Positions 1-60,664 of a stretch of DNA of 60,664 nt are shown here, piece after piece; positions within the stretch are counted from its first letter, which is position 1, and each line of letters begins with the position of its first letter. The position numbers were made by a program, and so were the translations under genes. This stretch comes from an uncultured Bacteroidales bacterium. Lineage in GTDB: Bacteria; Bacteroidota; Bacteroidia; Bacteroidales; UBA932. The notes beneath the pieces were generated by a model, which was not told where the DNA came from, ran no database searches, and was given only the letters and a program-made list of their open reading frames with translations. The DNA lies in NCBI GenBank assembly GCA_944325505.1, contig CALVAJ010000012.1:1-60664 (forward strand), read 5' to 3'.

Positions 1-1568
1 GTCCGTTTATATTCTTCCATTCGGGCATTAAATTCCTCCTCTGTTATATCCACATAGTCAATCTTGATGTCGAAATACTGACCTGCCGAAAGGCTGTAAC
101 CTTTTTCTTTGATTTCATCGTAGGTCACGGCCACTGAGAAATCATCTACTGCCTCTTTGTTTTGGAACGTGTTGACTATCTGGTCTATCTCAAAGTCGCA
201 AAGACGGCGTTTTTGGTTATTCCCCTCTTTATACTCCTCGCCTAATTTGCTTGCATCAATCAGGATTACCTTGTCGTGATTGGCTGACTTATCGAAGAAG
301 ATTACCGATACGTTGGTTCCAGTTGTAGCGAATACATTGCTTGGCATGGAAACAACGCCATACACCCATCGCTCGTCCACAACTCGTTGTAAGATACGCT
401 TCTCTACACCGCTCTTGGCTGTGATGAAACCAGTGGGAATGACAACGGCAGCCTTGCCTGTTGGCTTCAATGAGTTAAGCACATGCTGTATGAAGCAGGT
501 GTAGATAGCCATCTTTGGCTTCATCGGGTCAACCTTTTTCACAGCATTTGGCACTCCCGCCCAAAAGCGGATGGTATCGGATGCCAATGTATCACGATAT
601 TCAGGAAAATCAAGTTTGAACGGAGGATTGGAAACTATGAAATCAAACTTACGCAACACTCCGTCATTCTCCTTATGGGATGGTTCAGTGAGCGTATTGC
701 CTTGCACTACATTTGGCAATGAGGCTGCAAAGTTATTGAGAATAAGATTTAGGCGAAGCATTTCCGTAGACTTTTCTGAAATGTCTTGCGAGAAAATTGT
801 GCAGCGTTCTTCGCCTATTTGATGTGCCAGTGCCATAAGCAATGTACCGGTTCCTGCCGAAGGGTCATAACAGGTCACGCCGCGCAAATCAGTATTATCT
901 CCTACCAACAGGCGAGCCATCACTTGTGCTATGGCCCGTGGCGTGTAATATTCGGCATATTTTCCGCCTCCTGCATTATTGAAACCTTTAAGCAGATGCT
1001 CGAAAATGCGTGAGAAGAAATCGTATTTTTCATCAAAAACATCCTCAAAATTGAATGAAGCCACATTGCGCATCAGCGATTTGGCAAATTCGTCACGTTT
1101 CTGCGTATCAGTAACGTAGGTTGTCAGCGGAAAGAAGATATTGACTTTGCTCTTGCCTGATGTAGTGACTGAAAATGTTTCGGCATTGAGAGAAGCAATA
1201 TCTACCAATGTAGCATCGAGTAAAGTGGAAAAATCGCCCTTCGTGGCAGAATTATAAAGATGCGACAACGTATGTTCAGGTTTCAATCGTGGCACGGAAT
1301 GTGGCAGATAGCTAAACAAATCTTCCACTTCTTCCTCTGTAAAAGTATCGTATTCAGCATCCCATCTTTCAGCTTTCGACAATCGTTCTCCATACATAGG
1401 GTCACGTTTGGCTTCGTAGCCGAACTTGTCGTTGAAAAATTTGTAAAGGAACATTTCCGTTACAATTTTATACTCGCTCCCCGTACCAGCCAATCCAAAG
1501 GCACTGGTGGTACTTTTCAAGGAATCAATAAGGGCTATGGTGGCCTCTGATATGTTGATGTTACTCAT
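1..1568 (-). CDS. hsdM: Type I restriction-modification DNA methyltransferase subunit HsdM (C-terminus outside window)
   Basis: N6-adenine methyltransferase subunit of a type I restriction-modification enzyme. The reverse strand is open from an ATG at 1568 to the window edge (522 codons), so the C-terminus is missing. The translation starts MSNINISEATIALIDSL. It carries the HsdM N-terminal helical domain, then the AdoMet-binding motif (YDPSAGTGTLLMAL) and the N6-adenine catalytic motif NPPF within FIVSNPPFKLDF. The gene starts 3 bases after the hsdR stop, so the two are co-transcribed. The specificity subunit hsdS is not in the window and should follow to the left. Codon use is more AT-rich than in the core genes to the right, which fits acquired DNA. 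Family assignment is secure; target sequence cannot be read. Confidence 0.95.
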   Translation of the reverse strand, partial: MSNINISEATIALIDSLKSTTSAFGLAGTGSEYKIVTEMFLYKFFNDKFGYEAKRDPMYGERLSKAERWDAEYDTFTEEEVEDLFSYLPHSVPRLKPEHTLSHLYNSATKGDFSTLLDATLVDIASLNAETFSVTTSGKSKVNIFFPLTTYVTDTQKRDEFAKSLMRNVASFNFEDVFDEKYDFFSRIFEHLLKGFNNAGGGKYAEYYTPRAIAQVMARLLVGDNTDLRGVTCYDPSAGTGTLLMALAHQIGEERCTIFSQDISEKSTEMLRLNLILNNFAASLPNVVQGNTLTEPSHKENDGVLRKFDFIVSNPPFKLDFPEYRDTLASDTIRFWAGVPNAVKKVDPMKPKMAIYTCFIQHVLNSLKPTGKAAVVIPTGFITAKSGVEKRILQRVVDERWVYGVVSMPSNVFATTGTNVSVIFFDKSANHDKVILIDASKLGEEYKEGNNQKRRLCDFEIDQIVNTFQNKEAVDDFSVAVTYDEIKEKGYSLSAGQYFDIKIDYVDITEEEFNARMEEYKR

Positions 1569-1571
1569 ATA

Positions 1572-4500
1572 CTAATAAGCGTAGTTTCGTTGTTGTAAAT
1601 ATTCTGTTGTAATCAAGTTGCTCAAATACTTACGGTCTTTAATGTCTGTCCGTATTTTCATTGCTAAAAGTTCCTTGCCTATGATAGACAACACATCCTG
1701 GCCAAACGCTGGTTCGTTGTCAAGAATGTTAATGTCAAGGAACAGCCGTCTGTCGATTTCATCTTTCATCTTCGCCAAATTCTCGGCAATCTCATATTCA
1801 TGTGCAGATATGATAGGACGTTCACGCTTCTGGTTTTGTTCCTCAATGCGCTTGTGGATGCGGACAAACCGTTCATCCCCTTTATACTTACGTTTAAGGA
1901 TGTTGTTGCGACGGTTGATTTCGCGTATTTTCTTCATCACTTCGTCCATATATTGAATGCTTGCCTTGGCATCCTCGGTGCTTTGTGGCACAAATCCTTT
2001 TTTGCGGAAATACTCACGGAACTCATCGGCAAGGATGACATACCGTTCTTCTTTGGTGTCGAAGTTTGCTTCAAATTCTGCCTGTACCCGCTCACAACGT
2101 TCCCGAATGTCATTGACAACAATCCGCAACTCTTCTGGCATTCCTTTTTTAAACTCAAACTCCAGTTCAGACAGAGCTACATTGATAATGCCGGAAACAT
2201 CAGCCTTGTGTTCTGTGCTTTCAAAAAGATTGATGCGCTCAATGCGGTGGGTAACCTCTGTTATAAGGGAGGGTATTCTTCCCATAGGGAGCGAAGCAAG
2301 TTTCTCCTTAGTTTCTTCATCGCCAAAAGAACGTACTTGATTGATGATGGCTTTGGCATCAGAAAGCGTATTGCGCAGCTCATACAGACTGTCCTTATTT
2401 TCAATCTCGTCTATTTGTTTGCGGAACTCTTCCACATTATCAATGGTGAAATTGAAAAGCACACTCTTTATCTCTTTTATCTTGGCCTCTACGTCTTCTT
2501 TGCTGACTAATATGTCATTGGCAATATTTTCGGTATGCGTATTGTCCGATTCGTCCGAAGTGCGGTTAAGCTCTCGCAGATAACGGTCATTGGTTGCATC
2601 AAAGTTTTCCTTAATATCTACAAAGTCCACCACATATCCATACTTGAAATCATGATAAGGGCGGTTTACCCTTGTAAGGGCTTGCAGCAAGTCGTGGCCA
2701 TCGAGAGAACGACCCAAATATAATTTCTTCAAACGCGGTGCGTCAAAGCCCGTAAGAAGCATCTTATTGACAATGAGAACATCAATCTCCTGCTGTTTCT
2801 TAAAACCTTCAATATACGCCTTGCGTTCCTGTTTATCACCCTCGTCATGCAGTATGAGCGATGCGGTCAATGGTTTATAGTTCCCGTATTGGAGCATCGG
2901 TTCTGCTGCCATAAACATTTGTTGCTCTTGGTATTTGCTAACCTTGCTTGCCATATTGAAGCGTTCCTGCCAAAGGCGGTATAGTTCCCTTGCCTGTGGA
3001 TTTGTGCGGCATACTATCATTGCGCCCACTGTTTCATCGTTTTGTTCCTTTCGGAAGCGGCGGAAGTCTGATATGATATAATCTAATAGAGCATTCAGGT
3101 AGCTTTCATGTTCCATGATTTGATTACGGTCAATGTCTGTCTTCTTAACTTCCACATCGCCTGCCAACTGGTCGAGGATATTTTCAATCTTCTCTTTGTA
3201 GATTGTTTCGACAGGTTCTCGCATCAGTTTGCAGGTGTAGCCATCAGCAATGGACTTGTCGTAATAGTAAGTATGAATATAGTCGCCGAATACTCGCCAT
3301 GATTCGCGTTCCTCTTTTAACAGCGGTGTCCCTGTCAATGCGATTTTGACAGCGTTTTTGTCTGCCTCCAAAAGGTTTGCCAAGAAACTTCCTTGCGGAT
3401 TATAGCCACGGTGTGCTTCATCAACGAAGAAAATCCGTTGCAAATGAGTGCTGTAACTATCTTCTACTGTTACTTTGGCTTTGTCCTCCTTGAATTTTTG
3501 GATGTTGACCACCATGATTTCAGGCTTTCCCTCATCATTGCTTGTTACTTCTCGGCTTGCTATGTCATCCATCAGTTCCTTGCGGCTCTTGGCATTGTGG
3601 ACTACAAGACCACGGGCAGCAAATTCATCTGTAGCTTGCTCCATCAAGTCAATGCGGTCAACTATGAAATAAAATTTTGCCACTACATTACGCTGTGCGA
3701 AATAGTCAGTCAAGCTTTTCACGCTGTAATAGGCCAGCGCAGTTTTCCCGCTCCCTTGTGTATGCCAAATGATACCACTTTTCACGCCTCTTGATAAAGC
3801 GTTGCGGATAGCATATGAAGCGAACAACTGCTGATAGCGCATTACATGTTTCTGTAATTGGGTTCCTTGTGTGCCATCAGCCAGTTCTATTTTGCGTTCC
3901 ACGTATGCAAATCCATAACGCAGCAGGAATAAAAATCTCTCCTTGCTCAGCATAGAGGTGATAATGCGGTTTGTTGGCGTGGTTACAGCCTTATTGGTTT
4001 GATATTCTTGCAGATTCCTAATGACCACACAGTTGCGGTGCTTCAGCACCTTGTTCTCTATTTCATCAGTTATAGTCCGATAAGGATAATCTGACACATA
4101 CCGCTTGTCCTCCTCACGGAACACGTTGAAAAACGCCTTTTCCTTAGCCGCACAGCAATAAAAAGCCCCTTGTATAGGCACACGGTTGTCGGTATCATAC
4201 TCTTGGTTGTTGGAGAAAATCATCAGTTGGGTGATGTTGAAGAAACGGCGGAAGCAGGACTTGCTCATCCGTTTGTTGATGCGTTCCCTCTCTGCCAAAA
4301 TACCCTCACGGTTGTTCGGCTTCTTAACCTCAATGAATGCAAGCGGAAGACCATTTACGAAACAAGTGATATCGGGGCGAAACTCATCTTCGGTATCTTC
4401 GTTTTCACATGTAAATTCCGTAGTCACATGCCAATCGTTGTTTTCGGGATTTTCAAAATCAATAAGTTTTGTACCGCTGTTCGTTGAAAGCAACTGGTAA

Positions 4501-4742
4501 AATTCACGTCCCAAATCATCGTTATTGGCGATATTCACAATTTTTGCATATAACAGTGATGCCTCCGAGCTTGACAATCCGGGGTTAAGGCGTTTTACTG
4601 CATCCAAGAAAACGTCAATCAAGATGTTTGTCTTAGTATCGTAGGCACAGATGTCATCCAAATAAGTATAACCCAGCTTGCACAAATGGAGTGCCGCCGG
4701 AACTTGTACTCTGGTATTCTCATTAAATTTGGTATTGCCCAT
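1572..4742 (-). CDS. hsdR: Type I restriction endonuclease subunit HsdR
   Basis: Motor and nuclease subunit of a type I restriction enzyme; it translocates DNA with ATP and cleaves away from the target. The protein has 1056 residues, a normal HsdR length. The N-terminal PD-(D/E)XK nuclease is visible as FRPDITCFVNG followed by AFIEVKKP. Then come a Walker A motif (HTQGSGKT), a DEAH box (FFVDEAHRGY) and the second helicase lobe with LTGFDAPRLK and ALTRVNRPYHDF. The C-terminal part is helical and charged. It lies 11 bases after the XRE regulator and 3 bases before hsdM, so one transcript regulator-hsdR-hsdM is likely. The frame looks intact. Confidence 0.96.
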   Translation of the reverse strand: MGNTKFNENTRVQVPAALHLCKLGYTYLDDICAYDTKTNILIDVFLDAVKRLNPGLSSSEASLLYAKIVNIANNDDLGREFYQLLSTNSGTKLIDFENPENNDWHVTTEFTCENEDTEDEFRPDITCFVNGLPLAFIEVKKPNNREGILAERERINKRMSKSCFRRFFNITQLMIFSNNQEYDTDNRVPIQGAFYCCAAKEKAFFNVFREEDKRYVSDYPYRTITDEIENKVLKHRNCVVIRNLQEYQTNKAVTTPTNRIITSMLSKERFLFLLRYGFAYVERKIELADGTQGTQLQKHVMRYQQLFASYAIRNALSRGVKSGIIWHTQGSGKTALAYYSVKSLTDYFAQRNVVAKFYFIVDRIDLMEQATDEFAARGLVVHNAKSRKELMDDIASREVTSNDEGKPEIMVVNIQKFKEDKAKVTVEDSYSTHLQRIFFVDEAHRGYNPQGSFLANLLEADKNAVKIALTGTPLLKEERESWRVFGDYIHTYYYDKSIADGYTCKLMREPVETIYKEKIENILDQLAGDVEVKKTDIDRNQIMEHESYLNALLDYIISDFRRFRKEQNDETVGAMIVCRTNPQARELYRLWQERFNMASKVSKYQEQQMFMAAEPMLQYGNYKPLTASLILHDEGDKQERKAYIEGFKKQQEIDVLIVNKMLLTGFDAPRLKKLYLGRSLDGHDLLQALTRVNRPYHDFKYGYVVDFVDIKENFDATNDRYLRELNRTSDESDNTHTENIANDILVSKEDVEAKIKEIKSVLFNFTIDNVEEFRKQIDEIENKDSLYELRNTLSDAKAIINQVRSFGDEETKEKLASLPMGRIPSLITEVTHRIERINLFESTEHKADVSGIINVALSELEFEFKKGMPEELRIVVNDIRERCERVQAEFEANFDTKEERYVILADEFREYFRKKGFVPQSTEDAKASIQYMDEVMKKIREINRRNNILKRKYKGDERFVRIHKRIEEQNQKRERPIISAHEYEIAENLAKMKDEIDRRLFLDINILDNEPAFGQDVLSIIGKELLAMKIRTDIKDRKYLSNLITTEYLQQRNYAY

Positions 4743-4753
4743 AATCGTACATC

Positions 4754-4951
4754 TTATTCAAAATTGATAATCTCGCTCACACTAACCTCCAACAACTCCG
4801 ATATACGTTTCAGCGTTGCCAAATCTGGCTGAGTCGTATTGGTGCACCACTTGGAAACAGTTGTCTGATTCACGCCCAACTGTTCTGCCAACCATTTGTT
4901 GGTTCTTTTCTTCTTTACCAACACCAATTTTAACTGGTTCAAATCTTCCAC
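4754..4951 (-). CDS. Small XRE-family helix-turn-helix regulator of the RM operon
   Basis: A 65-residue Cro/C1-type DNA-binding protein. The HTH is NKWLAEQLGVNQTTVSKWCT, followed by DLATLKRISELLEVSVSEII. The start is GTG at 4951, because a stop codon lies just upstream in frame. It is the first gene of the transcript carrying hsdR and hsdM. That position and size match controller proteins that time expression of restriction genes after entry into a new host, so autoregulation of the operon is a reasonable inference. A -7 box TAAATTTG (complement of 4978-4985) lies a short distance upstream; I see no good -33 box. Confidence 0.85.
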   Translation of the reverse strand: MEDLNQLKLVLVKKKRTNKWLAEQLGVNQTTVSKWCTNTTQPDLATLKRISELLEVSVSEIINFE

Positions 4952-5068
4952 TGTGTTTCAATTTATTGCTTTGGATGCAAATTTAATGATTTTCTTTGAA
5001 TAAGCTATTATTTATAATCAATTATTATTAGAGAAAATGTGGGTGATTAGAGATGGAACGTAAAAAAT

Positions 5069-5092
5069 AGGGGATGATAATTTATCGCCCCT
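5069..5092 (-). terminator. Intrinsic terminator after the tandem recombinases
   Basis: Read on the minus strand, the hairpin pairs AGGGG with CCCCT, has an inner GATAA/TTATC stem, and is followed by ATTTTTTA. It lies downstream of the 5161 stop codon of the second recombinase and would separate the recombinase transcript from the XRE-hsdR-hsdM transcript. Confidence 0.6.
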
Positions 5093-5148
5093 AAATGACA
5101 TCCACTTCAAACATAGGGGGATGTCATTTCAACACCCCCCTGTTTGAA
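5093..5148. repeat. Two overlapping, mutually exclusive inverted repeats
   Basis: Repeat A is AAATGACATCC (5093-5103) paired with GGATGTCATTT (5119-5129), perfect over 11 bases. Repeat B is TTCAAACA-TA-GGGGG (5106-5120) paired with CCCCC-C-TGTTTGAA (5135-5148). A and B share 5106-5129, so only one can form at a time. They sit between the recombinase stop and the terminator at 5069-5092. An attenuator or a recombinase/accessory-protein site are both possible. Confidence 0.6.
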
Positions 5149-5160
5149 CTATTATTCAAG

Positions 5161-6351
5161 TTAGAACACACCGTTTGTCAGGTTTATTGCTTCAACTTTT
5201 TTCTCCATGTTCACCTTTGCGTAAACCTGTGTGGACGCAATGCTGCCATGTCCCAATATCTTGCTGACCGAATAGAGTTCAGCACCTGCCGTTATCGCCA
5301 GCGTTGCCGCCGAATGTCGGCTGCTGTGATAGGTGAAGTCCTTTTCTATCCCTGCCTTGTTCTTTATGCGGCGCACATACTTCGCCACGTTATCTGGCTT
5401 CTTCACTAACGGGAAAATAATGCCATCCTTACCGTTCTCAGGTCTTGGAGGAAGCAGCGAGATGGCTAAAGCGTTAAGCGGCACGGCGACAGGCTGCTTG
5501 GTCTTGTGTTGGATAAGGGAAACCATCAACACGCCGTTCACGTCCTTTATGTCGCTCCACCGTAAGCGTTGCATATCACCGAGCCGAAGCCCCGTCATGC
5601 AGGAAAAGCCGAAAGCCCTCTGCACGACTTCTTCCATAAAAGTTTGCGGTTCTACCGAGAGAAAACGTTTCAGTTCGTCAGCCGTCAAGTATTCACGGTG
5701 CTTGTCCGGCGCATGGAAGCGTTCTTCTTTAGATAGGTCTTGAATAGGGTTGTACGCAATCAGACCGTCACGCACGGCTTTGTTGAAAATGGCCTTTACT
5801 GTTTCCTCGAACAGCACGAGGGTGTAAGCGGCCAGCCTGCCGCCATTCTTCTTTATCTGTTTTCGGTTGCGGTAATTGCGCATATACCCGAACAAGCCAC
5901 TTACCAAATCCCTATCCACGTCTTTTAGCAAGACATCCGTTTTCTTTGCACGTTTCAAATAGGCTTCAATCCGTCTGCGAACGACATCCTTGTGTTGTAT
6001 CATCTTTTTGCAGTTTCCATCTGTCATGGCACAACGCACATAGTCATCGCACCACCCAAGCCAAGTCATGGTCTTGGTCTGTTCGTTTTCTCCCCTCTTC
6101 TCCTTCTTCTCGAAAGACGGAGGTGTAAGGATGCGCTGTGCCTGTATCTCCTGTGCCTTTCGTAAGGTCTGTTCGTTGAGTTTTCTCGCATTGGGAGCGT
6201 CATCGGGGATAAGGTACAGATGCAGGTTCTCCCTCTTGCGGAAGCCTGTTTCGTAATACTCCAAGTAAAGGCTACGGTTTCCGGCTGTCAACATTCTTGC
6301 TTTGATTTCTACTTTCATAAAATTCTTCCTTTCTATTTTTAAGTTATACAA
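5161..6351 (-). CDS. Tyrosine recombinase/integrase (second of tandem pair)
   Basis: Site-specific tyrosine recombinase of 396 residues. It has the Bacteroidetes-type N-terminal arm-binding domain (KIEIKARM...NRSLYLEYYETGFRKRENLHLYL), a SAM-like core-binding domain, and the catalytic domain. Catalytic residues are visible in TGLRLGDMQRLRW (first Arg), HSSRHSAATLAI (His-x-x-Arg) and GHGSIASTQVYAKV (Tyr). The likely start is an internal ATG (MKVEIKARM, about 11 codons in), since the upstream codons overlap the preceding gene by 8 bases. It follows the first recombinase without a gap. Either it integrates or excises the element that carries the RM genes, or it inverts hsdS segments to the left of the window. 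Confidence 0.93.
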   Translation of the reverse strand: MYNLKIERKNFMKVEIKARMLTAGNRSLYLEYYETGFRKRENLHLYLIPDDAPNARKLNEQTLRKAQEIQAQRILTPPSFEKKEKRGENEQTKTMTWLGWCDDYVRCAMTDGNCKKMIQHKDVVRRRIEAYLKRAKKTDVLLKDVDRDLVSGLFGYMRNYRNRKQIKKNGGRLAAYTLVLFEETVKAIFNKAVRDGLIAYNPIQDLSKEERFHAPDKHREYLTADELKRFLSVEPQTFMEEVVQRAFGFSCMTGLRLGDMQRLRWSDIKDVNGVLMVSLIQHKTKQPVAVPLNALAISLLPPRPENGKDGIIFPLVKKPDNVAKYVRRIKNKAGIEKDFTYHSSRHSAATLAITAGAELYSVSKILGHGSIASTQVYAKVNMEKKVEAINLTNGVF

Positions 6352-7507
6352 ACATATTGTTCACGAGGTTCATCGTTTCAATTTTCTTTTTGTCCACTAT
6401 CTTGGCATAGACTTCTGTCATCCTTATGCTCCGGTGTCCGAGAATCTTGCTCACCGTATAGAGGTCTGCGCCGAGGGTCAGCAACAGGGTTGCCGCCGTA
6501 TGCCGTGAGCAATGGTAGGTGATGTGCTTCTGTATTCCGGCCTCCTGCATCCATTCGCCCAACACCACTTCAACCGTGGTAGAGGTGATACGGAGTTGGT
6601 GGAACACTCTTTCGTCCCCTTTCGACTTTCTCGGCATCCATTTCAAGGCTTCGTTGGAAAGCGGTATCGTCACCATGTTCTTGGTCTTTACCTGCTCATG
6701 CTCGATGTAAAGCGTCTTACCGTCAGCCGCCTTGTGTATCTCGTTCCACTTCAATGCCATCATGTCACTGTACCTCAATCCCGTAAAACAAGAAAACAGG
6801 AAAGCCTTTTTTACAATCTCATAGCGGCACGGCTTGGCAATCAGCATCCTCAGTTCCTCTATGGTCAGAAACTCGCGCATGGCGCTTTTCTTTTGCGGCT
6901 TCTCCTTTGCGTCCAACAGCTTGAACGGGTTGTTTTCAATCAGCCCCTCACGGACAGCCATGTTCAAGGCGGCAGCTAAACGGTTCATGAAGATACGGCA
7001 GGTGGTGCTGCCCAATGTCTTTTTCCCGTTATTGAACGTGCAGGTCTTCAAGAAGGCGATGAAGCCCTTGCAGAAATCCTTGTCCACCTCTTTCAATGCA
7101 AGATTGGGCTTCCCTATATATAATAGGTATTGTTCCACCCTTGCCTGTGCGTTCCTTTTCGACCTCATGCTTGCAGGAGTAAGACCGTTTTCATCCTTCG
7201 TGTATTTCTCCACCCAAGCGGAAAGCGTCATCCGACCCTTTTTCACGTTCTCCCAGTTTACAAGGCCGTGCTGCTGGATGTCGAGAATGCGCTCAGCCTT
7301 GATTTGCTCGGCAAGCTTGAGCGTATTCCGGTTTTGTAACTTGGCGGCAGCGTTCACTTCCGGCACGAGGTAGAGCTTCAGCCCCTCCTTTTTCCTTGCG
7401 CCCATGTAATACATGTCGAGATATAGACTTACATTGCCGTCATTGAGCCTCTTCTCGCGTATACGGACAGGCTCTTTCATTTTGATTTCTTTCTTCTTTC
7501 GTCCCAT
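6344..7507 (-). CDS. Tyrosine recombinase/integrase (first of tandem pair)
   Basis: Tyrosine recombinase of 387 residues, same architecture as its downstream neighbour. The N-terminal arm-binding domain reads DGNVSLYLDMYYMGARKKEGLKLYL; the catalytic residues lie in TGLRYSDMMALKW, HCSRHTAATLLL and GHRSIRMTEVYAKI. The two recombinases are diverged paralogues, not a recent duplication, because identity outside the motifs is limited. Tandem recombinases are usual in Bacteroidetes mobile elements where both are needed for strand exchange. A -7 box TATCTTTG (complement of 7576-7583) lies upstream with no convincing -33 partner. The gene is the last on this side before core DNA, as expected for an integrase next to an attachment site. 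Confidence 0.93.
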   Translation of the reverse strand: MGRKKKEIKMKEPVRIREKRLNDGNVSLYLDMYYMGARKKEGLKLYLVPEVNAAAKLQNRNTLKLAEQIKAERILDIQQHGLVNWENVKKGRMTLSAWVEKYTKDENGLTPASMRSKRNAQARVEQYLLYIGKPNLALKEVDKDFCKGFIAFLKTCTFNNGKKTLGSTTCRIFMNRLAAALNMAVREGLIENNPFKLLDAKEKPQKKSAMREFLTIEELRMLIAKPCRYEIVKKAFLFSCFTGLRYSDMMALKWNEIHKAADGKTLYIEHEQVKTKNMVTIPLSNEALKWMPRKSKGDERVFHQLRITSTTVEVVLGEWMQEAGIQKHITYHCSRHTAATLLLTLGADLYTVSKILGHRSIRMTEVYAKIVDKKKIETMNLVNNMFV

Positions 7508-7592
7508 TTTATTTTCTGTATTATCCGATTCTTGGATTTGTTACTACATTGTTTATCAGTCATTTATACACTTCGCAAAGATAAATCCAAAA

Positions 7593-7613
7593 GGGACAAA
7601 AACGGGACAAAAA
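7593..7613. repeat. Tandem 10-base direct repeat near element end
   Basis: GGGACAAAAA occurs at 7593-7602 and again at 7604-7613, an 11-base period, about 85 bases upstream of the first recombinase start. Short direct repeats on one helical face near an integrase gene are typical recombinase arm sites, but a regulatory role is equally possible. Confidence 0.45.
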
Positions 7614-7658
7614 GCGCACGAAAATATCTCAATTTAGGCAAATATAACGGTCTAATCA

Positions 7659-7712
7659 AAAATCGGACTTTATTCATAACTAACTATAAATCAGTGTGAT
7701 TTAGCCGATTTT
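7659..7712. repeat. Inverted repeats at the putative element/chromosome boundary
   Basis: AAAATCGG (7659-7666) pairs with CCGATTTT (7705-7712). Inside lies a second perfect inverted repeat, AAATCA-GTG-TGATTT (7688-7702). The stretch separates the recombinase promoter region from the DUF4907 gene. It could be an attachment-site core or a terminator; the window does not contain the other end of the element for comparison. Confidence 0.4.
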
Positions 7713-7729
7713 GTTATATTGGGTTTCCT

Positions 7730-8059
7730 ATGTTTTTACCCATCTGCAATAATTGGTGGTTACTGGTGGTTGCAGTTATTGCGCTTTTGTCTTTTGCCGT
7801 TATCAATGCCGTATCATATCCCCATAGTCAGAAGTATGAACTGACGGTTTTCAGGGTTAGTAGTGGTTGGGGATATGATATCGGCTTTGACGGCAGAACG
7901 GTTATACACCAGCCGTTTGTTCCCGCTTTGCCCGGAAACATGGCTTTCCCTGACAGGGCTTCGGCATCGGCTGCAGGCCGGCTTGTCATTGACCGGCTCT
8001 CATCAGGAGCCAGTCCCTCGCTTGGCAGGGACGAAATTCTCAGGATTATACGTAAGTAG
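7730..8059 (+). CDS. DUF4907 family protein, membrane anchored
   Basis: A 109-residue protein of a Bacteroidetes family of unknown function that I recognise as DUF4907. One hydrophobic segment near the N-terminus (residues about 9-29) acts as signal anchor. It is followed by the family pattern SSGWGYDIGFDGRTVIHQPFVPALPGN and a C-terminal part with SLGRDEILRI. The ATG at 7730 is the only start that keeps the hydrophobic segment. It is the first core gene after the mobile region and may form a transcript with the thioredoxin-like gene 112 bases on. Function is unknown; the family call rests on the WGYDI and QPF.PA.PGN motifs. Confidence 0.75.
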   Translation: MFLPICNNWWLLVVAVIALLSFAVINAVSYPHSQKYELTVFRVSSGWGYDIGFDGRTVIHQPFVPALPGNMAFPDRASASAAGRLVIDRLSSGASPSLGRDEILRIIRK

Positions 8060-8171
8060 ACAGGATTCTGTCTTGCGGGGGCTGTCCGGGTGGAATAATC
8101 CGGTGTATGTATTGGAACATTCGGGAAAACAGAGTACCTTTAAAGATTAAAATCCTGATGTGAGAAATTTT

Positions 8172-8666
8172 ATGGAAAAGATTATTTTCGCTCTGTTGGC
8201 AGCATTTATCGCATTCCCTGCTCCCGCGCAGGAAAATCTGAAAAAGGTATACGACGAAAGCATTGACCCTATGGTCCAGATCGACCGGGCACTTGTGAAG
8301 GCAAAGTCCGAAGGCAGGTTCGTGGTATGCCAGGTGGGAGGAAACTGGTGTCCGTGGTGTCTCCGGTTTGCGGATTTCATTACCGGGGATGCGGATATAG
8401 CCAGGGTCATAAATGAAAATTTCGTATATATCCATGTGAATTACAACCCGCGCAAATCATCGGACCAGGCAGGGAACACTGCAGCGATGATGAAACGCCT
8501 TGGAAATCCTGCCCGTTTCGGTTTCCCTGTCTTCGTCATCCTGGATACTGACGGGAAAGTCCTTCATATACAGGACTCATCCCTGCTTGAAAAAGACAAG
8601 AGCTATGACCGGGACAAAGTCCTGCGCTTTTTTGGCACCTGGACTCCGAAAGCGGTAAGGGGATAA
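8172..8666 (+). CDS. Exported thioredoxin-like protein (CPWC)
   Basis: Secreted thioredoxin-fold protein of 164 residues. I chose the ATG at 8172 over the in-frame GTG at 8160 because it begins directly with the signal peptide (MEKIIFALLAAFIAFPAPAQ). The fold shows a redox motif GGNWCPWCLRF with Cys60 and Cys63, and a cis-proline region FGFPVFVILDTDGKVLHIQDS. The extra Trp between the cysteines and the domain length resemble the DUF255/thioredoxin_7 group that handles periplasmic thiols. The natural partner is not visible. It converges on the zinc-ribbon gene; the two stops are only 5 bases apart with no evident terminator. Confidence 0.85.
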   Translation: MEKIIFALLAAFIAFPAPAQENLKKVYDESIDPMVQIDRALVKAKSEGRFVVCQVGGNWCPWCLRFADFITGDADIARVINENFVYIHVNYNPRKSSDQAGNTAAMMKRLGNPARFGFPVFVILDTDGKVLHIQDSSLLEKDKSYDRDKVLRFFGTWTPKAVRG

Positions 8667-8671
8667 TTTTA

Positions 8672-10084
8672 CTAATGAGTCCTTCTGTCGGCTGCCGCTT
8701 TGGAATTGCATGATTTGCATCCGCTCCCTTTCAGCAGGTTTTTGGGATAGGCGTTCCAGGATTTTCCGCATCTGCCGCATCTGACAAGGACAGGGGCGGA
8801 CAGGGATTTGAGTCTCCCGATGATTTCTATCCCTGAATGATGTTCCTCCACTTTCTTTACGAAATGCTCATGTGTCCATCTTGCTCTTCCCGCGCATTGC
8901 GGACATCCTGTCCTCATTTTCCTTGCGGTTAAATGGTACGGTCTTGCATGCCATTGATAGCCGCATACCCTGCATTGCACCATGATTTTAGTATCACAGT
9001 TTACATATTTTTCAAGTGCCATGATGTCCGGATTAGCCTGTTTCAGCCTTTCTTTGAATTCGGCATCAGTCAATTTCAGGGTTCCCGCACACCGGGGACA
9101 GCCGCTGCCGGCATAAAGTGATGACGGGGTCGCTCTCCATCCGTATCCGCATACCTTGCATCTCAGATCGGTCCTGTTGTTTGTCCCGTTGAAATAACCG
9201 GTCACCTCTATGCTGTTGTTGAGGCCGGAAAGCCTGGTCTTGAATTCATCGGTAGTGATTCTGCCGGATGCGGCCCTTGCCTTTTGCCGGATTTCTTTCC
9301 AAGAGTCTGCGTCAAAATCCCCTGACAGCCCTAATTTGCCTATAACGGTTTTCGTGACATCGACAAGCCTGCCCGTATTGAGGTCGCGCGACAGATCGTA
9401 GCGGGATACTACACAGTCTTCAGTTGGCGGTACTTTACCTGTAAAATGGTCGTAGACCGTAATAAGCCGTATCCCTCCGGCCCTGCACAGGGACTGTTTT
9501 CTAATGTCGTTTTTAATCTGGTCTTTATGCCAGAACCATGCTCCGGGCTCTATTGCGGCATTTATTTCAGGGATATAGATATCAAGTTCCGCCCCAATGG
9601 CTCTCCTGTCTCTTGAAAGTACCCCTGATTCTCCGAATATATGCACAAAGGCATAGTATATGAATTTCTCAAAGAAAGATGTCCCTGCCTTATGACAATT
9701 GGGGCATCCGCGACAATGCTGCAGGTCATGGAGATTTATCCGGTATTCATGCCCGCAGGCACGGCATCGCACAGGGTCCGGAGTCCGGTTGTTCGAATAT
9801 ACTGCACCGCTCAGGATTTCAAGGTACGGCGACACATTGTGCAGCCTTTCACGGAATACATCCAAAGACAGGCGTTGTGATGCTCCCTTGCGCAATTTCC
9901 CGCATACCGGACATCCTCTGCCAATAAGTACATGGGACGGTCTCATATGGCATTCATGACCGCATTCCAGAAATCTGAATCCAGTCCTTTCCAGAGCCTT
10001 AACGTACTTCTCCGTAATGACTACATCACTCCTTTTTGAACTCAGGATTTCCAGAAATTCCCGATGGCTCCTTTGTCGTGACAT
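8672..10084 (-). CDS. Multi-zinc-ribbon protein with PD-(D/E)XK-like nuclease core
   Basis: A 470-residue protein with five zinc-ribbon modules. Four have clean Cys pairs (C107/C110-C127/C130, C309/C312-C329/C332, C371/C374-C394/C397, C436/C439-C456/C459). The first (C41, C45, C58, C61) is spaced differently. Modules 3-5 repeat the pattern F..RL...(N/H)..I...Y...C..CGY.W...P..L..GCP.C. Between modules 2 and 3 lies a nuclease-like core: AELDIYIPEINAAIEPG (D168, E179), then WFWH, KNDIRK (D193, K196) and GIRLITVYDHF. This is the active-site layout of Vsr-like/very-short-patch-type endonucleases in zinc-ribbon proteins. The protein is probably a DNA-binding nuclease (homing-like or defence). It is a single gene with its own -7 box TATATTTG (complement of 10134-10141). 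Exact function unknown. Confidence 0.75.
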   Translation of the reverse strand: MSRQRSHREFLEILSSKRSDVVITEKYVKALERTGFRFLECGHECHMRPSHVLIGRGCPVCGKLRKGASQRLSLDVFRERLHNVSPYLEILSGAVYSNNRTPDPVRCRACGHEYRINLHDLQHCRGCPNCHKAGTSFFEKFIYYAFVHIFGESGVLSRDRRAIGAELDIYIPEINAAIEPGAWFWHKDQIKNDIRKQSLCRAGGIRLITVYDHFTGKVPPTEDCVVSRYDLSRDLNTGRLVDVTKTVIGKLGLSGDFDADSWKEIRQKARAASGRITTDEFKTRLSGLNNSIEVTGYFNGTNNRTDLRCKVCGYGWRATPSSLYAGSGCPRCAGTLKLTDAEFKERLKQANPDIMALEKYVNCDTKIMVQCRVCGYQWHARPYHLTARKMRTGCPQCAGRARWTHEHFVKKVEEHHSGIEIIGRLKSLSAPVLVRCGRCGKSWNAYPKNLLKGSGCKSCNSKAAADRRTH

Positions 10085-10185
10085 GATAGAAAATCCGGCA
10101 TCAGTTTATTTTTTAATGTATTGGCTTGATATGCAAATATATTGTTTGATTTTTTGCCATTCGGCTTTTAGGTCAGATGGAGCAC

Positions 10186-10770
10186 CTATCTTATCCCCAC
10201 CATCTTGTGCATCTGTACCGAGAGTCGCCAGTGGGGGTGTTCCTTGCAGAAGCCGATGGCTTCGGAGAGGAGACGGAGGTTTTCTTCCGGGTCTCCGGTG
10301 TCGCATGGCTGGAGAAAATGGTGGCGTGCGGCGATACCTGAGTAGATGGACATGTCCTGGCGTCTGTAGATGACCTTGATTTCGTCACATTCCTTCAGAC
10401 TCAGTTCCGCTCCGCTCTGTACGTCGAACTTGGGAGAGAGGGTCACCCAGTCGATGTTGCCTGGAAGCGGGTGTGTGCCGTTTGTTTCTATGGCCACGAA
10501 TTTCCCGAGGCTGTGCAGCGATATTATGAATTCCCTGTCTATGAAAAGGGATGGCTCGCCTCCGGTCAGGACCACGTGCTGTGAAGGGTACTTTTCCACT
10601 TCTTCGAGGATTTCCGGCTCTGTAAGGATCTGGCCATCGGAGTGGTCGGTATCACAGTAAGGGCAGTGGAGGTTGCATCCGGAAAAGCGGATGAATATTG
10701 CCGGGGTGCCGGTGTAGTAGCCTTCTCCCTGAAGGGAATAGAAAATTTCGTTGATCTTACAGTTTTTCAT
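10186..10770 (-). CDS. queE: 7-carboxy-7-deazaguanine synthase QueE
   Basis: Radical SAM enzyme that converts 6-carboxytetrahydropterin to 7-carboxy-7-deazaguanine in queuosine synthesis. At 194 residues it matches the short QueE form. It begins with the family N-terminus INEIFYSLQGEGYYTGTPAIF, then the radical SAM cluster CNLHCPYC (Cys-x3-Cys-x2-Cys) and LTGGEPS. It ends with the typical QMHKMVGIR. The start codon overlaps the queD stop by 4 bases (ATGA), so the two are translationally coupled. Confidence 0.95.
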   Translation of the reverse strand: MKNCKINEIFYSLQGEGYYTGTPAIFIRFSGCNLHCPYCDTDHSDGQILTEPEILEEVEKYPSQHVVLTGGEPSLFIDREFIISLHSLGKFVAIETNGTHPLPGNIDWVTLSPKFDVQSGAELSLKECDEIKVIYRRQDMSIYSGIAARHHFLQPCDTGDPEENLRLLSEAIGFCKEHPHWRLSVQMHKMVGIR

Positions 10771-11120
10771 AGCGCTGCGTTTTCAAAGCCGTCTTTTACA
10801 TAAACCGCGATGTTTCCCTCCGATTCCTGGAACATTACCTTATAGCAGTGCGGGACCTGGTCGCAGATCCACCTGGCAAGATTTTCGGCTGTGGGGTTAA
10901 GAGAGATGATTCCGTTGGCATAGCCGTGGTCCAGACGTGAGGTCACGGCTTCTTTTATATGCTTGAAATCCACTACCATACCGTTATTGTTGAGCTGCTC
11001 TGAGCAGCAGAATACCGTGACTATGGCGTTATGCCCGTGAAGGCGGGTGCATTTGCTCTCGTAGTCAAGCGACAGTCTGTGAGCGAATGCTATTTCTATG
11101 CGTTTTGATACGTAGTACAT
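10767..11120 (-). CDS. queD: 6-carboxy-5,6,7,8-tetrahydropterin synthase QueD
   Basis: Zinc enzyme making 6-carboxytetrahydropterin from dihydroneopterin triphosphate, the substrate of QueE encoded next. It has 117 residues. The zinc-binding histidines are in FAHRL and in LHGHN, and the catalytic Cys lies just before the HGHN motif (CTRLHGHN). LDHGYAN and the acidic ESEGNIAVYV near the end match the family. Divergent from valS across 164 bases. queD-queE form a two-gene operon read leftward. Confidence 0.93.
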   Translation of the reverse strand: MYYVSKRIEIAFAHRLSLDYESKCTRLHGHNAIVTVFCCSEQLNNNGMVVDFKHIKEAVTSRLDHGYANGIISLNPTAENLARWICDQVPHCYKVMFQESEGNIAVYVKDGFENAAL

Positions 11121-11284
11121 GCGGTCCGGTTGAATTCAGGCTGCAAACTTATAAATTTTTTGCCGTCCGGCAAAGGTGGCGGCATAAGAACATATGGAAT
11201 TTTTCATTATTTTTGCACGATATTTTGCCCGATGATGGGTGTTGAATTGTAAAATTTTGAAAATTAATATATTAGGATAGATTT

Positions 11285-13933
11285 ATGGAACTTCCTGCTA
11301 AGTACAGTCCTGCCGAGGTGGAGGACAAGTGGTATGCCTGGTGGCTTAAAAACAAGTTTTTTCATTCAGAACCTGACGGGAGAGAGCCTTATACTGTCGT
11401 GATTCCGCCGCCTAACGTGACCGGAATCCTCCATATGGGCCATGTGCTGAACAATACCTTGAATGACGTGCTTGTGCGCAAGGCCAGAATGGACGGGAAG
11501 AACGCCTGCTGGGTGCCGGGAACCGACCATGCGTCCATCGCTACCGAAAGCAAGGTGGTGGCGAAGCTCAAGGCTGAAGGCATCAGCAAGGAGGATATTA
11601 CCCGTGAGGAATTCCTCAGGCACGCATGGGAGTGGAAGGAGAAGCATGGAGGGATAATCCTCAGCCAGTTGCGCAAGCTGGGGGCCTCATGCGACTGGGA
11701 CAGGACGAAATTCACCATGGACCCTGACCTGAGCGAGGCTGTCATCAACACCTTCGTGTATTTCTACAAGAAAGGCTATATCTATAGAGGTATCCGCATG
11801 GTGAACTGGGATCCGGTCGGGCTGACCGCGGTGAGTGACGAGGAGGTAATCCACAGGGATACCGTCAGCAAGTTCTATCATCTGAGATATTTCATTTCGG
11901 ACGGAAACGGAAATCCTACCGACAAATACATCATTATCGCGACTACGCGTCCTGAGACCATCATGGCCGATGCCGCTGTCTGCATCAACCCTGAGGATGA
12001 GAGATATCACTGGCTGAAAGGCAAGAAGATTCTCATTCCTTTGATAAATAAGGAGATACCGATCATCGAAGACAGTTATGTGGAGATGGGCTTCGGTACA
12101 GGCTGTCTGAAAGTGACTCCGGCCCATGATGTGAACGACTATGAAATCGGCCTCAGACACAACCTTCCTGTCCTGGACATCATTGATGACCACGGACGTC
12201 TGAACGAGAAGGCGCAGATACTGGTGGGAGAGGACCGCTTTGAAGCGAGGAAGAAGATAGAAGTCATGCTGCAGGAGGCCGGAAACCTTGAAAAAGTAGA
12301 GGATTACACTTCTCCGGTCGGATATTCCGAGAGGACGAATGCGGTCATAGAGCCGAGGCTTTCGATGCAGTGGTTCCTGAAGATGGAAGACCTTGCCAAG
12401 GAAGCCCTGGAGTCGGTGGAAAGCGGAAAAGTCAAGCTCATTCCGGACAAATACAGGAACACATACCGTCACTGGATGGAGAACGTCCGCGACTGGTGTA
12501 TCTCCCGCCAGCTGTGGTGGGGCCAGCGCATTCCGGCCTATTATCTGCCTGACGGACGTTTTGTAGTGGAAGCTACTGCCGAAGAAGCCCTTAAAGCGGC
12601 GCAGGCGCTGGACCCGAAGATAACGGCTGCCGACCTGAAGCAGGACGAGGACGTACTCGATACATGGTTCTCTTCATGGCTCTGGCCGATTTCAGTGTTC
12701 GATACACACAAGGCCGGGCATCCTGAAGCGCAGCCTAACAAGGATCTTGCATACTACTATCCTACCAATGACCTGGTAACAGGTCCGGACATCCTGTTCT
12801 TCTGGGTGGCGAGGATGATCATGGCAGGAGACGAGTTCATGCATGACGTACCGTTCCGCAATGTCTATCTGACCGGTATCGTACGCGACAAGCTCGGGCG
12901 CAAGATGTCCAAGACTCTGGGAAATTCTCCTGACCCGCTCGATCTTATTGCCAAATATGGAGCTGACGGGGTACGTCTGGGTATGATGCTCTGCACCTCT
13001 GCCGGCAACGATATCCTCTTTGACGAGTCGCAGGTGGAGCAGGGAAGGAACTTCTGCAACAAGGTCTGGAACGCTTTCCGCCTGATGAAGGGGTGGACCG
13101 TGGATGAAAAGGCCTCTCAGCCGGAGGCGGCTGCCGTAGCGGTAAGGTGGTTTGAAAACAAGCTCGATATGACGCTGGAGGCAGTGGAGGACCATTACTC
13201 CAAGTTCAGGATTTCCGATGCCATTATGACTGTCTACAAACTGTTCTGGGATGACTTCTGCGCATGGTATCTGGAGCTGGTCAAGCCTGCTTACGGAGCC
13301 GGAATAGATGCCGCTACATACAAGGCTACCGAGAGGTTCTTCGATGCCCTGCTGAAAATGATACATCCTTTCATGCCGTTCATTACCGAGGAACTCTGGC
13401 AGAATCTGGCTCCGAGGAAAGAAGGTGAGACCATCATGCTGCAGAGGATGCCTCTGGCAGGGGAGTATGACAGGTCGGTAATCACGGATTTCGACATGGC
13501 ATGTGAGGCCGTAGTCGCTGTCCGCAGTATCCGTCAGCAGAAGGGACTTTCTCCTAAAGAGGCTCTGACGCTTCTGGTCAAAGGCGCCTTCCCGATGGAT
13601 ACTCTGCCTGTTGTCCGGAAACTTGCCAACATTTCCTCTGTGTCCAAGGTGGACAGTTTCGAAGGAGTGTCAGGCGTGTCATTCATGGTAAGGACTGTAG
13701 AGATGTCCGTGCCTCTTGAAGGCCTTGTAAATGCAGAGGAAGAGCTTGCCAAACTTGAGGCCGCTCTGGATTACCAGGAGAAATTCCTCGCTTCGGTGCG
13801 CAAGAAGCTCTCGAACGAGAGGTTCGTTGCCAACGCACCGGAACAGGTCGTAGCCGTCGAAAGGAAAAAGGAGGCTGATTCCCTCTCCAAGATCGAGAGT
13901 CTGAAGGCCGCTATCGCAGCATTGAAAAAATAA
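11285..13933 (+). CDS. valS: Valyl-tRNA synthetase
   Basis: Class I aminoacyl-tRNA synthetase, 882 residues. The HIGH signature is [13 protein letters not shown] near the N-terminus and the KMSKS loop is [14 protein letters not shown]. Between them lies the editing domain ([14 protein letters not shown]) and the zinc-independent core of bacterial ValS. The C-terminal about 65 residues form the coiled-coil tRNA-binding arm ([23 protein letters not shown]). It begins a rightward run of genes: the thioesterase starts 4 bases after its stop. A -7 box TATTTTTG is at 11208-11215 without a clear -33 element. Confidence 0.97.
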
Positions 13934-13937
13934 GCGT

Positions 13938-14339
13938 ATGAAATCCGAGCTTGAACTTGACATAAGGTACTACGAGACCGATCAGATGGGTATAGTCCAC
14001 CATTCGAACTATATCAGGTTTTTCGAGTGCGGCAGGTCTGACATGATGCAGAAGGCCGGACTGCCCATAGAGAAGATAGAGAAAGCCGGTGTGATGCTTC
14101 CGGTTGTGTCCGTAGAATGCCATTACAAGCATCCGGCGTACATGGGAGACAGGATAAGGATAGTTTCTTCCATAGACAAGGTCCCGATGGCTAAACTGGT
14201 GGTAAAGAGTGAGATATACAACCAGGACGGAGATCTTCTGGTTACGGGTGAAGTCGTTCTGGGCTTTATCGATGCCCTTACCAGGCATCCTGTCCGCTGC
14301 CCGGAGTCTCTTGCGAAGGTCATAGCCGACTCTTTATAG
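13938..14339 (+). CDS. Acyl-CoA thioesterase, 4HBT/YbgC type
   Basis: Hotdog-fold thioesterase of 133 residues. The YbgC/4HBT pattern is visible as RYYETDQMGIVHHSNYIRFFECGRSDMM, with the catalytic Asp in ETDQMGIVHH. The substrate is likely acyl-CoA or acyl-ACP; specificity cannot be told from sequence. It follows valS by 4 bases and is probably co-transcribed with it. Confidence 0.88.
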   Translation: MKSELELDIRYYETDQMGIVHHSNYIRFFECGRSDMMQKAGLPIEKIEKAGVMLPVVSVECHYKHPAYMGDRIRIVSSIDKVPMAKLVVKSEIYNQDGDLLVTGEVVLGFIDALTRHPVRCPESLAKVIADSL

Positions 14340-14413
14340 CCGTCAGGTGCGGAGGCCGGATTCGGACCGGGTGCAGAAAAAATGAATTGTAAATAATTTA
14401 AATATTGAACATT

Positions 14414-14623
14414 ATGTATATACCATTGGTATTCGGTTTGGGTTTCTGGGAAATCGCCATCATCGTTTTCGTAATAATACTGCTTTTCGGTGCCAAGAAG
14501 ATCCCTGAGCTTATGGGAGGTCTCGGTAAAGGGATAAAGAGTTTCAAGGAAGGTGTGAAATCTGACGATGACAAGCAGAAGAAAATTTCTTCCGACTCTG
14601 AGCAAAAGCCTGATGATCAATGA
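14414..14623 (+). CDS. tatA: Sec-independent protein translocase subunit TatA
   Basis: Small Tat translocase subunit, 69 residues from the ATG at 14414 (an in-frame TTG at 14405 is less likely). One N-terminal membrane helix (FGLGFWEIAIIVFVIILLFG) is followed by the signature AKKIPELMGGLGKGIKSFKEG and a charged tail. tatC is not in this window. Its stop overlaps the start of the ABC-F gene by 4 bases (ATGA), suggesting translational coupling with an otherwise unrelated gene. Confidence 0.92.
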   Translation: MYIPLVFGLGFWEIAIIVFVIILLFGAKKIPELMGGLGKGIKSFKEGVKSDDDKQKKISSDSEQKPDDQ

Positions 14624-16563
14624 TATCCATTAACGGCCTTACGGTAGCTTACGGAGGGTTCACCCTCCTTGATGACATCAATTTCCATATCAGCGAGAAT
14701 GACAAGATCGGCCTGGTAGGGAAGAACGGTGCCGGCAAGTCGACGATCCTGAAGCTGATATGCGGTCTCCAGACGCCGACTGCGGGCAAGGTTGCTGTCC
14801 CCTCAGGCATAAAGATAGGTTACCTTCCGCAGATAATGGAACACCACAAGGGCAAGAGTGTCATAGACGAGACCATGACGGCCTTTGCCGATATGTATGC
14901 CAGGGAAGACGAACTGGAGAAAATTACAGAGGAACTGGCCTCGAGGGAGGACTATGAATCAAAAGAGTATCAGAACCTTATAATCCGGCTCAACGAAATC
15001 AACGATTCCCTCACCTATACACAGAGCGAGTCGCCGCGGGTGCAGGCGGAACGCACGCTGCAGGGGCTCGGATTCAAGTATGAAGAGCTCGGCAGGCCGA
15101 CCGAGACATTCAGCCAGGGCTGGAACATGCGTATAGAACTGGCTAAGATACTGCTCTCTAAACCGGATGTACTTCTGCTGGACGAGCCTACCAACCATCT
15201 GGATATAGAATCCATCGAGTGGCTTGAAGGCTATCTGAAAGACTACAAAGGCTCGTTAGTCCTGATTTCCCATGACAGGAAGTTCCTGGACAGCATTACC
15301 AACCGTACTGTGGAGATAATGCTGGGGCATATACATGATTACAAAGTCCCTTACAGCAAGTATCTGGAACTCAGAAAGGAACGCATTTCGCAGCAGAAAG
15401 CGGCCTATGAGAACCAGCAGAGGATGATAGAAAAGAGCGAAGAGTTCATAGAGAAGTTCAGGTACAAGCCGACCAAATCCAACCAGGTCCAGTCCCGTAT
15501 CAAGCAGCTGGAGAAACTGGAGCGCATCGAGGTGGACGAGGAGGACAACTCCGCCCTGGTAGTCAAGTTCCCGCCGGCTCCACGTTCAGGCGACATTGCT
15601 TTCAAGGCAACTGACCTGACAGTAGGCTATGGCCCGAAAGTGGTTTTCTCCGGAGCTGACATCGAGGTACGCAGAGGGGAGAAAGTAGCTCTGGTGGGAC
15701 GTAACGGCGAGGGAAAGACCACTCTCATGAGAGTGATAATGAGGGAGCTGGAACCGATTTCAGGAGAGGCGAAGACAGGCCATAACGTGAATATCGGGTA
15801 TTATGCCCAGAACCAGGAAGATATCCTGAACAAACAGGATACTGTCTATGAGACTCTGGACCGTATAGCGGTGGGGGATATCCGGACCAGGCTGCGTGAT
15901 ATCCTGGCGGCTTTCCTGTTCAAGGGCGAGGATATAGACAAGAAGGTGGCAGTCCTCAGCGGAGGGGAGAGGGCGCGTCTGGCCATGGCCAAGCTGATGC
16001 TCAAACCGTACAACCTTCTGGCCCTGGACGAGCCGACCAACCATATGGATATCAGATCGAAGGATATTCTCAAACAGGCGCTTAAAGCCTATGACGGGAC
16101 GCTGATCATAGTCTCCCATGACAGGGATTTCCTGGACGGGCTGGTCGATAAGCTCTATGAATTCAGGGACGGCAAGGTCAAAGAGCATCTCGGGACCGTG
16201 GCCGAGTTCCTCGAAAGAAGGAAGATAGAGAATCTCAACGAACTGGAACGGCATTATAAGCCGGCAGAAGAAAAACCGGCCGGAGTTCAGGAAAAGAAAA
16301 CCGCTTCACAGCAGGAGTATCAGGCTAAAAAATTCGTTTCCAAGGAAGAGAAACGCCGCAAGAACAGGATCCTTTTCCTGGAGAAGTCCATAGGGGAGAT
16401 AGAGGAGAAAATGAAGGCGATAGAGACTAAACTTGCCGATCCTGCTCCTGAGGATGATATAATGGACCTGACCCGCGATTACCTGGAACTTAAAAGGGAT
16501 CTTGATGCAAAGACGGACGAGTGGGTGTCGCTCGGGAGCGAGGATGAGACTTCCGGGAAATAG
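14620..16563 (+). CDS. ABC-F family ATP-binding protein (ribosome-associated type)
   Basis: A soluble protein of 647 residues with two ABC ATPase domains and no membrane part. Walker A motifs are GLVGKNGAGKST and ALVGRNGEGKTT. Walker B motifs are LLLDEPTNHLDIES and LALDEPTNHMDIRS. The second signature is LSGGERARLAM; the first is FSQGW, where most relatives have FSGGW. The charged linker between domains and a C-terminal coiled coil (residues about 560-640) match the Uup/YdiF-like ABC-F branch that acts on ribosomes or branched DNA. ABC-F members can also protect ribosomes from antibiotics, but nothing here indicates that. Confidence 0.92.
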   Translation: MISINGLTVAYGGFTLLDDINFHISENDKIGLVGKNGAGKSTILKLICGLQTPTAGKVAVPSGIKIGYLPQIMEHHKGKSVIDETMTAFADMYAREDELEKITEELASREDYESKEYQNLIIRLNEINDSLTYTQSESPRVQAERTLQGLGFKYEELGRPTETFSQGWNMRIELAKILLSKPDVLLLDEPTNHLDIESIEWLEGYLKDYKGSLVLISHDRKFLDSITNRTVEIMLGHIHDYKVPYSKYLELRKERISQQKAAYENQQRMIEKSEEFIEKFRYKPTKSNQVQSRIKQLEKLERIEVDEEDNSALVVKFPPAPRSGDIAFKATDLTVGYGPKVVFSGADIEVRRGEKVALVGRNGEGKTTLMRVIMRELEPISGEAKTGHNVNIGYYAQNQEDILNKQDTVYETLDRIAVGDIRTRLRDILAAFLFKGEDIDKKVAVLSGGERARLAMAKLMLKPYNLLALDEPTNHMDIRSKDILKQALKAYDGTLIIVSHDRDFLDGLVDKLYEFRDGKVKEHLGTVAEFLERRKIENLNELERHYKPAEEKPAGVQEKKTASQQEYQAKKFVSKEEKRRKNRILFLEKSIGEIEEKMKAIETKLADPAPEDDIMDLTRDYLELKRDLDAKTDEWVSLGSEDETSGK

Positions 16564-16585
16564 GTAAAAGACGGGAACAGTGATT

Positions 16586-17356
16586 ATGAACGAGAAAACA
16601 GACCATATCATGGAAGAGAAGAAAGACCAGTACCTTTTCGGGATGCACCCGGTACTTGAAGCGGTAAAATCCGGAAAGAAATTCGACAAGGTCCTTCTTA
16701 AGAAGGGGCTTGAAGGAGACCAGTTCAGGGAACTGCTCAGCCTTCTGACAGAGAAGGGGATCAATTTCCAGTTCGTGCCTGCCGAGCGGCTCAACAGGGC
16801 TGTACGCGGATCTCATCAGGGAGTGATAGCCTATATTTCCCAGATCGATTATGTTTCCATTGAGGACATGGTGAACAACGCCCTTGCCACCACGGATGCC
16901 CCTGTGTTCATAATGCTCGACGGCGTGAGCGATGTACGCAACCTGGGTGCAATAGCGCGCTCGCTCGAATGTGCCGGAGGCAACGGGATCATTGTTCCTG
17001 CAAAGGGAGGCGCTGCCATTAATGCGGATGCTGTCAAGGCATCGGCCGGTGCCCTCATGAGACTGGATACATGCAAGGTGCCGAACCTTAAAGTAGCTGC
17101 CTACTATCTGAAACAGAGCGGTTTCAGGCTCATCGCCGCTACGGAGAAAGTGGACAGGCTGATGTATGATACCGACATGACCGGTCCTTGCGCCATCATC
17201 ATGGGTTCCGAGGACAAAGGTATTTCTCAGGCAATGCTGGATTTGGCAGACGACAAGGTACGTATCCCGATGAGCGGCAGCATTTCCTCCCTGAACGTAT
17301 CTGTGGCTGCATCTGTAATGGTGTACGAGTGCGTCAGACAGCGCCTCGGCAAATAG
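16586..17356 (+). CDS. rlmB: 23S rRNA 2'-O-ribose methyltransferase, RlmB/TrmH family
   Basis: SPOUT-class RNA ribose methyltransferase of 256 residues from the ATG at 16586; an upstream in-frame GTG (16580) adds two residues. The substrate-binding N-terminal domain (YLFGMHPVLEAVKSGKKFDKVLLKK) is followed by the SPOUT motifs: LDGVSDVRNLGAIARSLEC, IIMGSEDKGIS and IPMSGSISSLNVSVAASV. RlmB methylates G2251 in 23S rRNA, but other TrmH-family targets cannot be excluded. It lies 22 bases after the ABC-F gene. Confidence 0.88.
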   Translation: MNEKTDHIMEEKKDQYLFGMHPVLEAVKSGKKFDKVLLKKGLEGDQFRELLSLLTEKGINFQFVPAERLNRAVRGSHQGVIAYISQIDYVSIEDMVNNALATTDAPVFIMLDGVSDVRNLGAIARSLECAGGNGIIVPAKGGAAINADAVKASAGALMRLDTCKVPNLKVAAYYLKQSGFRLIAATEKVDRLMYDTDMTGPCAIIMGSEDKGISQAMLDLADDKVRIPMSGSISSLNVSVAASVMVYECVRQRLGK

Positions 17357-17366
17357 ATTCAGACCC

Positions 17367-18449
17367 ATGTTCGTCCTGGATTCACACTGCGACACCCCTT
17401 CACAGATACTCCGTCTGAGAGATTTGTCCGTTGATAACGGACATGCCCAGGTGGATATCCCCAAGATGAAGAAAGGGGGAGTGGACGCATCTTTTTTCGC
17501 CCTTTATACTCCGGCATCGATGGCGCCGGATGCCGCCTGCAGGAAGGCTCTGGAGCTTCTGTCGGCTGTATATGATACTGTAGAAGCGAACAGGAATTCC
17601 CTGGCTCTGGCCCTTACTCCGGCGCAAGCTCTGGCAAACAAGGAAAAGGGGCTTATTTCCATCTTCATAGGAATGGAAAACGGCGCGCCGATAGGGAAGT
17701 CGCTTTCATTGCTGCGTATGTTCTTCCGTATGGGCGTGCGTTATATGACGCTTACACATTCTGCCGACAACGAGATATGCGATTCATGTTCGCCAGGAAC
17801 GAAGCGCTGGCACGGGCTGAGTCCTTTCGGCAGGAAAGTGGTAGCAGAGATGAACCGGCTCGGGATGCTCATAGATGTGTCGCATATATCCGACGAATCT
17901 TTCTATGATGTTCTGGAATGCAGCAGCCGGCCGGTCGTTGCGACACATTCATGCTGCAGGGCTCTGGCTGACCACCCGAGGAATATGACTGACGATATGT
18001 TAAGGACTCTGGCTGACAATGGCGGAGTGATCCAGATCAATTTCTATCCTGTATTTCTGGACGGCGGATTTGCAGGGATATTGAAGGATTCCGGGATTAT
18101 GGAAAGGGGCGAAAAGATCGAATCCGAGTTTATAGCCGACCCGTCTGATCCTGCCAAACGGGCTGCCTGGTACACCGTTCAAGACAAGCTTCAGTCTCTT
18201 CCCCGTCCGTCGTACAAAAGGATTGCAGACCATATCGACCATGCCGTCTCCATAGCCGGTATCGACCATGTCGGAATCGGTTCGGATTTCGATGGAATCG
18301 AGGTGACGCCGGATGGCATGGAGGATATATCCTGTATCGGGAAAATCTTCGACGAGATGAGAAACAGAGGTTACTCGGAAGAGGAAATCGGGAAGGTAGC
18401 CGGAGGCAATTTCCTGCGGGTTCTGGACGAAATAGTTGTAAATAAGTAA
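17367..18449 (+). CDS. Membrane dipeptidase-type peptidase (M19)
   Basis: Zinc-dependent dipeptidase of the renal dipeptidase family, 360 residues. The metal ligands lie in DSHCDTPSQ, IGMENGAPIG, LTHSADN, DVSHISDESF and THSCCRAL; the C-terminal half has HVGIGSDFDGI. No signal peptide is present, so it is likely cytoplasmic. It hydrolyses dipeptides, often with D-residues. It ends the rightward run that starts at valS and is followed by a strong bidirectional terminator. Confidence 0.9.
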   Translation: MFVLDSHCDTPSQILRLRDLSVDNGHAQVDIPKMKKGGVDASFFALYTPASMAPDAACRKALELLSAVYDTVEANRNSLALALTPAQALANKEKGLISIFIGMENGAPIGKSLSLLRMFFRMGVRYMTLTHSADNEICDSCSPGTKRWHGLSPFGRKVVAEMNRLGMLIDVSHISDESFYDVLECSSRPVVATHSCCRALADHPRNMTDDMLRTLADNGGVIQINFYPVFLDGGFAGILKDSGIMERGEKIESEFIADPSDPAKRAAWYTVQDKLQSLPRPSYKRIADHIDHAVSIAGIDHVGIGSDFDGIEVTPDGMEDISCIGKIFDEMRNRGYSEEEIGKVAGGNFLRVLDEIVVNK

Positions 18450-18452
18450 CAA

Positions 18453-18505
18453 AAATAAATATAACAAAATTGTTTTACTTTAAAACGATTTTGTTATATT
18501 TATTG
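18453..18505. terminator. Bidirectional terminator between dipeptidase and cinA
   Basis: AATAAATATAACAAAAT...TTTTA (18454-18476) pairs with TAAAACGATTTTGTTATATTTATT (18481-18504) with very few mismatches and a short loop. The A/T-rich flanks give U-tracts in both directions, so it serves both convergent transcripts. Confidence 0.8.
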
Positions 18506-18506
18506 A

Positions 18507-19784
18507 TTATAAGTTATTTATATCTTTCTCGATTGCCCTCCTCAGAAAATCCAAAGCTGAAGCCGAAAATCTTTCTATATTGCGTTTTCTGTCGTTCTTG
18601 TATACAATACTGAACGTTTCGGTCCTGTCAGGAGTGCATATTCCGATCCACACCAGCCCCACAGGTTTTTCCGGGGTGCCGCCTCCGGGACCGGCAATTC
18701 CCGAGGTTGCAACGGAGTAGTCGCTCCCGGTAATCCTCCTGACGCCTTCGGCCATCTTCGCTACGCATTCACTGCTGACAGCGCCGTATTTTTCTATGAT
18801 TCCGGCAGGGACTCCGAGGATGTTTTCCTTGACACTGTTGGCATATGAAGTCACTGATCCGAGGTAGTACCGGGAGCTCCCGCCGACAGAGGTGATAAGG
18901 TGTGAAATCATGCCTCCCGTGCAGGACTCGGCACAGCTGAGCGTCTTGCCTGATTTCAGCAGAAGCCTCCCGACGGTTTCCTGCAGATTCGTATCCTCTT
19001 CGGCATAGATGCAGTCTCCGAGTATCTTCCTGAGACTTTCTGTCTGTTCTCCGATTATTTTGTCTTCTGCAGTCTTGTCTCCTCCGTAAACGGACAGTCT
19101 CAGCCTGACTCCGGTCAGAGGGTTGGGCAGATATGCAAGATGGATATTCTCCGGAAGGGAATTTTCCCAAGGCTCGATAAGCTTTGCAAGCTGGGATTCT
19201 GCCAGACCGTAAGTCATTATGGTCTTATGTGAGATGTCATCGGCAGGGTAATGCTCCTTGATATCATTGATGATATCAGGAATCGCCCCCAATGCCTCGA
19301 ATGGCACCCCCGGCAGGGAATAGAGTGTGCATTCATGCCCGAAGCGTTCCGCCGGGAACCTGAATACCATTACCGGGGCTGTTCCAAGCCTGTTCGGAAT
19401 CACTTCGCATGTGTCCGGGACCGCTGCCTGGGCAGCATTTATGTCCAGAACATCCAGACCCTTGGCCTTGAGAAGCCGGTGGATGATTTCAAGCTGCCTT
19501 GCATCTGTCCTTGTGGCACGGCTGCCGGAAAGTTCGGCAAGTGCAGGTTTGGTTATATCGTCCTTTGTCGGTCCCAGGCCTCCAGTCACTATCACTATCC
19601 GGTTTTCCTTCAGTTCCCGCTCAAGGGAGGAGATGATGGTCTGCCTGTCGTCTCCGAACGAAACCATCCTCGTTACCCGGACTCCGATCCCGTTCAGTGC
19701 CTGTGCTATATGGGAGGAATTTGTGTCTACTATCTGCCCTATCAGGATTTCATCGCCGATAGTACAAATTGAAGAATTTATCAT
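18507..19784 (-). CDS. cinA: CinA family nicotinamide-nucleotide amidohydrolase
   Basis: Two-domain protein of 425 residues. The N-terminal molybdopterin-binding-like domain (IGDEILIGQIVDTNS, VTGGLGPTKDD) is joined to the C-terminal CinA domain (ESCTGGMISHLITS, VATSGIAGPGGGTPEKPVGLVWIG), which deamidates nicotinamide mononucleotide for pyridine-nucleotide recycling. In some bacteria CinA is linked to competence; no competence genes are seen here. It starts 12 bases after pyrD and is read with it. Confidence 0.93.
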   Translation of the reverse strand: MINSSICTIGDEILIGQIVDTNSSHIAQALNGIGVRVTRMVSFGDDRQTIISSLERELKENRIVIVTGGLGPTKDDITKPALAELSGSRATRTDARQLEIIHRLLKAKGLDVLDINAAQAAVPDTCEVIPNRLGTAPVMVFRFPAERFGHECTLYSLPGVPFEALGAIPDIINDIKEHYPADDISHKTIMTYGLAESQLAKLIEPWENSLPENIHLAYLPNPLTGVRLRLSVYGGDKTAEDKIIGEQTESLRKILGDCIYAEEDTNLQETVGRLLLKSGKTLSCAESCTGGMISHLITSVGGSSRYYLGSVTSYANSVKENILGVPAGIIEKYGAVSSECVAKMAEGVRRITGSDYSVATSGIAGPGGGTPEKPVGLVWIGICTPDRTETFSIVYKNDRKRNIERFSASALDFLRRAIEKDINNL

Positions 19785-19796
19785 TGTTCTGTCCTG

Positions 19797-20846
19797 TTAA
19801 TTCTTTTTGGCCGATTTCTGGAGGTACTTGAGTATGCGTTTCACCAGTGACGGGCCTTCATATATGAAACCTGAATAAATTTCCACGAGAGATGCCCCCG
19901 CATCGAGCATTTCCTTTGCCTGCCGCGGGGACATGATTCCCCCCACGCCTATTATGGGAAGGTTGCCTCCTGTCTTGTCATGTATATACTTCACCAGTTT
20001 CAGATTCTTTTCGAACAGCGGAGCTCCTGACATTCCTCCGTTTCCTATCGCATCTATCTTTTCCTGGCTTATACTGAGCCCCTCACGGCTTCTGGTCGTG
20101 TTTCCGGCCACTATTCCGTCCACACCCGACATAAGTACGTAGTCGATTATTTCATCGAGCTGCTGCGGAGGGATATCCGGAGAGACCTTTACCAGAACAG
20201 GACGGTATTCGTCGAAATACATTCTGAGGCCCAGCAGTTTGTCCATAATGTCGGACAGGAATGAAACGTCCTGTAGCTTTGCCAGCCCGACGACGTTCGG
20301 ACAGGAAATGTTGATGACGAACATGTCCACGAAGTCATACAGCAGGGCAAAGGCCGTCTCGTAGTCCCTGGAGGCCTCTTCATTCATGCTGGATGTATTC
20401 TTGGATATGTTGGCTGCCACTATGACACCTGGCTTTTCCTTTTTAAGGTGCTCTATGGCATTCTTCACACCTTTGTTGTTAATTCCCATCCTGTTGATGA
20501 TGGCGCGGTCCTTTACGACTCTGAAAAGTCTCGGTTTCGGGTTTCCGGGCTGAGGCTCCGGAGTCAGGGACCCGATTTCCACAAAGCCGAAGCCGAAGTT
20601 CGCCAGATCGTTGTAGTGTTCTCCGTTCTTGTCCAGCCCGCCTGCGAGTCCTACCGGGTTGGGGAAGACGCGTCCGAAAACTTCTCTGGACAGTTCCGGA
20701 GTGTCCCTGCAGAAGATGAGTCTGGTTATCTGTTTTGCAAGTGGAATATGCTTGAGGATTTCCAGTGCGCCCATCGTAATGTTATGGGCTGTTTCCGCGT
20801 TGAACCGGAACAGGATAGGTCTGATGAAATGCTTGTACATCTTCAC
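19797..20846 (-). CDS. pyrD: Dihydroorotate dehydrogenase, class 2 (quinone)
   Basis: Flavoprotein of 349 residues that oxidises dihydroorotate to orotate in pyrimidine synthesis with a quinone acceptor. The class 2 layout is clear: an N-terminal helical membrane-association part (HFIRPILFRFNAETAHNITMGAL), FPNPVGLAGGLDKNG, NRMGINNKG, VINISCPNV, VSPD, GIVAGNTT and the phosphate site IIGVGGIMSPRQA. It is the first gene of a two-gene operon with cinA. Confidence 0.95.
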   Translation of the reverse strand: MKMYKHFIRPILFRFNAETAHNITMGALEILKHIPLAKQITRLIFCRDTPELSREVFGRVFPNPVGLAGGLDKNGEHYNDLANFGFGFVEIGSLTPEPQPGNPKPRLFRVVKDRAIINRMGINNKGVKNAIEHLKKEKPGVIVAANISKNTSSMNEEASRDYETAFALLYDFVDMFVINISCPNVVGLAKLQDVSFLSDIMDKLLGLRMYFDEYRPVLVKVSPDIPPQQLDEIIDYVLMSGVDGIVAGNTTRSREGLSISQEKIDAIGNGGMSGAPLFEKNLKLVKYIHDKTGGNLPIIGVGGIMSPRQAKEMLDAGASLVEIYSGFIYEGPSLVKRILKYLQKSAKKN

Positions 20847-20888
20847 ATATTATTAGCGGCAGCGAAAATACGCAAAATTTCTATAATT

Positions 20889-21371
20889 TCATCGCAGTTC
20901 CTGGAAAGTCCCGTCATCGAAAAATATGACGATTTTTATCGCTTTGCGCTGTTTTACAGACTGTTGCGACTGCTCGGAAGGGGAGTGTACGCCTTCTGAG
21001 GATTGGATATTTGCGCACGTGAAGCCATCCGTACGTTTTTTTTCGATTCCTGCGCCCATACCGGCGGGAGATCCGGGGGCAGGCCGCGTGTCCTGGAATT
21101 CTTCGGCGAACAGGGATCCGGGGATCTCTTCCTGAGGGGATGCCGCCGCAGCTGCTCTTGCCGTCTTGTACATCTTGCCCTGACCGTCCAGCAGCCATTC
21201 GATGTTAAGATCCGGAAAAGCCTTCATGGTATTCAGCATGAAGTCGTATCCCGGACGGTTCCTTCCGGCGAGGATGTGCGATATGCTGGCCGGAGCCACA
21301 TGGATCATGGCTGCAAACTGAGCCTGTGTGATGTTTTCCGCATCAAGAAACTGCTGTAACCGTCTATTCAT
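20889..21371 (-). CDS. XRE-family regulator with FFDDGTF tail
   Basis: DNA-binding regulator of 160 residues. The HTH (ITQAQFAAMIHVAPASISHILAGRNRPG) is followed by FMLNTMKAFPDLNIEWLLDGQGKMYK, a typical Bacteroidetes XRE pattern. A low-complexity linker rich in Ala, Pro and Ser leads to the conserved tail KIVIFFDDGTFQEL. A -7 box TACATTTG (complement of 21392-21399) lies upstream. It is divergent from queA across the 504-base AT-rich stretch with repeats, where it may bind. Target genes are unknown. Confidence 0.85.
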   Translation of the reverse strand: MNRRLQQFLDAENITQAQFAAMIHVAPASISHILAGRNRPGYDFMLNTMKAFPDLNIEWLLDGQGKMYKTARAAAAASPQEEIPGSLFAEEFQDTRPAPGSPAGMGAGIEKKRTDGFTCANIQSSEGVHSPSEQSQQSVKQRKAIKIVIFFDDGTFQELR

Positions 21372-21714
21372 AATTGTAATTCATGTATTTACAAATGTAG
21401 ACATAATTTTGTTAACTTTTGTAACTTGTTCTGATTTTATTTTTGTAAATAATATTGATCGAACCCGTAAGTACTTATATACGTATTTTATATGAATAGA
21501 TATAAATATTTGGTTTTAAGTGTATTATATTAGAATATAAGTTATATTGACATATTTAAACCGTGCTTGCTGCCTAATTTACTTGAACCATATAAATAAC
21601 CGATTTGGATAATATGATTTAAATATCTGAGTTTGAATTCTTTATATATTATAATATCATATATGTAATGTTTGTGCGATTGATTTTTGTAAATCTTGTT
21701 TATAATTTACTTTT

Positions 21715-21763
21715 GTATAGGTACGCTTTGGATTAAATTTAATTTCGTATACCTACGGTTTGG
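21715..21763. repeat. 17-base direct repeat pair flanking a palindrome
   Basis: GTATAGGTACGCTTTGG (21715-21731) and GTATACCTACGGTTTGG (21747-21763) match at 14 of 17 positions and are 32 bases apart, about three helical turns. Between them lies the perfect palindrome ATTAAATTTAAT. A tandem operator for the neighbouring XRE protein is possible. Confidence 0.5.
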
Positions 21764-21823
21764 TATTGTTATTAAGTATTGTAAATCATACTGGGGAGGT
21801 CTTGTTTAAGCGCAATATTTCAT

Positions 21824-21837
21824 ATTGTCGCGACAAT
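21824..21837. promoter_or_regulatory. 14-base palindrome upstream of queA
   Basis: ATTGTCGCGACAAT is a perfect palindrome, 39 bases before the queA start and directly upstream of a GTATTTTCGC motif (21841-21850) that may be the -7 region. The position fits a repressor operator. Confidence 0.45.
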
Positions 21838-21875
21838 TGCGTATTTTCGCGCAACTTTTATAAGGTCCGTAAAAA

Positions 21876-23090
21876 ATGATACCTGAGATACGAATCGAAG
21901 ACTATGACTATTCTCTTCCCGACGGGAGGATTGCAAAATATCCCCTCGCCCGGAGGGATTCATCCAAGCTTCTTGAATATAGGGACGGTACTGTTTCAGA
22001 GCACGTTTTCCACGATATACCTGATCTGATCCCGTCTGACTCCATAATGGTGTTCAACGATACAAAAGTGGTTCCTGCAAGGCTTCATTTCCAGCGGGAG
22101 ACAGGAGCACATATCGAGGTGTTCTGCCTGGAACCGGTATTCCCGTCCGAGTACAACCTGATTTTCGCTCAGACCTCATCATGCAGATGGAAATGCATTG
22201 TAGGTAACGTCAAGAAGTGGAAATCGGATGTCCTTTCCCTTTATAACCCGGACAGTGATCCATCGGTAAGCGGCCTGGACCTTAAGGCCGTCCTTATAGA
22301 AAGGGACGGCGAAACATCCGTAGTTGAATTCACCTGGAACGGCGGACTGCCTTTTTCTCGTGTGCTCGAGATATGCGGTTCCATACCTATTCCGCCCTAT
22401 CTTAACCGTGAAACAGAGGCAATAGACCAGGAAAGGTACCAGACTCTTTATGCACGCTTCAGAGGGTCCGTAGCGGCCCCTACCGCCGGACTGCATTTTA
22501 CCGATGATGTCCTGCAGAGAATCAAAGCCAAGGGAGTGGACATGGAGACTGTCTGCCTGCATGTCGGAGCCGGTACTTTCCTTCCGGTGAAAAGCAGCGA
22601 GATTTCCGGACATACGATGCACAGGGAGCCGTTCGTGGTAAAACGCGGTTTTCTGGAAGATCTCAGGCGGGGCGGACGGCCTGTGACGGCTGTCGGAACC
22701 ACTTCGGTCAGGACTCTTGAGTCTCTGTATTACATTGGCGTAAAATGTATCGAGAACGGCCGTCCTGAGGATATCGGCCAATGGATGCCTTATGAAAAAG
22801 ACTATGCATATACGCTGGAGGAAGCGCTGGATGCCATTATCGGATACCTTGATTCCAACTCTCTCGATGAATTGAAAGCCGGTACGAGGATAATCATCGT
22901 TCCGGGATACCGTTTCAGAGTCGTTGATATACTCGTGACCAATTTCCACCAGCCCAAAAGTACGCTGCTGCTGCTGATTTCAGCTTTTGTTGACGGGGAC
23001 TGGAGGAGGATATATGATTATGCGCTTTCGCATGACTTTCGGTTTTTGAGTTACGGTGACAGTTCTGTTTTATTCCGTAAAAAGAAATGA
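21876..23090 (+). CDS. queA: S-adenosylmethionine:tRNA ribosyltransferase-isomerase (QueA), long form
   Basis: QueA transfers and rearranges the ribosyl part of AdoMet onto preQ1 in tRNA to give epoxyqueuosine. The protein has 404 residues, about 50 more than classical QueA. Conserved segments are YDYSLPDGRIAKYPLARRDSSKLL, IMVFNDTKVVPARL, RGSVAAPTAGLHFTDDVL, HVGAGTFLPVK and NFHQPKSTLLLLISAFV...FLSYGDSSVL. The extra length is in the middle and near GRPEDIGQWMPY. The longer form is known as a diverged QueA branch in Bacteroidetes, so another queA may exist elsewhere in the genome. queD and queE are 10 kb away in the same window. Confidence 0.83.
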   Translation: MIPEIRIEDYDYSLPDGRIAKYPLARRDSSKLLEYRDGTVSEHVFHDIPDLIPSDSIMVFNDTKVVPARLHFQRETGAHIEVFCLEPVFPSEYNLIFAQTSSCRWKCIVGNVKKWKSDVLSLYNPDSDPSVSGLDLKAVLIERDGETSVVEFTWNGGLPFSRVLEICGSIPIPPYLNRETEAIDQERYQTLYARFRGSVAAPTAGLHFTDDVLQRIKAKGVDMETVCLHVGAGTFLPVKSSEISGHTMHREPFVVKRGFLEDLRRGGRPVTAVGTTSVRTLESLYYIGVKCIENGRPEDIGQWMPYEKDYAYTLEEALDAIIGYLDSNSLDELKAGTRIIIVPGYRFRVVDILVTNFHQPKSTLLLLISAFVDGDWRRIYDYALSHDFRFLSYGDSSVLFRKKK

Positions 23091-23159
23091 TATATCCGTA
23101 ATTATATGCCGCTTTAAATTCAAGAATTAATATATTTGTGATGCTAAAATACGTTGATT

Positions 23160-24341
23160 ATGGTCGATCTATCTGAATTTGAGAGCATTAGCCCTTATAC
23201 TGATGAAGAAGCCGTAGAGGCTTTGGGAAAAGTGGCGGAGAATCCTGTAATTTCGGAGGTTTCACAATATTTCTTTCCGGACGAGTCTCCGGATTTCCTC
23301 AAGAAACTGCTGAAAAGTGTCAAGGGAATCGATGATTTCCAGATCATGGTGATGTCGAAGGTCGTGGAGTGGGTCCTTGACCATACCGCGCATATCTTTT
23401 CGTATGACGGGATTTCCAATATCGACAGGAACCGGGGAAAATTCCTTGCCCTGTCGAACCACAGGGACATAATTCTGGATCCGGCCATTACACAGCTCGT
23501 ACTGTACCGCAACGGCATACCTATGACCGAAATAGCAGTCGGGGACAATCTCATATCCAACAAGTTCATCGAGTACCTTATCCGGTCCAACCGTATGATC
23601 AAGGTTGTCAGGGGCATTTCAGCCCGGGAGCTGTACCTTTCGTCCCAGATGCTTTCCAAGTATATAAGACTGAACATCACCGAGCAGAAAAGCTCGATCT
23701 GGCTTGCCCAGCGTCAGGGAAGGACCAAGGACGGTCTGGATATCACCGAGCAGGGTCTGCTCAAGATGCTGGACATGAGCGGCACTTCCGATTTCAGGAA
23801 GAACTTCGAGGAGCTGAACATAATACCGATGAGCATTTCGTACGAAATAGAGCCGTGCGATGTGCTTAAGGCACGGGAACTTCTCATTTCCAGGACACAG
23901 AAATACGTAAAGGCTCCGGGAGAGGACCTTAACAGCATTCTCACTGGCATAAAACAGCAGAAAGGCAACATCCACCTGAACATCGGCAAGCCTCTTACTT
24001 CAGAGGAGATTGCCGTGGCTTCCCTGTGCGACAAGAACGACCGTTATCAGCTTATCCGCCACGCTGTCGACCTGAGGGTCATAGAAGGCTACCGTCTGTG
24101 GAAGACCAATTATCTGGCATACGATATCGTGAACAAGACCACGAAATATTCCGACAAGTATACTGTCAGCGATATCGACTGGTTCACTGACTATATGGAG
24201 CATCAGCTCGATACGGTAGAGAAGGAACTCGACAGGGCCGCCCTGAAGGACATTTTCCTTCATATATATGCCAATCCTGTGGTATCCAAGGAGATGCTTC
24301 GCGAGAAAAACACTCTCCCGGGCTGGAAGACACAGCTGTAA
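23160..24341 (+). CDS. Glycerol-3-phosphate/lysophosphatidate acyltransferase-like protein (PlsB/PlsC superfamily)
   Basis: Acyltransferase-superfamily protein of 393 residues from the ATG at 23160 (a TTG at 23154 is in frame). The acceptor-site motif is LALSNHRDIILDP, where the His-to-Asp spacing is five residues, one more than the usual HX4D. A later block IWLAQRQGRTKDGLD matches the phosphate-binding region of PlsB-like enzymes. No clear membrane segment is seen. It probably acylates glycerol-3-phosphate, lysophosphatidate or another lipid head group. It converges on the cysteate synthase operon and ends at a shared terminator; a role in sulfonolipid N-acylation is only a speculation. Confidence 0.75.
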   Translation: MVDLSEFESISPYTDEEAVEALGKVAENPVISEVSQYFFPDESPDFLKKLLKSVKGIDDFQIMVMSKVVEWVLDHTAHIFSYDGISNIDRNRGKFLALSNHRDIILDPAITQLVLYRNGIPMTEIAVGDNLISNKFIEYLIRSNRMIKVVRGISARELYLSSQMLSKYIRLNITEQKSSIWLAQRQGRTKDGLDITEQGLLKMLDMSGTSDFRKNFEELNIIPMSISYEIEPCDVLKARELLISRTQKYVKAPGEDLNSILTGIKQQKGNIHLNIGKPLTSEEIAVASLCDKNDRYQLIRHAVDLRVIEGYRLWKTNYLAYDIVNKTTKYSDKYTVSDIDWFTDYMEHQLDTVEKELDRAALKDIFLHIYANPVVSKEMLREKNTLPGWKTQL

Positions 24342-24368
24342 AAGCTGTAAAACAAGCAAGCCTGTACG

Positions 24369-24400
24369 AAAAAAGCAGCCCCGCAAGGCTGCTTTTTTTT
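24369..24400. terminator. Terminator between acyltransferase and mscS
   Basis: AAAAAGCAGCC (24370-24380) pairs with GGCTGCTTTTT (24387-24397) around a six-base loop, followed by a run of eight T on the plus strand and A-rich sequence on the other side, so it works for both convergent transcripts. Confidence 0.85.
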
Positions 24401-24418
24401 CATTTGGTGCTCTTTCTG

Positions 24419-25348
24419 TCAGTTCTGTGAAATGTGTACGTCCATTTGCGGGAACGGGAAATTGATGCCTTTACTGGGGAGTACGGTATATATCTCCTCG
24501 TTCAGCTTATAGTAGACATCCCAGTAGTCGTCCTTTTTCACCCATACTCTTACTACGTACTCCACTGCGCTGTCCTTGAGGGCATTGACTGCGATAAGAG
24601 GATCGGCGGGGGCCCCTGTACCGGTGTACAGCACGCGTTTTTCCCCGTCTACTATCCCTTTGAGGACTCCCTTGACTTCCTCGGCATCGGTACCGTACTC
24701 GACACCTACCAGCCACTCGACACGGCGCATCGTGTTCATCGAGTAGTTGTTGATCGTACCGTTGGACAGGCTTCCGTTAGGGATGACGATAATCCTGTTG
24801 TCCGTAGTGGTGAGTTTGGTGCTGACGATATTCACATCGGTGACGGTTCCGGAATAACCGTCCTGCGTCTCGATGAAGTCACCGGCTTTGAACGGCTTGA
24901 AAACCAGCAGCATGATTCCGCCTGCGAAGTTCTGTACAGTACCGCTGAGCGCCATACCTATGGCCATACCTCCGGCGGCAAGAAGCGCTGCCAGAGATGT
25001 GGTGTTGATTCCGAGGGTGCCGACCGTTATTATCACGAGGATAATCATCAGAGAGATGCTTGTAAGACTCTCTACGAAAGATGCTATGGCCTTTTCAGTA
25101 TTGCGCCTCTCGAAGATCCTGTGGAGCATATGCCTGATTTTCTTTATCAGCCAGGCTCCGATAAAATATATCAGAAGTGCAATGACCACCTTGATACCGA
25201 AATTGATGGCTTCTTTCAGCAATTCCGGAAGCAGCTCATCAAGCGGCGTCGTAGCGATGTGCTCGATCGTGCTGCGTGCAGTCTGTTCTATCTTGTTCAG
25301 TTCGGCCGTGTCAACCGGAACCGTAGATTGCAATAAATTGTATAACAT
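24419..25348 (-). CDS. Small-conductance mechanosensitive channel, MscS family
   Basis: Inner-membrane channel of 309 residues. Three membrane helices are visible: KVVIALLIYFIGAWLI, LMIILVIITVGTLGI and the pore helix AALLAAGGMAIGMALSGTVQNFAGG with the Gly/Ala packing of MscS TM3. The beta domain has FKAGDFIETQDGYSGTVTDVNIVSTKLTT and NRIIVIPNGSLSNGTINNYS. It starts 23 bases after the cysteate synthase stop and is the last gene of the Hdr-like operon. MscS proteins release solutes under turgor; some export specific anions. A link to cysteate export is inference from position only. Confidence 0.92.
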   Translation of the reverse strand: MLYNLLQSTVPVDTAELNKIEQTARSTIEHIATTPLDELLPELLKEAINFGIKVVIALLIYFIGAWLIKKIRHMLHRIFERRNTEKAIASFVESLTSISLMIILVIITVGTLGINTTSLAALLAAGGMAIGMALSGTVQNFAGGIMLLVFKPFKAGDFIETQDGYSGTVTDVNIVSTKLTTTDNRIIVIPNGSLSNGTINNYSMNTMRRVEWLVGVEYGTDAEEVKGVLKGIVDGEKRVLYTGTGAPADPLIAVNALKDSAVEYVVRVWVKKDDYWDVYYKLNEEIYTVLPSKGINFPFPQMDVHISQN

Positions 25349-25371
25349 ATGTTCAACCGTTTAATATCCTG

Positions 25372-26664
25372 TCAGATTCCGAAAAGTTTCTCTACCTTTC
25401 CGATGATTTCTTCGGCAGGCAGGAATGTGTCGATCACCATGTCAGGTTTTGCATATACCACATCGTGATGCTCTTTGGTAAGAGACTCTCCGCCACCCGT
25501 TATGTTCAGCATGATGACTTCGTCTTTCTTTACGGAACCGTCGTTGACGGCTTTTTCAAGGCTTGCTACAGCCACAGATGCGGCCGAATAGATATCGATG
25601 CCTTCCAGTTCACGGAATTTCCCTTTCCAGAAATCCAGTTCGTTGTTGGTTACCTTGTAGATGTCTCCGCCGGCATCCGACATGGCATCGAAAAGGCCTC
25701 CTACAAGCGAATAAGGCGGTTTCCTGTTTGAAAGCACCTTGGCCTTGATTTCGGCTGCCTGATGCCTTGCTTCTTCTGCAGAAAGAGGTACAAGTGCCCT
25801 TGAACCGGCTTTCCATGAATCGTACATGATAGTGAACGGGTCGTTCTGGGACGGATAGAGACGCATCTTGTGGCTGCCGAACCGTCCGTCTTCGAGAAGC
25901 CTCAGGTTGTTTTCCCATACTGCGATAGTGCCTGTACCGCTTCCGATTGCCTGGAAATACGCATCCGGAATACGTCCGATTTTCTCTACGGCAGACAGGA
26001 GCGTAGTGCCCATTCCGTCCCTGCGGGCGATGTTCTTTGCCCCTCCTTCAGCCATGAATTTAGGAGACTGGCATACCTTGTCGGCAAGTACGATGGCATC
26101 GAAATAGTCGCATCCTGCAGGGGCTGCGATGATCTTCACGCAGTCATTGAGCGGGCGGTGGAACCACAGTGCGCTGATATTGTCCTCCGGAACCGAAAGC
26201 AGCAGAGGGATGTTGTTGTCTGAGCATACTTTGGCAAATGCCCTTGCCGTGTTTCCGGCAGATGCGACCACAAGCACCTTCCTGTTGTCCTCCGGCAGCC
26301 TTGCGCATACCGAATAAGCTTCGGTCTCTTTGAATGAGCATGTCTCCATGCACGCACCGATTTTCGGGAAATATCCGGAAAAGGTTATATACAGGTTTTC
26401 AAGTCCGAGATATGACGCAAGGGCTTCGCTTTTATATGTCACCGGAGCATGGGAGTGCTTCAGTGTCCTTTTTACCGGAAGCCACCCGGAGAATCTATAG
26501 AATCCGTCAAGGTCGTTTCTTATCTCGAATTTCCTGTTCTCATAGACAGCCCTTACCATTGCCGGAGTATCGCATTCCGGATCTGCCAGTGTCCAGCCGG
26601 CATCCTCGAATATCCTGCCGGTGGCACAGTTCATAAGTTTGTACTTGGTTGGAGTAAATGTCAT
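25372..26664 (-). CDS. Cysteate synthase (threonine-synthase-like PLP enzyme)
   Basis: PLP enzyme of 430 residues that makes L-cysteate from O-phosphoserine and sulfite. A general threonine synthase call is possible, but the whole pattern matches the archaeal cysteate synthase of coenzyme M synthesis: FSGWLPVKRTLKH, APVTYKSEALASYLGLENLYITFSGYFP (in two parts), TCSFKETEAY with the PLP lysine K112, VVASAGNTARAFAKVC, AEGGAKNIARRDGMGT, YFQAIGSGTGTIAVWE, RKPPYSLVGGLFDA and a glycine-rich phosphate site NITGGGES. In gut Bacteroidetes cysteate is the precursor of the sulfonolipid head group (capnine). It follows the membrane Hdr-like gene by 11 bases. The long-chain acyl condensing enzyme is not in this window. 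Confidence 0.87.
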   Translation of the reverse strand: MTFTPTKYKLMNCATGRIFEDAGWTLADPECDTPAMVRAVYENRKFEIRNDLDGFYRFSGWLPVKRTLKHSHAPVTYKSEALASYLGLENLYITFSGYFPKIGACMETCSFKETEAYSVCARLPEDNRKVLVVASAGNTARAFAKVCSDNNIPLLLSVPEDNISALWFHRPLNDCVKIIAAPAGCDYFDAIVLADKVCQSPKFMAEGGAKNIARRDGMGTTLLSAVEKIGRIPDAYFQAIGSGTGTIAVWENNLRLLEDGRFGSHKMRLYPSQNDPFTIMYDSWKAGSRALVPLSAEEARHQAAEIKAKVLSNRKPPYSLVGGLFDAMSDAGGDIYKVTNNELDFWKGKFRELEGIDIYSAASVAVASLEKAVNDGSVKKDEVIMLNITGGGESLTKEHHDVVYAKPDMVIDTFLPAEEIIGKVEKLFGI

Positions 26665-26675
26665 GATTTTTGGTT

Positions 26676-28481
26676 TTAGTTACTTGTATTTCTGTCGATT
26701 GTTTCTGCTATATCTTCAACTTTCCTGTCTGCATAGCGGCTGAATGTGCTCAGACACAGCGGACATGCCGTGACAATGACATCGGGCGATGCAGCGGTAA
26801 GGTTGTTCAATGCGTTTTCCGTCAGGGCCTTGCGCTTGTCGAAGCTCAGTGAAAGGCTGCCAACGCTTCCTCCGCAGCAGATGCTTTCTTTCCTGTTTTT
26901 CGCGGCCTCTACAAGTGTTCCCGCACGCAGCAGGACGTTGCGCGGCTGCTCGTATATGCCGCTGCCCCTGCCGAGTTCGCACGGGTCGTGATAAACGTAT
27001 TTTCTCGGGTCCCTTTTTATTTTCAGACGTCCCTCAGAGATGAGGCTGTCGATGAATTCCGTGTGGTGGACAATCCTTATTCCTTCAAGACTGTATCTCT
27101 CCTTGAAAATCCTGTAGCAGATAGGGCATGAGAGAAGCAGGGTGTCCGCGCCTGAATTCCGGATTATTCCGGTATTTTTCTCCACCATCTGCTTTGCCTG
27201 GTCGAAACGTCCCGCCATCCACATCGGCCTGCCGCAGCATATTCCTCCGTCCTTGTCCATCAGCTCATATTCGACACCGGCCTTTTTCAGGAGCGACTCC
27301 ATCGCTTTTCTGATTGACGGGGTAAGTGCGGTCATGCAGCCGGCATAGTAGAGTATTTTCCCGCGGCTGTCAATTGCAAGGGATGCCGTATCTATTGAGG
27401 AGTAGTCAGGACTGAGACCGTATTTGCGGACTGATCTCTGCGCTATACGGAGCTTGTCGCCTTCGACTCCTACCGGACAGATTGCAGTACATTTCCCGCA
27501 CAGGAGACATTTGTCGCTTATTTCTTCTATCCGCACTTCATTGCCGCGGCGTATCTGCCGGTTAAGATATACGGTCGTATCCTTGATATTCCCTTTCTGG
27601 ACGCTCATCGGGCAGGCGTCGATGCACAGTCCGCAGCTCGGGCAAGAGTAGACCTGCGCCTTTGCAAGGCCTTTTCTCGCGTGTCGTATCTTTATTCCGG
27701 CATTCCTGAGCGGTATCAGCAGGATTTCGGAAGGTATGTGCATGTACCGCGTAAAAGGCAGTACGCAGAAGAATATTCCCAAAGCGCATGAATACGCCCA
27801 CCAGGAAGGAAGCATATTGGCATGGTCGCTCAAAAAGGATGTGAATACGTAATTCAGTGATTTCGTGAGAAACGACCCTCCGCTGATGTCTGCGGTAAAT
27901 CCTTCGGCAAGCAGCCTCAGAGGGAAAATGGACCATAGGGAGTACAGGCCTACCAGATCAAGGAAGCTCGGGTTGGTAGTCCTTCTCATGCCGAATATCT
28001 TCGAGCGTATCCTCTTGATTATCGCCAGCGCTATGCCGCTGAGTACGACAAGAAGGAAAAAGTCCATAAGGAAGAAGAGCACTGCTCCCTTCATGGTGGT
28101 TTCCGTCTCTGCGACAAAGTACCTGAAGAATATCGGATAGTAAAAGAGCTTTGCCCGGTGCGGAGTGTAGAGCAGAACCTCGATATGTCCGACGACAATG
28201 AGCATGAACCAGCCGAAAGCGATACTGGAGTGCATATAGCCGAGCAGCTTGTTCCTTTTCCATATTTTGACATGCAGAAGGCAGTCGCAGAAAATGTCCT
28301 TGATGTTCTTTGCCAGTGTCTTGGGTGTGATGAGGGATATGAAGAAACGCCTCCTGTCCTCTTTCGGCAACTGTCCAATTATCCTTATCAGGGCTATGAT
28401 GCAGTACGTGAGGATGAATACCATCCCTATCATGAACGGCAGCACGAAATCATTGTATCCTGTAAGAAACCTCTCTCTCAC
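26676..28481 (-). CDS. Membrane-bound HdrD-like fusion: heme b domain, two 4Fe-4S clusters, two CCG domains
   Basis: A 601-residue fusion. Residues about 13-255 form a NarI/HdrE-like membrane domain with five to six helices and histidines that could bind heme b (H84, H99, H108, H248). A ferredoxin domain follows with C280-C283-C286-C290 and C325-C328-C331-C335. The C-terminal third has two complete CCG domains: C382, C415-C416, C452/C455, and C501, C535-C536, C573/C576. These bind the noncubane 4Fe-4S clusters that reduce disulfides in heterodisulfide reductase. It combines HdrE, HdrC and HdrD in one chain, similar in idea to DsrMK. It probably exchanges electrons between menaquinone and a thiol/disulfide. 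The start is GTG, two bases after the hdrC2 stop. Confidence 0.88.
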   Translation of the reverse strand: MRERFLTGYNDFVLPFMIGMVFILTYCIIALIRIIGQLPKEDRRRFFISLITPKTLAKNIKDIFCDCLLHVKIWKRNKLLGYMHSSIAFGWFMLIVVGHIEVLLYTPHRAKLFYYPIFFRYFVAETETTMKGAVLFFLMDFFLLVVLSGIALAIIKRIRSKIFGMRRTTNPSFLDLVGLYSLWSIFPLRLLAEGFTADISGGSFLTKSLNYVFTSFLSDHANMLPSWWAYSCALGIFFCVLPFTRYMHIPSEILLIPLRNAGIKIRHARKGLAKAQVYSCPSCGLCIDACPMSVQKGNIKDTTVYLNRQIRRGNEVRIEEISDKCLLCGKCTAICPVGVEGDKLRIAQRSVRKYGLSPDYSSIDTASLAIDSRGKILYYAGCMTALTPSIRKAMESLLKKAGVEYELMDKDGGICCGRPMWMAGRFDQAKQMVEKNTGIIRNSGADTLLLSCPICYRIFKERYSLEGIRIVHHTEFIDSLISEGRLKIKRDPRKYVYHDPCELGRGSGIYEQPRNVLLRAGTLVEAAKNRKESICCGGSVGSLSLSFDKRKALTENALNNLTAASPDVIVTACPLCLSTFSRYADRKVEDIAETIDRNTSN

Positions 28482-28482
28482 G

Positions 28483-28821
28483 TCAGTCTTCTTTATAAAG
28501 TTTGCAAATCGACAGTATCAGATGCCTGGTGTTTATTCCGCGCGGACATACCATGCTGCACTTTCCGCACAGCATGCAGCACCGGAGCATCTTCACCGCG
28601 TCCTTTTCCTTTCCTCTCTGCAGGGCATGGAGCACTTTCCTCAGGCTCATGCCGCTGAAGTTCCCTGCAGGGCATGTGGCGGTGCAGGAGCCGCAGGACA
28701 TGCATTTCCACGCATCGGGCTCGAGCTCATGCAGTCTGTTGAACAGTGTGAGATCCACATTGTCCAGATTGACAGTCGAGCTTGGCGATATGCTGAATCC
28801 GAAAATATTCTCCATTGTCAT
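28483..28821 (-). CDS. HdrC-like iron-sulfur protein (second)
   Basis: A 112-residue protein with two 4Fe-4S motifs: C40-C43-C46-C50 (WKCMSCGSCTATCPAGNF) and C82-C85-C88-C92 (CMLCGKCSMVCPRG), with an additional Cys at 81. It is the size of a minimal HdrC subunit and would pass electrons between the flavoprotein and the membrane subunit. Its ATG overlaps the hdrA stop by 4 bases, and the next gene starts 1 base after its stop, so it is tightly coupled with both. Confidence 0.87.
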   Translation of the reverse strand: MTMENIFGFSISPSSTVNLDNVDLTLFNRLHELEPDAWKCMSCGSCTATCPAGNFSGMSLRKVLHALQRGKEKDAVKMLRCCMLCGKCSMVCPRGINTRHLILSICKLYKED

Positions 28822-29834
28822 AGCCTGTTGATATATGAATGTATCTCGAGTGCTGCGGACCGTGCTTCGGCAAGGGTTTCAGGTACGGTCTTCGGGCCTG
28901 TGCACGCACCGGCATAGTATATCCCGTCCCTTGATGAGGAAGTGATGTCCGCTATGTTGTCCCGGCTCTTGAAAAAGCCGTCGGAGTCTGTCTGAAGCGA
29001 TACCATGCCTGCCAGGGTGCTGCAGTCCGGGTTGCAGACCATTCCTGCCATGAGGACCAGAAGGTCGAGGGTTACCTTTACAGGTTTTCCTGCAAGGGTG
29101 TCTTCTGCCTTTACTATGACTTTGCCCTCTATGTTTTCACTTACTTCCGATACGCGTCCCCTTATGAAGCGTACGCCGTAGTCCCTTTGCGCGGCGATAT
29201 AGAAGTCTTCATACTTTTTCCCGAACATTCTGAGGTCCATGTAGAAACAGTATACCATGGCGTCGGGAAACCTCTTCTTGATCTCGATTGCCTGCTTGAC
29301 GGCGGTTATGCAGCATACTTTCGAGCACTGCGGATTCCTGGCTTTCTCATCTCTGGAGCCTACGCAGTGTACGAATCCTATCGCATTCATTTCTGAGCCG
29401 TCTATGCGGTCATCGTTTCCGTCGTTGAACCAGTGCTCGAGGTCGCTGTTGGTCATCACCTGATCATAGACGCCGTAGCCGTATTCTTCCTTTTTTCCGG
29501 CATCGAATACTGAAAACCCCGTAGTCACAAGCACGACTTTGGCTATGACTGAGACACCGTTTGTCAGCATTATGTTGTAGCTGTCCTTGAGCCTGTTCAT
29601 AAACGAGATTTCAGTGTTCAGGAAGATATTGGCCCTCCCTGTAGCTTCTATGAGGGACGAAACCACATCCTTTGCCGGGGTCATGTCCGGAAAGAGACAG
29701 TGCCACTGTGCGACATGTCCCCCGAGACGGTCCGACTTCTCTACTATTATCGGGTTGTAACCAAGTTTAAGAAGCTGTCTGGCCGCTTCCATTCCGGCGA
29801 TTCCTCCGCCTACTATGACTATGTTGTCTTTCAT
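28818..29834 (-). CDS. HdrA/QmoA-like FAD protein
   Basis: Flavoprotein of 338 residues from the ATG at 29834; an upstream in-frame ATG at 29864 would overlap hdrB by 20 bases and place 10 residues before the FAD fold, so I prefer the internal one. The FAD dinucleotide fold is NIVIVGGGIAGMEAARQL. The HdrA-type cysteine cluster is in FVHCVGSRDEKARNPQCSKVCC (C157, C170, C174, C175). The second FAD segment is GIYYAGACTGPKTVPETLAEARSAAL. It lacks the N- and C-terminal ferredoxin domains of methanogen HdrA, so it is closer in size to the HdrA of sHdr systems. It is the flavin hub of the complex. Confidence 0.88.
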   Translation of the reverse strand: MKDNIVIVGGGIAGMEAARQLLKLGYNPIIVEKSDRLGGHVAQWHCLFPDMTPAKDVVSSLIEATGRANIFLNTEISFMNRLKDSYNIMLTNGVSVIAKVVLVTTGFSVFDAGKKEEYGYGVYDQVMTNSDLEHWFNDGNDDRIDGSEMNAIGFVHCVGSRDEKARNPQCSKVCCITAVKQAIEIKKRFPDAMVYCFYMDLRMFGKKYEDFYIAAQRDYGVRFIRGRVSEVSENIEGKVIVKAEDTLAGKPVKVTLDLLVLMAGMVCNPDCSTLAGMVSLQTDSDGFFKSRDNIADITSSSRDGIYYAGACTGPKTVPETLAEARSAALEIHSYINRL

Positions 29835-29844
29835 ATCAGTGCGA

Positions 29845-30915
29845 TTAGCAGCATTTGAGCACACCGGGGAGTTCCGGCCGCATGATGTCTTTCCTGTTCA
29901 GTCCCTTGTACTTGTCTTCAGGACTGTATTCTATTCCGATCTTGTCCAGGAGCGGCTCTACGGCCACCTGGTGGAGCTGCAGCCCCAGATCCCACGGGTC
30001 ATATCCGAGGACAAGACCTGCCACTTCCTCATAGGTGAATACCGGTATTCCGTACCCGTTCTGCCCGTATGTCTTGCCCTCCATCTCGGCGATCACATAC
30101 TGCCATCTGTCGAGGAAATACGGACAGCCGGGGCAGTTGGTGATTATCATGTCCGGATGATAAGGTTCCATCGATTCGAACTTCTTGTGCGTATTGGACA
30201 GGGAGTAGCCCCTGTTGGCCTTTACATGGTACTGCCTGAATCCGTATCCGCAGCAGTGCCTGCGTTCAGGATAGTCGATTACGCTTCCTCCCCATGACTC
30301 TATCATTCCGCAGAGCACATAAGGGTATTCGGCGCCGCCGACTCCTTTTGACGGGAACATTTTCGAGTAATGGCATCCGATATGCTCCACTACCTTGAGC
30401 GGCTCTCCGGTCTGTCTGTTGATCAGCCTGAACTTTGCCTTCTCGGCAATTTCATTCCTGTATTTGTAGATCAGGTCGCTTGCGTGCGCTATGTATTTGG
30501 GTTTCTTGAATTCCCTTCGGCATGCCTTCCACAGCAGCTCCCGGATCCTGGTCTCCAGTTCCGGAAACTCATGCCATGTCTCGAGAATTTCCAGATAGTT
30601 TCCGAAAGAGGTGATGCAGGAAGCCACATAGTTTTCGTACCCTGCTTCCGTCATCAGGGCGAACTGCCTGGCTACGATAGTCATTACGGTTTCCTGCGGT
30701 ATGGTGTCGCAGTGGTATGCTATCCCTCCGCAAGTGGTGTGGTTCGCAGCTTCATAGAAGTCTTTTCCCAGCACATTGCGGCAGATTTCGAGGAACATCC
30801 GTTCCGCTCCCGGAAAGAAGTTCTGCCTGATGCAGCTCCTCACGTAGAACCACTTGTCGTCCGGAATTTCTTTCTGGTAGTCCGCCCATATTTTCTGTTT
30901 TCCTTGGTATATCAT
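29845..30915 (-). CDS. HdrB-like subunit with one intact and one degenerate CCG domain
   Basis: A 356-residue HdrB-like protein. The second CCG domain is intact (HIGCHYSKMF, RHCCGYGFR, TNCPGCPYF). The first is altered: C28 is followed 33 residues later by TTCGG (C62) instead of a Cys-Cys-Gly, and the final CXXC is reduced to ASCITS (C100). So one noncubane cluster should be present and the other may be lost or bound differently. It resembles the HdrB1 subunit of sHdr. It starts 48 bases after hdrC1 and ends just before the hdrA start. Confidence 0.86.
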   Translation of the reverse strand: MIYQGKQKIWADYQKEIPDDKWFYVRSCIRQNFFPGAERMFLEICRNVLGKDFYEAANHTTCGGIAYHCDTIPQETVMTIVARQFALMTEAGYENYVASCITSFGNYLEILETWHEFPELETRIRELLWKACRREFKKPKYIAHASDLIYKYRNEIAEKAKFRLINRQTGEPLKVVEHIGCHYSKMFPSKGVGGAEYPYVLCGMIESWGGSVIDYPERRHCCGYGFRQYHVKANRGYSLSNTHKKFESMEPYHPDMIITNCPGCPYFLDRWQYVIAEMEGKTYGQNGYGIPVFTYEEVAGLVLGYDPWDLGLQLHQVAVEPLLDKIGIEYSPEDKYKGLNRKDIMRPELPGVLKCC

Positions 30916-30963
30916 GGTCTTTCTGTAGACAGGTTTTATGGCCCTGAAACGGGCCTGTGGTGA

Positions 30964-31665
30964 TTATTCTTCGCTGTTGAAATGGCCCGGGGATATCTTT
31001 TCGAAGGTCATCCTGCAGTATTCGTCGATATCCATGCCCAACTCACCGGCTTTCTGTTCCGAATATTTCTCTACGGCTTCGATCCGTTCCGTACCTCCAG
31101 TTACATCGAAGATGCTTTTGAGCTCGTCCAGGGATTCCTGCGGAATCTTCCTGAGCACTCCCGGGCCTTCGCCCTTGAAGTTGGCCCCGAGACGTTCGAA
31201 ATTATCCTTGAGGTGTTCCGTATGCCACTTCCACACAGGGCCGGACTCCACATGGTCCTCCCATTTGAACGTATCCGGATATACGCAGTATCCGTAGTTT
31301 AGAATGTTTCCGGTGAGTATGCGGGTCAGGGGCAAGAGCTGTCTCCCTTTCTCTGAACATGTAAAATACCCGAGCTTTGCGGAAAGGTTCCTCAGGGCCA
31401 TGATCACCAGTCCCGGAGCGTTTTTCCGCGGACAGCGTGTGACGCATGACATGCACTCGCCGCAGTACCATATGACATCGCTTTTGAGGAGCTTCTCTAT
31501 CTCGGCTTCGTCCTTGCTCTGGACCGTGTCGACAATCTTCCTCGGGTCATACCTGTAGAATTCTGCGGCGGGGCAGATGGCCGTACAGGTCCCGCAGTTG
31601 ATGCAGGTCTTCAGGCCTTCCTTTACCCTGTAGTCTTTTATGAGTTCATCGTAAAGTTTACCCAT
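30964..31665 (-). CDS. HdrC-like iron-sulfur protein (first), start of operon
   Basis: A 233-residue HdrC-like protein with two 4Fe-4S motifs: C21-C24-C27-C31 (CINCGTCTAICPAAEF) and C68-C71-C74-C78 (WYCGECMSCVTRCPRKNAPG). The remainder is helical and soluble, with GHFNSEE at the end. Length is close to HdrC1 of sHdr systems. It is the first gene of the operon; a full promoter lies 52-83 bases upstream, within and after the 3' end of rlmD. Confidence 0.86.
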   Translation of the reverse strand: MGKLYDELIKDYRVKEGLKTCINCGTCTAICPAAEFYRYDPRKIVDTVQSKDEAEIEKLLKSDVIWYCGECMSCVTRCPRKNAPGLVIMALRNLSAKLGYFTCSEKGRQLLPLTRILTGNILNYGYCVYPDTFKWEDHVESGPVWKWHTEHLKDNFERLGANFKGEGPGVLRKIPQESLDELKSIFDVTGGTERIEAVEKYSEQKAGELGMDIDEYCRMTFEKISPGHFNSEE

Positions 31666-31716
31666 AACTGTATTTGGTTTGAGGTTTCAGTACATTTGCA
31701 CTCACGCGCAATCCTA

Positions 31717-31748
31717 CAAAGGTAGAAAAATTTTGAAGAAATGTCAAA
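31717..31748 (-). promoter_or_regulatory. Promoter of the Hdr-cysteate synthase operon
   Basis: On the minus strand TTTG (31745-31748) is followed after exactly 20 bases by TACCTTTG (31717-31724). This matches the Bacteroidetes primary sigma consensus. The -33 box overlaps the rlmD stop codon, so the operon is expressed independently of rlmD, with a leader of about 40-45 bases before the hdrC1 start. Confidence 0.8.
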
Positions 31749-33159
31749 ACTGCCTCTGCAGGTCGAGTCTTACGACATTTTCCACATGATGGGTATGGGG
31801 AAACATATCTACAGGGCGCACTGCGGTTATTGCATATTTGCCTGACAGGATTGCCAGGTCGCGGGCCTGTGAGGCCGGGTTGCAGCTTACATAGACTATC
31901 CTTTCAGGTTCTGCCTTCAGGATGACTTGCGCCACGTCGGGATGGATTCCCGCCCTCGGCGGGTCGAGAATAACCACATCCGGCCTTCCGTGCATCCCTA
32001 CGAAATCATCTGTCAGGATGTCCTTCATGTCTCCGGCGTAGAAATCGCAATTGGTTATCCCGTTGGCCCTTGCGTTCTCCTTTGCGTCCTCTATGGCTTC
32101 AGGCACGTATTCTATACCTATGACTTTCTTTGCCTTGGCGGAAACGAACTGGGCTATCGTTCCGGTTCCGGTATAAAGGTCATAGACGGTCTCCTGTCCT
32201 GTAAGGGCGGCGTATTCCCGTGCGACACTGTAGAGCCTGTATGCCTGTTTCGTGTTTGTCTGGTAGAAGGATTTCGGTCCTATCTTGAACTTCAGGCCTT
32301 CCATATATTCGTATATGGCTTCCTCTCCTTTGTACAGTATGCATTCCCGGTCGGCAATGGAGTCGTTCGCCTTGCCGTTTATCACATAATACAGGGATGT
32401 TATCTGCGGAAACTCTGCAGCTACGGCATCCAGGAGCGCGGAACGTGCCCCGGCGTCTTCATGATAGAAGCAGACGATGAGCATTACCTCGCCGGCTTCC
32501 GTGGTACGGATGAACATGTTGCGCAGAAAGCCGGTATGTTCCCTGATATCGAAGAATTCCAGACCGTGCTCAAGAGCGTATTCCTTAATGAAAAGCCTTA
32601 TCCGGTTCGAAGGGTCCTTCTGAAGATGGCACTGCTTTATATCCAGCACTTTGTCGAAGAATTTACCCACATGGAATCCCAGGCCGCACCTTTCTGCCTC
32701 CGTAAGCGAGTCAGGATCCTCGTCCGGGAATATCCACCGCCTGCGTGAGAAGGTGAACTCCAGCTTGTTCCTGTAATATTCTGTTTCATCGGAAGGTACG
32801 ATAGGGGATATCTCCGGTACATCCAGGTGTCCTATACGTACCAGCTGGTCATAGACCTGCTGCTGCTTTGCCTGGAGCTGCATCGGATAGGGAAGCGGCT
32901 GCCATTTGCACCCGCCGCATACCCCGAAATGGCTGCAGAACGGCTCCAGACGGTGTTCAGAAGGCTTTACGATCCTGAGGATGTAGCCTTCCATGTAATT
33001 CTTTTTCTTCTTGGTAACCTTCACGTCCACTATATCTCCAGGTACGGCGAACGGCACGAAAAGTACCGTGCCGTCCACTCGCGCCAGGGCTTTTCCTTCA
33101 GCCGCGACAGATTCTATCAGGACGTTTTCAAGTATTGTATCCTGTTTTTTCCTTGACAT
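31744..33159 (-). CDS. rlmD: 23S rRNA (uracil-C5)-methyltransferase RlmD/RumA
   Basis: Iron-sulfur RNA methyltransferase of 471 residues. An N-terminal TRAM domain (GKALARVDGTVLFVPFAVPGDIVDV) is followed by the cluster-binding motif CSHFGVCGGCKWQPL. The AdoMet-binding part has YDLYTGTGTIAQF; the catalytic blocks are VVILDPPRAGIHPDV and IVYVSCNPASQARDL with the nucleophilic Cys. The target is probably U1939; a related enzyme RlmC/RlmCD methylates other positions. It follows the Na/Pi cotransporter by 23 bases and carries the next operon's promoter in its last bases. Confidence 0.92.
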   Translation of the reverse strand: MSRKKQDTILENVLIESVAAEGKALARVDGTVLFVPFAVPGDIVDVKVTKKKKNYMEGYILRIVKPSEHRLEPFCSHFGVCGGCKWQPLPYPMQLQAKQQQVYDQLVRIGHLDVPEISPIVPSDETEYYRNKLEFTFSRRRWIFPDEDPDSLTEAERCGLGFHVGKFFDKVLDIKQCHLQKDPSNRIRLFIKEYALEHGLEFFDIREHTGFLRNMFIRTTEAGEVMLIVCFYHEDAGARSALLDAVAAEFPQITSLYYVINGKANDSIADRECILYKGEEAIYEYMEGLKFKIGPKSFYQTNTKQAYRLYSVAREYAALTGQETVYDLYTGTGTIAQFVSAKAKKVIGIEYVPEAIEDAKENARANGITNCDFYAGDMKDILTDDFVGMHGRPDVVILDPPRAGIHPDVAQVILKAEPERIVYVSCNPASQARDLAILSGKYAITAVRPVDMFPHTHHVENVVRLDLQRQF

Positions 33160-33182
33160 TTTGTTGACTGTATTGCAGCCTG

Positions 33183-34913
33183 CTATTTGAGGCTGTTACT
33201 GTATTTGAGCAGCGATTCCGAAACGTTGATCATGAAGTCTCCCATCTGCTCCAGATGCGAGATGATGTCCATGTACCAGACACTTGTCTGATAGTTGTCC
33301 CCTTTCTGCTCGATCAGGCGTATTTCCTCGTCACGGAGGTTGTTACGCATATTGTTGATACTGTCTTCCGCATCGTAGGCAGAGGCTATGCTGTCTATTC
33401 TGGTGATGTCGCCCGAGAGGTTTCCGATCATCACGTCATATGCCCTGTCCACCTGGTCGATCATCCTGTTGAGTTTGGTGATGGCCTCCGGAGAGAACTG
33501 CTTGCCGTGGGCGTTCTTCTGGGACAGTATCCTGCTTATGGCCTCGCCTGAGTCTCCGAGACTTTCCAGCTCGCCTATGATCTTGTACATCATACGCACC
33601 TCAGTGATAGTGTCATCGCTGAGCTCCTGTTTGGAGAGGTTGTTCAGGAAAGCCGCTATCTCATGCTCGATACGGTCCGCGATCTCTTCGTATTTGACCA
33701 GTTTGGCCCTGTATTCCTCGAACTTGTCCGGATCCTCCTCATTGACAGCAGACCTGACATAGCCGAAACCTTTGCGCGAAATCTGGGCGAAATGTATGAT
33801 CTCCTTAAGAGCCTGTTCTATGGCAAGTTCCGCAGTACGCATCGCACCGACATTGATGAACTGGAGCTTGAAGCTGTCTTCTTCCTGGTTTGCCGGAGCC
33901 TTGACCATCCATGACACGGCCTTCACGATAAGAGGGGTGAACCATATGAGGATGCAGGTGTTGATGAGGTTGAACATCGTATGCATCATGGAGATGCCGT
34001 ACAGGGCAGCCGTTTCGGCGTCTCCCGTTGCTTCGCTTCCGGTATAGACTGCCGTAGTCGGGTCAGGATATCCCATAAGGGTTATTATCTTGCCGATGAA
34101 AGCAAGGAAAGGATGGAAGAATATAAGAGCCCATATCACTCCGAATACGTTGAAGAGGGTATGGGCCCTTGCAGCCCTTTTGGCAGCCGTATTGGCAACT
34201 GCCGCCGCTATGTTCGCCGTAATGGTCGTACCTATGTTTTCTCCGAGAACCATTGCCGCACCCATCTCGAACGGGATCCATCCCATGTTCAGCATTATCA
34301 GCGTAAGGGCGACAGTAGCGCTGGAAGACTGGAGTACGAGCGTGAGCAACGTACCGAATACAAGGAAGATAAGTACTGAACCGAAACCGAAGTCAGTCCA
34401 CCTGGCGATGAAAGAAAGCACTTCAGGAGAGGACTGGAGATCCGGCACCGAGGACTTCATGAATGAAAGTCCGAGGAACAGCAGCGAGAAACCGATTATA
34501 AGTTCTCCGATATTCTTGCTCTTGCTTTTTTTGGACATCGTGCAGATGAATCCTACCGCCATCAGCGGAATGGAAAGTACCGAAATGTCCGCGGTAAAGC
34601 CCAGAAGGGAGATGATCCATGCCGTTACCGTAGTTCCGATATTGGCACCCATGATCACGCCTACGGCCTGGGTGAGGGTGAGGAGTCCTGCGTTTACAAA
34701 GCTTACCACCATTACGGTAGTGGCACTCGAAGACTGGATGATGGCTGTGATGCCGAGTCCGGTCAGCACCCTCTTGAAAGGATTCGAAGTCATGGCAGCG
34801 AGGAAAGATTTCAGCCTTTCGCCTGCGGCCTTCTGTAGTCCGGAACTCATCATGTTCATTCCGTAGAGGAACATTCCCAGAGCTCCGAGCAGAGTAAGAA
34901 TTTGTAGAACCAT
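33183..34913 (-). CDS. Na+/phosphate cotransporter family protein with PhoU-like tail
   Basis: Inner-membrane transporter of 576 residues. The two inverted Na/Pi-cotransport repeats show the QSSSA motif twice (IIQSSSATTVMVVSFVNAG and LVLQSSSATVALTLIMLNMG). About nine hydrophobic segments fill the first 340 residues. The C-terminal 200 residues are helical and cytoplasmic, similar to PhoU (ELAIEQALKEIIHFAQISR; KYEEIADRIEHEIAAFLNNL). It imports phosphate with sodium; regulation by the PhoU-like domain is inferred from family. It shares a transcript direction with rlmD. Confidence 0.93.
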   Translation of the reverse strand: MVLQILTLLGALGMFLYGMNMMSSGLQKAAGERLKSFLAAMTSNPFKRVLTGLGITAIIQSSSATTVMVVSFVNAGLLTLTQAVGVIMGANIGTTVTAWIISLLGFTADISVLSIPLMAVGFICTMSKKSKSKNIGELIIGFSLLFLGLSFMKSSVPDLQSSPEVLSFIARWTDFGFGSVLIFLVFGTLLTLVLQSSSATVALTLIMLNMGWIPFEMGAAMVLGENIGTTITANIAAAVANTAAKRAARAHTLFNVFGVIWALIFFHPFLAFIGKIITLMGYPDPTTAVYTGSEATGDAETAALYGISMMHTMFNLINTCILIWFTPLIVKAVSWMVKAPANQEEDSFKLQFINVGAMRTAELAIEQALKEIIHFAQISRKGFGYVRSAVNEEDPDKFEEYRAKLVKYEEIADRIEHEIAAFLNNLSKQELSDDTITEVRMMYKIIGELESLGDSGEAISRILSQKNAHGKQFSPEAITKLNRMIDQVDRAYDVMIGNLSGDITRIDSIASAYDAEDSINNMRNNLRDEEIRLIEQKGDNYQTSVWYMDIISHLEQMGDFMINVSESLLKYSNSLK

Positions 34914-34965
34914 AAATATTGTTTAAATCAATGTTGCCATGCAGCTGCGCCGTCAGGCGCTTTCC

Positions 34966-35412
34966 CTATTTGATGAGCTTGCCTGCCTTGGATATATCGT
35001 AGGAATATACCGGAGAGCAGGGCTCATATTTATAAGGTATATATTCGAACAGCTGGACAAAGACATGCCCTGTCCTGGTGCTGTAGTATGTATCGATTTT
35101 CAGTCCGTTCCCTTTGTTCTCTTCATTCAGGTCGATGCTTTGCGGGTCTGTCGACAGCGCTTTCAGTACGGACTCCGATTTGCTGGCAGGGAAGTATTTC
35201 TCGGTCTTCTTCAATACCTCTCCGGTTTCCGCATCCTTGAATGCCGTCTTCATGACGAAGAAGAGGATAAGTCCGACTATTGCAAGAGTATATCCTGCAA
35301 TGTTTACAGGTACCGAAGTCGGTGCGACTATGCATGCGACGCCGGCTGCAAAGAGTACTGCTGAAATTACTATGTCTTTTGCAGAATGTATTCTGCTGAA
35401 TCTGTTTTCCAT
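34966..35412 (-). CDS. Predicted two-helix membrane protein, function unknown
   Basis: A 148-residue protein from the ATG at 35412 (MENRFSRIHSAKDIV). An upstream ATG at 35445 adds 11 residues that look like leader sequence. Two hydrophobic segments (VISAVLFAAGVACIVAP and IAGYTLAIVGLILFFVM) are followed by a soluble C-terminal domain with KTEKYFPASKSESVLKAL and GHVFVQLFEYIPYKYEP. I do not recognise the family. It precedes the Na/Pi cotransporter by 52 bases in the same direction. Confidence 0.7.
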   Translation of the reverse strand: MENRFSRIHSAKDIVISAVLFAAGVACIVAPTSVPVNIAGYTLAIVGLILFFVMKTAFKDAETGEVLKKTEKYFPASKSESVLKALSTDPQSIDLNEENKGNGLKIDTYYSTRTGHVFVQLFEYIPYKYEPCSPVYSYDISKAGKLIK

Positions 35413-35495
35413 AATTCTAAATTTTATTATCTGATTAATTTTCAATATGTTACAATATTAAAGCCGGGGAGGGGAGCAGGGGGCCGCCTCTCCAA

Positions 35496-35927
35496 TCAGA
35501 TAATAAGTTTCTTCAGAGACAGGAGCCTTGTCTTGAAATCTCTTGTCCCGGAAGGAAACAAGTCAATATAAGTGAGGTAAACCGTATATGAATTACGTGT
35601 AATGACTTTTCCGTCCTTGAAAGTCGCTTCCGGACTTCCGGAGTGTCCGGTACGTTTGGCCGTCGAATGCTGCCTTGGATGGCTGCTGACCGAAGTGTTT
35701 CTTGGAACCGCAAACTGTGGTGCGTCTGCATAGATACTGCCCGTATCCTGTTTCCCGTCAGGGAGTGTGTCATAAGGAAGCACCAGTCCGGTATAGTGCC
35801 CGATAATACTGCCGGCACCGGCATTTCCGCCGGCTGCAGCTGAAGTGTCTGACGTTACTGTCCACAGAAACGGAAGGAGCAGTGCCAGAGCATGGATGAA
35901 TACCTGTATTTTGTACGGTTTTTTCAC
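35496..35927 (-). CDS. Hypothetical exported protein
   Basis: An open frame of 143 residues from a GTG at 35927 (MKKPYKIQVFIHALALLLPFLW), which gives a good signal peptide or anchor. The mature part is rich in Ser, Thr and His, with no family I know. The frame extends to a TTG at 35936, but a full promoter (35934-35965) on the same strand puts transcription start near 35927, which favours the GTG and gives almost no leader. Expression is supported by the promoter; coding nature is moderate. Confidence 0.5.
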   Translation of the reverse strand: MKKPYKIQVFIHALALLLPFLWTVTSDTSAAAGGNAGAGSIIGHYTGLVLPYDTLPDGKQDTGSIYADAPQFAVPRNTSVSSHPRQHSTAKRTGHSGSPEATFKDGKVITRNSYTVYLTYIDLFPSGTRDFKTRLLSLKKLII

Positions 35928-35933
35928 GGCGTG

Positions 35934-35965
35934 CAAATTTAGTCGGAAATTGTCTAAAAGTCAAA
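35934..35965 (-). promoter_or_regulatory. Promoter of the hypothetical exported protein
   Basis: On the minus strand TTTG (35962-35965) is followed after 20 bases by TAAATTTG (35934-35941). It lies directly at the 5' end of the open frame. Confidence 0.65.
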
Positions 35966-36072
35966 ATTATTGTAAAAATGTTTCGGCGGGAGAGTGTCCG
36001 GTAGACGCAACTTAACATAATATAAATTGTATGACAAATATGCAAAATCTGATAAATAGGTGAGTGTCAGTA

Positions 36073-36103
36073 TTTGCATGAAAAAATTATTGGTTTAACT
36101 TTG
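36073..36103 (+). promoter_or_regulatory. Promoter of the lipoprotein-DUF5723 pair
   Basis: TTTG (36073-36076) is followed after 19 bases by TAACTTTG (36096-36103). The predicted transcription start near 36110 leaves only about 8 bases before the first ATG (36118) but about 40 bases before the ATG at 36151, which supports the latter as the start. Confidence 0.75.
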
Positions 36104-36150
36104 CACCCGATTATCCGATGCATTTTAATTTATTTAACAAATATCTTAGT

Positions 36151-38109
36151 ATGACTTTAGCTAAATCATCTGCAGTGCTGCAGTCGGTTACGGCTACAGT
36201 ACTGGCGCTTTCCGTATGCTCATGCGTCAATGAAGAGTATGACCTGAGCAAAAACATCGACGGTACGATGGATATCCAGGGCTCCATAAGCCTGCCTGTC
36301 GGAAGTACCGAATTCATGCCGATCGGTGACTTTCTCGAACTGGACCAGGATGACCAGGGTTCTTCGATCCTGACTACCGATGAAAACGGAGATTACAGAC
36401 TGTCTGTAAAAAGCGACAGCCCGATTGTTCCGGACCAGCCTGTCTCGATACCGGGAATAGATATTAACGCCAAAGATCTGCTCCCAGGCGGAACCGACGG
36501 TGAAGGTGGCGGGTTCAAATTTGTCGATGTGGATCTCAGTACTGTCGGTAAATACATTCAAGACCTTGATCCTGATGATATTACCGATGAAATAGTAAAC
36601 GAACTGAATCAGGATCTGGGGCCGCTTTCTAATGAAGTAAAGAGTACGCCTATATCCGTTAATGAAACCTTTTCGGAAGAAGTGAAGAAAACCGTAAAAG
36701 ATATCAGCTATATACGGCTCGATGCTCCCGTCAGGCTCGCAATCAGTCTTCAGGGAGACAACTTCACTACCGGGAAAGTGAAACTGAGCGGCCCAGAGAC
36801 AGATAATGGCCGGTTTACCATTTCATTTCCGGAGTTTGTCGTACTGACCGACGGTTCGGACAATGTAACGATAGAAGAAGACGGCCATACCCTTTCATTC
36901 AAAGATCTTGAAGTCGATGCAGGCTTCCCTGCGGAATTCACTTTCTCCCTGGCTGCAATAGACATGTCCAAACTCAAGGCCGGACAGGGATTTGCAGACG
37001 GTAGACTGTATATAGAAGACGAAATAGAGCTGTCCTCCGGTATCCGGCTTTGGATAGACCCGCGTGATTTTGTTGTCGGCGGGGCCATATCGGTTCCGGA
37101 ATCCATATCGGTCGACTTGGATCTTGCGGTAGAGGCAGTTACTGTCAAGAGTGTGACAGCCGAACTTGATCTGAGCGGTTTTGACATGAAACCTACGGAC
37201 ATTTCCGTGGGCGAACTTCCTGAGTTCCTGTCCGGCAGCAATGTGACCCTGGATCTGTACAATCCTGTAATACGTCTGGATGTACTTGCCGACGAGTCCA
37301 ATACGCCGGATATCAGCTTCCCTAAATTCACGCTCAGCGCGAGCCTCGATGCATTCGACAAGGACGGGCAGTCCACAATGGACTCCCCTATCAGCCTTGA
37401 CGGCATAACCATCGGCAAAGGCATGAACCATGTGATAATATCGAGGCTTCCGGTCGACCGGATCGATCCGGTTCCTCAGGGCGAACATTACGATTACCGC
37501 GAGATTTCCAATCTCAGCGACATCATCAAGGTGATACCTGACCATATAACCATCAGCGGCATCACAGTGGAAACCGCTGAGGAGTACACTGAAGTGGTAT
37601 TTCCTCAGGACGGTTCCGGCCTTACTTATGATGTAAGCGTAGAGTACAGCCTCGATGTACCGCTTGCTTTCGGCAAGGATCTCAACATATCCTACTCTAC
37701 CGATTTCGACGGCTGGAACGAGAATTTCAGCGATACTTCCGACTCGGACTATATACTCAACCTGAAGGAAGCCTCGATCAGGTTCGATTTTGTAAGTTCC
37801 ATTCCTCTGGAGCTGGATCTGTCTGCCGATGCCATTGACCTTGACGGGAATGTCATGGATGATATCGAGGTCGCGCTTGACGGCAGGCTTGCTGCCGGAA
37901 ATATCGGCTCTGAAACCACTACGGCAATAAAAATAACCATAAAGGCGACCCAGGAGGCCCTCAACAGATTCGACGGGCTGAGGCTGAATATCCGTGCCGC
38001 TTCCGGAAATATGGAAGGTGTCACCTTGAACAAGAACCAGGGCATCAGACTCGATAACATAAGCGCCAATATCCAGGGCGGCGTACAGTTTGACTTTAAT
38101 TCGAAATAA
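36151..38109 (+). CDS. Large surface lipoprotein-like protein of unknown function
   Basis: About 652 residues from the ATG at 36151. The N-terminus has a lipoprotein-type signal (SVTATVLALSVCSCVNEEYD) with the Cys at the lipobox and acidic residues after it, typical of surface export in Bacteroidetes. The protein is rich in Asp, Ser and beta-type patterns, with repeated blocks such as YDLSKNIDGTMDIQGSISLPVGSTEFMPIGDFLEL. No catalytic motif is evident. It is followed by a DUF5723 barrel 13 bases on and a strong terminator, so the two form a closed unit, likely an outer-membrane pair. Function unknown. Confidence 0.82.
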   Translation: MTLAKSSAVLQSVTATVLALSVCSCVNEEYDLSKNIDGTMDIQGSISLPVGSTEFMPIGDFLELDQDDQGSSILTTDENGDYRLSVKSDSPIVPDQPVSIPGIDINAKDLLPGGTDGEGGGFKFVDVDLSTVGKYIQDLDPDDITDEIVNELNQDLGPLSNEVKSTPISVNETFSEEVKKTVKDISYIRLDAPVRLAISLQGDNFTTGKVKLSGPETDNGRFTISFPEFVVLTDGSDNVTIEEDGHTLSFKDLEVDAGFPAEFTFSLAAIDMSKLKAGQGFADGRLYIEDEIELSSGIRLWIDPRDFVVGGAISVPESISVDLDLAVEAVTVKSVTAELDLSGFDMKPTDISVGELPEFLSGSNVTLDLYNPVIRLDVLADESNTPDISFPKFTLSASLDAFDKDGQSTMDSPISLDGITIGKGMNHVIISRLPVDRIDPVPQGEHYDYREISNLSDIIKVIPDHITISGITVETAEEYTEVVFPQDGSGLTYDVSVEYSLDVPLAFGKDLNISYSTDFDGWNENFSDTSDSDYILNLKEASIRFDFVSSIPLELDLSADAIDLDGNVMDDIEVALDGRLAAGNIGSETTTAIKITIKATQEALNRFDGLRLNIRAASGNMEGVTLNKNQGIRLDNISANIQGGVQFDFNSK

Positions 38110-38122
38110 TAACGAATAGGCT

Positions 38123-39613
38123 ATGAAAAAGACATTTATCATCATATTGCTCCTGTCCGTGTTCATGGGCTATCAAGCCGCTGCCCAGGATGCAGTAAAT
38201 TCAGGGTATTTCGTAGAAAACTACACATATAGACATCAGCTGAATCCGGCGTTCGCCAGCAGCAGAAGCTATTTTGCCATTCCTGTTGTCGGCAACCTGA
38301 ACTTTACGACACAGAGCAACCTCGGAATAAGCACGTTCCTTTACCCGTACAACGGTCAGCTCACTACATTCATGAACGGGGCGGTAAGTGCGGATGAATT
38401 CCTCGGAAAACTCGGGAAGAACAATAAGTTCGGGGTCAATGTTTCAGCTCCTGTCTTTTCTGTGGGAAGCTGGGGTAAAAAGGGCGGATTCACCACTGTC
38501 GAAATGAGCATCAAGGCCAATGCCGCCTTTAACCTGCCATATGACATGTTCGATTTCATGAAAAATGCCGGAGCCAAACAGTCCTATGACATAAGCAATT
38601 TCGGAGCAAGGACCGATGCATATGCGGAAATCGCCCTGGGACACGCCCACAAGATTACCGACAGGCTGAATATCGGAGCAAAAATAAAATTCCTGGTCGG
38701 ACTTGCAAGCGTGAATGCCAGGATAGACGATATGAATATAAACATGACGGAAGAGCAGTGGAGCATAAATGCGACAGGTTCACTGGATGCTTCGGTCCCT
38801 ATGCTCAAAGTAAAGACAAAAGGCGAGACCGGAACGGCGGCCGATCCTTCCCAGAACAATGAAATAGATTTCGATTCCATTAAGGACGGCATGGAATTCG
38901 ATTCTGTCAGCGATCTGTTTTCCGCTCTGACATCCGGGCTCGGTTACGGTGCTGCCCTCGACCTCGGGGCCACATACGAGTTCGACAGCGGGCTGCTTGA
39001 GGGACTTAATCTGTCTGCTGCGGTCCTCGACCTTGGTTTCATGTCATGGGGGAATACGACTACGGCTGCAGCCTCTCCCGATCCATGGACATTTGAAGGG
39101 TTTGACGATATTGCACTTAAGGAGAACGAAAACGGCAATTCCCTTAATGACAAAATCAGTTCTCTCGGTGACGACTTCAAGGATATGCTTAAATTCAACA
39201 AGACCGGTGACGGCCGGAGAAAGTCGAACATGCTGGCATGTACCATCAATATAGGAGCCGAGTACGAAATGCCTTTCTACAGAAGGCTTTCTGTAGGATT
39301 CCTGTCTTCTACAAGGATACAGGGGCCGTACTCCCACTCCGAGGGGCGTTTTTCATTAAATATCGAGCCTACGAAATGGTTCGGTCTGTCCACCAGCTAC
39401 GGCATATCCACATACGGTTCTACATGGGGAGCCATAGTCAACTTCAGTTTCCCGGGACTGGGACTGTTCATCGGTACGGACAGCATTCCGACCCAGCTTA
39501 CGGCACCGCTTGAGGGCATAGGAATCGGAATTCCGTGCAACAACCTTAATCTGAATGTAAATTTCGGTCTGACTTTCAATATCAGCAAGGTACGTCATCT
39601 TGGCGACAGATAG
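38123..39613 (+). CDS. DUF5723 family outer-membrane beta-barrel-like protein
   Basis: A 496-residue secreted protein. It has a signal peptide (KKTFIIILLLSVFMGYQAAAQ) and the DUF5723 start pattern YRHQLNPAFASSRSYFAIPVVGNLNF. The rest has alternating hydrophobic strands and ends in an aromatic-rich pattern (NLNLNVNFGLTFNI), suggesting an outer-membrane barrel. Family function is not known. It is co-transcribed with the preceding lipoprotein. The call to DUF5723 rests on the MNPAF-like motif and overall shape. Confidence 0.8.
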   Translation: MKKTFIIILLLSVFMGYQAAAQDAVNSGYFVENYTYRHQLNPAFASSRSYFAIPVVGNLNFTTQSNLGISTFLYPYNGQLTTFMNGAVSADEFLGKLGKNNKFGVNVSAPVFSVGSWGKKGGFTTVEMSIKANAAFNLPYDMFDFMKNAGAKQSYDISNFGARTDAYAEIALGHAHKITDRLNIGAKIKFLVGLASVNARIDDMNINMTEEQWSINATGSLDASVPMLKVKTKGETGTAADPSQNNEIDFDSIKDGMEFDSVSDLFSALTSGLGYGAALDLGATYEFDSGLLEGLNLSAAVLDLGFMSWGNTTTAAASPDPWTFEGFDDIALKENENGNSLNDKISSLGDDFKDMLKFNKTGDGRRKSNMLACTINIGAEYEMPFYRRLSVGFLSSTRIQGPYSHSEGRFSLNIEPTKWFGLSTSYGISTYGSTWGAIVNFSFPGLGLFIGTDSIPTQLTAPLEGIGIGIPCNNLNLNVNFGLTFNISKVRHLGDR

Positions 39614-39627
39614 ACCGGAATCTGACA

Positions 39628-39678
39628 ATAAAAAGGAAGGACGGGGTCACTTCATATGGCCCCGTCCTTCCTTTTTAT
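39628..39678. terminator. Strong bidirectional terminator
   Basis: ATAAAAAGGAAGGACGGGG (39628-39646) pairs perfectly with CCCCGTCCTTCCTTTTTAT (39660-39678). It separates the DUF5723 gene from the convergent flavodiiron gene. Confidence 0.9.
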
Positions 39679-39688
39679 CTGAAGACAG

Positions 39689-40888
39689 CTATTCTGCCAT
39701 CAGTGCGGCAACGGCCTCCATATCGCATTTCTTTCCGGAGTATGCCTGTGGGAAACTCATACCTTCCGAAATGAGCTCGAATCCCTGTCTTGAAGCCATC
39801 TCGTTGAGAAGCTTGACGCTTGCTCCTGCCCATGTATATGAGCCGAAGGCAAAGAACTTCCTGTTCTTCACGAGCCTTGCGCAGACACCGTACATGAAAT
39901 TGTAGGCTGGAGGGAAAATGTCATTGTTGTATGTAGGGGCACCTACGGCGAGCGTGTCGTATTTGAACAGGTCGCGGTATGCAAAAGAGACATTTTCGGT
40001 ACAGAGGTTATGAATGGCATACTTCACTCCCCTCTTGGCCAGGGAGGCGGCAAGCGCCTTGGCGGCCTTGGCTGTATTGCCGTACATGCTGGCGTAAACG
40101 ATGCATACGCCTTTTTCAGCCTCATATCTGCTCAGTCTGTCATAATATGCGACAACATCTGGAACATGATTCTCCCATACGGGGCCGTGAGTGCTGCAGA
40201 TACGCTCTATCTGCAGGCCGGAGAGTTTTTTCAGGGCAGCCTGGACTGTCTGTCCGTATTTTCCTACTATGTTCGAATAATACCTTGTCATCTCTTCCCT
40301 GAACTCCTCAAAACAGCTGTCGGCCTTGTCCAGCCAGCCGCAAAGACGGGCTTCCGTATCCTTTATTCCTCCGTCTACGGCGCCGAATGTTCCGAACGCA
40401 TCTCCTGAGAACAGGGTCTTTTCTTCTTCAAGATACGTGACCATGGTTTCGGGCCAGTGTACCATCGGAGCCATATAGAATGTCAGGGAGGATTTTCCGA
40501 GGCTGACGCTCTCCCCTTCCTTGACAGCATATATGTTGTCTGTCACCCCGTAATACCCGTTTATCATGGGAACGGCTTTCGCACTTGTAAGTATGCGTAT
40601 ATCGGGATACTGCTCCCTGATAGCGCCGATGAGCGACGAGTGGTCCGGTTCCATGTGGTTCACTACAAGATAGTCTATCTTCCTGTCCCCTATCTCGCTG
40701 CGGATGTTGTCGAAATACTCTTTTTCAAAGCCGGCTTCGACAGTGTCTATGAGGGCGACTTTTTCGTCCACTACCAGATATGAGTTGTAGCTGACCCCGA
40801 AAGGAAGAGGCCACATCCCTTCAAAAATGACTTTCGTGTGGTCATTTACGCCGACGTAGCGTATCTTTTCTGAAATTTTCTTTTCCAT
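39689..40888 (-). CDS. Flavodiiron protein (FprA-type oxygen/NO reductase)
   Basis: Diiron flavoprotein of 399 residues from the ATG at 40888 (MEKKISEKIRYVGVND); an upstream frame extension is not supported. The metallo-beta-lactamase-like domain carries the diiron ligands in NHMEPDHSS (H78, E80, D82, H83), MVHWPETM and FSGDAFG. The C-terminal flavodoxin domain begins at GVCIVYASMYGNTAKAAKAL with AVGAPTYNND. It reduces oxygen or nitric oxide to water or N2O and protects anaerobes. There is no fused rubredoxin. It has its own promoter at 40920-40951. Confidence 0.94.
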   Translation of the reverse strand: MEKKISEKIRYVGVNDHTKVIFEGMWPLPFGVSYNSYLVVDEKVALIDTVEAGFEKEYFDNIRSEIGDRKIDYLVVNHMEPDHSSLIGAIREQYPDIRILTSAKAVPMINGYYGVTDNIYAVKEGESVSLGKSSLTFYMAPMVHWPETMVTYLEEEKTLFSGDAFGTFGAVDGGIKDTEARLCGWLDKADSCFEEFREEMTRYYSNIVGKYGQTVQAALKKLSGLQIERICSTHGPVWENHVPDVVAYYDRLSRYEAEKGVCIVYASMYGNTAKAAKALAASLAKRGVKYAIHNLCTENVSFAYRDLFKYDTLAVGAPTYNNDIFPPAYNFMYGVCARLVKNRKFFAFGSYTWAGASVKLLNEMASRQGFELISEGMSFPQAYSGKKCDMEAVAALMAE

Positions 40889-40919
40889 ATATAGTCTGTT
40901 ATTATCGTTTCCGTACATG

Positions 40920-40951
40920 CAAATATATCAGAATGTGAGTCCTATTCCAAA
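40920..40951 (-). promoter_or_regulatory. Promoter of the flavodiiron gene
   Basis: On the minus strand TTTG (40948-40951) is followed after 20 bases by TATATTTG (40920-40927), overlapping the 3' end of the upstream barrel gene. It allows separate expression of the oxygen-defence gene. Confidence 0.75.
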
Positions 40952-41575
40952 GGTAAGTGCCAAATAGACCGCATCATTCCTTCTCAGGTTCTTTTCCGGG
41001 ACATAGATTACGGAACTGCTGCCTGAATCGAAGGCGCCGGAGTCGGTCATCACGGCTCTTGCGGATACCAGAAAATCGAGCTTTGTGTACCGGCTCAGGG
41101 GCACCCTGTATCCTCCGCCGAGTTTCCATGTCCCCGAGATCTGAATCTTGTCCATATTGCCTGAAAATCCCGGGCCCATATCGATATAGGCCAGCCATTT
41201 GCCGTGCATTGGCTCTTTCCCGAAATGGCAGGTAGCCCGTAATGTAACCGGATACATCCATTTCATCCTGTATATCCCGCTGCAGCCTGTGTACAGCGAC
41301 AGGTTCAGATGCCTTGAAGCGTTCATGCCGAGATGGACGAGGAATTCCCCGTTGCTGCGGTATCTGGTGTCCATGAACTTGCGGTCGATACGATAGCCGT
41401 AGGATGAAATGAAGTTGTAGTGCCTGTAGGCAGATACCGTGCTTATGTAGCTGCCTTCAATCCCGAAAGTGAACCTGTCAAGAAACCCTGCCCCTCCGTT
41501 TCTGGCTGAAGCCGGAGTGGAAAACATGGCGGCAAGCACCGCTGCAATAGTCAGATATCCTGATATTCTGCCCAT
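40928..41575 (-). CDS. Hypothetical outer-membrane beta-barrel protein
   Basis: A 215-residue protein from the ATG at 41575 (MGRISGYLTIAAVLAAMFSTPASA), which gives a clean signal peptide. A longer open frame upstream overlaps the preceding gene and is not needed. The mature part alternates polar and hydrophobic residues and ends in LTFGIGLTF, typical of a small outer-membrane barrel. It starts 4 bases after the stop of the similar barrel gene to its right and is co-transcribed. Function unknown. Confidence 0.75.
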   Translation of the reverse strand: MGRISGYLTIAAVLAAMFSTPASARNGGAGFLDRFTFGIEGSYISTVSAYRHYNFISSYGYRIDRKFMDTRYRSNGEFLVHLGMNASRHLNLSLYTGCSGIYRMKWMYPVTLRATCHFGKEPMHGKWLAYIDMGPGFSGNMDKIQISGTWKLGGGYRVPLSRYTKLDFLVSARAVMTDSGAFDSGSSSVIYVPEKNLRRNDAVYLALTFGIGLTF

Positions 41576-41579
41576 ACCT

Positions 41580-42113
41580 TCAAAAACAATATCTGATCCC
41601 GAGTCTCGGATAATAGGCTTTTGACAGTCCGTCAAGGTACATTCTGAGACTGGATGAAGACCCTGCCGAGTCAATCTGCATTCCGAGCAGAGGTGAGAAA
41701 TCCAGGGAAAGTACCACCGGTGTCTCCGTAAATACGTATTCAATCCCGATTTTTCCGAGCAGTCCGGCCGCAGGTCCTGTCGTGCCGTCTGTCTGTCTGA
41801 GATATCCGGCGGCAAGGCCGATGCCGGCATAGGATGACAGCGAACCTGAACGGAAATCGTGGCTCCAGAATATGAAATTGTATGAGAAGCTTGCCTTTGC
41901 TCCGGGATATAATGTCCGGCCGTCAAGCACACCGCACAAATCTATGCCCGCATTTATCTCGAAAAACGTCGAGTCCGCAGCCTGATGCTGATATGAGATT
42001 CCCAACCCTCCCGGAGAAAACGTCCCGCCTATTGATCTGGGCTGGGACAGTGCCAGGAAAGAGATGGCAGAAACCGACATCAGCAGCAATATGGTTGCGT
42101 ACAGGCGTTTCAT
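41580..42113 (-). CDS. Hypothetical outer-membrane beta-barrel protein
   Basis: A 177-residue exported protein with signal peptide (KRLYATILLLMSVSAISFLALS). The mature part has short strands rich in Gly, Tyr and Phe and ends YYPRLGIRYCF, a beta-signal-like end. It sits directly after the GNAT gene (stop 42114, start 42113) and before another barrel gene. I do not recognise a named family. Confidence 0.75.
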   Translation of the reverse strand: MKRLYATILLLMSVSAISFLALSQPRSIGGTFSPGGLGISYQHQAADSTFFEINAGIDLCGVLDGRTLYPGAKASFSYNFIFWSHDFRSGSLSSYAGIGLAAGYLRQTDGTTGPAAGLLGKIGIEYVFTETPVVLSLDFSPLLGMQIDSAGSSSSLRMYLDGLSKAYYPRLGIRYCF

Positions 42114-42683
42114 TTACAGGATATCTTTCTGCATATGCTTCATCCGGTGCCCGAAAAAATCCTTGATTCCGGCCTCCGTGAATCCTAACCGTCTGTACAG
42201 GGCTTCGGCTTTGGGCTTGTCTACATCCACGATCAGTCCGACTTTGCCGAATCCCTGCCTTCTTGCCCTGTCGAATGCCGCCTCGAACAGTCTTGAACCT
42301 ATACCGTGCGAGCGCATCGAAGGATCTACGCCTATGGAGTCGAGATAGTATTCACCGGCTTCGGTCTCCTTTACCCTTGAAAAATCATTCGTAGAACCGG
42401 CCGGCAGATCTTCGACGACAGGCCTCTTGAGACGCTCGTAGGAAGCGCCGTCATACCCGTTGATCGCCCCGCAGACCTTGCCGTCCGCTACTGCAACGAT
42501 AGTATTCAGATAGCTGTACAGGGTATTGTCCGCCTCTACATAGCGGCAGATACGCTCATGGAGGTTTTCAAGTGTCATCGACGGATCCATGGCAAGGAAC
42601 TCCTCTACCGGCCAGGCCATCATTAAAAGCCGTGCCACCGAGGGTGAGTCTTCCTTTCTGCAGTCTCTGATTGTTATTTCCAT
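42114..42683 (-). CDS. GNAT family N-acetyltransferase
   Basis: Acetyl-CoA-dependent acyltransferase of 189 residues. The acetyl-CoA loop is SMRSHGIGSRLFEAA (R/Q-x-x-G-x-G pattern), preceded by YYLDSIGVDP and followed by VGLIVDVDKPKAEALYRRLGFTE. The substrate is unknown. It lies 11 bases after pyk and abuts the barrel gene, so it belongs to a pyk-GNAT-barrel-barrel transcript. Confidence 0.9.
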   Translation of the reverse strand: MEITIRDCRKEDSPSVARLLMMAWPVEEFLAMDPSMTLENLHERICRYVEADNTLYSYLNTIVAVADGKVCGAINGYDGASYERLKRPVVEDLPAGSTNDFSRVKETEAGEYYLDSIGVDPSMRSHGIGSRLFEAAFDRARRQGFGKVGLIVDVDKPKAEALYRRLGFTEAGIKDFFGHRMKHMQKDIL

Positions 42684-42694
42684 AACCGTATTTT

Positions 42695-44098
42695 TTAGAT
42701 ATATTTGAATTCCATGTATGTGGCCCCGAGTTCATCGTTGAAGCTGCCTCCAATGAACCCTACGAGGTCGCCTTCCTCGAGCATTCCGTCTTCGGTCAGC
42801 ATGCGGACCGCGTTGCGCACGAAATCCTCTTTGGTTTTCTGTATCTCGAACTTGTACGGGTAGACATCATATGAGAGGGCAAGCTCCCTCATGGTAAAAT
42901 CGTTGTAGCACATGGCGTAAATCGGCACTTTCGGCCTGAATTCCGCAAGATAGCGTCCCGTACGTCCTGTCCATGTGTCGAATATTATCGCCTTTACCGG
43001 AAGCTCCTGTGTTGCCTCCACGAGATTTTTGGCCAGGACCGCAGCTATCGGCTTCATCACCTTGTCGAGATTCAGGTCAAGTGAAATTCCTATCGATTTC
43101 TCGGTTTCACGCGCTATCCTTGTCATGGTACGGACCGCATCTACCGGATATTTCCCGCTTGCCGTCTCCCCGCTGAGCATTATGGCGTCGGTACTTTCGA
43201 AAATGGCATTGGCCACATCCGTAACCTCCGCCCTTGTCGGGCGCGGATTCTCTATCATGCTGTGCAGCATCTGCGTGGCTATGATGACCGGTTTTTTTCT
43301 GGAGCGGCAGGTCTGTATCATCTGCTTCTGGATGGTAGGAATCCTTTCTGCCGGGATTTCCACCCCGAGGTCTCCCCTGGCCACCATGACGCCGTAGCAG
43401 TAGGAAAGGATGTCGTACAGGTTGTCTATGCCCTGCTGGTTCTCTATCTTTGATATTATCTTGATATGGCTTTTCCTGCTGTCGAGGATCTCCTGGATTT
43501 CCATGAGATCTTCCTTGCAGCGTACAAACGAATGGGCTATGAAATCTATGTCCGCATCGATGGCCCAGTTTACGAATTTCCTGTCCTTTTCCGACAGCGC
43601 CGGAAGCGATATGTGTACGTTGGGTACATTGACGCTTTTCCTGCCTTTGATCACCCCGCTGTTCTGGACTTCGCACAGCAGCTTGTCATTTTCCTTCCCT
43701 GTAACGAACAGGTCGACGGACCCGTCGTCGATGAGTACATGGGCACCTACCGGCACATCCTTCACGAATTCGGCGCAGGTGGTATAGAGGACCTTGGAAT
43801 TGCATAGCCTGTCCGGCCCGTTGTGGATTTCTATCCAGTCTCCTTCCTTTACCACGAAACCGACGGCAGACTCCATGTCCGTAAGACGGACTTCCGGACC
43901 TTTGGTATCCACGAGAATCCCGATCCTGTCCGAGACGGAACGTACATTGTCAACTATTTTCTGCGCACCTTCCAGACTTGCGTGAGCGGAATTTATCCGG
44001 ACTACATTCATGCCGTTCTGGTAGAGTTTCCTCAGAAAGTACGGATCGCAGTTTATGTCTGAAATGGTACAGATTATCTTGGTTTTCTTTGCTATCAT
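42695..44098 (-). CDS. pyk: Pyruvate kinase
   Basis: Glycolytic enzyme of 467 residues from the ATG at 44098 (MIAKKTKIICTISDI). It has the phosphate-binding NVVRINSAHAS, LVDTKGPEVRLTD, the active-site region KIISKIENQQGIDN, VARGDLGVEIPAERI, and the AMLSGETASGKYPVDAV block. The C-terminal allosteric domain is shortened but complete. A -7-like box TATTTTTG (complement of 44131-44138) lies upstream. It is divergent from lrgA. Confidence 0.95.
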   Translation of the reverse strand: MIAKKTKIICTISDINCDPYFLRKLYQNGMNVVRINSAHASLEGAQKIVDNVRSVSDRIGILVDTKGPEVRLTDMESAVGFVVKEGDWIEIHNGPDRLCNSKVLYTTCAEFVKDVPVGAHVLIDDGSVDLFVTGKENDKLLCEVQNSGVIKGRKSVNVPNVHISLPALSEKDRKFVNWAIDADIDFIAHSFVRCKEDLMEIQEILDSRKSHIKIISKIENQQGIDNLYDILSYCYGVMVARGDLGVEIPAERIPTIQKQMIQTCRSRKKPVIIATQMLHSMIENPRPTRAEVTDVANAIFESTDAIMLSGETASGKYPVDAVRTMTRIARETEKSIGISLDLNLDKVMKPIAAVLAKNLVEATQELPVKAIIFDTWTGRTGRYLAEFRPKVPIYAMCYNDFTMRELALSYDVYPYKFEIQKTKEDFVRNAVRMLTEDGMLEEGDLVGFIGGSFNDELGATYMEFKYI

Positions 44099-44170
44099 CG
44101 TATTCTCCCTTATTTGACCCGCGAATTTAACAAAAATATTGTATTTTCGCGCCCTCAAAATTATTTCGAA

Positions 44171-44536
44171 ATGGTTATCAGCGGTGTTTTCATCATTATC
44201 CTCTATTATGTACTGGGTAATGTGGTCTCAGCCCTTACAGGGCATCTCATACCGGGCAGCGTCATAGGCATGCTGCTGCTTTTCTTTTCGCTTGTGTTCA
44301 GGCTCGTCAGGCCGGAGCGCATCAGGCAGGTCGCTGAATTCCTTACCGGGAACATGACCGTATTCTTTATTCCCGCGTCGCTGGGAATCATGGAACAGTG
44401 GGGGCTGATCCGTTCAAGTTTCACGGGCTGGGTCGGCGTTACCTTCATTTCCACCCTGCTGGTGCTTGTCACTTCGGGCCTGATGCAGGATTGGCTTATG
44501 AAGGCCGGGAAAAGACTCTCCGGCAGAAAAAGATAA
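44171..44536 (+). CDS. lrgA: LrgA/CidA family membrane protein
   Basis: Holin-like inner-membrane protein of 121 residues from the ATG at 44171; upstream codons overlap the promoter. Four membrane helices are visible, with the family motif LTGHLIPGSVIGMLLLFFSL and FFIPASLGIMEQWG. It works with LrgB, encoded next, in autolysis control or pyruvate/overflow transport, depending on the organism. A GTATTTTCGC motif at 44141-44150 may be the -7 region. Confidence 0.9.
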   Translation: MVISGVFIIILYYVLGNVVSALTGHLIPGSVIGMLLLFFSLVFRLVRPERIRQVAEFLTGNMTVFFIPASLGIMEQWGLIRSSFTGWVGVTFISTLLVLVTSGLMQDWLMKAGKRLSGRKR

Positions 44537-44544
44537 ACCGGATT

Positions 44545-45240
44545 ATGGAGAACCTTATACATAACGTGCCGTTTATGCTGGCGCTGACCCTCGGGTCATA
44601 CCTTCTCGGCGTATGGGTCAAGAAGAAGTCGGGGCTGTCACTGCTCCATCCGTTCCTTATATGCATTCCGGTGATAGCCGCCGTACTTAAATTCACAGGA
44701 ACATCCGTACAGTTTTATATAGGAGCGAATAAAATGATAGATTTCCTCCTTGGCCCCAGCGTAGTATCGCTCGGACTTCTGATGTACGACCACCTTGAAA
44801 CCATCAGGAAGCATCTGCTCTCAATCCTGGCATCGGTCTTTACCGGGAGTCTTGTCGGGGTGGGCAGCGTGTATTTCCTGTGCAGGTTTTTCGGACTTGA
44901 CGATTTGTTCGTAAGATCCATGGAAGCCAAGTCGGTCACTACCCCGATTGCCATGGACATCACGGCCTCTCTCGGCGGCGATGTGTCGCTTGCAGCAGTG
45001 ACCGTTATCCTGTGCGGATTTATCGGGACCGTATTCGGACCTCTGATAATCAGGATGTTCCATATTGAAACCCCTGTTGCCAAGGGACTGGCGCTGGGAT
45101 GCAGCTCGCATGGCCTGGGCACTTCCAAGGCGATAGAACTCGGTGCCGTAGAGGGCGCTGTCAGCGGACTGGCGATCGCCCTGATGGGAATAATGACCGC
45201 AGTTGCCGTTCCGCTGTTCAATATGATATTCCCGATTTAA
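44545..45240 (+). CDS. lrgB: LrgB/CidB family membrane protein
   Basis: Inner-membrane partner of LrgA, 231 residues from the ATG at 44545 (MENLIHNVPFMLALTLGSY). It has about six to seven helices and the family motifs LLGPSVVSLGLLMYDH, SVTTPIAMDI and GCSSHGLGTSKA. It follows lrgA by 8 bases. Read-through of the frame upstream is an artefact of overlap with lrgA. Confidence 0.92.
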   Translation: MENLIHNVPFMLALTLGSYLLGVWVKKKSGLSLLHPFLICIPVIAAVLKFTGTSVQFYIGANKMIDFLLGPSVVSLGLLMYDHLETIRKHLLSILASVFTGSLVGVGSVYFLCRFFGLDDLFVRSMEAKSVTTPIAMDITASLGGDVSLAAVTVILCGFIGTVFGPLIIRMFHIETPVAKGLALGCSSHGLGTSKAIELGAVEGAVSGLAIALMGIMTAVAVPLFNMIFPI

Positions 45241-45308
45241 TTCCTACCTTTAGGCGCATTTTGCGCAATTCCGGCCCTGCCCGGGCCGCAGCATTTTATT
45301 TAAGGAAT

Positions 45309-46622
45309 ATGGATAATGCAGAAAATATCGGACGGAGCCGCATGCTCCCTCCCCTTCCGGAGAGGATGAGGCCTCATGACCTTGACGGGTATGCGGGGCA
45401 GAAACACCTTGTGGGCCCCGGAGGCGTCATAAGGAACATGATAGAGACAGGCAATCTTACTTCTTTCATTCTGTGGGGACCGCCGGGAGTGGGCAAGACT
45501 ACGCTGGCCAGGATAGTGTCCCGAAGCATGCACAGGGAATTCTTTACGCTTTCAGCCGTAAGTGCCGGGGTCAGGGAGGTCAGGGAAGTGATTGAAAAGG
45601 CCCGGTCAGGGTCGGTATTTTCTTCCGGAGCGGCGCCTGTACTTTTCATAGATGAAATCCACAGGTTCAACAAGTCGCAGCAGGATGCCCTTCTCGGTGC
45701 GGTGGAGGACGGAACGGTAGTCCTTATCGGAGCCACTACCGAAAACCCGTCATTCGAGGTCAATTCCCCGCTGCTCTCCCGCTGTCAGGTGTTTGTGCTG
45801 AAAAGCCTGGAGGCGGCCGATCTTCAGGAGCTGCTTGAAAAGGCAGTAAAGACCGATGTGCTCCTTAAGAATATGGATATCAGGGTACAGGAAACCGAAG
45901 CCCTGTTCCGCTACAGCGGAGGGGACGCCAGGAAACTGCTCAATATACTTGAAATCGTAACAGGTTCCTCTCCTGCCGGTAAGCCGGTTATAATAGACAA
46001 TACTTCGGTTACTTCCTGCATACAGGAAAACATGGCCATATATGACAAGGGCGGAGAGATGCACTATGACATTATATCCGCTTTCATCAAGAGCATAAGG
46101 GGATCTGACCCAAATGCCGCCGTGTATTATCTCGGGCGCATGCTCGTCGGCGGCGAGGACCCGCTTTTCATCGCCAGGCGGCTTTGCATTCTGGCAGCCG
46201 AGGACATCGGACTTGCCAACCCCAATGCGCTCCTGCTGGCCAATTCATGTTTTCAGATTGTCCATAACATAGGCATGCCGGAAGCAAGGATTCCGCTGTC
46301 GGAAACTGCCATATATCTGGCCTGTTCGCAGAAAAGCAATTCGGCGTACATGGCCATCAACAACGCTATGGACATGGCTTCAAAGACGCAGACTTCACAG
46401 GTGCCCCTGTATCTGCGCAACGCACCGACAAAACTCATGGAAGAACTCGGATATGCCGACGGGTATAAATATGCGCATGACTATCCGGGACATTTCGCCG
46501 AGCTGGAATTCATGCCTTCCGATCTGGCGGGGACCAGATTCTACGAACCTGCCGACAACAGGAAAGAGGCCGAGATGCGCGCCCGCCTTTCTGCCCTGTG
46601 GAAAAAGAAATACGGGTATTGA
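45309..46622 (+). CDS. rarA: Replication-associated recombination protein A (RarA/MgsA)
   Basis: AAA+ ATPase of 437 residues from the ATG at 45309 (MDNAENIGRSRMLPPLPERMRP); the open frame continues upstream into lrgB but this start is the one that matches RarA. Walker A is WGPPGVGKTTLARI, Walker B is LFIDEIHRFNKSQQDALL, and sensor 1 is IGATTENPSFEVN. The C-terminal MgsA domain includes DPLFIARRLCILAAEDIGLANP. RarA handles stalled replication forks. Confidence 0.94.
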   Translation: MDNAENIGRSRMLPPLPERMRPHDLDGYAGQKHLVGPGGVIRNMIETGNLTSFILWGPPGVGKTTLARIVSRSMHREFFTLSAVSAGVREVREVIEKARSGSVFSSGAAPVLFIDEIHRFNKSQQDALLGAVEDGTVVLIGATTENPSFEVNSPLLSRCQVFVLKSLEAADLQELLEKAVKTDVLLKNMDIRVQETEALFRYSGGDARKLLNILEIVTGSSPAGKPVIIDNTSVTSCIQENMAIYDKGGEMHYDIISAFIKSIRGSDPNAAVYYLGRMLVGGEDPLFIARRLCILAAEDIGLANPNALLLANSCFQIVHNIGMPEARIPLSETAIYLACSQKSNSAYMAINNAMDMASKTQTSQVPLYLRNAPTKLMEELGYADGYKYAHDYPGHFAELEFMPSDLAGTRFYEPADNRKEAEMRARLSALWKKKYGY

Positions 46623-46630
46623 TTAATGCG

Positions 46631-48817
46631 TCAGAACGGATAGCCGACTCCGAAATGTACTGCATATCCGTCCCGTCGCAGCCATTCACCGGGTCTCAGC
46701 CAAGGGGAACTGCGTGCCGGGTCATGCAGTTTCATACCCATATCGATACGCAGCAGAAGGAAGTTCAGGTCGAGACGCAGTCCCACCCCCCAGTTCATTG
46801 CGATGCTGCGTCCGAAATTTTTCCATGTCAGCATGGAAAGCTCGCTCTGCTGAGTGCCGATGTTGTTTCGCAGTGTCCATACGTTGCCGGCGTCAGCGAA
46901 CACTGCTCCTTCGAATTTCCAGCCCAGATGGAACCTGTATTCTATATTGGCCTCCAGTTTCATGTCTCCGGTCTGGTTCGGAATGACGAAAGAACTGTCC
47001 ATGGGAGCGATGCCCGGGCCGACAGTCCTTGCCTGCCATCCTCTGAGGCTGTTTGCTCCGCCTGAATAGAAATGCTTTTCGAACGGAAGCGCATTGGAGT
47101 TGCCATATGCACGTCCTGCCCCTGCCAGGAATCTGGCGGCGAGCGCCTGCCCGCCGTTCCTGCCGAACCTCCATGTCTTCCCTATCTGGAATTCAGCCCT
47201 TACATACTGTGAAAACGGTGTGTTCCATATCATTCCGGACCCGTTGCCGTCTTTCTCCATGAGAGGCTTGAAGGCACTGAGCAGGTTTCCGGCAATGTCG
47301 AACTGCAGCCTTGTATAGAAGAAAGATGTCTTCGGTATCACCTCCGCATTAGTAGTATAATAAAGGTTGCCGCCGAGTCCCAGGTCGAAGTGGTCCTGAT
47401 ATGCATTTTTCATGAAAGGATCGCTTTCGAGACTTTTGAAGAATTTCGGATCAAGGTTGAAAAGCCGGACTATGTTCAGCTGGAGAGGATAGAACTGGTA
47501 ATAGAATTTCGGTCCGACGGAACCGTTGATAATCAAAGAAGTGGAGATTATGTTCCTTGTGTATTCCGGCCTGTTCTGGTAATTGTAGGACAGGTTGATT
47601 TCAGTTCTCGGGATAGCGCCTTTGAACAGCCTGTAAGGCAGGAACAGGAATTTCGGGAAACTTATTCCCGCGGAGACTCCGAATTCATTGGACCGCACGT
47701 CATCGTTGAATTTGAACTGGAAGTTTCCCATGAAACTCAGGTTGAGCCACTCTCCGCCACGGAAAATATTCTTGTGATAGTAGGAAATCTGGGGAGATAT
47801 GCCGAAAAGGCCGGTGGAGTTGGACGAGGCTTCAAGGTTCAGCTTGACTCCCTGAAGTTTCGACTGGGTAAGGTTTATGCTGCAGTCGACGATATTGGTA
47901 TCGGCCTGGTTCATTTCGATGTTGACGCTGCTGAACACATTCAGGGATGAAAGCCTGGAGTATGTACTGTTTACATTCCGTTCGCTGTACAGGCTTCCCG
48001 GAATTATGGTATTGAGGTTGGTAAGGATGCTTTCCCTTATTTTCAGGCTTTTCGGGTACGTAAAACTGACATCCCCTATGCGGAATCTGTTCAGCGGGCG
48101 TGCATCCTGCGGCGTTTCATTTCTTGTATAGTTGCGGATGCTCATCTCCAGATTTGCGGAGTCCGGATGGAAAAGGGTATCGGCTTCAAAGAAATAATAG
48201 TTCTTGGAAAATCCGTAGAAGCCTTTGTCCCTCAAATATTTGCTTGACCTTTCACTTTCAGCGTCCAGAGCCGCCTCGGAAAGCCAGTCGCCAGGCCTGA
48301 CTGTCACTGAGGCCGTATCTTTCAGGAATTCTTCGCGGATTTCCCCCTCCGGAAGGACAAATCCGATGTCCTTGATGACGAATCTCTTGCCTAAAGTCAC
48401 GATGTAGTTTACCTTCACGCGGCGTTTCTTTACATGGATTTCGCTTTTTACATCGGAATTGTAATATCCGAGATACTCCAGATGGCTGCTGATATTCTCT
48501 ATTGAACTTTCGACAAGGTCCGGATCATAGACTACCGGAGCAACCCCTATTTTCTGTACGAACCTGTCCCAGCCTCCTCCTTTGCCGTTGGTCCAGTTAT
48601 ATACGTTAAGGAACGGATTCCATCCGAAGAATGTCGAATTGGGCCGCTGCTTTATATACGGTTCGATGCTGCGGGAGCTGAACCTGCTGTCATTGGTGAC
48701 TTCGAGCGTATTTTTCTGCAGCCTGTACTCTCCGTCCTGAAGAACACGTGTAGTGCTGCACGAAAACAATACTGCGGCAGCTCCTATTGAACATATTAGA
48801 CGGATTACTCTTCCCAT
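46631..48817 (-). CDS. BamA/TamA-family outer-membrane protein with lipoprotein signal (TamL type)
   Basis: Omp85-family protein of 728 residues. The N-terminus (VIRLICSIGAAAVLFSCSTTRVL) is a lipoprotein signal with a lipobox Cys, as in the Bacteroidetes TamA variant called TamL. POTRA-type repeats lie around residues 40-320, and a C-terminal barrel ends with WGVGLRLDLNFLLLRIDMG and GYAVHFGVGYPF. It helps assemble outer-membrane proteins or transport lipids with TamB, which is not adjacent. Its promoter is at 48837-48866. Confidence 0.9.
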   Translation of the reverse strand: MGRVIRLICSIGAAAVLFSCSTTRVLQDGEYRLQKNTLEVTNDSRFSSRSIEPYIKQRPNSTFFGWNPFLNVYNWTNGKGGGWDRFVQKIGVAPVVYDPDLVESSIENISSHLEYLGYYNSDVKSEIHVKKRRVKVNYIVTLGKRFVIKDIGFVLPEGEIREEFLKDTASVTVRPGDWLSEAALDAESERSSKYLRDKGFYGFSKNYYFFEADTLFHPDSANLEMSIRNYTRNETPQDARPLNRFRIGDVSFTYPKSLKIRESILTNLNTIIPGSLYSERNVNSTYSRLSSLNVFSSVNIEMNQADTNIVDCSINLTQSKLQGVKLNLEASSNSTGLFGISPQISYYHKNIFRGGEWLNLSFMGNFQFKFNDDVRSNEFGVSAGISFPKFLFLPYRLFKGAIPRTEINLSYNYQNRPEYTRNIISTSLIINGSVGPKFYYQFYPLQLNIVRLFNLDPKFFKSLESDPFMKNAYQDHFDLGLGGNLYYTTNAEVIPKTSFFYTRLQFDIAGNLLSAFKPLMEKDGNGSGMIWNTPFSQYVRAEFQIGKTWRFGRNGGQALAARFLAGAGRAYGNSNALPFEKHFYSGGANSLRGWQARTVGPGIAPMDSSFVIPNQTGDMKLEANIEYRFHLGWKFEGAVFADAGNVWTLRNNIGTQQSELSMLTWKNFGRSIAMNWGVGLRLDLNFLLLRIDMGMKLHDPARSSPWLRPGEWLRRDGYAVHFGVGYPF

Positions 48818-48836
48818 TCCTGTCAGGCATATCCTG

Positions 48837-48866
48837 CAAATTTATCTCAATTAACTCACATTCCAA
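48837..48866 (-). promoter_or_regulatory. Promoter of the TamL-type gene
   Basis: On the minus strand TTG (48864-48866) is followed after 19 bases by TAAATTTG (48837-48844), 20 bases before the start codon. Confidence 0.7.
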
Positions 48867-48989
48867 CATTTTTTATGTCAAATATTAGAAAAGATAGATT
48901 TAAGTGATATATTTGCACGGCGATTATGCATATCCGGCCTGGCCGGATGTCAAGTTTTTGTTTAATGTAACTAAATTACTTCGGTACAG

Positions 48990-50384
48990 ATGAAGAACAA
49001 GTACATTGATCTGATTGACCAGACTTTCGAGTTCCCGCAGGATGAGTTCAGAGTAGAAGACGGGGAACTCTACTTTCATGACATTAACATGATGGATATC
49101 ATCAACCAGTACGGCACACCTCTGAAGATAACATATCTCCCGAAAATCTCCTCTCAGATACAGCGTGCAAAAAGGATGTTCAATGTAGCCATGGCCAAGG
49201 CCGACTATAAAGGCAAATACCACTACTGCTACTGTACCAAGAGTTCGCATTTCGAGTTCATTCTCAGGGAAGCGCTCAAGAATGATATCCATATCGAGAC
49301 TTCATCCGCATTCGACCTGAACCTTATAGAAGCACTTGAAGCCGAAGGCGCAGTCAACAAGGACCTTTACATAGTATGCAACGGGTTCAAGAAGCCTGCT
49401 TACATCGAGAATATCGCCAATTTCGCCAATTCCGGCTGGCACAATATCATTCCTGTCCTGGACAACATGCATGAATTCATGGACCTGGACGCCCTGATAA
49501 AGGTGCCTACCAACCTCGGCATACGCATCGCCTCGGAAGAGGAGCCGAATTTCGAGTTCTATACTTCCCGTCTGGGCATCCGGTACAGCGACATACTTCC
49601 TTTCTATGAGAATCTCATAAGCAAGAGCGACAAGTTCCGTCTGAAGATGCTGCATTTCTTCATAAATACGGGAATCAGGGATACCGCCTACTATTGGAAC
49701 GAACTTTCCAAGTGTGTCAGCGTGTACTGCGACCTGAAGATGATCTGTCCCGAACTCGATTCCCTGAACATAGGAGGAGGGTTCCCGATCAAGAATTCAC
49801 TTGCAATGGACTTCGACTATGAGTACATGGCCGAGGAAATCATTTCCCAGATAAAGACCATGTGCAATGCCCGGGGAGTGGCCGAGCCGAACATCTTCAC
49901 GGAGTTCGGAAGCTTCACTGTCGGGGAATCCGGAGCGACTATCTTCCAGATTCTCGACATCAAGCAGCAGAACGACAGGGAGCGCTGGTACATGATAGAC
50001 AATTCCTTCATGACCACCCTGCCGGACACCTGGGGAATCAAGCAGCGCTTTATCCTGCTCCCGATAAACAAATGGAACGAGAAATACCAGAGGGTCTTCC
50101 TCGGCGGCCTTACATGCGACAGCCAGGACTACTATAACGCAGACTCGCACGCAAATGCAATCTTCCTTCCCATAATGGAAGACCGCGAAGACCCGCTTTA
50201 CATAGGCTTTTTCCATACAGGGGCATATCAGGAGTCCATTTCCGGCTATGGCGGCATACAGCACTGCCTTCAGCCTGCTCCGAAGCATATCATCATAGAC
50301 AAGGACGAGAACGGGGACTACAGCACCAAGCTGTTCAGCAAGGAGCAGACCTATAAGTCCATGCTGAAGATATTGGGTTACTGA
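48990..50384 (+). CDS. speA: Arginine decarboxylase, short fold-III type
   Basis: PLP-dependent decarboxylase of the alanine-racemase fold, 464 residues. The PLP lysine is K84 in YHYCYCTKSSHF; HIETSSAFDLNL, LNIGGGFPIK and the C-terminal catalytic Cys region GGLTCDSQDYYN are visible. Bacteroidetes annotate this short form as arginine decarboxylase for polyamine synthesis; a carboxynorspermidine or other diamine decarboxylase cannot be fully excluded. A -7 box TATATTTG lies at 48908-48915. It is followed 1 base on by a TrmH-family gene. Confidence 0.85.
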   Translation: MKNKYIDLIDQTFEFPQDEFRVEDGELYFHDINMMDIINQYGTPLKITYLPKISSQIQRAKRMFNVAMAKADYKGKYHYCYCTKSSHFEFILREALKNDIHIETSSAFDLNLIEALEAEGAVNKDLYIVCNGFKKPAYIENIANFANSGWHNIIPVLDNMHEFMDLDALIKVPTNLGIRIASEEEPNFEFYTSRLGIRYSDILPFYENLISKSDKFRLKMLHFFINTGIRDTAYYWNELSKCVSVYCDLKMICPELDSLNIGGGFPIKNSLAMDFDYEYMAEEIISQIKTMCNARGVAEPNIFTEFGSFTVGESGATIFQILDIKQQNDRERWYMIDNSFMTTLPDTWGIKQRFILLPINKWNEKYQRVFLGGLTCDSQDYYNADSHANAIFLPIMEDREDPLYIGFFHTGAYQESISGYGGIQHCLQPAPKHIIIDKDENGDYSTKLFSKEQTYKSMLKILGY

Positions 50385-50385
50385 T

Positions 50386-51192
50386 ATGTCCGGAATATCA
50401 AACAGTGAAATAAAAAGAGTCAGATCCCTGTCCATGAAGAAATTCAGGGACCAGGAGGGACTTTTCACGGTCGAAGGGGAAAAGATGGTTTCAGAAGCAC
50501 TGGAATCATCTTTTCATGTCGAAAAGGTATACAGGGCGGACGAAATCGGACAGGAGACCATGTCCCGCATCTCTGCCCTGTCCTCCCCTTCTCCGGTGCT
50601 TGCCCTCGTGCGTAAGCCGGCAGGACTTATGCTGGACGGTACCGGAGAGATTCTCCCGGCCCTTGTCCCGGGGAATTCCGCGGAAAAGAAACATGACGGC
50701 ACCGTCACTTCCGGCCAAAATTCAGGGCTGTTCCTGGCACTCGACACCATCCGCGACCCTGGCAACCTCGGCACGATCCTGCGTATTGCCGACTGGTTCG
50801 GTATAGACGCGGTTTTCGCATCTTATGACACTGTAGATGTATTCAACCCGAAAGTGGTCCAGGCGACTATGGGGGCTATCTTCAGGGTGCGGTTCCACTA
50901 TGCCGATATTACGTCACTTGCAAAAAACGCCCTTGACGCAGGAGGCCATGTCTACGGTACTTTCCTGGACGGAGATGGCATATACGGCAAGGATCTTGAT
51001 TGCGGGTCCTGCTCCCCTTCGGTCATCGTCATCGGCAACGAATCCAACGGCATATCCCCCGGGGTAGCGGCACTTGTTTCCGACCGTCTTTTCATACCTC
51101 CCTATCCTTCCGATTTCCCCGGGTCAGAGTCACTCAACGCTGCCGTCGCAACGGCCATCACCGTAGCCGAGTTCAGAAGACGGTGCATTTGA
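50386..51192 (+). CDS. TrmH/SpoU family RNA methyltransferase
   Basis: SPOUT-class RNA 2'-O-methyltransferase, 268 residues. The N-terminal substrate domain is KRVRSLSMKKFRDQEGLFTVEGEK. SPOUT motifs are LDTIRDPGNLGTILRIADWFG, VIVIGNESNGISP and IPPYPSDFPGSESLNAAVATAI. The RNA target is unknown. It starts 1 base after the decarboxylase stop and is translationally linked to it. Confidence 0.9.
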   Translation: MSGISNSEIKRVRSLSMKKFRDQEGLFTVEGEKMVSEALESSFHVEKVYRADEIGQETMSRISALSSPSPVLALVRKPAGLMLDGTGEILPALVPGNSAEKKHDGTVTSGQNSGLFLALDTIRDPGNLGTILRIADWFGIDAVFASYDTVDVFNPKVVQATMGAIFRVRFHYADITSLAKNALDAGGHVYGTFLDGDGIYGKDLDCGSCSPSVIVIGNESNGISPGVAALVSDRLFIPPYPSDFPGSESLNAAVATAITVAEFRRRCI

Positions 51193-51258
51193 AGTGCTTC
51201 CGTACCGACAACCGGAATTTCTGAGTATCTTTGATGCCGGATTGATTGTTACCGCATT

Positions 51259-54240
51259 ATGAATACTATAGAGCCAGTAAACCTGAAAGAACTGCAGGAA
51301 ACCGATTACCAGTCTCTCATAACCCACAGAATCAGGCGTATCCTGATGATATGCAGCAATTACGATGCATTCATCCTGGAGGAGGACGGACAGATAGAGT
51401 CCCGTATCTACGAAGAATACATAGAGCTGAACCTGAGCAACCCTCCGAAGTTCATCTGGGCGCAGTCTTCCGAAAAGGCATATGATATCATACAGAATGA
51501 CAATGATATAGACATGATCATTTGTATGTACAATGCAGGTGACTCGGGAGTATTCTCCCTTGCATCCAGACTCAAGGGACAGGGCAGCAGGATACCTTTT
51601 GTCCTTCTGACGCATTTCTCCAAGGAAATCTACCGCAGGCTGATGCATCAGGACATGTCAGTGATAGACTACGTGTTCAGCTGGCATGGCAATGCCGACC
51701 TTATCGTAGCTATAGTCAAACTGCTTGAAGACATGCTCAATGCAGAGAACGACATACGTAAGGTCGGAGTACAGGCAATCCTGCTGGTGGAGGACTCCGT
51801 GCGCTATTACTCTACATATCTTCCTGAGCTCTACAGGCTTATCCTCAAACAGAGTGCGGAATTCCTGAAAGAGACCCTGAATGAGCAGCAGAGGAAGTAC
51901 AGGAAGCGTTCGAGGCCTAAAATCCTTTTGGCGACAAACTACGACGATGCCGTCAGCTATTACGAAAAATACAAGGAAAACCTTCTGGGCGTAATATCTG
52001 ACATAGGCTTCGTAATGCATAAGAACGACAGGCCGCAGGAGGAGAAACTCGATGCAGGACTTGACCTGGCGAGGATGATCAAGGCTGACGACCCTACCAT
52101 GCCGGTGCTTCTGCAGTCTTCTCAGGAGAGTTTCGCGGAAGAGGCGGCACGCATAGGCGCCGGATTCCTGAGGAAATACTCCAAGACACTGATAATACAG
52201 CTCGCAGAATATATCAAGGATGAATTCTGTTTCGGCGATTTCGTCTTCCGTGACCAAAACAGAGTGGAATACGGGCGTGCAGCCAACCTGAAAGACCTCG
52301 AAAAGTGCATCCGGGCCATCCCTGACGATGTCCTGCTTTACAACACTTCAAGAAACATGCTCTCGAAGTGGTTCTATGCAAGAGGCCTTTTCACTCTGGC
52401 CGGCAGGTTCAAGAAGGTGCAGGACAGCCATTTCCAGAATATGGAGCAGCTGCGGCAGTACGTTTCACAGGAAATCCACGACTACCATGCACTGACAGGA
52501 CGCGGCATCATTGCGCATTTCGACAAGGACACGTATGAGAAATACATCTGGTTCGCCAGGGCGGGAGAAGGTTCCCTCGGAGGCAAAGCCAGAGGTCTCG
52601 CATTCCTTAACAGCCTGATACTGAAATATAAGCTGAATGAAAAATATCCTTCGATAAAAGTATCCATTCCGAGGACAATGGTGATAGCCACCGATTATTT
52701 CGAGGAGTTCATAATAGAAAACGGGCTGCAGTATGTAATCGATTCGGAAGTCTCCGACGATGACATTCTGTCGGAATTCGTGGCCTCCAGGCTGCCCGAA
52801 TCCTTGGTGGAGGAGCTGCGTGTTTTCGTCTCTACCGTGACCTCACCGCTGGCCGTAAGGTCGAGTTCCAAACTGGAAGACAGCAACTACCAGCCTTTCG
52901 CCGGAGTATACACCACATACATGATTCCTCTTACCGACAACAGGGATCAGATGCTCCGTCTCCTTGGAAAGGCCATCAAGAGCGTTTATGCTTCGGTATA
53001 TTTCAGCGGAAGCAGGACATATATCCAGACTACCGGAAACCTTCTCAGCGAGGAGAAAATGGGTGTTATAGTCCAGAGCATCTGCGGTACGCAGCATGAC
53101 GGATACTATTATCCGATGCTCTCCGGTGTGGCAAGGTCCGTGAACTACTATCCTATCGGCAGCGAGAAAAAGGAGGACGGGATCGTGAACCTGGCTTTCG
53201 GACTGGGCAAGACGGTGGTGGACGGAGGCCATACTCTCCGGTTCGATCCAAAATATCCCAAGAAGATCCTCCAGCTCTCGGACATATCCCTGGCCTTGAG
53301 GGACACGCAGAAAGAGATGTACGTACTCGATCTGCGTCCGGGCTCGTTCAAGACATCCAGGGATGACGGAATCAATCTGATAAAACTGCCTGTCGCGGAT
53401 GCTCTCAAGAGTTTCGGATATCCTGAACTGGTCGCTTCTACCTTCAGCACCGCTGACCGCAGGATAGTTCCCGGCATCACGGCACAGGGGGCAAGGATCA
53501 TCTCATTCGACGCCATACTCAAATACGGCAAGTTCCCTCTGGCAAAACTCCTTGAAGAACTCATGGAAATCTGCAGGAGAGAGCTTATGTGCGATATAGA
53601 ACTGGAATTTGCCGCGGACGTCATTCCTGAGTTCGAGGGCAACGCCATAGTCCTTAAACTGCTGCAGGTGCGTCCGGCGGGAGTATACGATGAGGATTCG
53701 GACATGACTTACGGGCAGGTTGAAGATGAAATAAAGGAAGTCCTTCTGACTTCGGAAAATGCCCTGGGGTCCGGCAGCATATCCGGTATGAACTACATAC
53801 TGTTTGTCGATCCGGCGGGATTCGACAGTTCGTATACCGGACAGATGGCGAAAGAAATCTCGGAAATGAACACTTATATCAAGGAGCAGGGAGGAAACTG
53901 TCTGCTTATCGGACCGGGCCGGTGGGGGTCTTCTGATCCGTGGCTCGGTATTCCCGTAGTCTGGAGCGATATTTCCGAGGCCAGGATGATAGTGGAATGC
54001 GGTATCCCGGGCTACCAGATAGAGCCGAGCCAGGGAACCCATTTCTTCCAGAACATCACTTCTCTCGGAGTGGGCTATCTGACTGTAAATACCGTAACCG
54101 GCAGAGGGATGATAGATACCGGAAAAATATCGTCGATGGAATGCATAAAGGAAAGCAAGTTCGTAAAGCTGTACAGGACACCTTCCGAACTTGCTGCATA
54201 TATCGACAGAGAGACTTCAAGAGCGATTGTCGGCCTGTAG
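51259..54240 (+). CDS. PEP-synthase-like ATP-grasp protein with receiver-like N-terminus
   Basis: A 993-residue multidomain protein. Residues about 25-165 look like a degenerate receiver domain (RRILMICSNYDAFIL; RIPFVLLTHFS). Residues about 172-330 look like a second one with phosphoacceptor-like D179, D248 and K306 (AILLVEDSVRYYS; LGVISDIGF; FLRKYSKT). The middle (about 430-810) is a pyruvate-phosphate dikinase-type ATP-grasp domain: GEGSLGGKARGLAFLNSL, PLAVRSSSKLEDSNYQPFAG, ends LQVRPAGVY. The phosphohistidine swivel and PEP/pyruvate barrel domains of true PEP synthase are absent; instead the last 130 residues hold a distinct domain (LIGPGRWGSSDPWLGIPVVW; PSQGTHFFQNITS). It is therefore not a normal PEP synthase; function unknown. 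Confidence 0.85.
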   Translation: MNTIEPVNLKELQETDYQSLITHRIRRILMICSNYDAFILEEDGQIESRIYEEYIELNLSNPPKFIWAQSSEKAYDIIQNDNDIDMIICMYNAGDSGVFSLASRLKGQGSRIPFVLLTHFSKEIYRRLMHQDMSVIDYVFSWHGNADLIVAIVKLLEDMLNAENDIRKVGVQAILLVEDSVRYYSTYLPELYRLILKQSAEFLKETLNEQQRKYRKRSRPKILLATNYDDAVSYYEKYKENLLGVISDIGFVMHKNDRPQEEKLDAGLDLARMIKADDPTMPVLLQSSQESFAEEAARIGAGFLRKYSKTLIIQLAEYIKDEFCFGDFVFRDQNRVEYGRAANLKDLEKCIRAIPDDVLLYNTSRNMLSKWFYARGLFTLAGRFKKVQDSHFQNMEQLRQYVSQEIHDYHALTGRGIIAHFDKDTYEKYIWFARAGEGSLGGKARGLAFLNSLILKYKLNEKYPSIKVSIPRTMVIATDYFEEFIIENGLQYVIDSEVSDDDILSEFVASRLPESLVEELRVFVSTVTSPLAVRSSSKLEDSNYQPFAGVYTTYMIPLTDNRDQMLRLLGKAIKSVYASVYFSGSRTYIQTTGNLLSEEKMGVIVQSICGTQHDGYYYPMLSGVARSVNYYPIGSEKKEDGIVNLAFGLGKTVVDGGHTLRFDPKYPKKILQLSDISLALRDTQKEMYVLDLRPGSFKTSRDDGINLIKLPVADALKSFGYPELVASTFSTADRRIVPGITAQGARIISFDAILKYGKFPLAKLLEELMEICRRELMCDIELEFAADVIPEFEGNAIVLKLLQVRPAGVYDEDSDMTYGQVEDEIKEVLLTSENALGSGSISGMNYILFVDPAGFDSSYTGQMAKEISEMNTYIKEQGGNCLLIGPGRWGSSDPWLGIPVVWSDISEARMIVECGIPGYQIEPSQGTHFFQNITSLGVGYLTVNTVTGRGMIDTGKISSMECIKESKFVKLYRTPSELAAYIDRETSRAIVGL

Positions 54241-54243
54241 CCC

Positions 54244-56070
54244 CTACAGGAGGCGGATCATTATACCGTCCATCGGAGGTACCGTCACTTTTATGTGTTT
54301 CTGCGGATTCAGGTCTTCAGTCATCGGCATCCCGAGCCAGTCGAAAGCATGCTCCGGTATCATCAGCTCCATTGTAGCCTCTCTGGTGGAGAAATTGGAC
54401 ACGAACAGCAAAGTCTCTTCTTCATGGTCCCTCAGCCAGGCGAAATGGCGGTCCTTGTCGAAGCCGTCTGAAGAGAAATTGCAGTAGCACAGGTCATATA
54501 CCGTACCTTTTCTTACGGCAGGGTCCTCGGCGGCAAACCGCAGCGCCCTGCTGTATCTCCTGAACACCTCCAGTTCAGCGTCACCGGATATCGGGGCCGC
54601 TGAATCACATATCCGACGGTAACTCCCGTCTGAAATCATCTTCCTGAGACGTCTGACAGTGCCCACTGACCACCAGTCGAAGATGGTAGTCCTGCCGTCC
54701 TTCCCGCTGAAGCCTTCCTCGTCCATGCCTTTCTCCCCCATTTCCTCTCCGTAATAAAGCATGAACGGAGCCCTGTTAAAGAACAGCGAGACATACAGAG
54801 CCGCAAAGGAATTCCTCGCGTCCTTTCCGAAGAAATCCGATGCAAAACGCTGCTCGTCATGGTTTTCCAGAAAATTCAGCATATAGGGCTGCAGGTCTCC
54901 GAGGAACTGCCAGTTCCTGGTAATCCCTGTCGCGGACTGCCACAGGTCGACGGGCATTCCGTTGTCTTTCACATTCTTTTCCACCACTGCCCTCAAGGTA
55001 TCATAAAGTCCGGATTTGTCATACAGATAATCGAATCTCACTTCCCTGATGTATTTCCTGTACAGGTCTTTCTTGTAGACTTCCGCTATGAAAATGACAT
55101 CCGGGAACTCGCTCTTGATACGTGCTATCGCCCAGGTAAAGAACTGTGCCGGGACAAGCTCCACCATGTCGCAGCGGAAGCCGTCCACTCCTTTCGATGC
55201 CCAGAACCTCAGGATATCGTACATCCTGTCCCATGTTCCGGTGTGTTCATCGGTATAGTTGAGCTTGATGGTCTCGTACCAGTCATTGATGCCGGGGGAA
55301 GGACTGTAGCAGTTGTTGCCTGTAGCCATTGCCGGCAGTTCACTGTAAGGGGAAAGTATTTCCCTGTACTGTCTGAGAAGTGCCTTATAGCCGTGCTGGT
55401 CCTCAGGAGAACCGGTGGCGAAGTCCCGGCACCGGTCGACAAGCCATGCCGGGATAATCCTGTAGTCATACCCGAAATCCTTGTTCTTAAGAGCCTTGCA
55501 TTCTTTGGAAAAATCTTCTGCGTCAGGCATTTCCAAGGACTGCTCCGGATAATAGAAAAAATCATTTCCGGCGCTCCAGTGGACTGACCTGTCGTCATTC
55601 TCTCCGAGGTATTCTACCGGATTTCCGTCCTTTCCGCTGAAATGGGGTGAAACTTTGCCGTAGTCGCGGGATACATGGTTGGGCACGAAATCGATTATTA
55701 CCTTAAGCCCGGCATCATGCGTCCTTCTGACAAGTTCTTCGAATTCCTCCATACGCCTGCCGGGGTCATCTGCAAGATACGGATTGACATCATAGTAGTT
55801 TTCAATGGCATACGGAGAGCCTGCTTCACCCTTGACAAATTCAGGATGAGAAGCGATACAACCCCCGCCTGTACTTTTGGTAGAATGTCGCAGGACGCCT
55901 GTATACCATACATGAGTACAGCCCAACCATCTGATGTACTCAAGCGTCGGGCTGTCTATGTTACTGAACCTGCCGGTTCCGTTATGTTCCAGTGAGCCTC
56001 TTTTCCCGGGCTTTTCCGTGTCGTTCCCCCAGATTCTGGGGAAAATCTGATATATGACAGGTTTTTCCAT
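54244..56070 (-). CDS. Glycoside hydrolase family 13 (alpha-amylase-like)
   Basis: GH13 enzyme of 608 residues from the ATG at 56070 (MEKPVIYQIFPRIWGNDTEK). The barrel shows the four GH13 regions: IIDFVPNHV, GFRCDMVELVP with the nucleophile Asp, VIFIAEVY with the acid/base Glu, and LENHDEQRF. A C-terminal beta domain follows. No signal peptide, so it acts in the cytoplasm on alpha-glucans or maltodextrin. It is divergent from the SGNH hydrolase-fructokinase pair. Confidence 0.93.
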   Translation of the reverse strand: MEKPVIYQIFPRIWGNDTEKPGKRGSLEHNGTGRFSNIDSPTLEYIRWLGCTHVWYTGVLRHSTKSTGGGCIASHPEFVKGEAGSPYAIENYYDVNPYLADDPGRRMEEFEELVRRTHDAGLKVIIDFVPNHVSRDYGKVSPHFSGKDGNPVEYLGENDDRSVHWSAGNDFFYYPEQSLEMPDAEDFSKECKALKNKDFGYDYRIIPAWLVDRCRDFATGSPEDQHGYKALLRQYREILSPYSELPAMATGNNCYSPSPGINDWYETIKLNYTDEHTGTWDRMYDILRFWASKGVDGFRCDMVELVPAQFFTWAIARIKSEFPDVIFIAEVYKKDLYRKYIREVRFDYLYDKSGLYDTLRAVVEKNVKDNGMPVDLWQSATGITRNWQFLGDLQPYMLNFLENHDEQRFASDFFGKDARNSFAALYVSLFFNRAPFMLYYGEEMGEKGMDEEGFSGKDGRTTIFDWWSVGTVRRLRKMISDGSYRRICDSAAPISGDAELEVFRRYSRALRFAAEDPAVRKGTVYDLCYCNFSSDGFDKDRHFAWLRDHEEETLLFVSNFSTREATMELMIPEHAFDWLGMPMTEDLNPQKHIKVTVPPMDGIMIRLL

Positions 56071-56198
56071 TCCGAATTGAATTAAAACAAATGACTTATT
56101 GTCGGCTGCCGGCTTATATAGCATTTTTTGCGCCACAATTTCATTATGTCAGAATAAAGTCACAAATTTGTACTTAAAGAATACATTTTACGAATTTA

Positions 56199-56876
56199 AT
56201 GAAATTAATAATGAGAGCAAAATTGTTTACTGCAATCGCTGTATTATCCCTTTTTGCGGGCATCCGGTCATTTGCGCAGCATAAGGACTGGGCGCAGTTC
56301 GGGCGTTATGCTCAGGCGAACGAGGATGTCACGTTTACCCCTAAGGCCGTATTCATGGGTGACTCGATTACCGACGGATGGGATGACAAAGACCAGGGAT
56401 TCTTTACTGACAATGGCTTTGTCTGCCGCGGGATTTCAGGACAGACCACATCGGAGATGCTTGTCAGGTTCCGCCAGGATGTAATCGGACTTCATCCGAA
56501 ATATGTCGTAATACTCGCCGGGACCAATGACATAGCCATGAACAACGGATACATCGAGCTTGACAATGCCCTCGGAAACATCATATCGATGTGCGAGCTT
56601 GCCCGGGCGAACAGGATAAAACCCATACTCTGCTCGGTCACACCTTCAGCGGGATTCGGCTGGAGACCGGAAATAAAGGACGCGGCCTCCAGAATAGAAG
56701 AACTGAACGGAATGATAAAAGCTTATGCCGAATCGGAGAAAATACCGTATGTCGACTATCATTCTGTACTCAGGGACGAAAACGGCGGGCTCCCTGCGGA
56801 ATATTCCGGAGACGGTGTCCATCCGAACCTGGACTGCTACAGGATAATGGAAAAGACTATTCTCGAATATCTGTAA
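56199..56876 (+). CDS. Exported SGNH/GDSL hydrolase
   Basis: Secreted esterase or acetylhydrolase of 225 residues with signal peptide (MRAKLFTAIAVLSLFAGIRSFAQ after a short MKLI). SGNH blocks are GDSITDGW (Ser), GISGQTTSEM (Gly), AGTNDIAMN (Asn) and DGVHPNLDCY (Asp/His). It lies 2 bases before fructokinase. It may remove acetyl or acyl groups from sugars or other compounds in the periplasm; substrate unknown. Confidence 0.9.
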   Translation: MKLIMRAKLFTAIAVLSLFAGIRSFAQHKDWAQFGRYAQANEDVTFTPKAVFMGDSITDGWDDKDQGFFTDNGFVCRGISGQTTSEMLVRFRQDVIGLHPKYVVILAGTNDIAMNNGYIELDNALGNIISMCELARANRIKPILCSVTPSAGFGWRPEIKDAASRIEELNGMIKAYAESEKIPYVDYHSVLRDENGGLPAEYSGDGVHPNLDCYRIMEKTILEYL

Positions 56877-56878
56877 AC

Positions 56879-57766
56879 ATGAATAATATAGTAACAGGAA
56901 TAGGAGAAGTCCTTTGGGACGTGCTCCCCGAAGGTAAGAAACTCGGCGGGGCGCCTGCCAATTTCGCCTATCATGTGTCGCAGTTCGGTTTTGAAAGCAG
57001 GATAGTCAGCGCTATCGGACCGGACATGCTCGGAGAAGAGCTCCTTTCAGGCCTTGGTGACAAAGGACTCGACTGTATGATAGAGGCCGTCCCGTATCCT
57101 ACAGGGACAGTACAGGTGGAGCTTGACTCTGACGGAATCCCTTGCTATGACATCAAAGAAGGTGTCGCGTGGGACAATATACCGTTCACTCCTGAACTTG
57201 AAAACCTCGCCAGGAACACTAAAGCGGTGTGTTTCGGGTCTCTGGCACAGCGGAGCCCGGTATCGAGGGATACGATAAACCGTTTCATAGACGCCATGCC
57301 TGAAGGGAGCCTCAGGATATTCGACATCAACCTGCGCCAGAATTTCTACACGAAGGATATTGTATGCAACTCTATGCGCAAATGCAACATCCTGAAAATC
57401 AATGACGAGGAATTGGAGACAGTAAGCAGGATGTTCGAACTGCCGGACGGCCCTCAGCAGTCGCGGGCAAAGACGCTTCTGTCCATGTTTGGACTCAAGG
57501 CACTGATTCTCACCTGCGGAGCTACTGGAAGCCATGTATTCACTTCTGAAGAAACCTCCTATATCGCGACGCCGCAAGTCGAAGTCGCGGACACCGTCGG
57601 CGCGGGCGATTCCTTTACCGCAGCCTTCGTCTCCGGCCTGCTGAAAGGCCTGGACATCAGGCAGGCGCACAGGCTGGCAGTAGCAACTTCCGCTTTCGTA
57701 TGCACTCAGGAAGGCGCGATGCCCGTGCTTCCTGCATCATTGACGGATTCCGTAAAAGTGGTATAA
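56879..57766 (+). CDS. PfkB-family sugar kinase, fructokinase-like
   Basis: Ribokinase-family kinase of 295 residues from the ATG at 56879 (MNNIVTGIGEVLWDVLPEGKKLGGAPANFAYHV in two parts). The ATP-site and catalytic base motif is VGAGDSFTAAFVSGLLKG. The N-terminal GGAPANFA block is the fructokinase type. It phosphorylates fructose or a similar sugar and is co-transcribed with the SGNH hydrolase. Confidence 0.9.
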   Translation: MNNIVTGIGEVLWDVLPEGKKLGGAPANFAYHVSQFGFESRIVSAIGPDMLGEELLSGLGDKGLDCMIEAVPYPTGTVQVELDSDGIPCYDIKEGVAWDNIPFTPELENLARNTKAVCFGSLAQRSPVSRDTINRFIDAMPEGSLRIFDINLRQNFYTKDIVCNSMRKCNILKINDEELETVSRMFELPDGPQQSRAKTLLSMFGLKALILTCGATGSHVFTSEETSYIATPQVEVADTVGAGDSFTAAFVSGLLKGLDIRQAHRLAVATSAFVCTQEGAMPVLPASLTDSVKVV

Positions 57767-57799
57767 TCATCCGTAACACGAATACAGTCTTTATAACGG

Positions 57800-57834
57800 C
57801 CCCTCCTAATTTTGCATTGTAAAATCAGGAGGGG
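57800..57834 (+). repeat. Hairpin between fructokinase and alpha/beta hydrolase genes
   Basis: CCCCTCCTAATTTTGC (57800-57815) pairs with GTAAAATCAGGAGGGG (57819-57834) at 14 of 16 positions. The left arm contains a -7-like box TAATTTTG (57807-57814) and the right arm contains AGGAGGGG, 6 bases before the ATG at 57841. It may end the fructokinase transcript, or fold in the 5' end of the next mRNA. Confidence 0.6.
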
Positions 57835-57840
57835 TTCTTT

Positions 57841-58914
57841 ATGAATAAGTTATTATCTGCCACTATGATGCTCGCATGCTTCTGCTGTGCAGGAAGCCTT
57901 GCGGCACAGGACAACCGACCAAATACCAATACTGACATGGAAGAAAAACTGAATCTGACGCAGGACTGGGACAAGGTATTCCCGCAAAGCGACAAAGTAA
58001 ACCACACGAAAATCACATTCCACAACAGGTACGGGGTCACTCTGGCCGCGGACCTGTACATCCCGAAGAACGCATCCGGCAAACTACCTGCCATCGCCAT
58101 GAGCGGCCCTTATGGAGCAGTAAAGGAGCAGGTATCGGGACTTTATGCCCAGACACTTGCCGAACACGGATTCCTGACCATCGCTTTCGACCCTTCATTC
58201 ACAGGGGAAAGCGGCGGGTCTCCGCGCGGAATCTCCTCGCCGGACATCAATACCGAGGATTTCAGCGCAGCCGTTGACTACCTGTCCACCCGTGACGATG
58301 TTGACCCAGGGCGTGTCGGCATTCTCGGAATATGCGGATTCGGAGGCTTTGCGGTCAATGCGGCAGCAATGGACACCCGTATCAAGGCCACTGCAGCTAT
58401 AACCATGTATGACATGACCCGTGTGACTGCAAAGGGATATTTCGATGCCGATGACAGTGCCGGTTACCGCTACGAGATGAAAAAGCAGCTGAACGCCCAG
58501 CGTACAGAGGACTACAGGAGCGGCACTTACGCCCGTGCAGGAGGGAATCCCGATATGGCACCGGCCGATGCACCGCAGTTTGTCAAGGATTATGTGGATT
58601 ACTACAAGACTGAACGCGGCTACCATCCGCGCTCACTGGGTTCCAACGAAGGCTTCACCAGGACTTCCGCCCTCGCCCTTGTAAACATGCCTATCCTCCA
58701 GTATGCCGGAGAGATACGCAGTGCAGTTCTGCTTGTACATGGAGAGAAAGCCCACTCACGCTATTTCAGCGAGGATACATTCAAGCGGCTTACAGGAGAT
58801 AACAAGGAACTGATGATCATCCCTGGCGCGAACCATACCGACCTGTACGACAATCTTGAGGTCATCCCGTTCGACAGGATAGCAGGCTTTTTCAACAACG
58901 CTTTTTCAAAGTAG
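57841..58914 (+). CDS. Exported alpha/beta hydrolase with Cys nucleophile
   Basis: Secreted hydrolase of 357 residues. It has a signal peptide (NKLLSATMMLACFCCAGSLAAQ) and an alpha/beta fold: TKITFHNRYGVTLAADLYIP, AIAMSGPYGAVKEQ, nucleophile elbow GILGICGFGGF with Cys165 where most relatives have Ser, LLVHGEKAHSRYFSE, and the final His in IPGANHTDLYD. The Cys form resembles dienelactone hydrolase and a known group of bacterial hydrolases. It overlaps the 3' end of the LytTR gene on the other strand by 23 bases. Confidence 0.87.
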   Translation: MNKLLSATMMLACFCCAGSLAAQDNRPNTNTDMEEKLNLTQDWDKVFPQSDKVNHTKITFHNRYGVTLAADLYIPKNASGKLPAIAMSGPYGAVKEQVSGLYAQTLAEHGFLTIAFDPSFTGESGGSPRGISSPDINTEDFSAAVDYLSTRDDVDPGRVGILGICGFGGFAVNAAAMDTRIKATAAITMYDMTRVTAKGYFDADDSAGYRYEMKKQLNAQRTEDYRSGTYARAGGNPDMAPADAPQFVKDYVDYYKTERGYHPRSLGSNEGFTRTSALALVNMPILQYAGEIRSAVLLVHGEKAHSRYFSEDTFKRLTGDNKELMIIPGANHTDLYDNLEVIPFDRIAGFFNNAFSK

Positions 58915-59593
58915 CGAGACGGCTGACCGATTCCCTGTATTTGCGTGACACCGGGACGGTTTCCATGCCTACCGACAGACAGTCGCTGTCAAGTCCGCTG
59001 ATGCAGTCGATGTTTACGAGAAACGCCCTGTGGGAACGGATGAAACGCTCCCCGAGAACAGACTCCCATTGCGAAATGGGGGTCTTGTTTCTGTATACGG
59101 TGCCGTCTGACATGTGGATATATACCTCCTTGTCATTGGACTCGATGTAAGCGATGTCCGCTGCATTGACGGTCACTTTGTGCCTGTCGGACACGAACGA
59201 GACGGTATCGGGGATTTTCGAAGAGAATTTTGCGTACAGCCTCTGGAGAGAAACGTCACCGGAGACAAGAATACCGAGAATCAGGACCGTAAAGACGGGA
59301 TTTAGCAACACCTCATGGAATTTAGAGGGACGGAATACGTATGTATGTGTCGTCAGTACCAGAAAGAAAGTAAGTACAGTCACTGCCATGGCCAGGAAAA
59401 AGGCATCGGCTACCCCCTTTTTCCTGTCGGAGAAAGACAGCTGGGGAATGAAATACTTCAATGCGAATGCTCCGGGCATGAATAAAGTGCCGAGGAAGAA
59501 GGCCTGTCCGAACGAATAATCGAAACTCAGGAAAATCATTGCCAGCAGCAATGACGCCAGAAAAACATACCCGATATCTATCAGAAATTTCAT
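58892..59593 (-). CDS. Membrane LytTR-domain transcription regulator
   Basis: A 233-residue regulator. The N-terminal half has four hydrophobic helices (IGYVFLASLLLAMIFLSF; FFLGTLFMPGAFALKYFI; AFFLAMAVTVLTFFLVLT; PVFTVLILGILVSGDV). The C-terminal half is a LytTR DNA-binding domain (VSFVSDRHKVTVNAADIAYIES; RFIRSHRAFLVNIDCI). There is no receiver domain, so the signal is probably sensed in the membrane. It is divergent from the small ExbB/MotA-like gene, with a candidate operator between. Confidence 0.88.
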   Translation of the reverse strand: MKFLIDIGYVFLASLLLAMIFLSFDYSFGQAFFLGTLFMPGAFALKYFIPQLSFSDRKKGVADAFFLAMAVTVLTFFLVLTTHTYVFRPSKFHEVLLNPVFTVLILGILVSGDVSLQRLYAKFSSKIPDTVSFVSDRHKVTVNAADIAYIESNDKEVYIHMSDGTVYRNKTPISQWESVLGERFIRSHRAFLVNIDCISGLDSDCLSVGMETVPVSRKYRESVSRLATLKKRC

Positions 59594-59673
59594 CAGCCTT
59601 ACGTTTGACAGTCCAAATTTAAGACAATTTCTTTCAAAGTAGAACCGTCCCTAAAGGTCCTCAGGCTGGAACA

Positions 59674-59703
59674 AGGGGATTTGACATGGCAAAGAGGGGA
59701 TTT
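59674..59703 (+). promoter_or_regulatory. Candidate LytTR operator: two 9-base direct repeats
   Basis: AGGGGATTT occurs at 59674-59682 and 59695-59703, separated by 12 bases (21-base period, two helical turns). LytTR regulators bind paired 9-base direct repeats with 12-13-base spacers. The second repeat ends just before the -33 element of the downstream promoter, as expected for an activator site. Confidence 0.6.
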
Positions 59704-59706
59704 AAA

Positions 59707-59738
59707 ATTGCATTGAAACATACTATACGGTACTTTTG
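59707..59738 (+). promoter_or_regulatory. Promoter of the small ExbB/MotA-like gene
   Basis: ATTG (59707-59710) is followed after 20 bases by TACTTTTG (59731-59738), 25 bases before the ATG at 59764. Confidence 0.75.
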
Positions 59739-59763
59739 CGTCAAACCAATAAAACCAAAAGTA

Positions 59764-60087
59764 ATGAATAACATCTTCGCTTTTTTCGTTCAGGGTAATC
59801 CTGTGCCGATGGGTATTGTCACCCTGATTCTCGTTCTCATATTCTTAGCCGCATGGAAGGCCCCGGCATGGGTCAGCAATCTGGGAAAACTCGGCCTTGT
59901 CACCGGAATCCTGGGGACACTTTTCGGTATTTCCCAGATGCTGGACTATCTGGGCGGAAATGCAGAGACCCCCGCAGCGGTTATCTACGGAGGTCTGAAA
60001 GTCACGCTGATTCCTCTCTATTACGGGATTTTTGTCTACATTATCGGTCTTATAATAAGCACCGTACAGAAGCCGAGGCTGCGGTAG
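59764..60087 (+). CDS. Small MotA/TolQ/ExbB-like membrane protein
   Basis: A 107-residue membrane protein from the ATG at 59764; upstream codons lie in the promoter region. Three hydrophobic segments are visible: MGIVTLILVLIFLAAW, GLVTGILGTLFGISQML and VTLIPLYYGIFVYIIGLIIS. The GILGTLFGISQ and GGLKVTLIPLYYGI blocks resemble the C-terminal half of proton-channel ExbB/TolQ. No ExbD partner is adjacent. It is probably controlled by the divergent LytTR regulator. Confidence 0.72.
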   Translation: MNNIFAFFVQGNPVPMGIVTLILVLIFLAAWKAPAWVSNLGKLGLVTGILGTLFGISQMLDYLGGNAETPAAVIYGGLKVTLIPLYYGIFVYIIGLIISTVQKPRLR

Positions 60088-60113
60088 TCATTTCTTCGGA
60101 ATCCGGTTATCCT

Positions 60114-60578
60114 TTATTCGAACTGGCGGGAGAGGTTCACCATCTCGATGGCTGTGGTCATGGCGTCGAAGCCTTTGTTTCCGGCCTTGGTACCGGCTCT
60201 CTCTACAGCCTGCTCGATGGAATCCGTGGTCAGGACACCGAATATTACCGGAATGCCGCATTCGAGGCCGACATGGGCAATGCCTTTGGCGGCTTCGTTT
60301 GCCACCATGTCGAAATGCGGTGTAGCTCCGCGAATTACTGCCCCCAGGCAGACTATCGCATCATACTTGCCTGTCAGGGCCATTTTCCTGGCCATGAACG
60401 GTATCTCGAATGAGCCAGGGACCCACGCCACATCCAGGTCATCCCCATTCCCGCCGTGACGGATAAAAGAGTCTTCAGCTCCGGAGAGAAGTTTCGATGT
60501 AATGAATTCGTTGAAACGTGCCGCCACGATGCCGATCTTCTGGCCTGCGGCAGAAAGGTTGCCTTCTATTGTTTTCAT
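60114..60578 (-). CDS. ribH: 6,7-dimethyl-8-ribityllumazine synthase
   Basis: Riboflavin synthesis enzyme of 154 residues that joins ribityl-aminouracil and dihydroxybutanone phosphate. It shows [58 protein letters not shown] and [16 protein letters not shown]. It converges with the ExbB-like gene. The last 86 bases of the window lie upstream of it and are AT-rich; I see no full promoter there. Confidence 0.95.
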
Positions 60579-60664
60579 ATTGTTCAGTCATTAGTGTCCA
60601 CTAAAAAATCATAGAAGTTCTTTGAAATTATTGAAATTCAATTTGTTATAGGCAATTATAGATT

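Follow-up and report, generated by a model that had tools for sequence, protein, structure and literature searches.

Cysteate synthase forms cysteate from sulfite and O-phosphoserine, and the locus described here raises the question of where that sulfite comes from. In the window, by which we mean the whole 60,664-nt stretch of DNA that was analysed, a Candidatus Cryptobacteroides-like bacterium encodes cysteate synthase in one operon with an Hdr-like redox complex, and neither CysH nor a sulfite reductase was detected in the window's genome. Our literature search found no paper joining sulfonolipid, sulfite and cysteate, and did not find the question of sulfite origin for cysteate posed for bacteria without sulfate reduction. 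Judging from gene content and context, we propose, with a probability of roughly 0.6, that this sHdr-like membrane complex is part of the sulfonolipid (capnine) pathway, for which it would produce sulfite from reduced sulfur.

The operon and its products

The operon runs leftward on the minus strand and comprises the following features:

31717..31748, minus strand: promoter TTTG-N20-TACCTTTG, Bacteroidota type (pattern search), 51 nt from the hdrC1 ATG
30964..31665, minus strand: hdrC1-like protein, 233 aa, two [4Fe-4S] ferredoxin motifs (Fer4 families; HdrC families below cut-off)
29845..30915, minus strand: hdrB1-like protein, 356 aa (CCG family PF02754; HdrB, 130 bits; solved HdrB match; alignment)
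28818..29834, minus strand: hdrA-like FAD protein, 338 aa, C-x12-C-x3-CC cluster motif (6tjr match)
28483..28821, minus strand: hdrC2-like protein, 112 aa, two [4Fe-4S] motifs (Fer4 families)
26676..28481, minus strand: membrane HdrD-like fusion, 'B2', 601 aa (profiles, hydropathy, alignment, AlphaFold model)
25372..26664, minus strand: cysteate synthase, 430 aa (TIGR03844, 452.5 bits against a cut-off of 324.9; 580 bits to 9k3c)
24419..25348, minus strand: MscS-type channel, last gene of the operon (profile families)
24362..24412, minus strand: terminator-like hairpin with T run, 3′ of MscS (RNA fold −18.6 kcal/mol, z −3.43)

The coordinates bear out the preliminary description of a single leftward operon of this order and span, with gaps of 48 bases or fewer and a full promoter. 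From hdrC1 to MscS the intergenic gaps calculated from coordinates are 48, 10, −4, 1, 11 and 23 nt, where hdrA, listed as 29864-28818, is taken to start at the in-frame ATG at 29834. The promoter pattern, which we take to be the Bacteroidota consensus, was found six times in the window, where 0.38 occurrences would be expected; a sigma-70 scan stayed at chance level (7 found, mean 8.1). The hairpin 3′ of MscS was absent from the list of a separate terminator scan, and MscS follows cysteate synthase in only part of the near relatives. Cysteate synthase itself is confirmed as an operon member, passing the curated TIGR03844 cut-off and being a close relative of the solved 'Cysteate synthase' (PDB 9k3c).

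Fe-S cysteines are kept in 99-100% of homologues (71 to 113 per subunit), including the eight motif cysteines of hdrC1 (102/102), the cluster-motif cysteines of hdrA (113/113) and eight cysteines of hdrC2 (71/71). An earlier statement that all Fe-S, FAD and CCG motifs are present was slightly overstated for hdrB1, the proposed catalytic subunit, in which the C-terminal CCG motif is intact and the N-terminal one keeps only C28, C62 and C100 (alignment; 108 homologues). Residues 15-341 of hdrA match positions 4-336 of PDB 6tjr (349 aa), presumably the Hyphomicrobium sHdrA, over its full length at 208 bits. The last Hdr-like part had been called membrane-bound, and hydropathy and the structure model agree in giving B2 an N-terminal helical membrane domain, followed by two [4Fe-4S] and two intact CCG motifs, with H70, H84 and H248 conserved throughout 95 homologues. 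Foldseek with the AlphaFold model of B2 (mean pLDDT 74, pTM 0.45) returned mycobacterial EtfD 9ojn as best match (E 2e-16, 18% identity, TM-scores 0.35/0.30), with HdrB chains among the next. Because HdrA, B and C scores fall below NCBIfam equivalog cut-offs (e.g. HdrB 130 against 450 bits, HdrA2 242 against 1100 bits), we class the proteins only as Hdr-like, and their scores do not support identity as a CoB-CoM heterodisulfide reductase (CoM-S-S-CoB).

Relation to known systems

Two sHdr layouts appear in the available text of PMC11582611, type I being shdrC1B1AHC2B2, with H between A and C2, and type II shdrC1B1AHB3 with etfAB. The operon resembles sHdr-LbpA systems in the order C1-B1-A-C2-B2, in an FAD subunit of sHdrA type and size (about 350 aa) and in sulfite as the proposed product, but differs in having no sHdrH, no dedicated LbpA, rare TusA, a B2 fused to a membrane domain and biosynthetic neighbours. 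An earlier reading that the order copies sHdr loci therefore holds for C1, B1, A, C2 and the B2-like part and fails for H: no sHdrH gene lies in the operon, and the 4-nt overlap of A and C2 leaves none between them. Nor was a dedicated LbpA found, GCV_H being single-copy in 24 of 25 genomes and absent from the remaining one (G041); in the window's genome, where its context was read, it lies within a run that we take from the sequence to be gcvT-gcvH-gcvP. TusA was seen in 2 of 13 genomes. sHdrB2 is soluble, unlike B2 here, and the missing H, the missing dedicated LbpA and the membrane-bound B2 together rule out type I. Type II was rejected on the separate C2 and B2 genes (no B3 fusion) and the lack of an etf gene in the operon.

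With methanogen HdrABC/HdrDE the complex shares subunit families, CCG motifs, [4Fe-4S] chains and an HdrD-like part in a membrane protein; it differs in its sub-cut-off scores, short-form HdrA and reduced N-terminal CCG in B1. The Mycobacterium smegmatis EtfD of 9ojn, which we take to be an ETF:menaquinone oxidoreductase, is the closest structural match of B2 but measures 1042 aa against 601 aa, and no etf gene accompanies B2.

The capnine pathway (Cys, SulA/CFAT, KCR) is described for Alistipes and Chryseobacterium; the available text of PMC9304779 and PMC11211663 lacks the word sulfite and any mention of heterodisulfide reductase. Shared with that pathway are cysteate synthase, SulA-type enzymes and an SDR; in the window's genome (G000) sulA-SDR lies on contig 34, outside the operon. 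The SulA-like protein of one locus (L066) matches 28eh, 'Cysteate-C-fatty acyltransferase', at 555 bits, and Lys281, a position said in the available text of PMC9304779 to differ between SulA and serine palmitoyltransferase, is present in 42/42 SulA-like proteins checked. A second, threonine-synthase-like enzyme, here CSL, overlaps with cysteate synthase in 0/295 order genomes. At E 1e-10 it has no match to 9k3c, and among solved structures threonine synthases are closest to it; its position beside Lys281-type SulA and the lack of overlap suggest that CSL may act as a cysteate synthase. Matches below cut-off were accepted as CSL-like only if they scored 78-119 bits and covered nearly the full length (10 genomes), an 81-bit fragment with a stop (G031) being left out, and a 312-bit match in G257 was retained despite lying below cut-off. 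A coenzyme-M-like reading, with cysteate going to sulfopyruvate beside Hdr, was dropped when the aminotransferase-family gene adjoining hdr and CSL proved SulA-like.

Linkage and co-occurrence with sulfonolipid genes

Strong HdrB1 matches were found in 62 of 149 family genomes (7 of 69 matches, E 5e-5 to 8e-4, having been dropped), of which 53 have cysteate synthase, within 8 kb in 45 of the 53. A second collection took the closest 80 among 560 relatives; in 68 of its loci over 5 kb is available downstream of B1, and 41 of these have cysteate synthase there. Nine of the 80 named loci carry sulA-SDR-C1-B1-A-(C2)-B2-cysteate synthase on one strand, with a VOC gene preceding sulA in L162, L173, L183, L185 and L195 among the seven inspected gene by gene; 36 of the 80 have no sulfonolipid gene in the stretch covered. 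Locus L224 reads VOC-sulA-CSL-SDR-C1-B1-A-B2, and five loci from four families (L063, L064, L091, L100, L105) hold sulA and CSL together with hdr genes. Outside the window's family the operon is usually alone, sulfonolipid genes adjoining in 3 of 20 order-level loci and absent in 17. In two genomes (G030, G111) A-(C2)-B2 lies beside cysteate synthase and C1-B1 elsewhere, which is hard to reconcile with a need for B1 beside cysteate synthase. A MarR regulator adjoins the hdr operon in several genomes. Among 116 genomes sampled from the phylum, B1 at E 1e-40 was found only in the window's own, and the 20 listed of the other 115 are of the same class but other orders.

Across 295 order genomes, sulA is present in 85/91 genomes with hdr against 124/204 without (OR 9.1) and, taking one genome per family, in 36/37 against 52/82 (p 3e-5); these and the other co-occurrence p values treat genomes as independent, ignoring relatedness, and an anaerobic lifestyle could lie behind part of the correlation. 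Taken by itself, cysteate synthase is only weakly associated with hdr at this level (OR 1.85, p 0.03; one per family, p 0.38), so this association was dropped as the main argument and sulA was chosen as partner after that first test; for CSL by itself there is none (p 0.42). Hdr genes widespread in strains without cysteate synthase had been named beforehand as evidence against the first suggestion, and taken literally this applies in the order, where 58 of 91 hdr genomes lack that enzyme: 14 have CSL, 41 have sulA but, under the thresholds applied, no cysteate synthase or CSL, and three have none of these. In the sulA regions read from 20 of those 41, hdr adjoins only in L258. The evidence shifts towards the sulA pathway as a whole as the probable partner of hdr. 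The suggested link to sulfonate or sulfonolipid synthesis is supported by gene runs shared with sulA and cysteate synthase as well as by sulA co-occurrence.

Source of the sulfite

No sulfite/nitrite reductase domain was found in 25 family genomes, and sulfite reductase was discarded as a partner of the complex; a CysH-sized match is present in only 1 of 48 (G045). We used PF01507, the PAPS-reductase family of CysH/CysD, to compare sulfite sources. In the 76 genomes without it, hdr occurs in 27/38 with sulA and 1/38 without (p 2e-10; one per family, 11/16 against 0/11), and 11 of the 38 with sulA also lack hdr. In the 135 genomes that encode cysteate synthase or CSL, PF01507 is present in 25/47 with hdr against 82/88 without (OR 0.083, p 1e-7), an inverse pattern that holds with one genome per family (56 genomes, p 1.4e-3). 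Across the full set of 295 genomes the presence of hdr shows no association with that of PF01507 (p 0.2), and the contrast is non-significant in sulA genomes when two PF01507 matches are required, one per family (p 0.23). Since hdr also occurs in 58 of 171 sulA genomes that have PF01507, it is more than a stand-in for sulfate reduction.

The same exchange is seen within loci. Twenty CSL loci were hand-picked from 54 CSL genomes (L242 and L246 knowing of a PF01507 match near CSL; L228, L232 and L234 shorter than 10 kb), and cysH stands with CSL and sulA in nine, in the slot held by hdr in other loci; L242 reads sulA-VOC-cysH-cysD-cysN-anion transporter-cysQ-CSL. Five (L230, L237, L240, L244, L245) have neither a sulA nor a cysH label beside CSL in the genes shown. 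In the five hdr loci with sulA and CSL noted above, cysH was not seen. As the complex occurs in many Bacteroidales without the known sulfate-to-sulfite route, often beside cysteate synthase, it probably makes the sulfite for that enzyme. An earlier suggestion, that it supplies or regulates sulfite or uses a thiol/disulfide cofactor, is carried forward for supply by gene runs, sulA co-occurrence and the inverse, same-slot relation to cysH; regulation and cofactor gained no support.

In the proposed mechanism, B1 would bind reduced sulfur (sulfide, or enzyme- or thiol-bound persulfide) at a non-cubane Fe-S site, where oxidation to sulfite would follow, while electrons would pass from B1 through C1, A (FAD) and C2 to membrane B2 (Fe-S, CCG, probable heme b) and on to menaquinone. 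The cysteate synthase of the operon would use this sulfite with O-phosphoserine, and SulA and SDR would take cysteate to 3-ketocapnine and then capnine. Oxidative direction, sulfur donor, menaquinone acceptor and sulfite product are what we infer. More tentatively, at a little under even odds, this may be a new type of Hdr complex, here seen only in the window's order and dedicated to lipid biosynthesis. Needing no oxygen, sulfate or lipoate-binding protein, such a complex would oxidise sulfide or cysteine-derived persulfide to sulfite, pass the electrons to the menaquinone pool, and swap with CysH in the same kind of locus. A lipid-building use of an Hdr-like complex was not found in the literature searched. 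If the proposal is correct, Hdr-like complexes have a role in biosynthesis as well, a bacterial lipid head group derives from reduced sulfur, and finding hdr genes in a gut metagenome does not necessarily point to sulfur respiration or methanogenesis. Reports describe sulfonolipids as signalling to other organisms (available text of PMC3463246) and as likely human-health factors (that of PMC11211663).

A module for the respiratory oxidation of sulfide or thiols, general to anaerobic Bacteroidales, from which sulfonolipid synthesis merely taps sulfite or with which it shares a lifestyle, would fit the operons standing alone at order level (17/20) and the hdr genes of PF01507-containing sulA genomes, but we think it unlikely: all but 6 of the 91 hdr genomes have a sulA match, hdr is nearly absent (1/38) where both PF01507 and sulA are missing, and several lineages place sulA and a synthase in one gene run with hdr. 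Sulfite is toxic, and the complex could act in sulfonolipid metabolism in the reductive direction, menaquinol electrons removing excess sulfite or persulfide or holding the sulfite pool low. The adjoining MarR regulators would suit such a safety valve, as would the CCG motifs of B2, intact as in disulfide-reducing HdrD. A detoxifier would, however, be expected alongside CysH-made sulfite, yet among cysteate synthase/CSL genomes those with PF01507 less often have hdr, and B2 is structurally closest to EtfD, which feeds menaquinone; we regard this direction as quite improbable. Service to another redox step, such as a thiol/disulfide cofactor with the SDR or the VOC protein (solved relatives only marginal), would fit the VOC gene common to hdr-type and cysH-type loci but is very unlikely, since VOC or SDR also occurs in cysH-type loci without hdr, making hdr the part that changes with sulfite source, and the published reactions beyond cysteate call for acyl-ACP and a ketoreductase (available text of PMC9304779 and PMC11211663).

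Sulfite supply by the Hdr-like complex leaves 20 family genomes with cysteate synthase and no hdr. Five such loci were read: no substitute was seen in L066 and L067, an FNT channel occupies the hdr position in L068 and L069, and in L070 that position holds a cysteine desulfurase, an Fe-S/CCG protein and an HmcE-like membrane protein.

The operon and its proposed reaction

Seven leftward genes form a single run in the window: hdrC1, hdrB1, hdrA, hdrC2, memB2 (a 601-aa HdrD-like membrane fusion), cysteate synthase and an MscS channel, with spacing from a 4-nt overlap up to 48 nt and a terminator-like hairpin at the end. A pattern search of the window with the Bacteroidota promoter consensus gave 6 sites where 0.38 were expected; the one ahead of this run is:

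31748-31717, minus strand: Bacteroidota-type promoter, TTTG-N20-TACCTTTG

The cysteate synthase scores far over the curated cut-off and gives 580 bits against the solved 'Cysteate synthase' 9k3c, while the Hdr-like subunits match Hdr families and do not reach equivalog cut-offs. HdrA has the length of sHdrA, from the sulfur-oxidising Hdr-like system, and matches 6tjr, presumably the Hyphomicrobium sHdrA, from end to end. Cluster cysteines are conserved at at least 0.99 in 71 to 113 homologues, subunit by subunit; in B1 the C-terminal CCG motif is full and the N-terminal one is reduced to three cysteines. Three histidines of memB2 (H70, H84, H248), kept in 95/95 homologues, are possible heme b ligands. 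The AlphaFold model of memB2 is weak (mean pLDDT 74, pTM 0.45); mycobacterial EtfD is its top match, and HdrB chains appear in the ranks just below. Among the best 80 of 560 B1 relatives, the closest named ones belong to Candidatus Cryptobacteroides (94% identity). Convergent to the operon end, at 23154-24341 (plus strand), lies a weak acyltransferase-like protein with PF01553 just below cut-off, possibly a lipid acyltransferase; a relative adjoins the operon in L051.

On the most economical interpretation, reduced sulfur is the substrate from which the complex forms sulfite, a reaction whose direction, donor, acceptor and product we infer. Sulfur would be oxidised at B1; C1, A and C2 would relay the electrons to memB2, from which they would reach menaquinone. 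At about -116 mV the sulfite/sulfide couple is more negative than menaquinone (about -74 mV), which makes such a reaction feasible. TusA was found in 2/13 genomes. In PMC11582611 the defining gene set of sHdr type I is C1-B1-A-H-C2-B2, and LbpA is its working partner. Here neither H nor a dedicated LbpA was found and B2 is located in the membrane, so the window complex is not an sHdr member, though it may work like one. Our literature search, with most subscription papers and preprints outside its reach so that a description may exist, found no paper joining sulfonolipid, sulfite and cysteate and, by title, none on heterodisulfide reductase in Alistipes that linked hdr to sulfonolipids. Papers that combine two of the subjects cysteate synthase, heterodisulfide reductase and sulfonolipid concerned, by title, lipids or methanogens and related archaea.

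Genomic partners of the Hdr-like genes

Strong HdrB1 matches occur in 62/149 genomes of the window's family (7 weak matches excluded) and cysteate synthase above cut-off in 73/149. Both are present in 53 genomes, within 8 kb of each other in 45, at 462 kb in 1 and on separate contigs in 7. Cysteate synthase occurs without hdr in 20 genomes and hdr without cysteate synthase in 9, of which 7 carry a 97-119-bit relative of the enzyme; none of the 10 family genomes with this relative also has cysteate synthase. A scan of named genomes gave 560 B1 relatives, of which the closest 80 were analysed: cysteate synthase lies downstream of B1 in 41 of the 68 loci with >5 kb downstream, and a sulfonolipid gene is found somewhere in the available stretch in 44/80 and not in 36/80. 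Two genomes (G030, G111) have A-memB2 beside cysteate synthase and C1-B1 at other sites, a split that counts against the proposed reading. C1-B1 pairs with no labelled A, C2 or membrane genes adjoining were also seen at L055:9105-10858, L107:9708-11479 and L127:9028-10715, in genomes that carry those genes elsewhere.

Across 295 genomes of the order, the cysteate acyl-ACP transferase gene sulA is present in 85/91 hdr-positive versus 124/204 hdr-negative genomes, and in 36/37 versus 52/82 when each family is represented by a single genome (119 in all; p 3e-5, as with all our p values inflated by relatedness and lifestyle). Association with cysteate synthase alone is weak (33/91 versus 48/204). 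The preliminary description had named hdr genes widespread in strains without cysteate synthase as a refuting finding, and taken literally these counts fit that condition; they point to the sulA pathway as the probable partner. Two results count against the proposed reading: 41 hdr-positive, sulA-positive genomes have no recognised synthase, and in most of the other families sampled the hdr operon is found by itself, with sulfonolipid genes adjoining in 3/20 order-level loci. One more hdr operon beside sulA (L258) was found from the sulA region.

A gene at first labelled 'aminotransferase' proved SulA-like. The L066 protein gives 583 bits against 7u7h, taken to be the Alistipes finegoldii SulA; its score against 28eh, 'Cysteate-C-fatty acyltransferase', is 555 bits. 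Lys281, given in PMC9304779 as an active-site difference of A. finegoldii SulA from serine palmitoyltransferase, is present in 42/42 SulA-like proteins checked. In the window's genome, sulA is followed by an SDR gene on contig 34. The full run sulA-SDR-C1-B1-A-(C2)-memB2-cysteate synthase stands on one strand in 9/80 named loci; in L162 neighbouring genes of the run either overlap or leave gaps of 2 to 12 nt.

A threonine-synthase-like enzyme (CSL) is a candidate second cysteate synthase. It takes the place of the synthase with sulA and hdr in L063, L064, L091, L100, L105 and L224; the one CSL scored gives 117 bits against TIGR03844. CSL occurs in 54/295 order genomes and cysteate synthase in 81/295, with an overlap of 0. 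Examples are L063:8622-9941, L091:15450-16670 and L241:9441-10763, and many CSL loci have sulA adjoining.

Possible alternative sources of sulfite

CysH, of the PAPS-reductase family PF01507, catalyses the sulfate-to-sulfite step; PF01507 matches comprise both CysD and CysH. Together with CSL and sulA, cysH is found in 9/20 hand-picked CSL loci (called by NCBIfam in L242, by Pfam in L246 and by BLAST in the other seven), so the hdr genes occupy the place held there by cysH. From its gene order, sulA-VOC-cysH-cysD-cysN-anion transporter-cysQ-CSL, L242 is predicted to be a complete sulfate-to-cysteate route.

Among 76 PF01507-free genomes, hdr is present in 27/38 with sulA versus 1/38 without (one per family, 11/16 versus 0/11). 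Where cysteate synthase or CSL is present (135 genomes), PF01507 occurs in 25/47 hdr-positive versus 82/88 hdr-negative genomes. Over all 295 order genomes, hdr and PF01507 show no association (p 0.2), and among sulA-positive genomes, one per family, the contrast gives p 0.02 when one PF01507 match is required and p 0.23 when two are. The presence of hdr in 58/171 sulA-positive genomes with PF01507 also counts against the proposed reading. Any PF01507 match was found in 9/48 window-family genomes, CysH-sized only in G045. The window's genome has no CysH-sized match; a CysD-sized one (G000:C3:47297-47980) perhaps serves sulfation, not sulfate reduction. A sulfite/nitrite reductase domain was found in 0/25 window-family genomes, the same search being positive in 11/14 control genomes.

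Five loci with cysteate synthase but no hdr were read (L066 to L070). L066 and L067 have only MarR and sulA-SDR beside the synthase. In L068 and L069 an FNT channel precedes it and a SulP transporter follows; sulfite or hydrosulfide import by the FNT channel is possible. L070, with an HmcE-like membrane protein, an Fe-S/CCG protein, cysteine desulfurase and a KamA-like radical SAM protein, may encode another persulfide-to-sulfite device, and its cysteine desulfurase makes persulfide a candidate sulfur donor.

L068:7904-8743 and L069:10392-11219: FNT-family anion channel where other loci carry the hdr operon, MarR before cysteate synthase
L070:3214-7602: gene set beside cysteate synthase

Some sulA loci, of the hdr as well as the cysH type, encode a VOC/glyoxalase-family protein about 350-415 aa long. 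Of the nine full-run loci, seven were read gene by gene: the VOC gene precedes sulA in L162, L173, L183, L185 and L195, none is labelled there in L225, and the stretch read in L207 starts past its place. Solved relatives give marginal matches only; the protein is possibly an unrecognised sulfonolipid enzyme.

L162:5157-6233, L224:3965-5038 and L242:4153-5268: VOC protein
L231, L233, L238, L241, L247, L063, L064, L091 and L100: VOC protein, further loci
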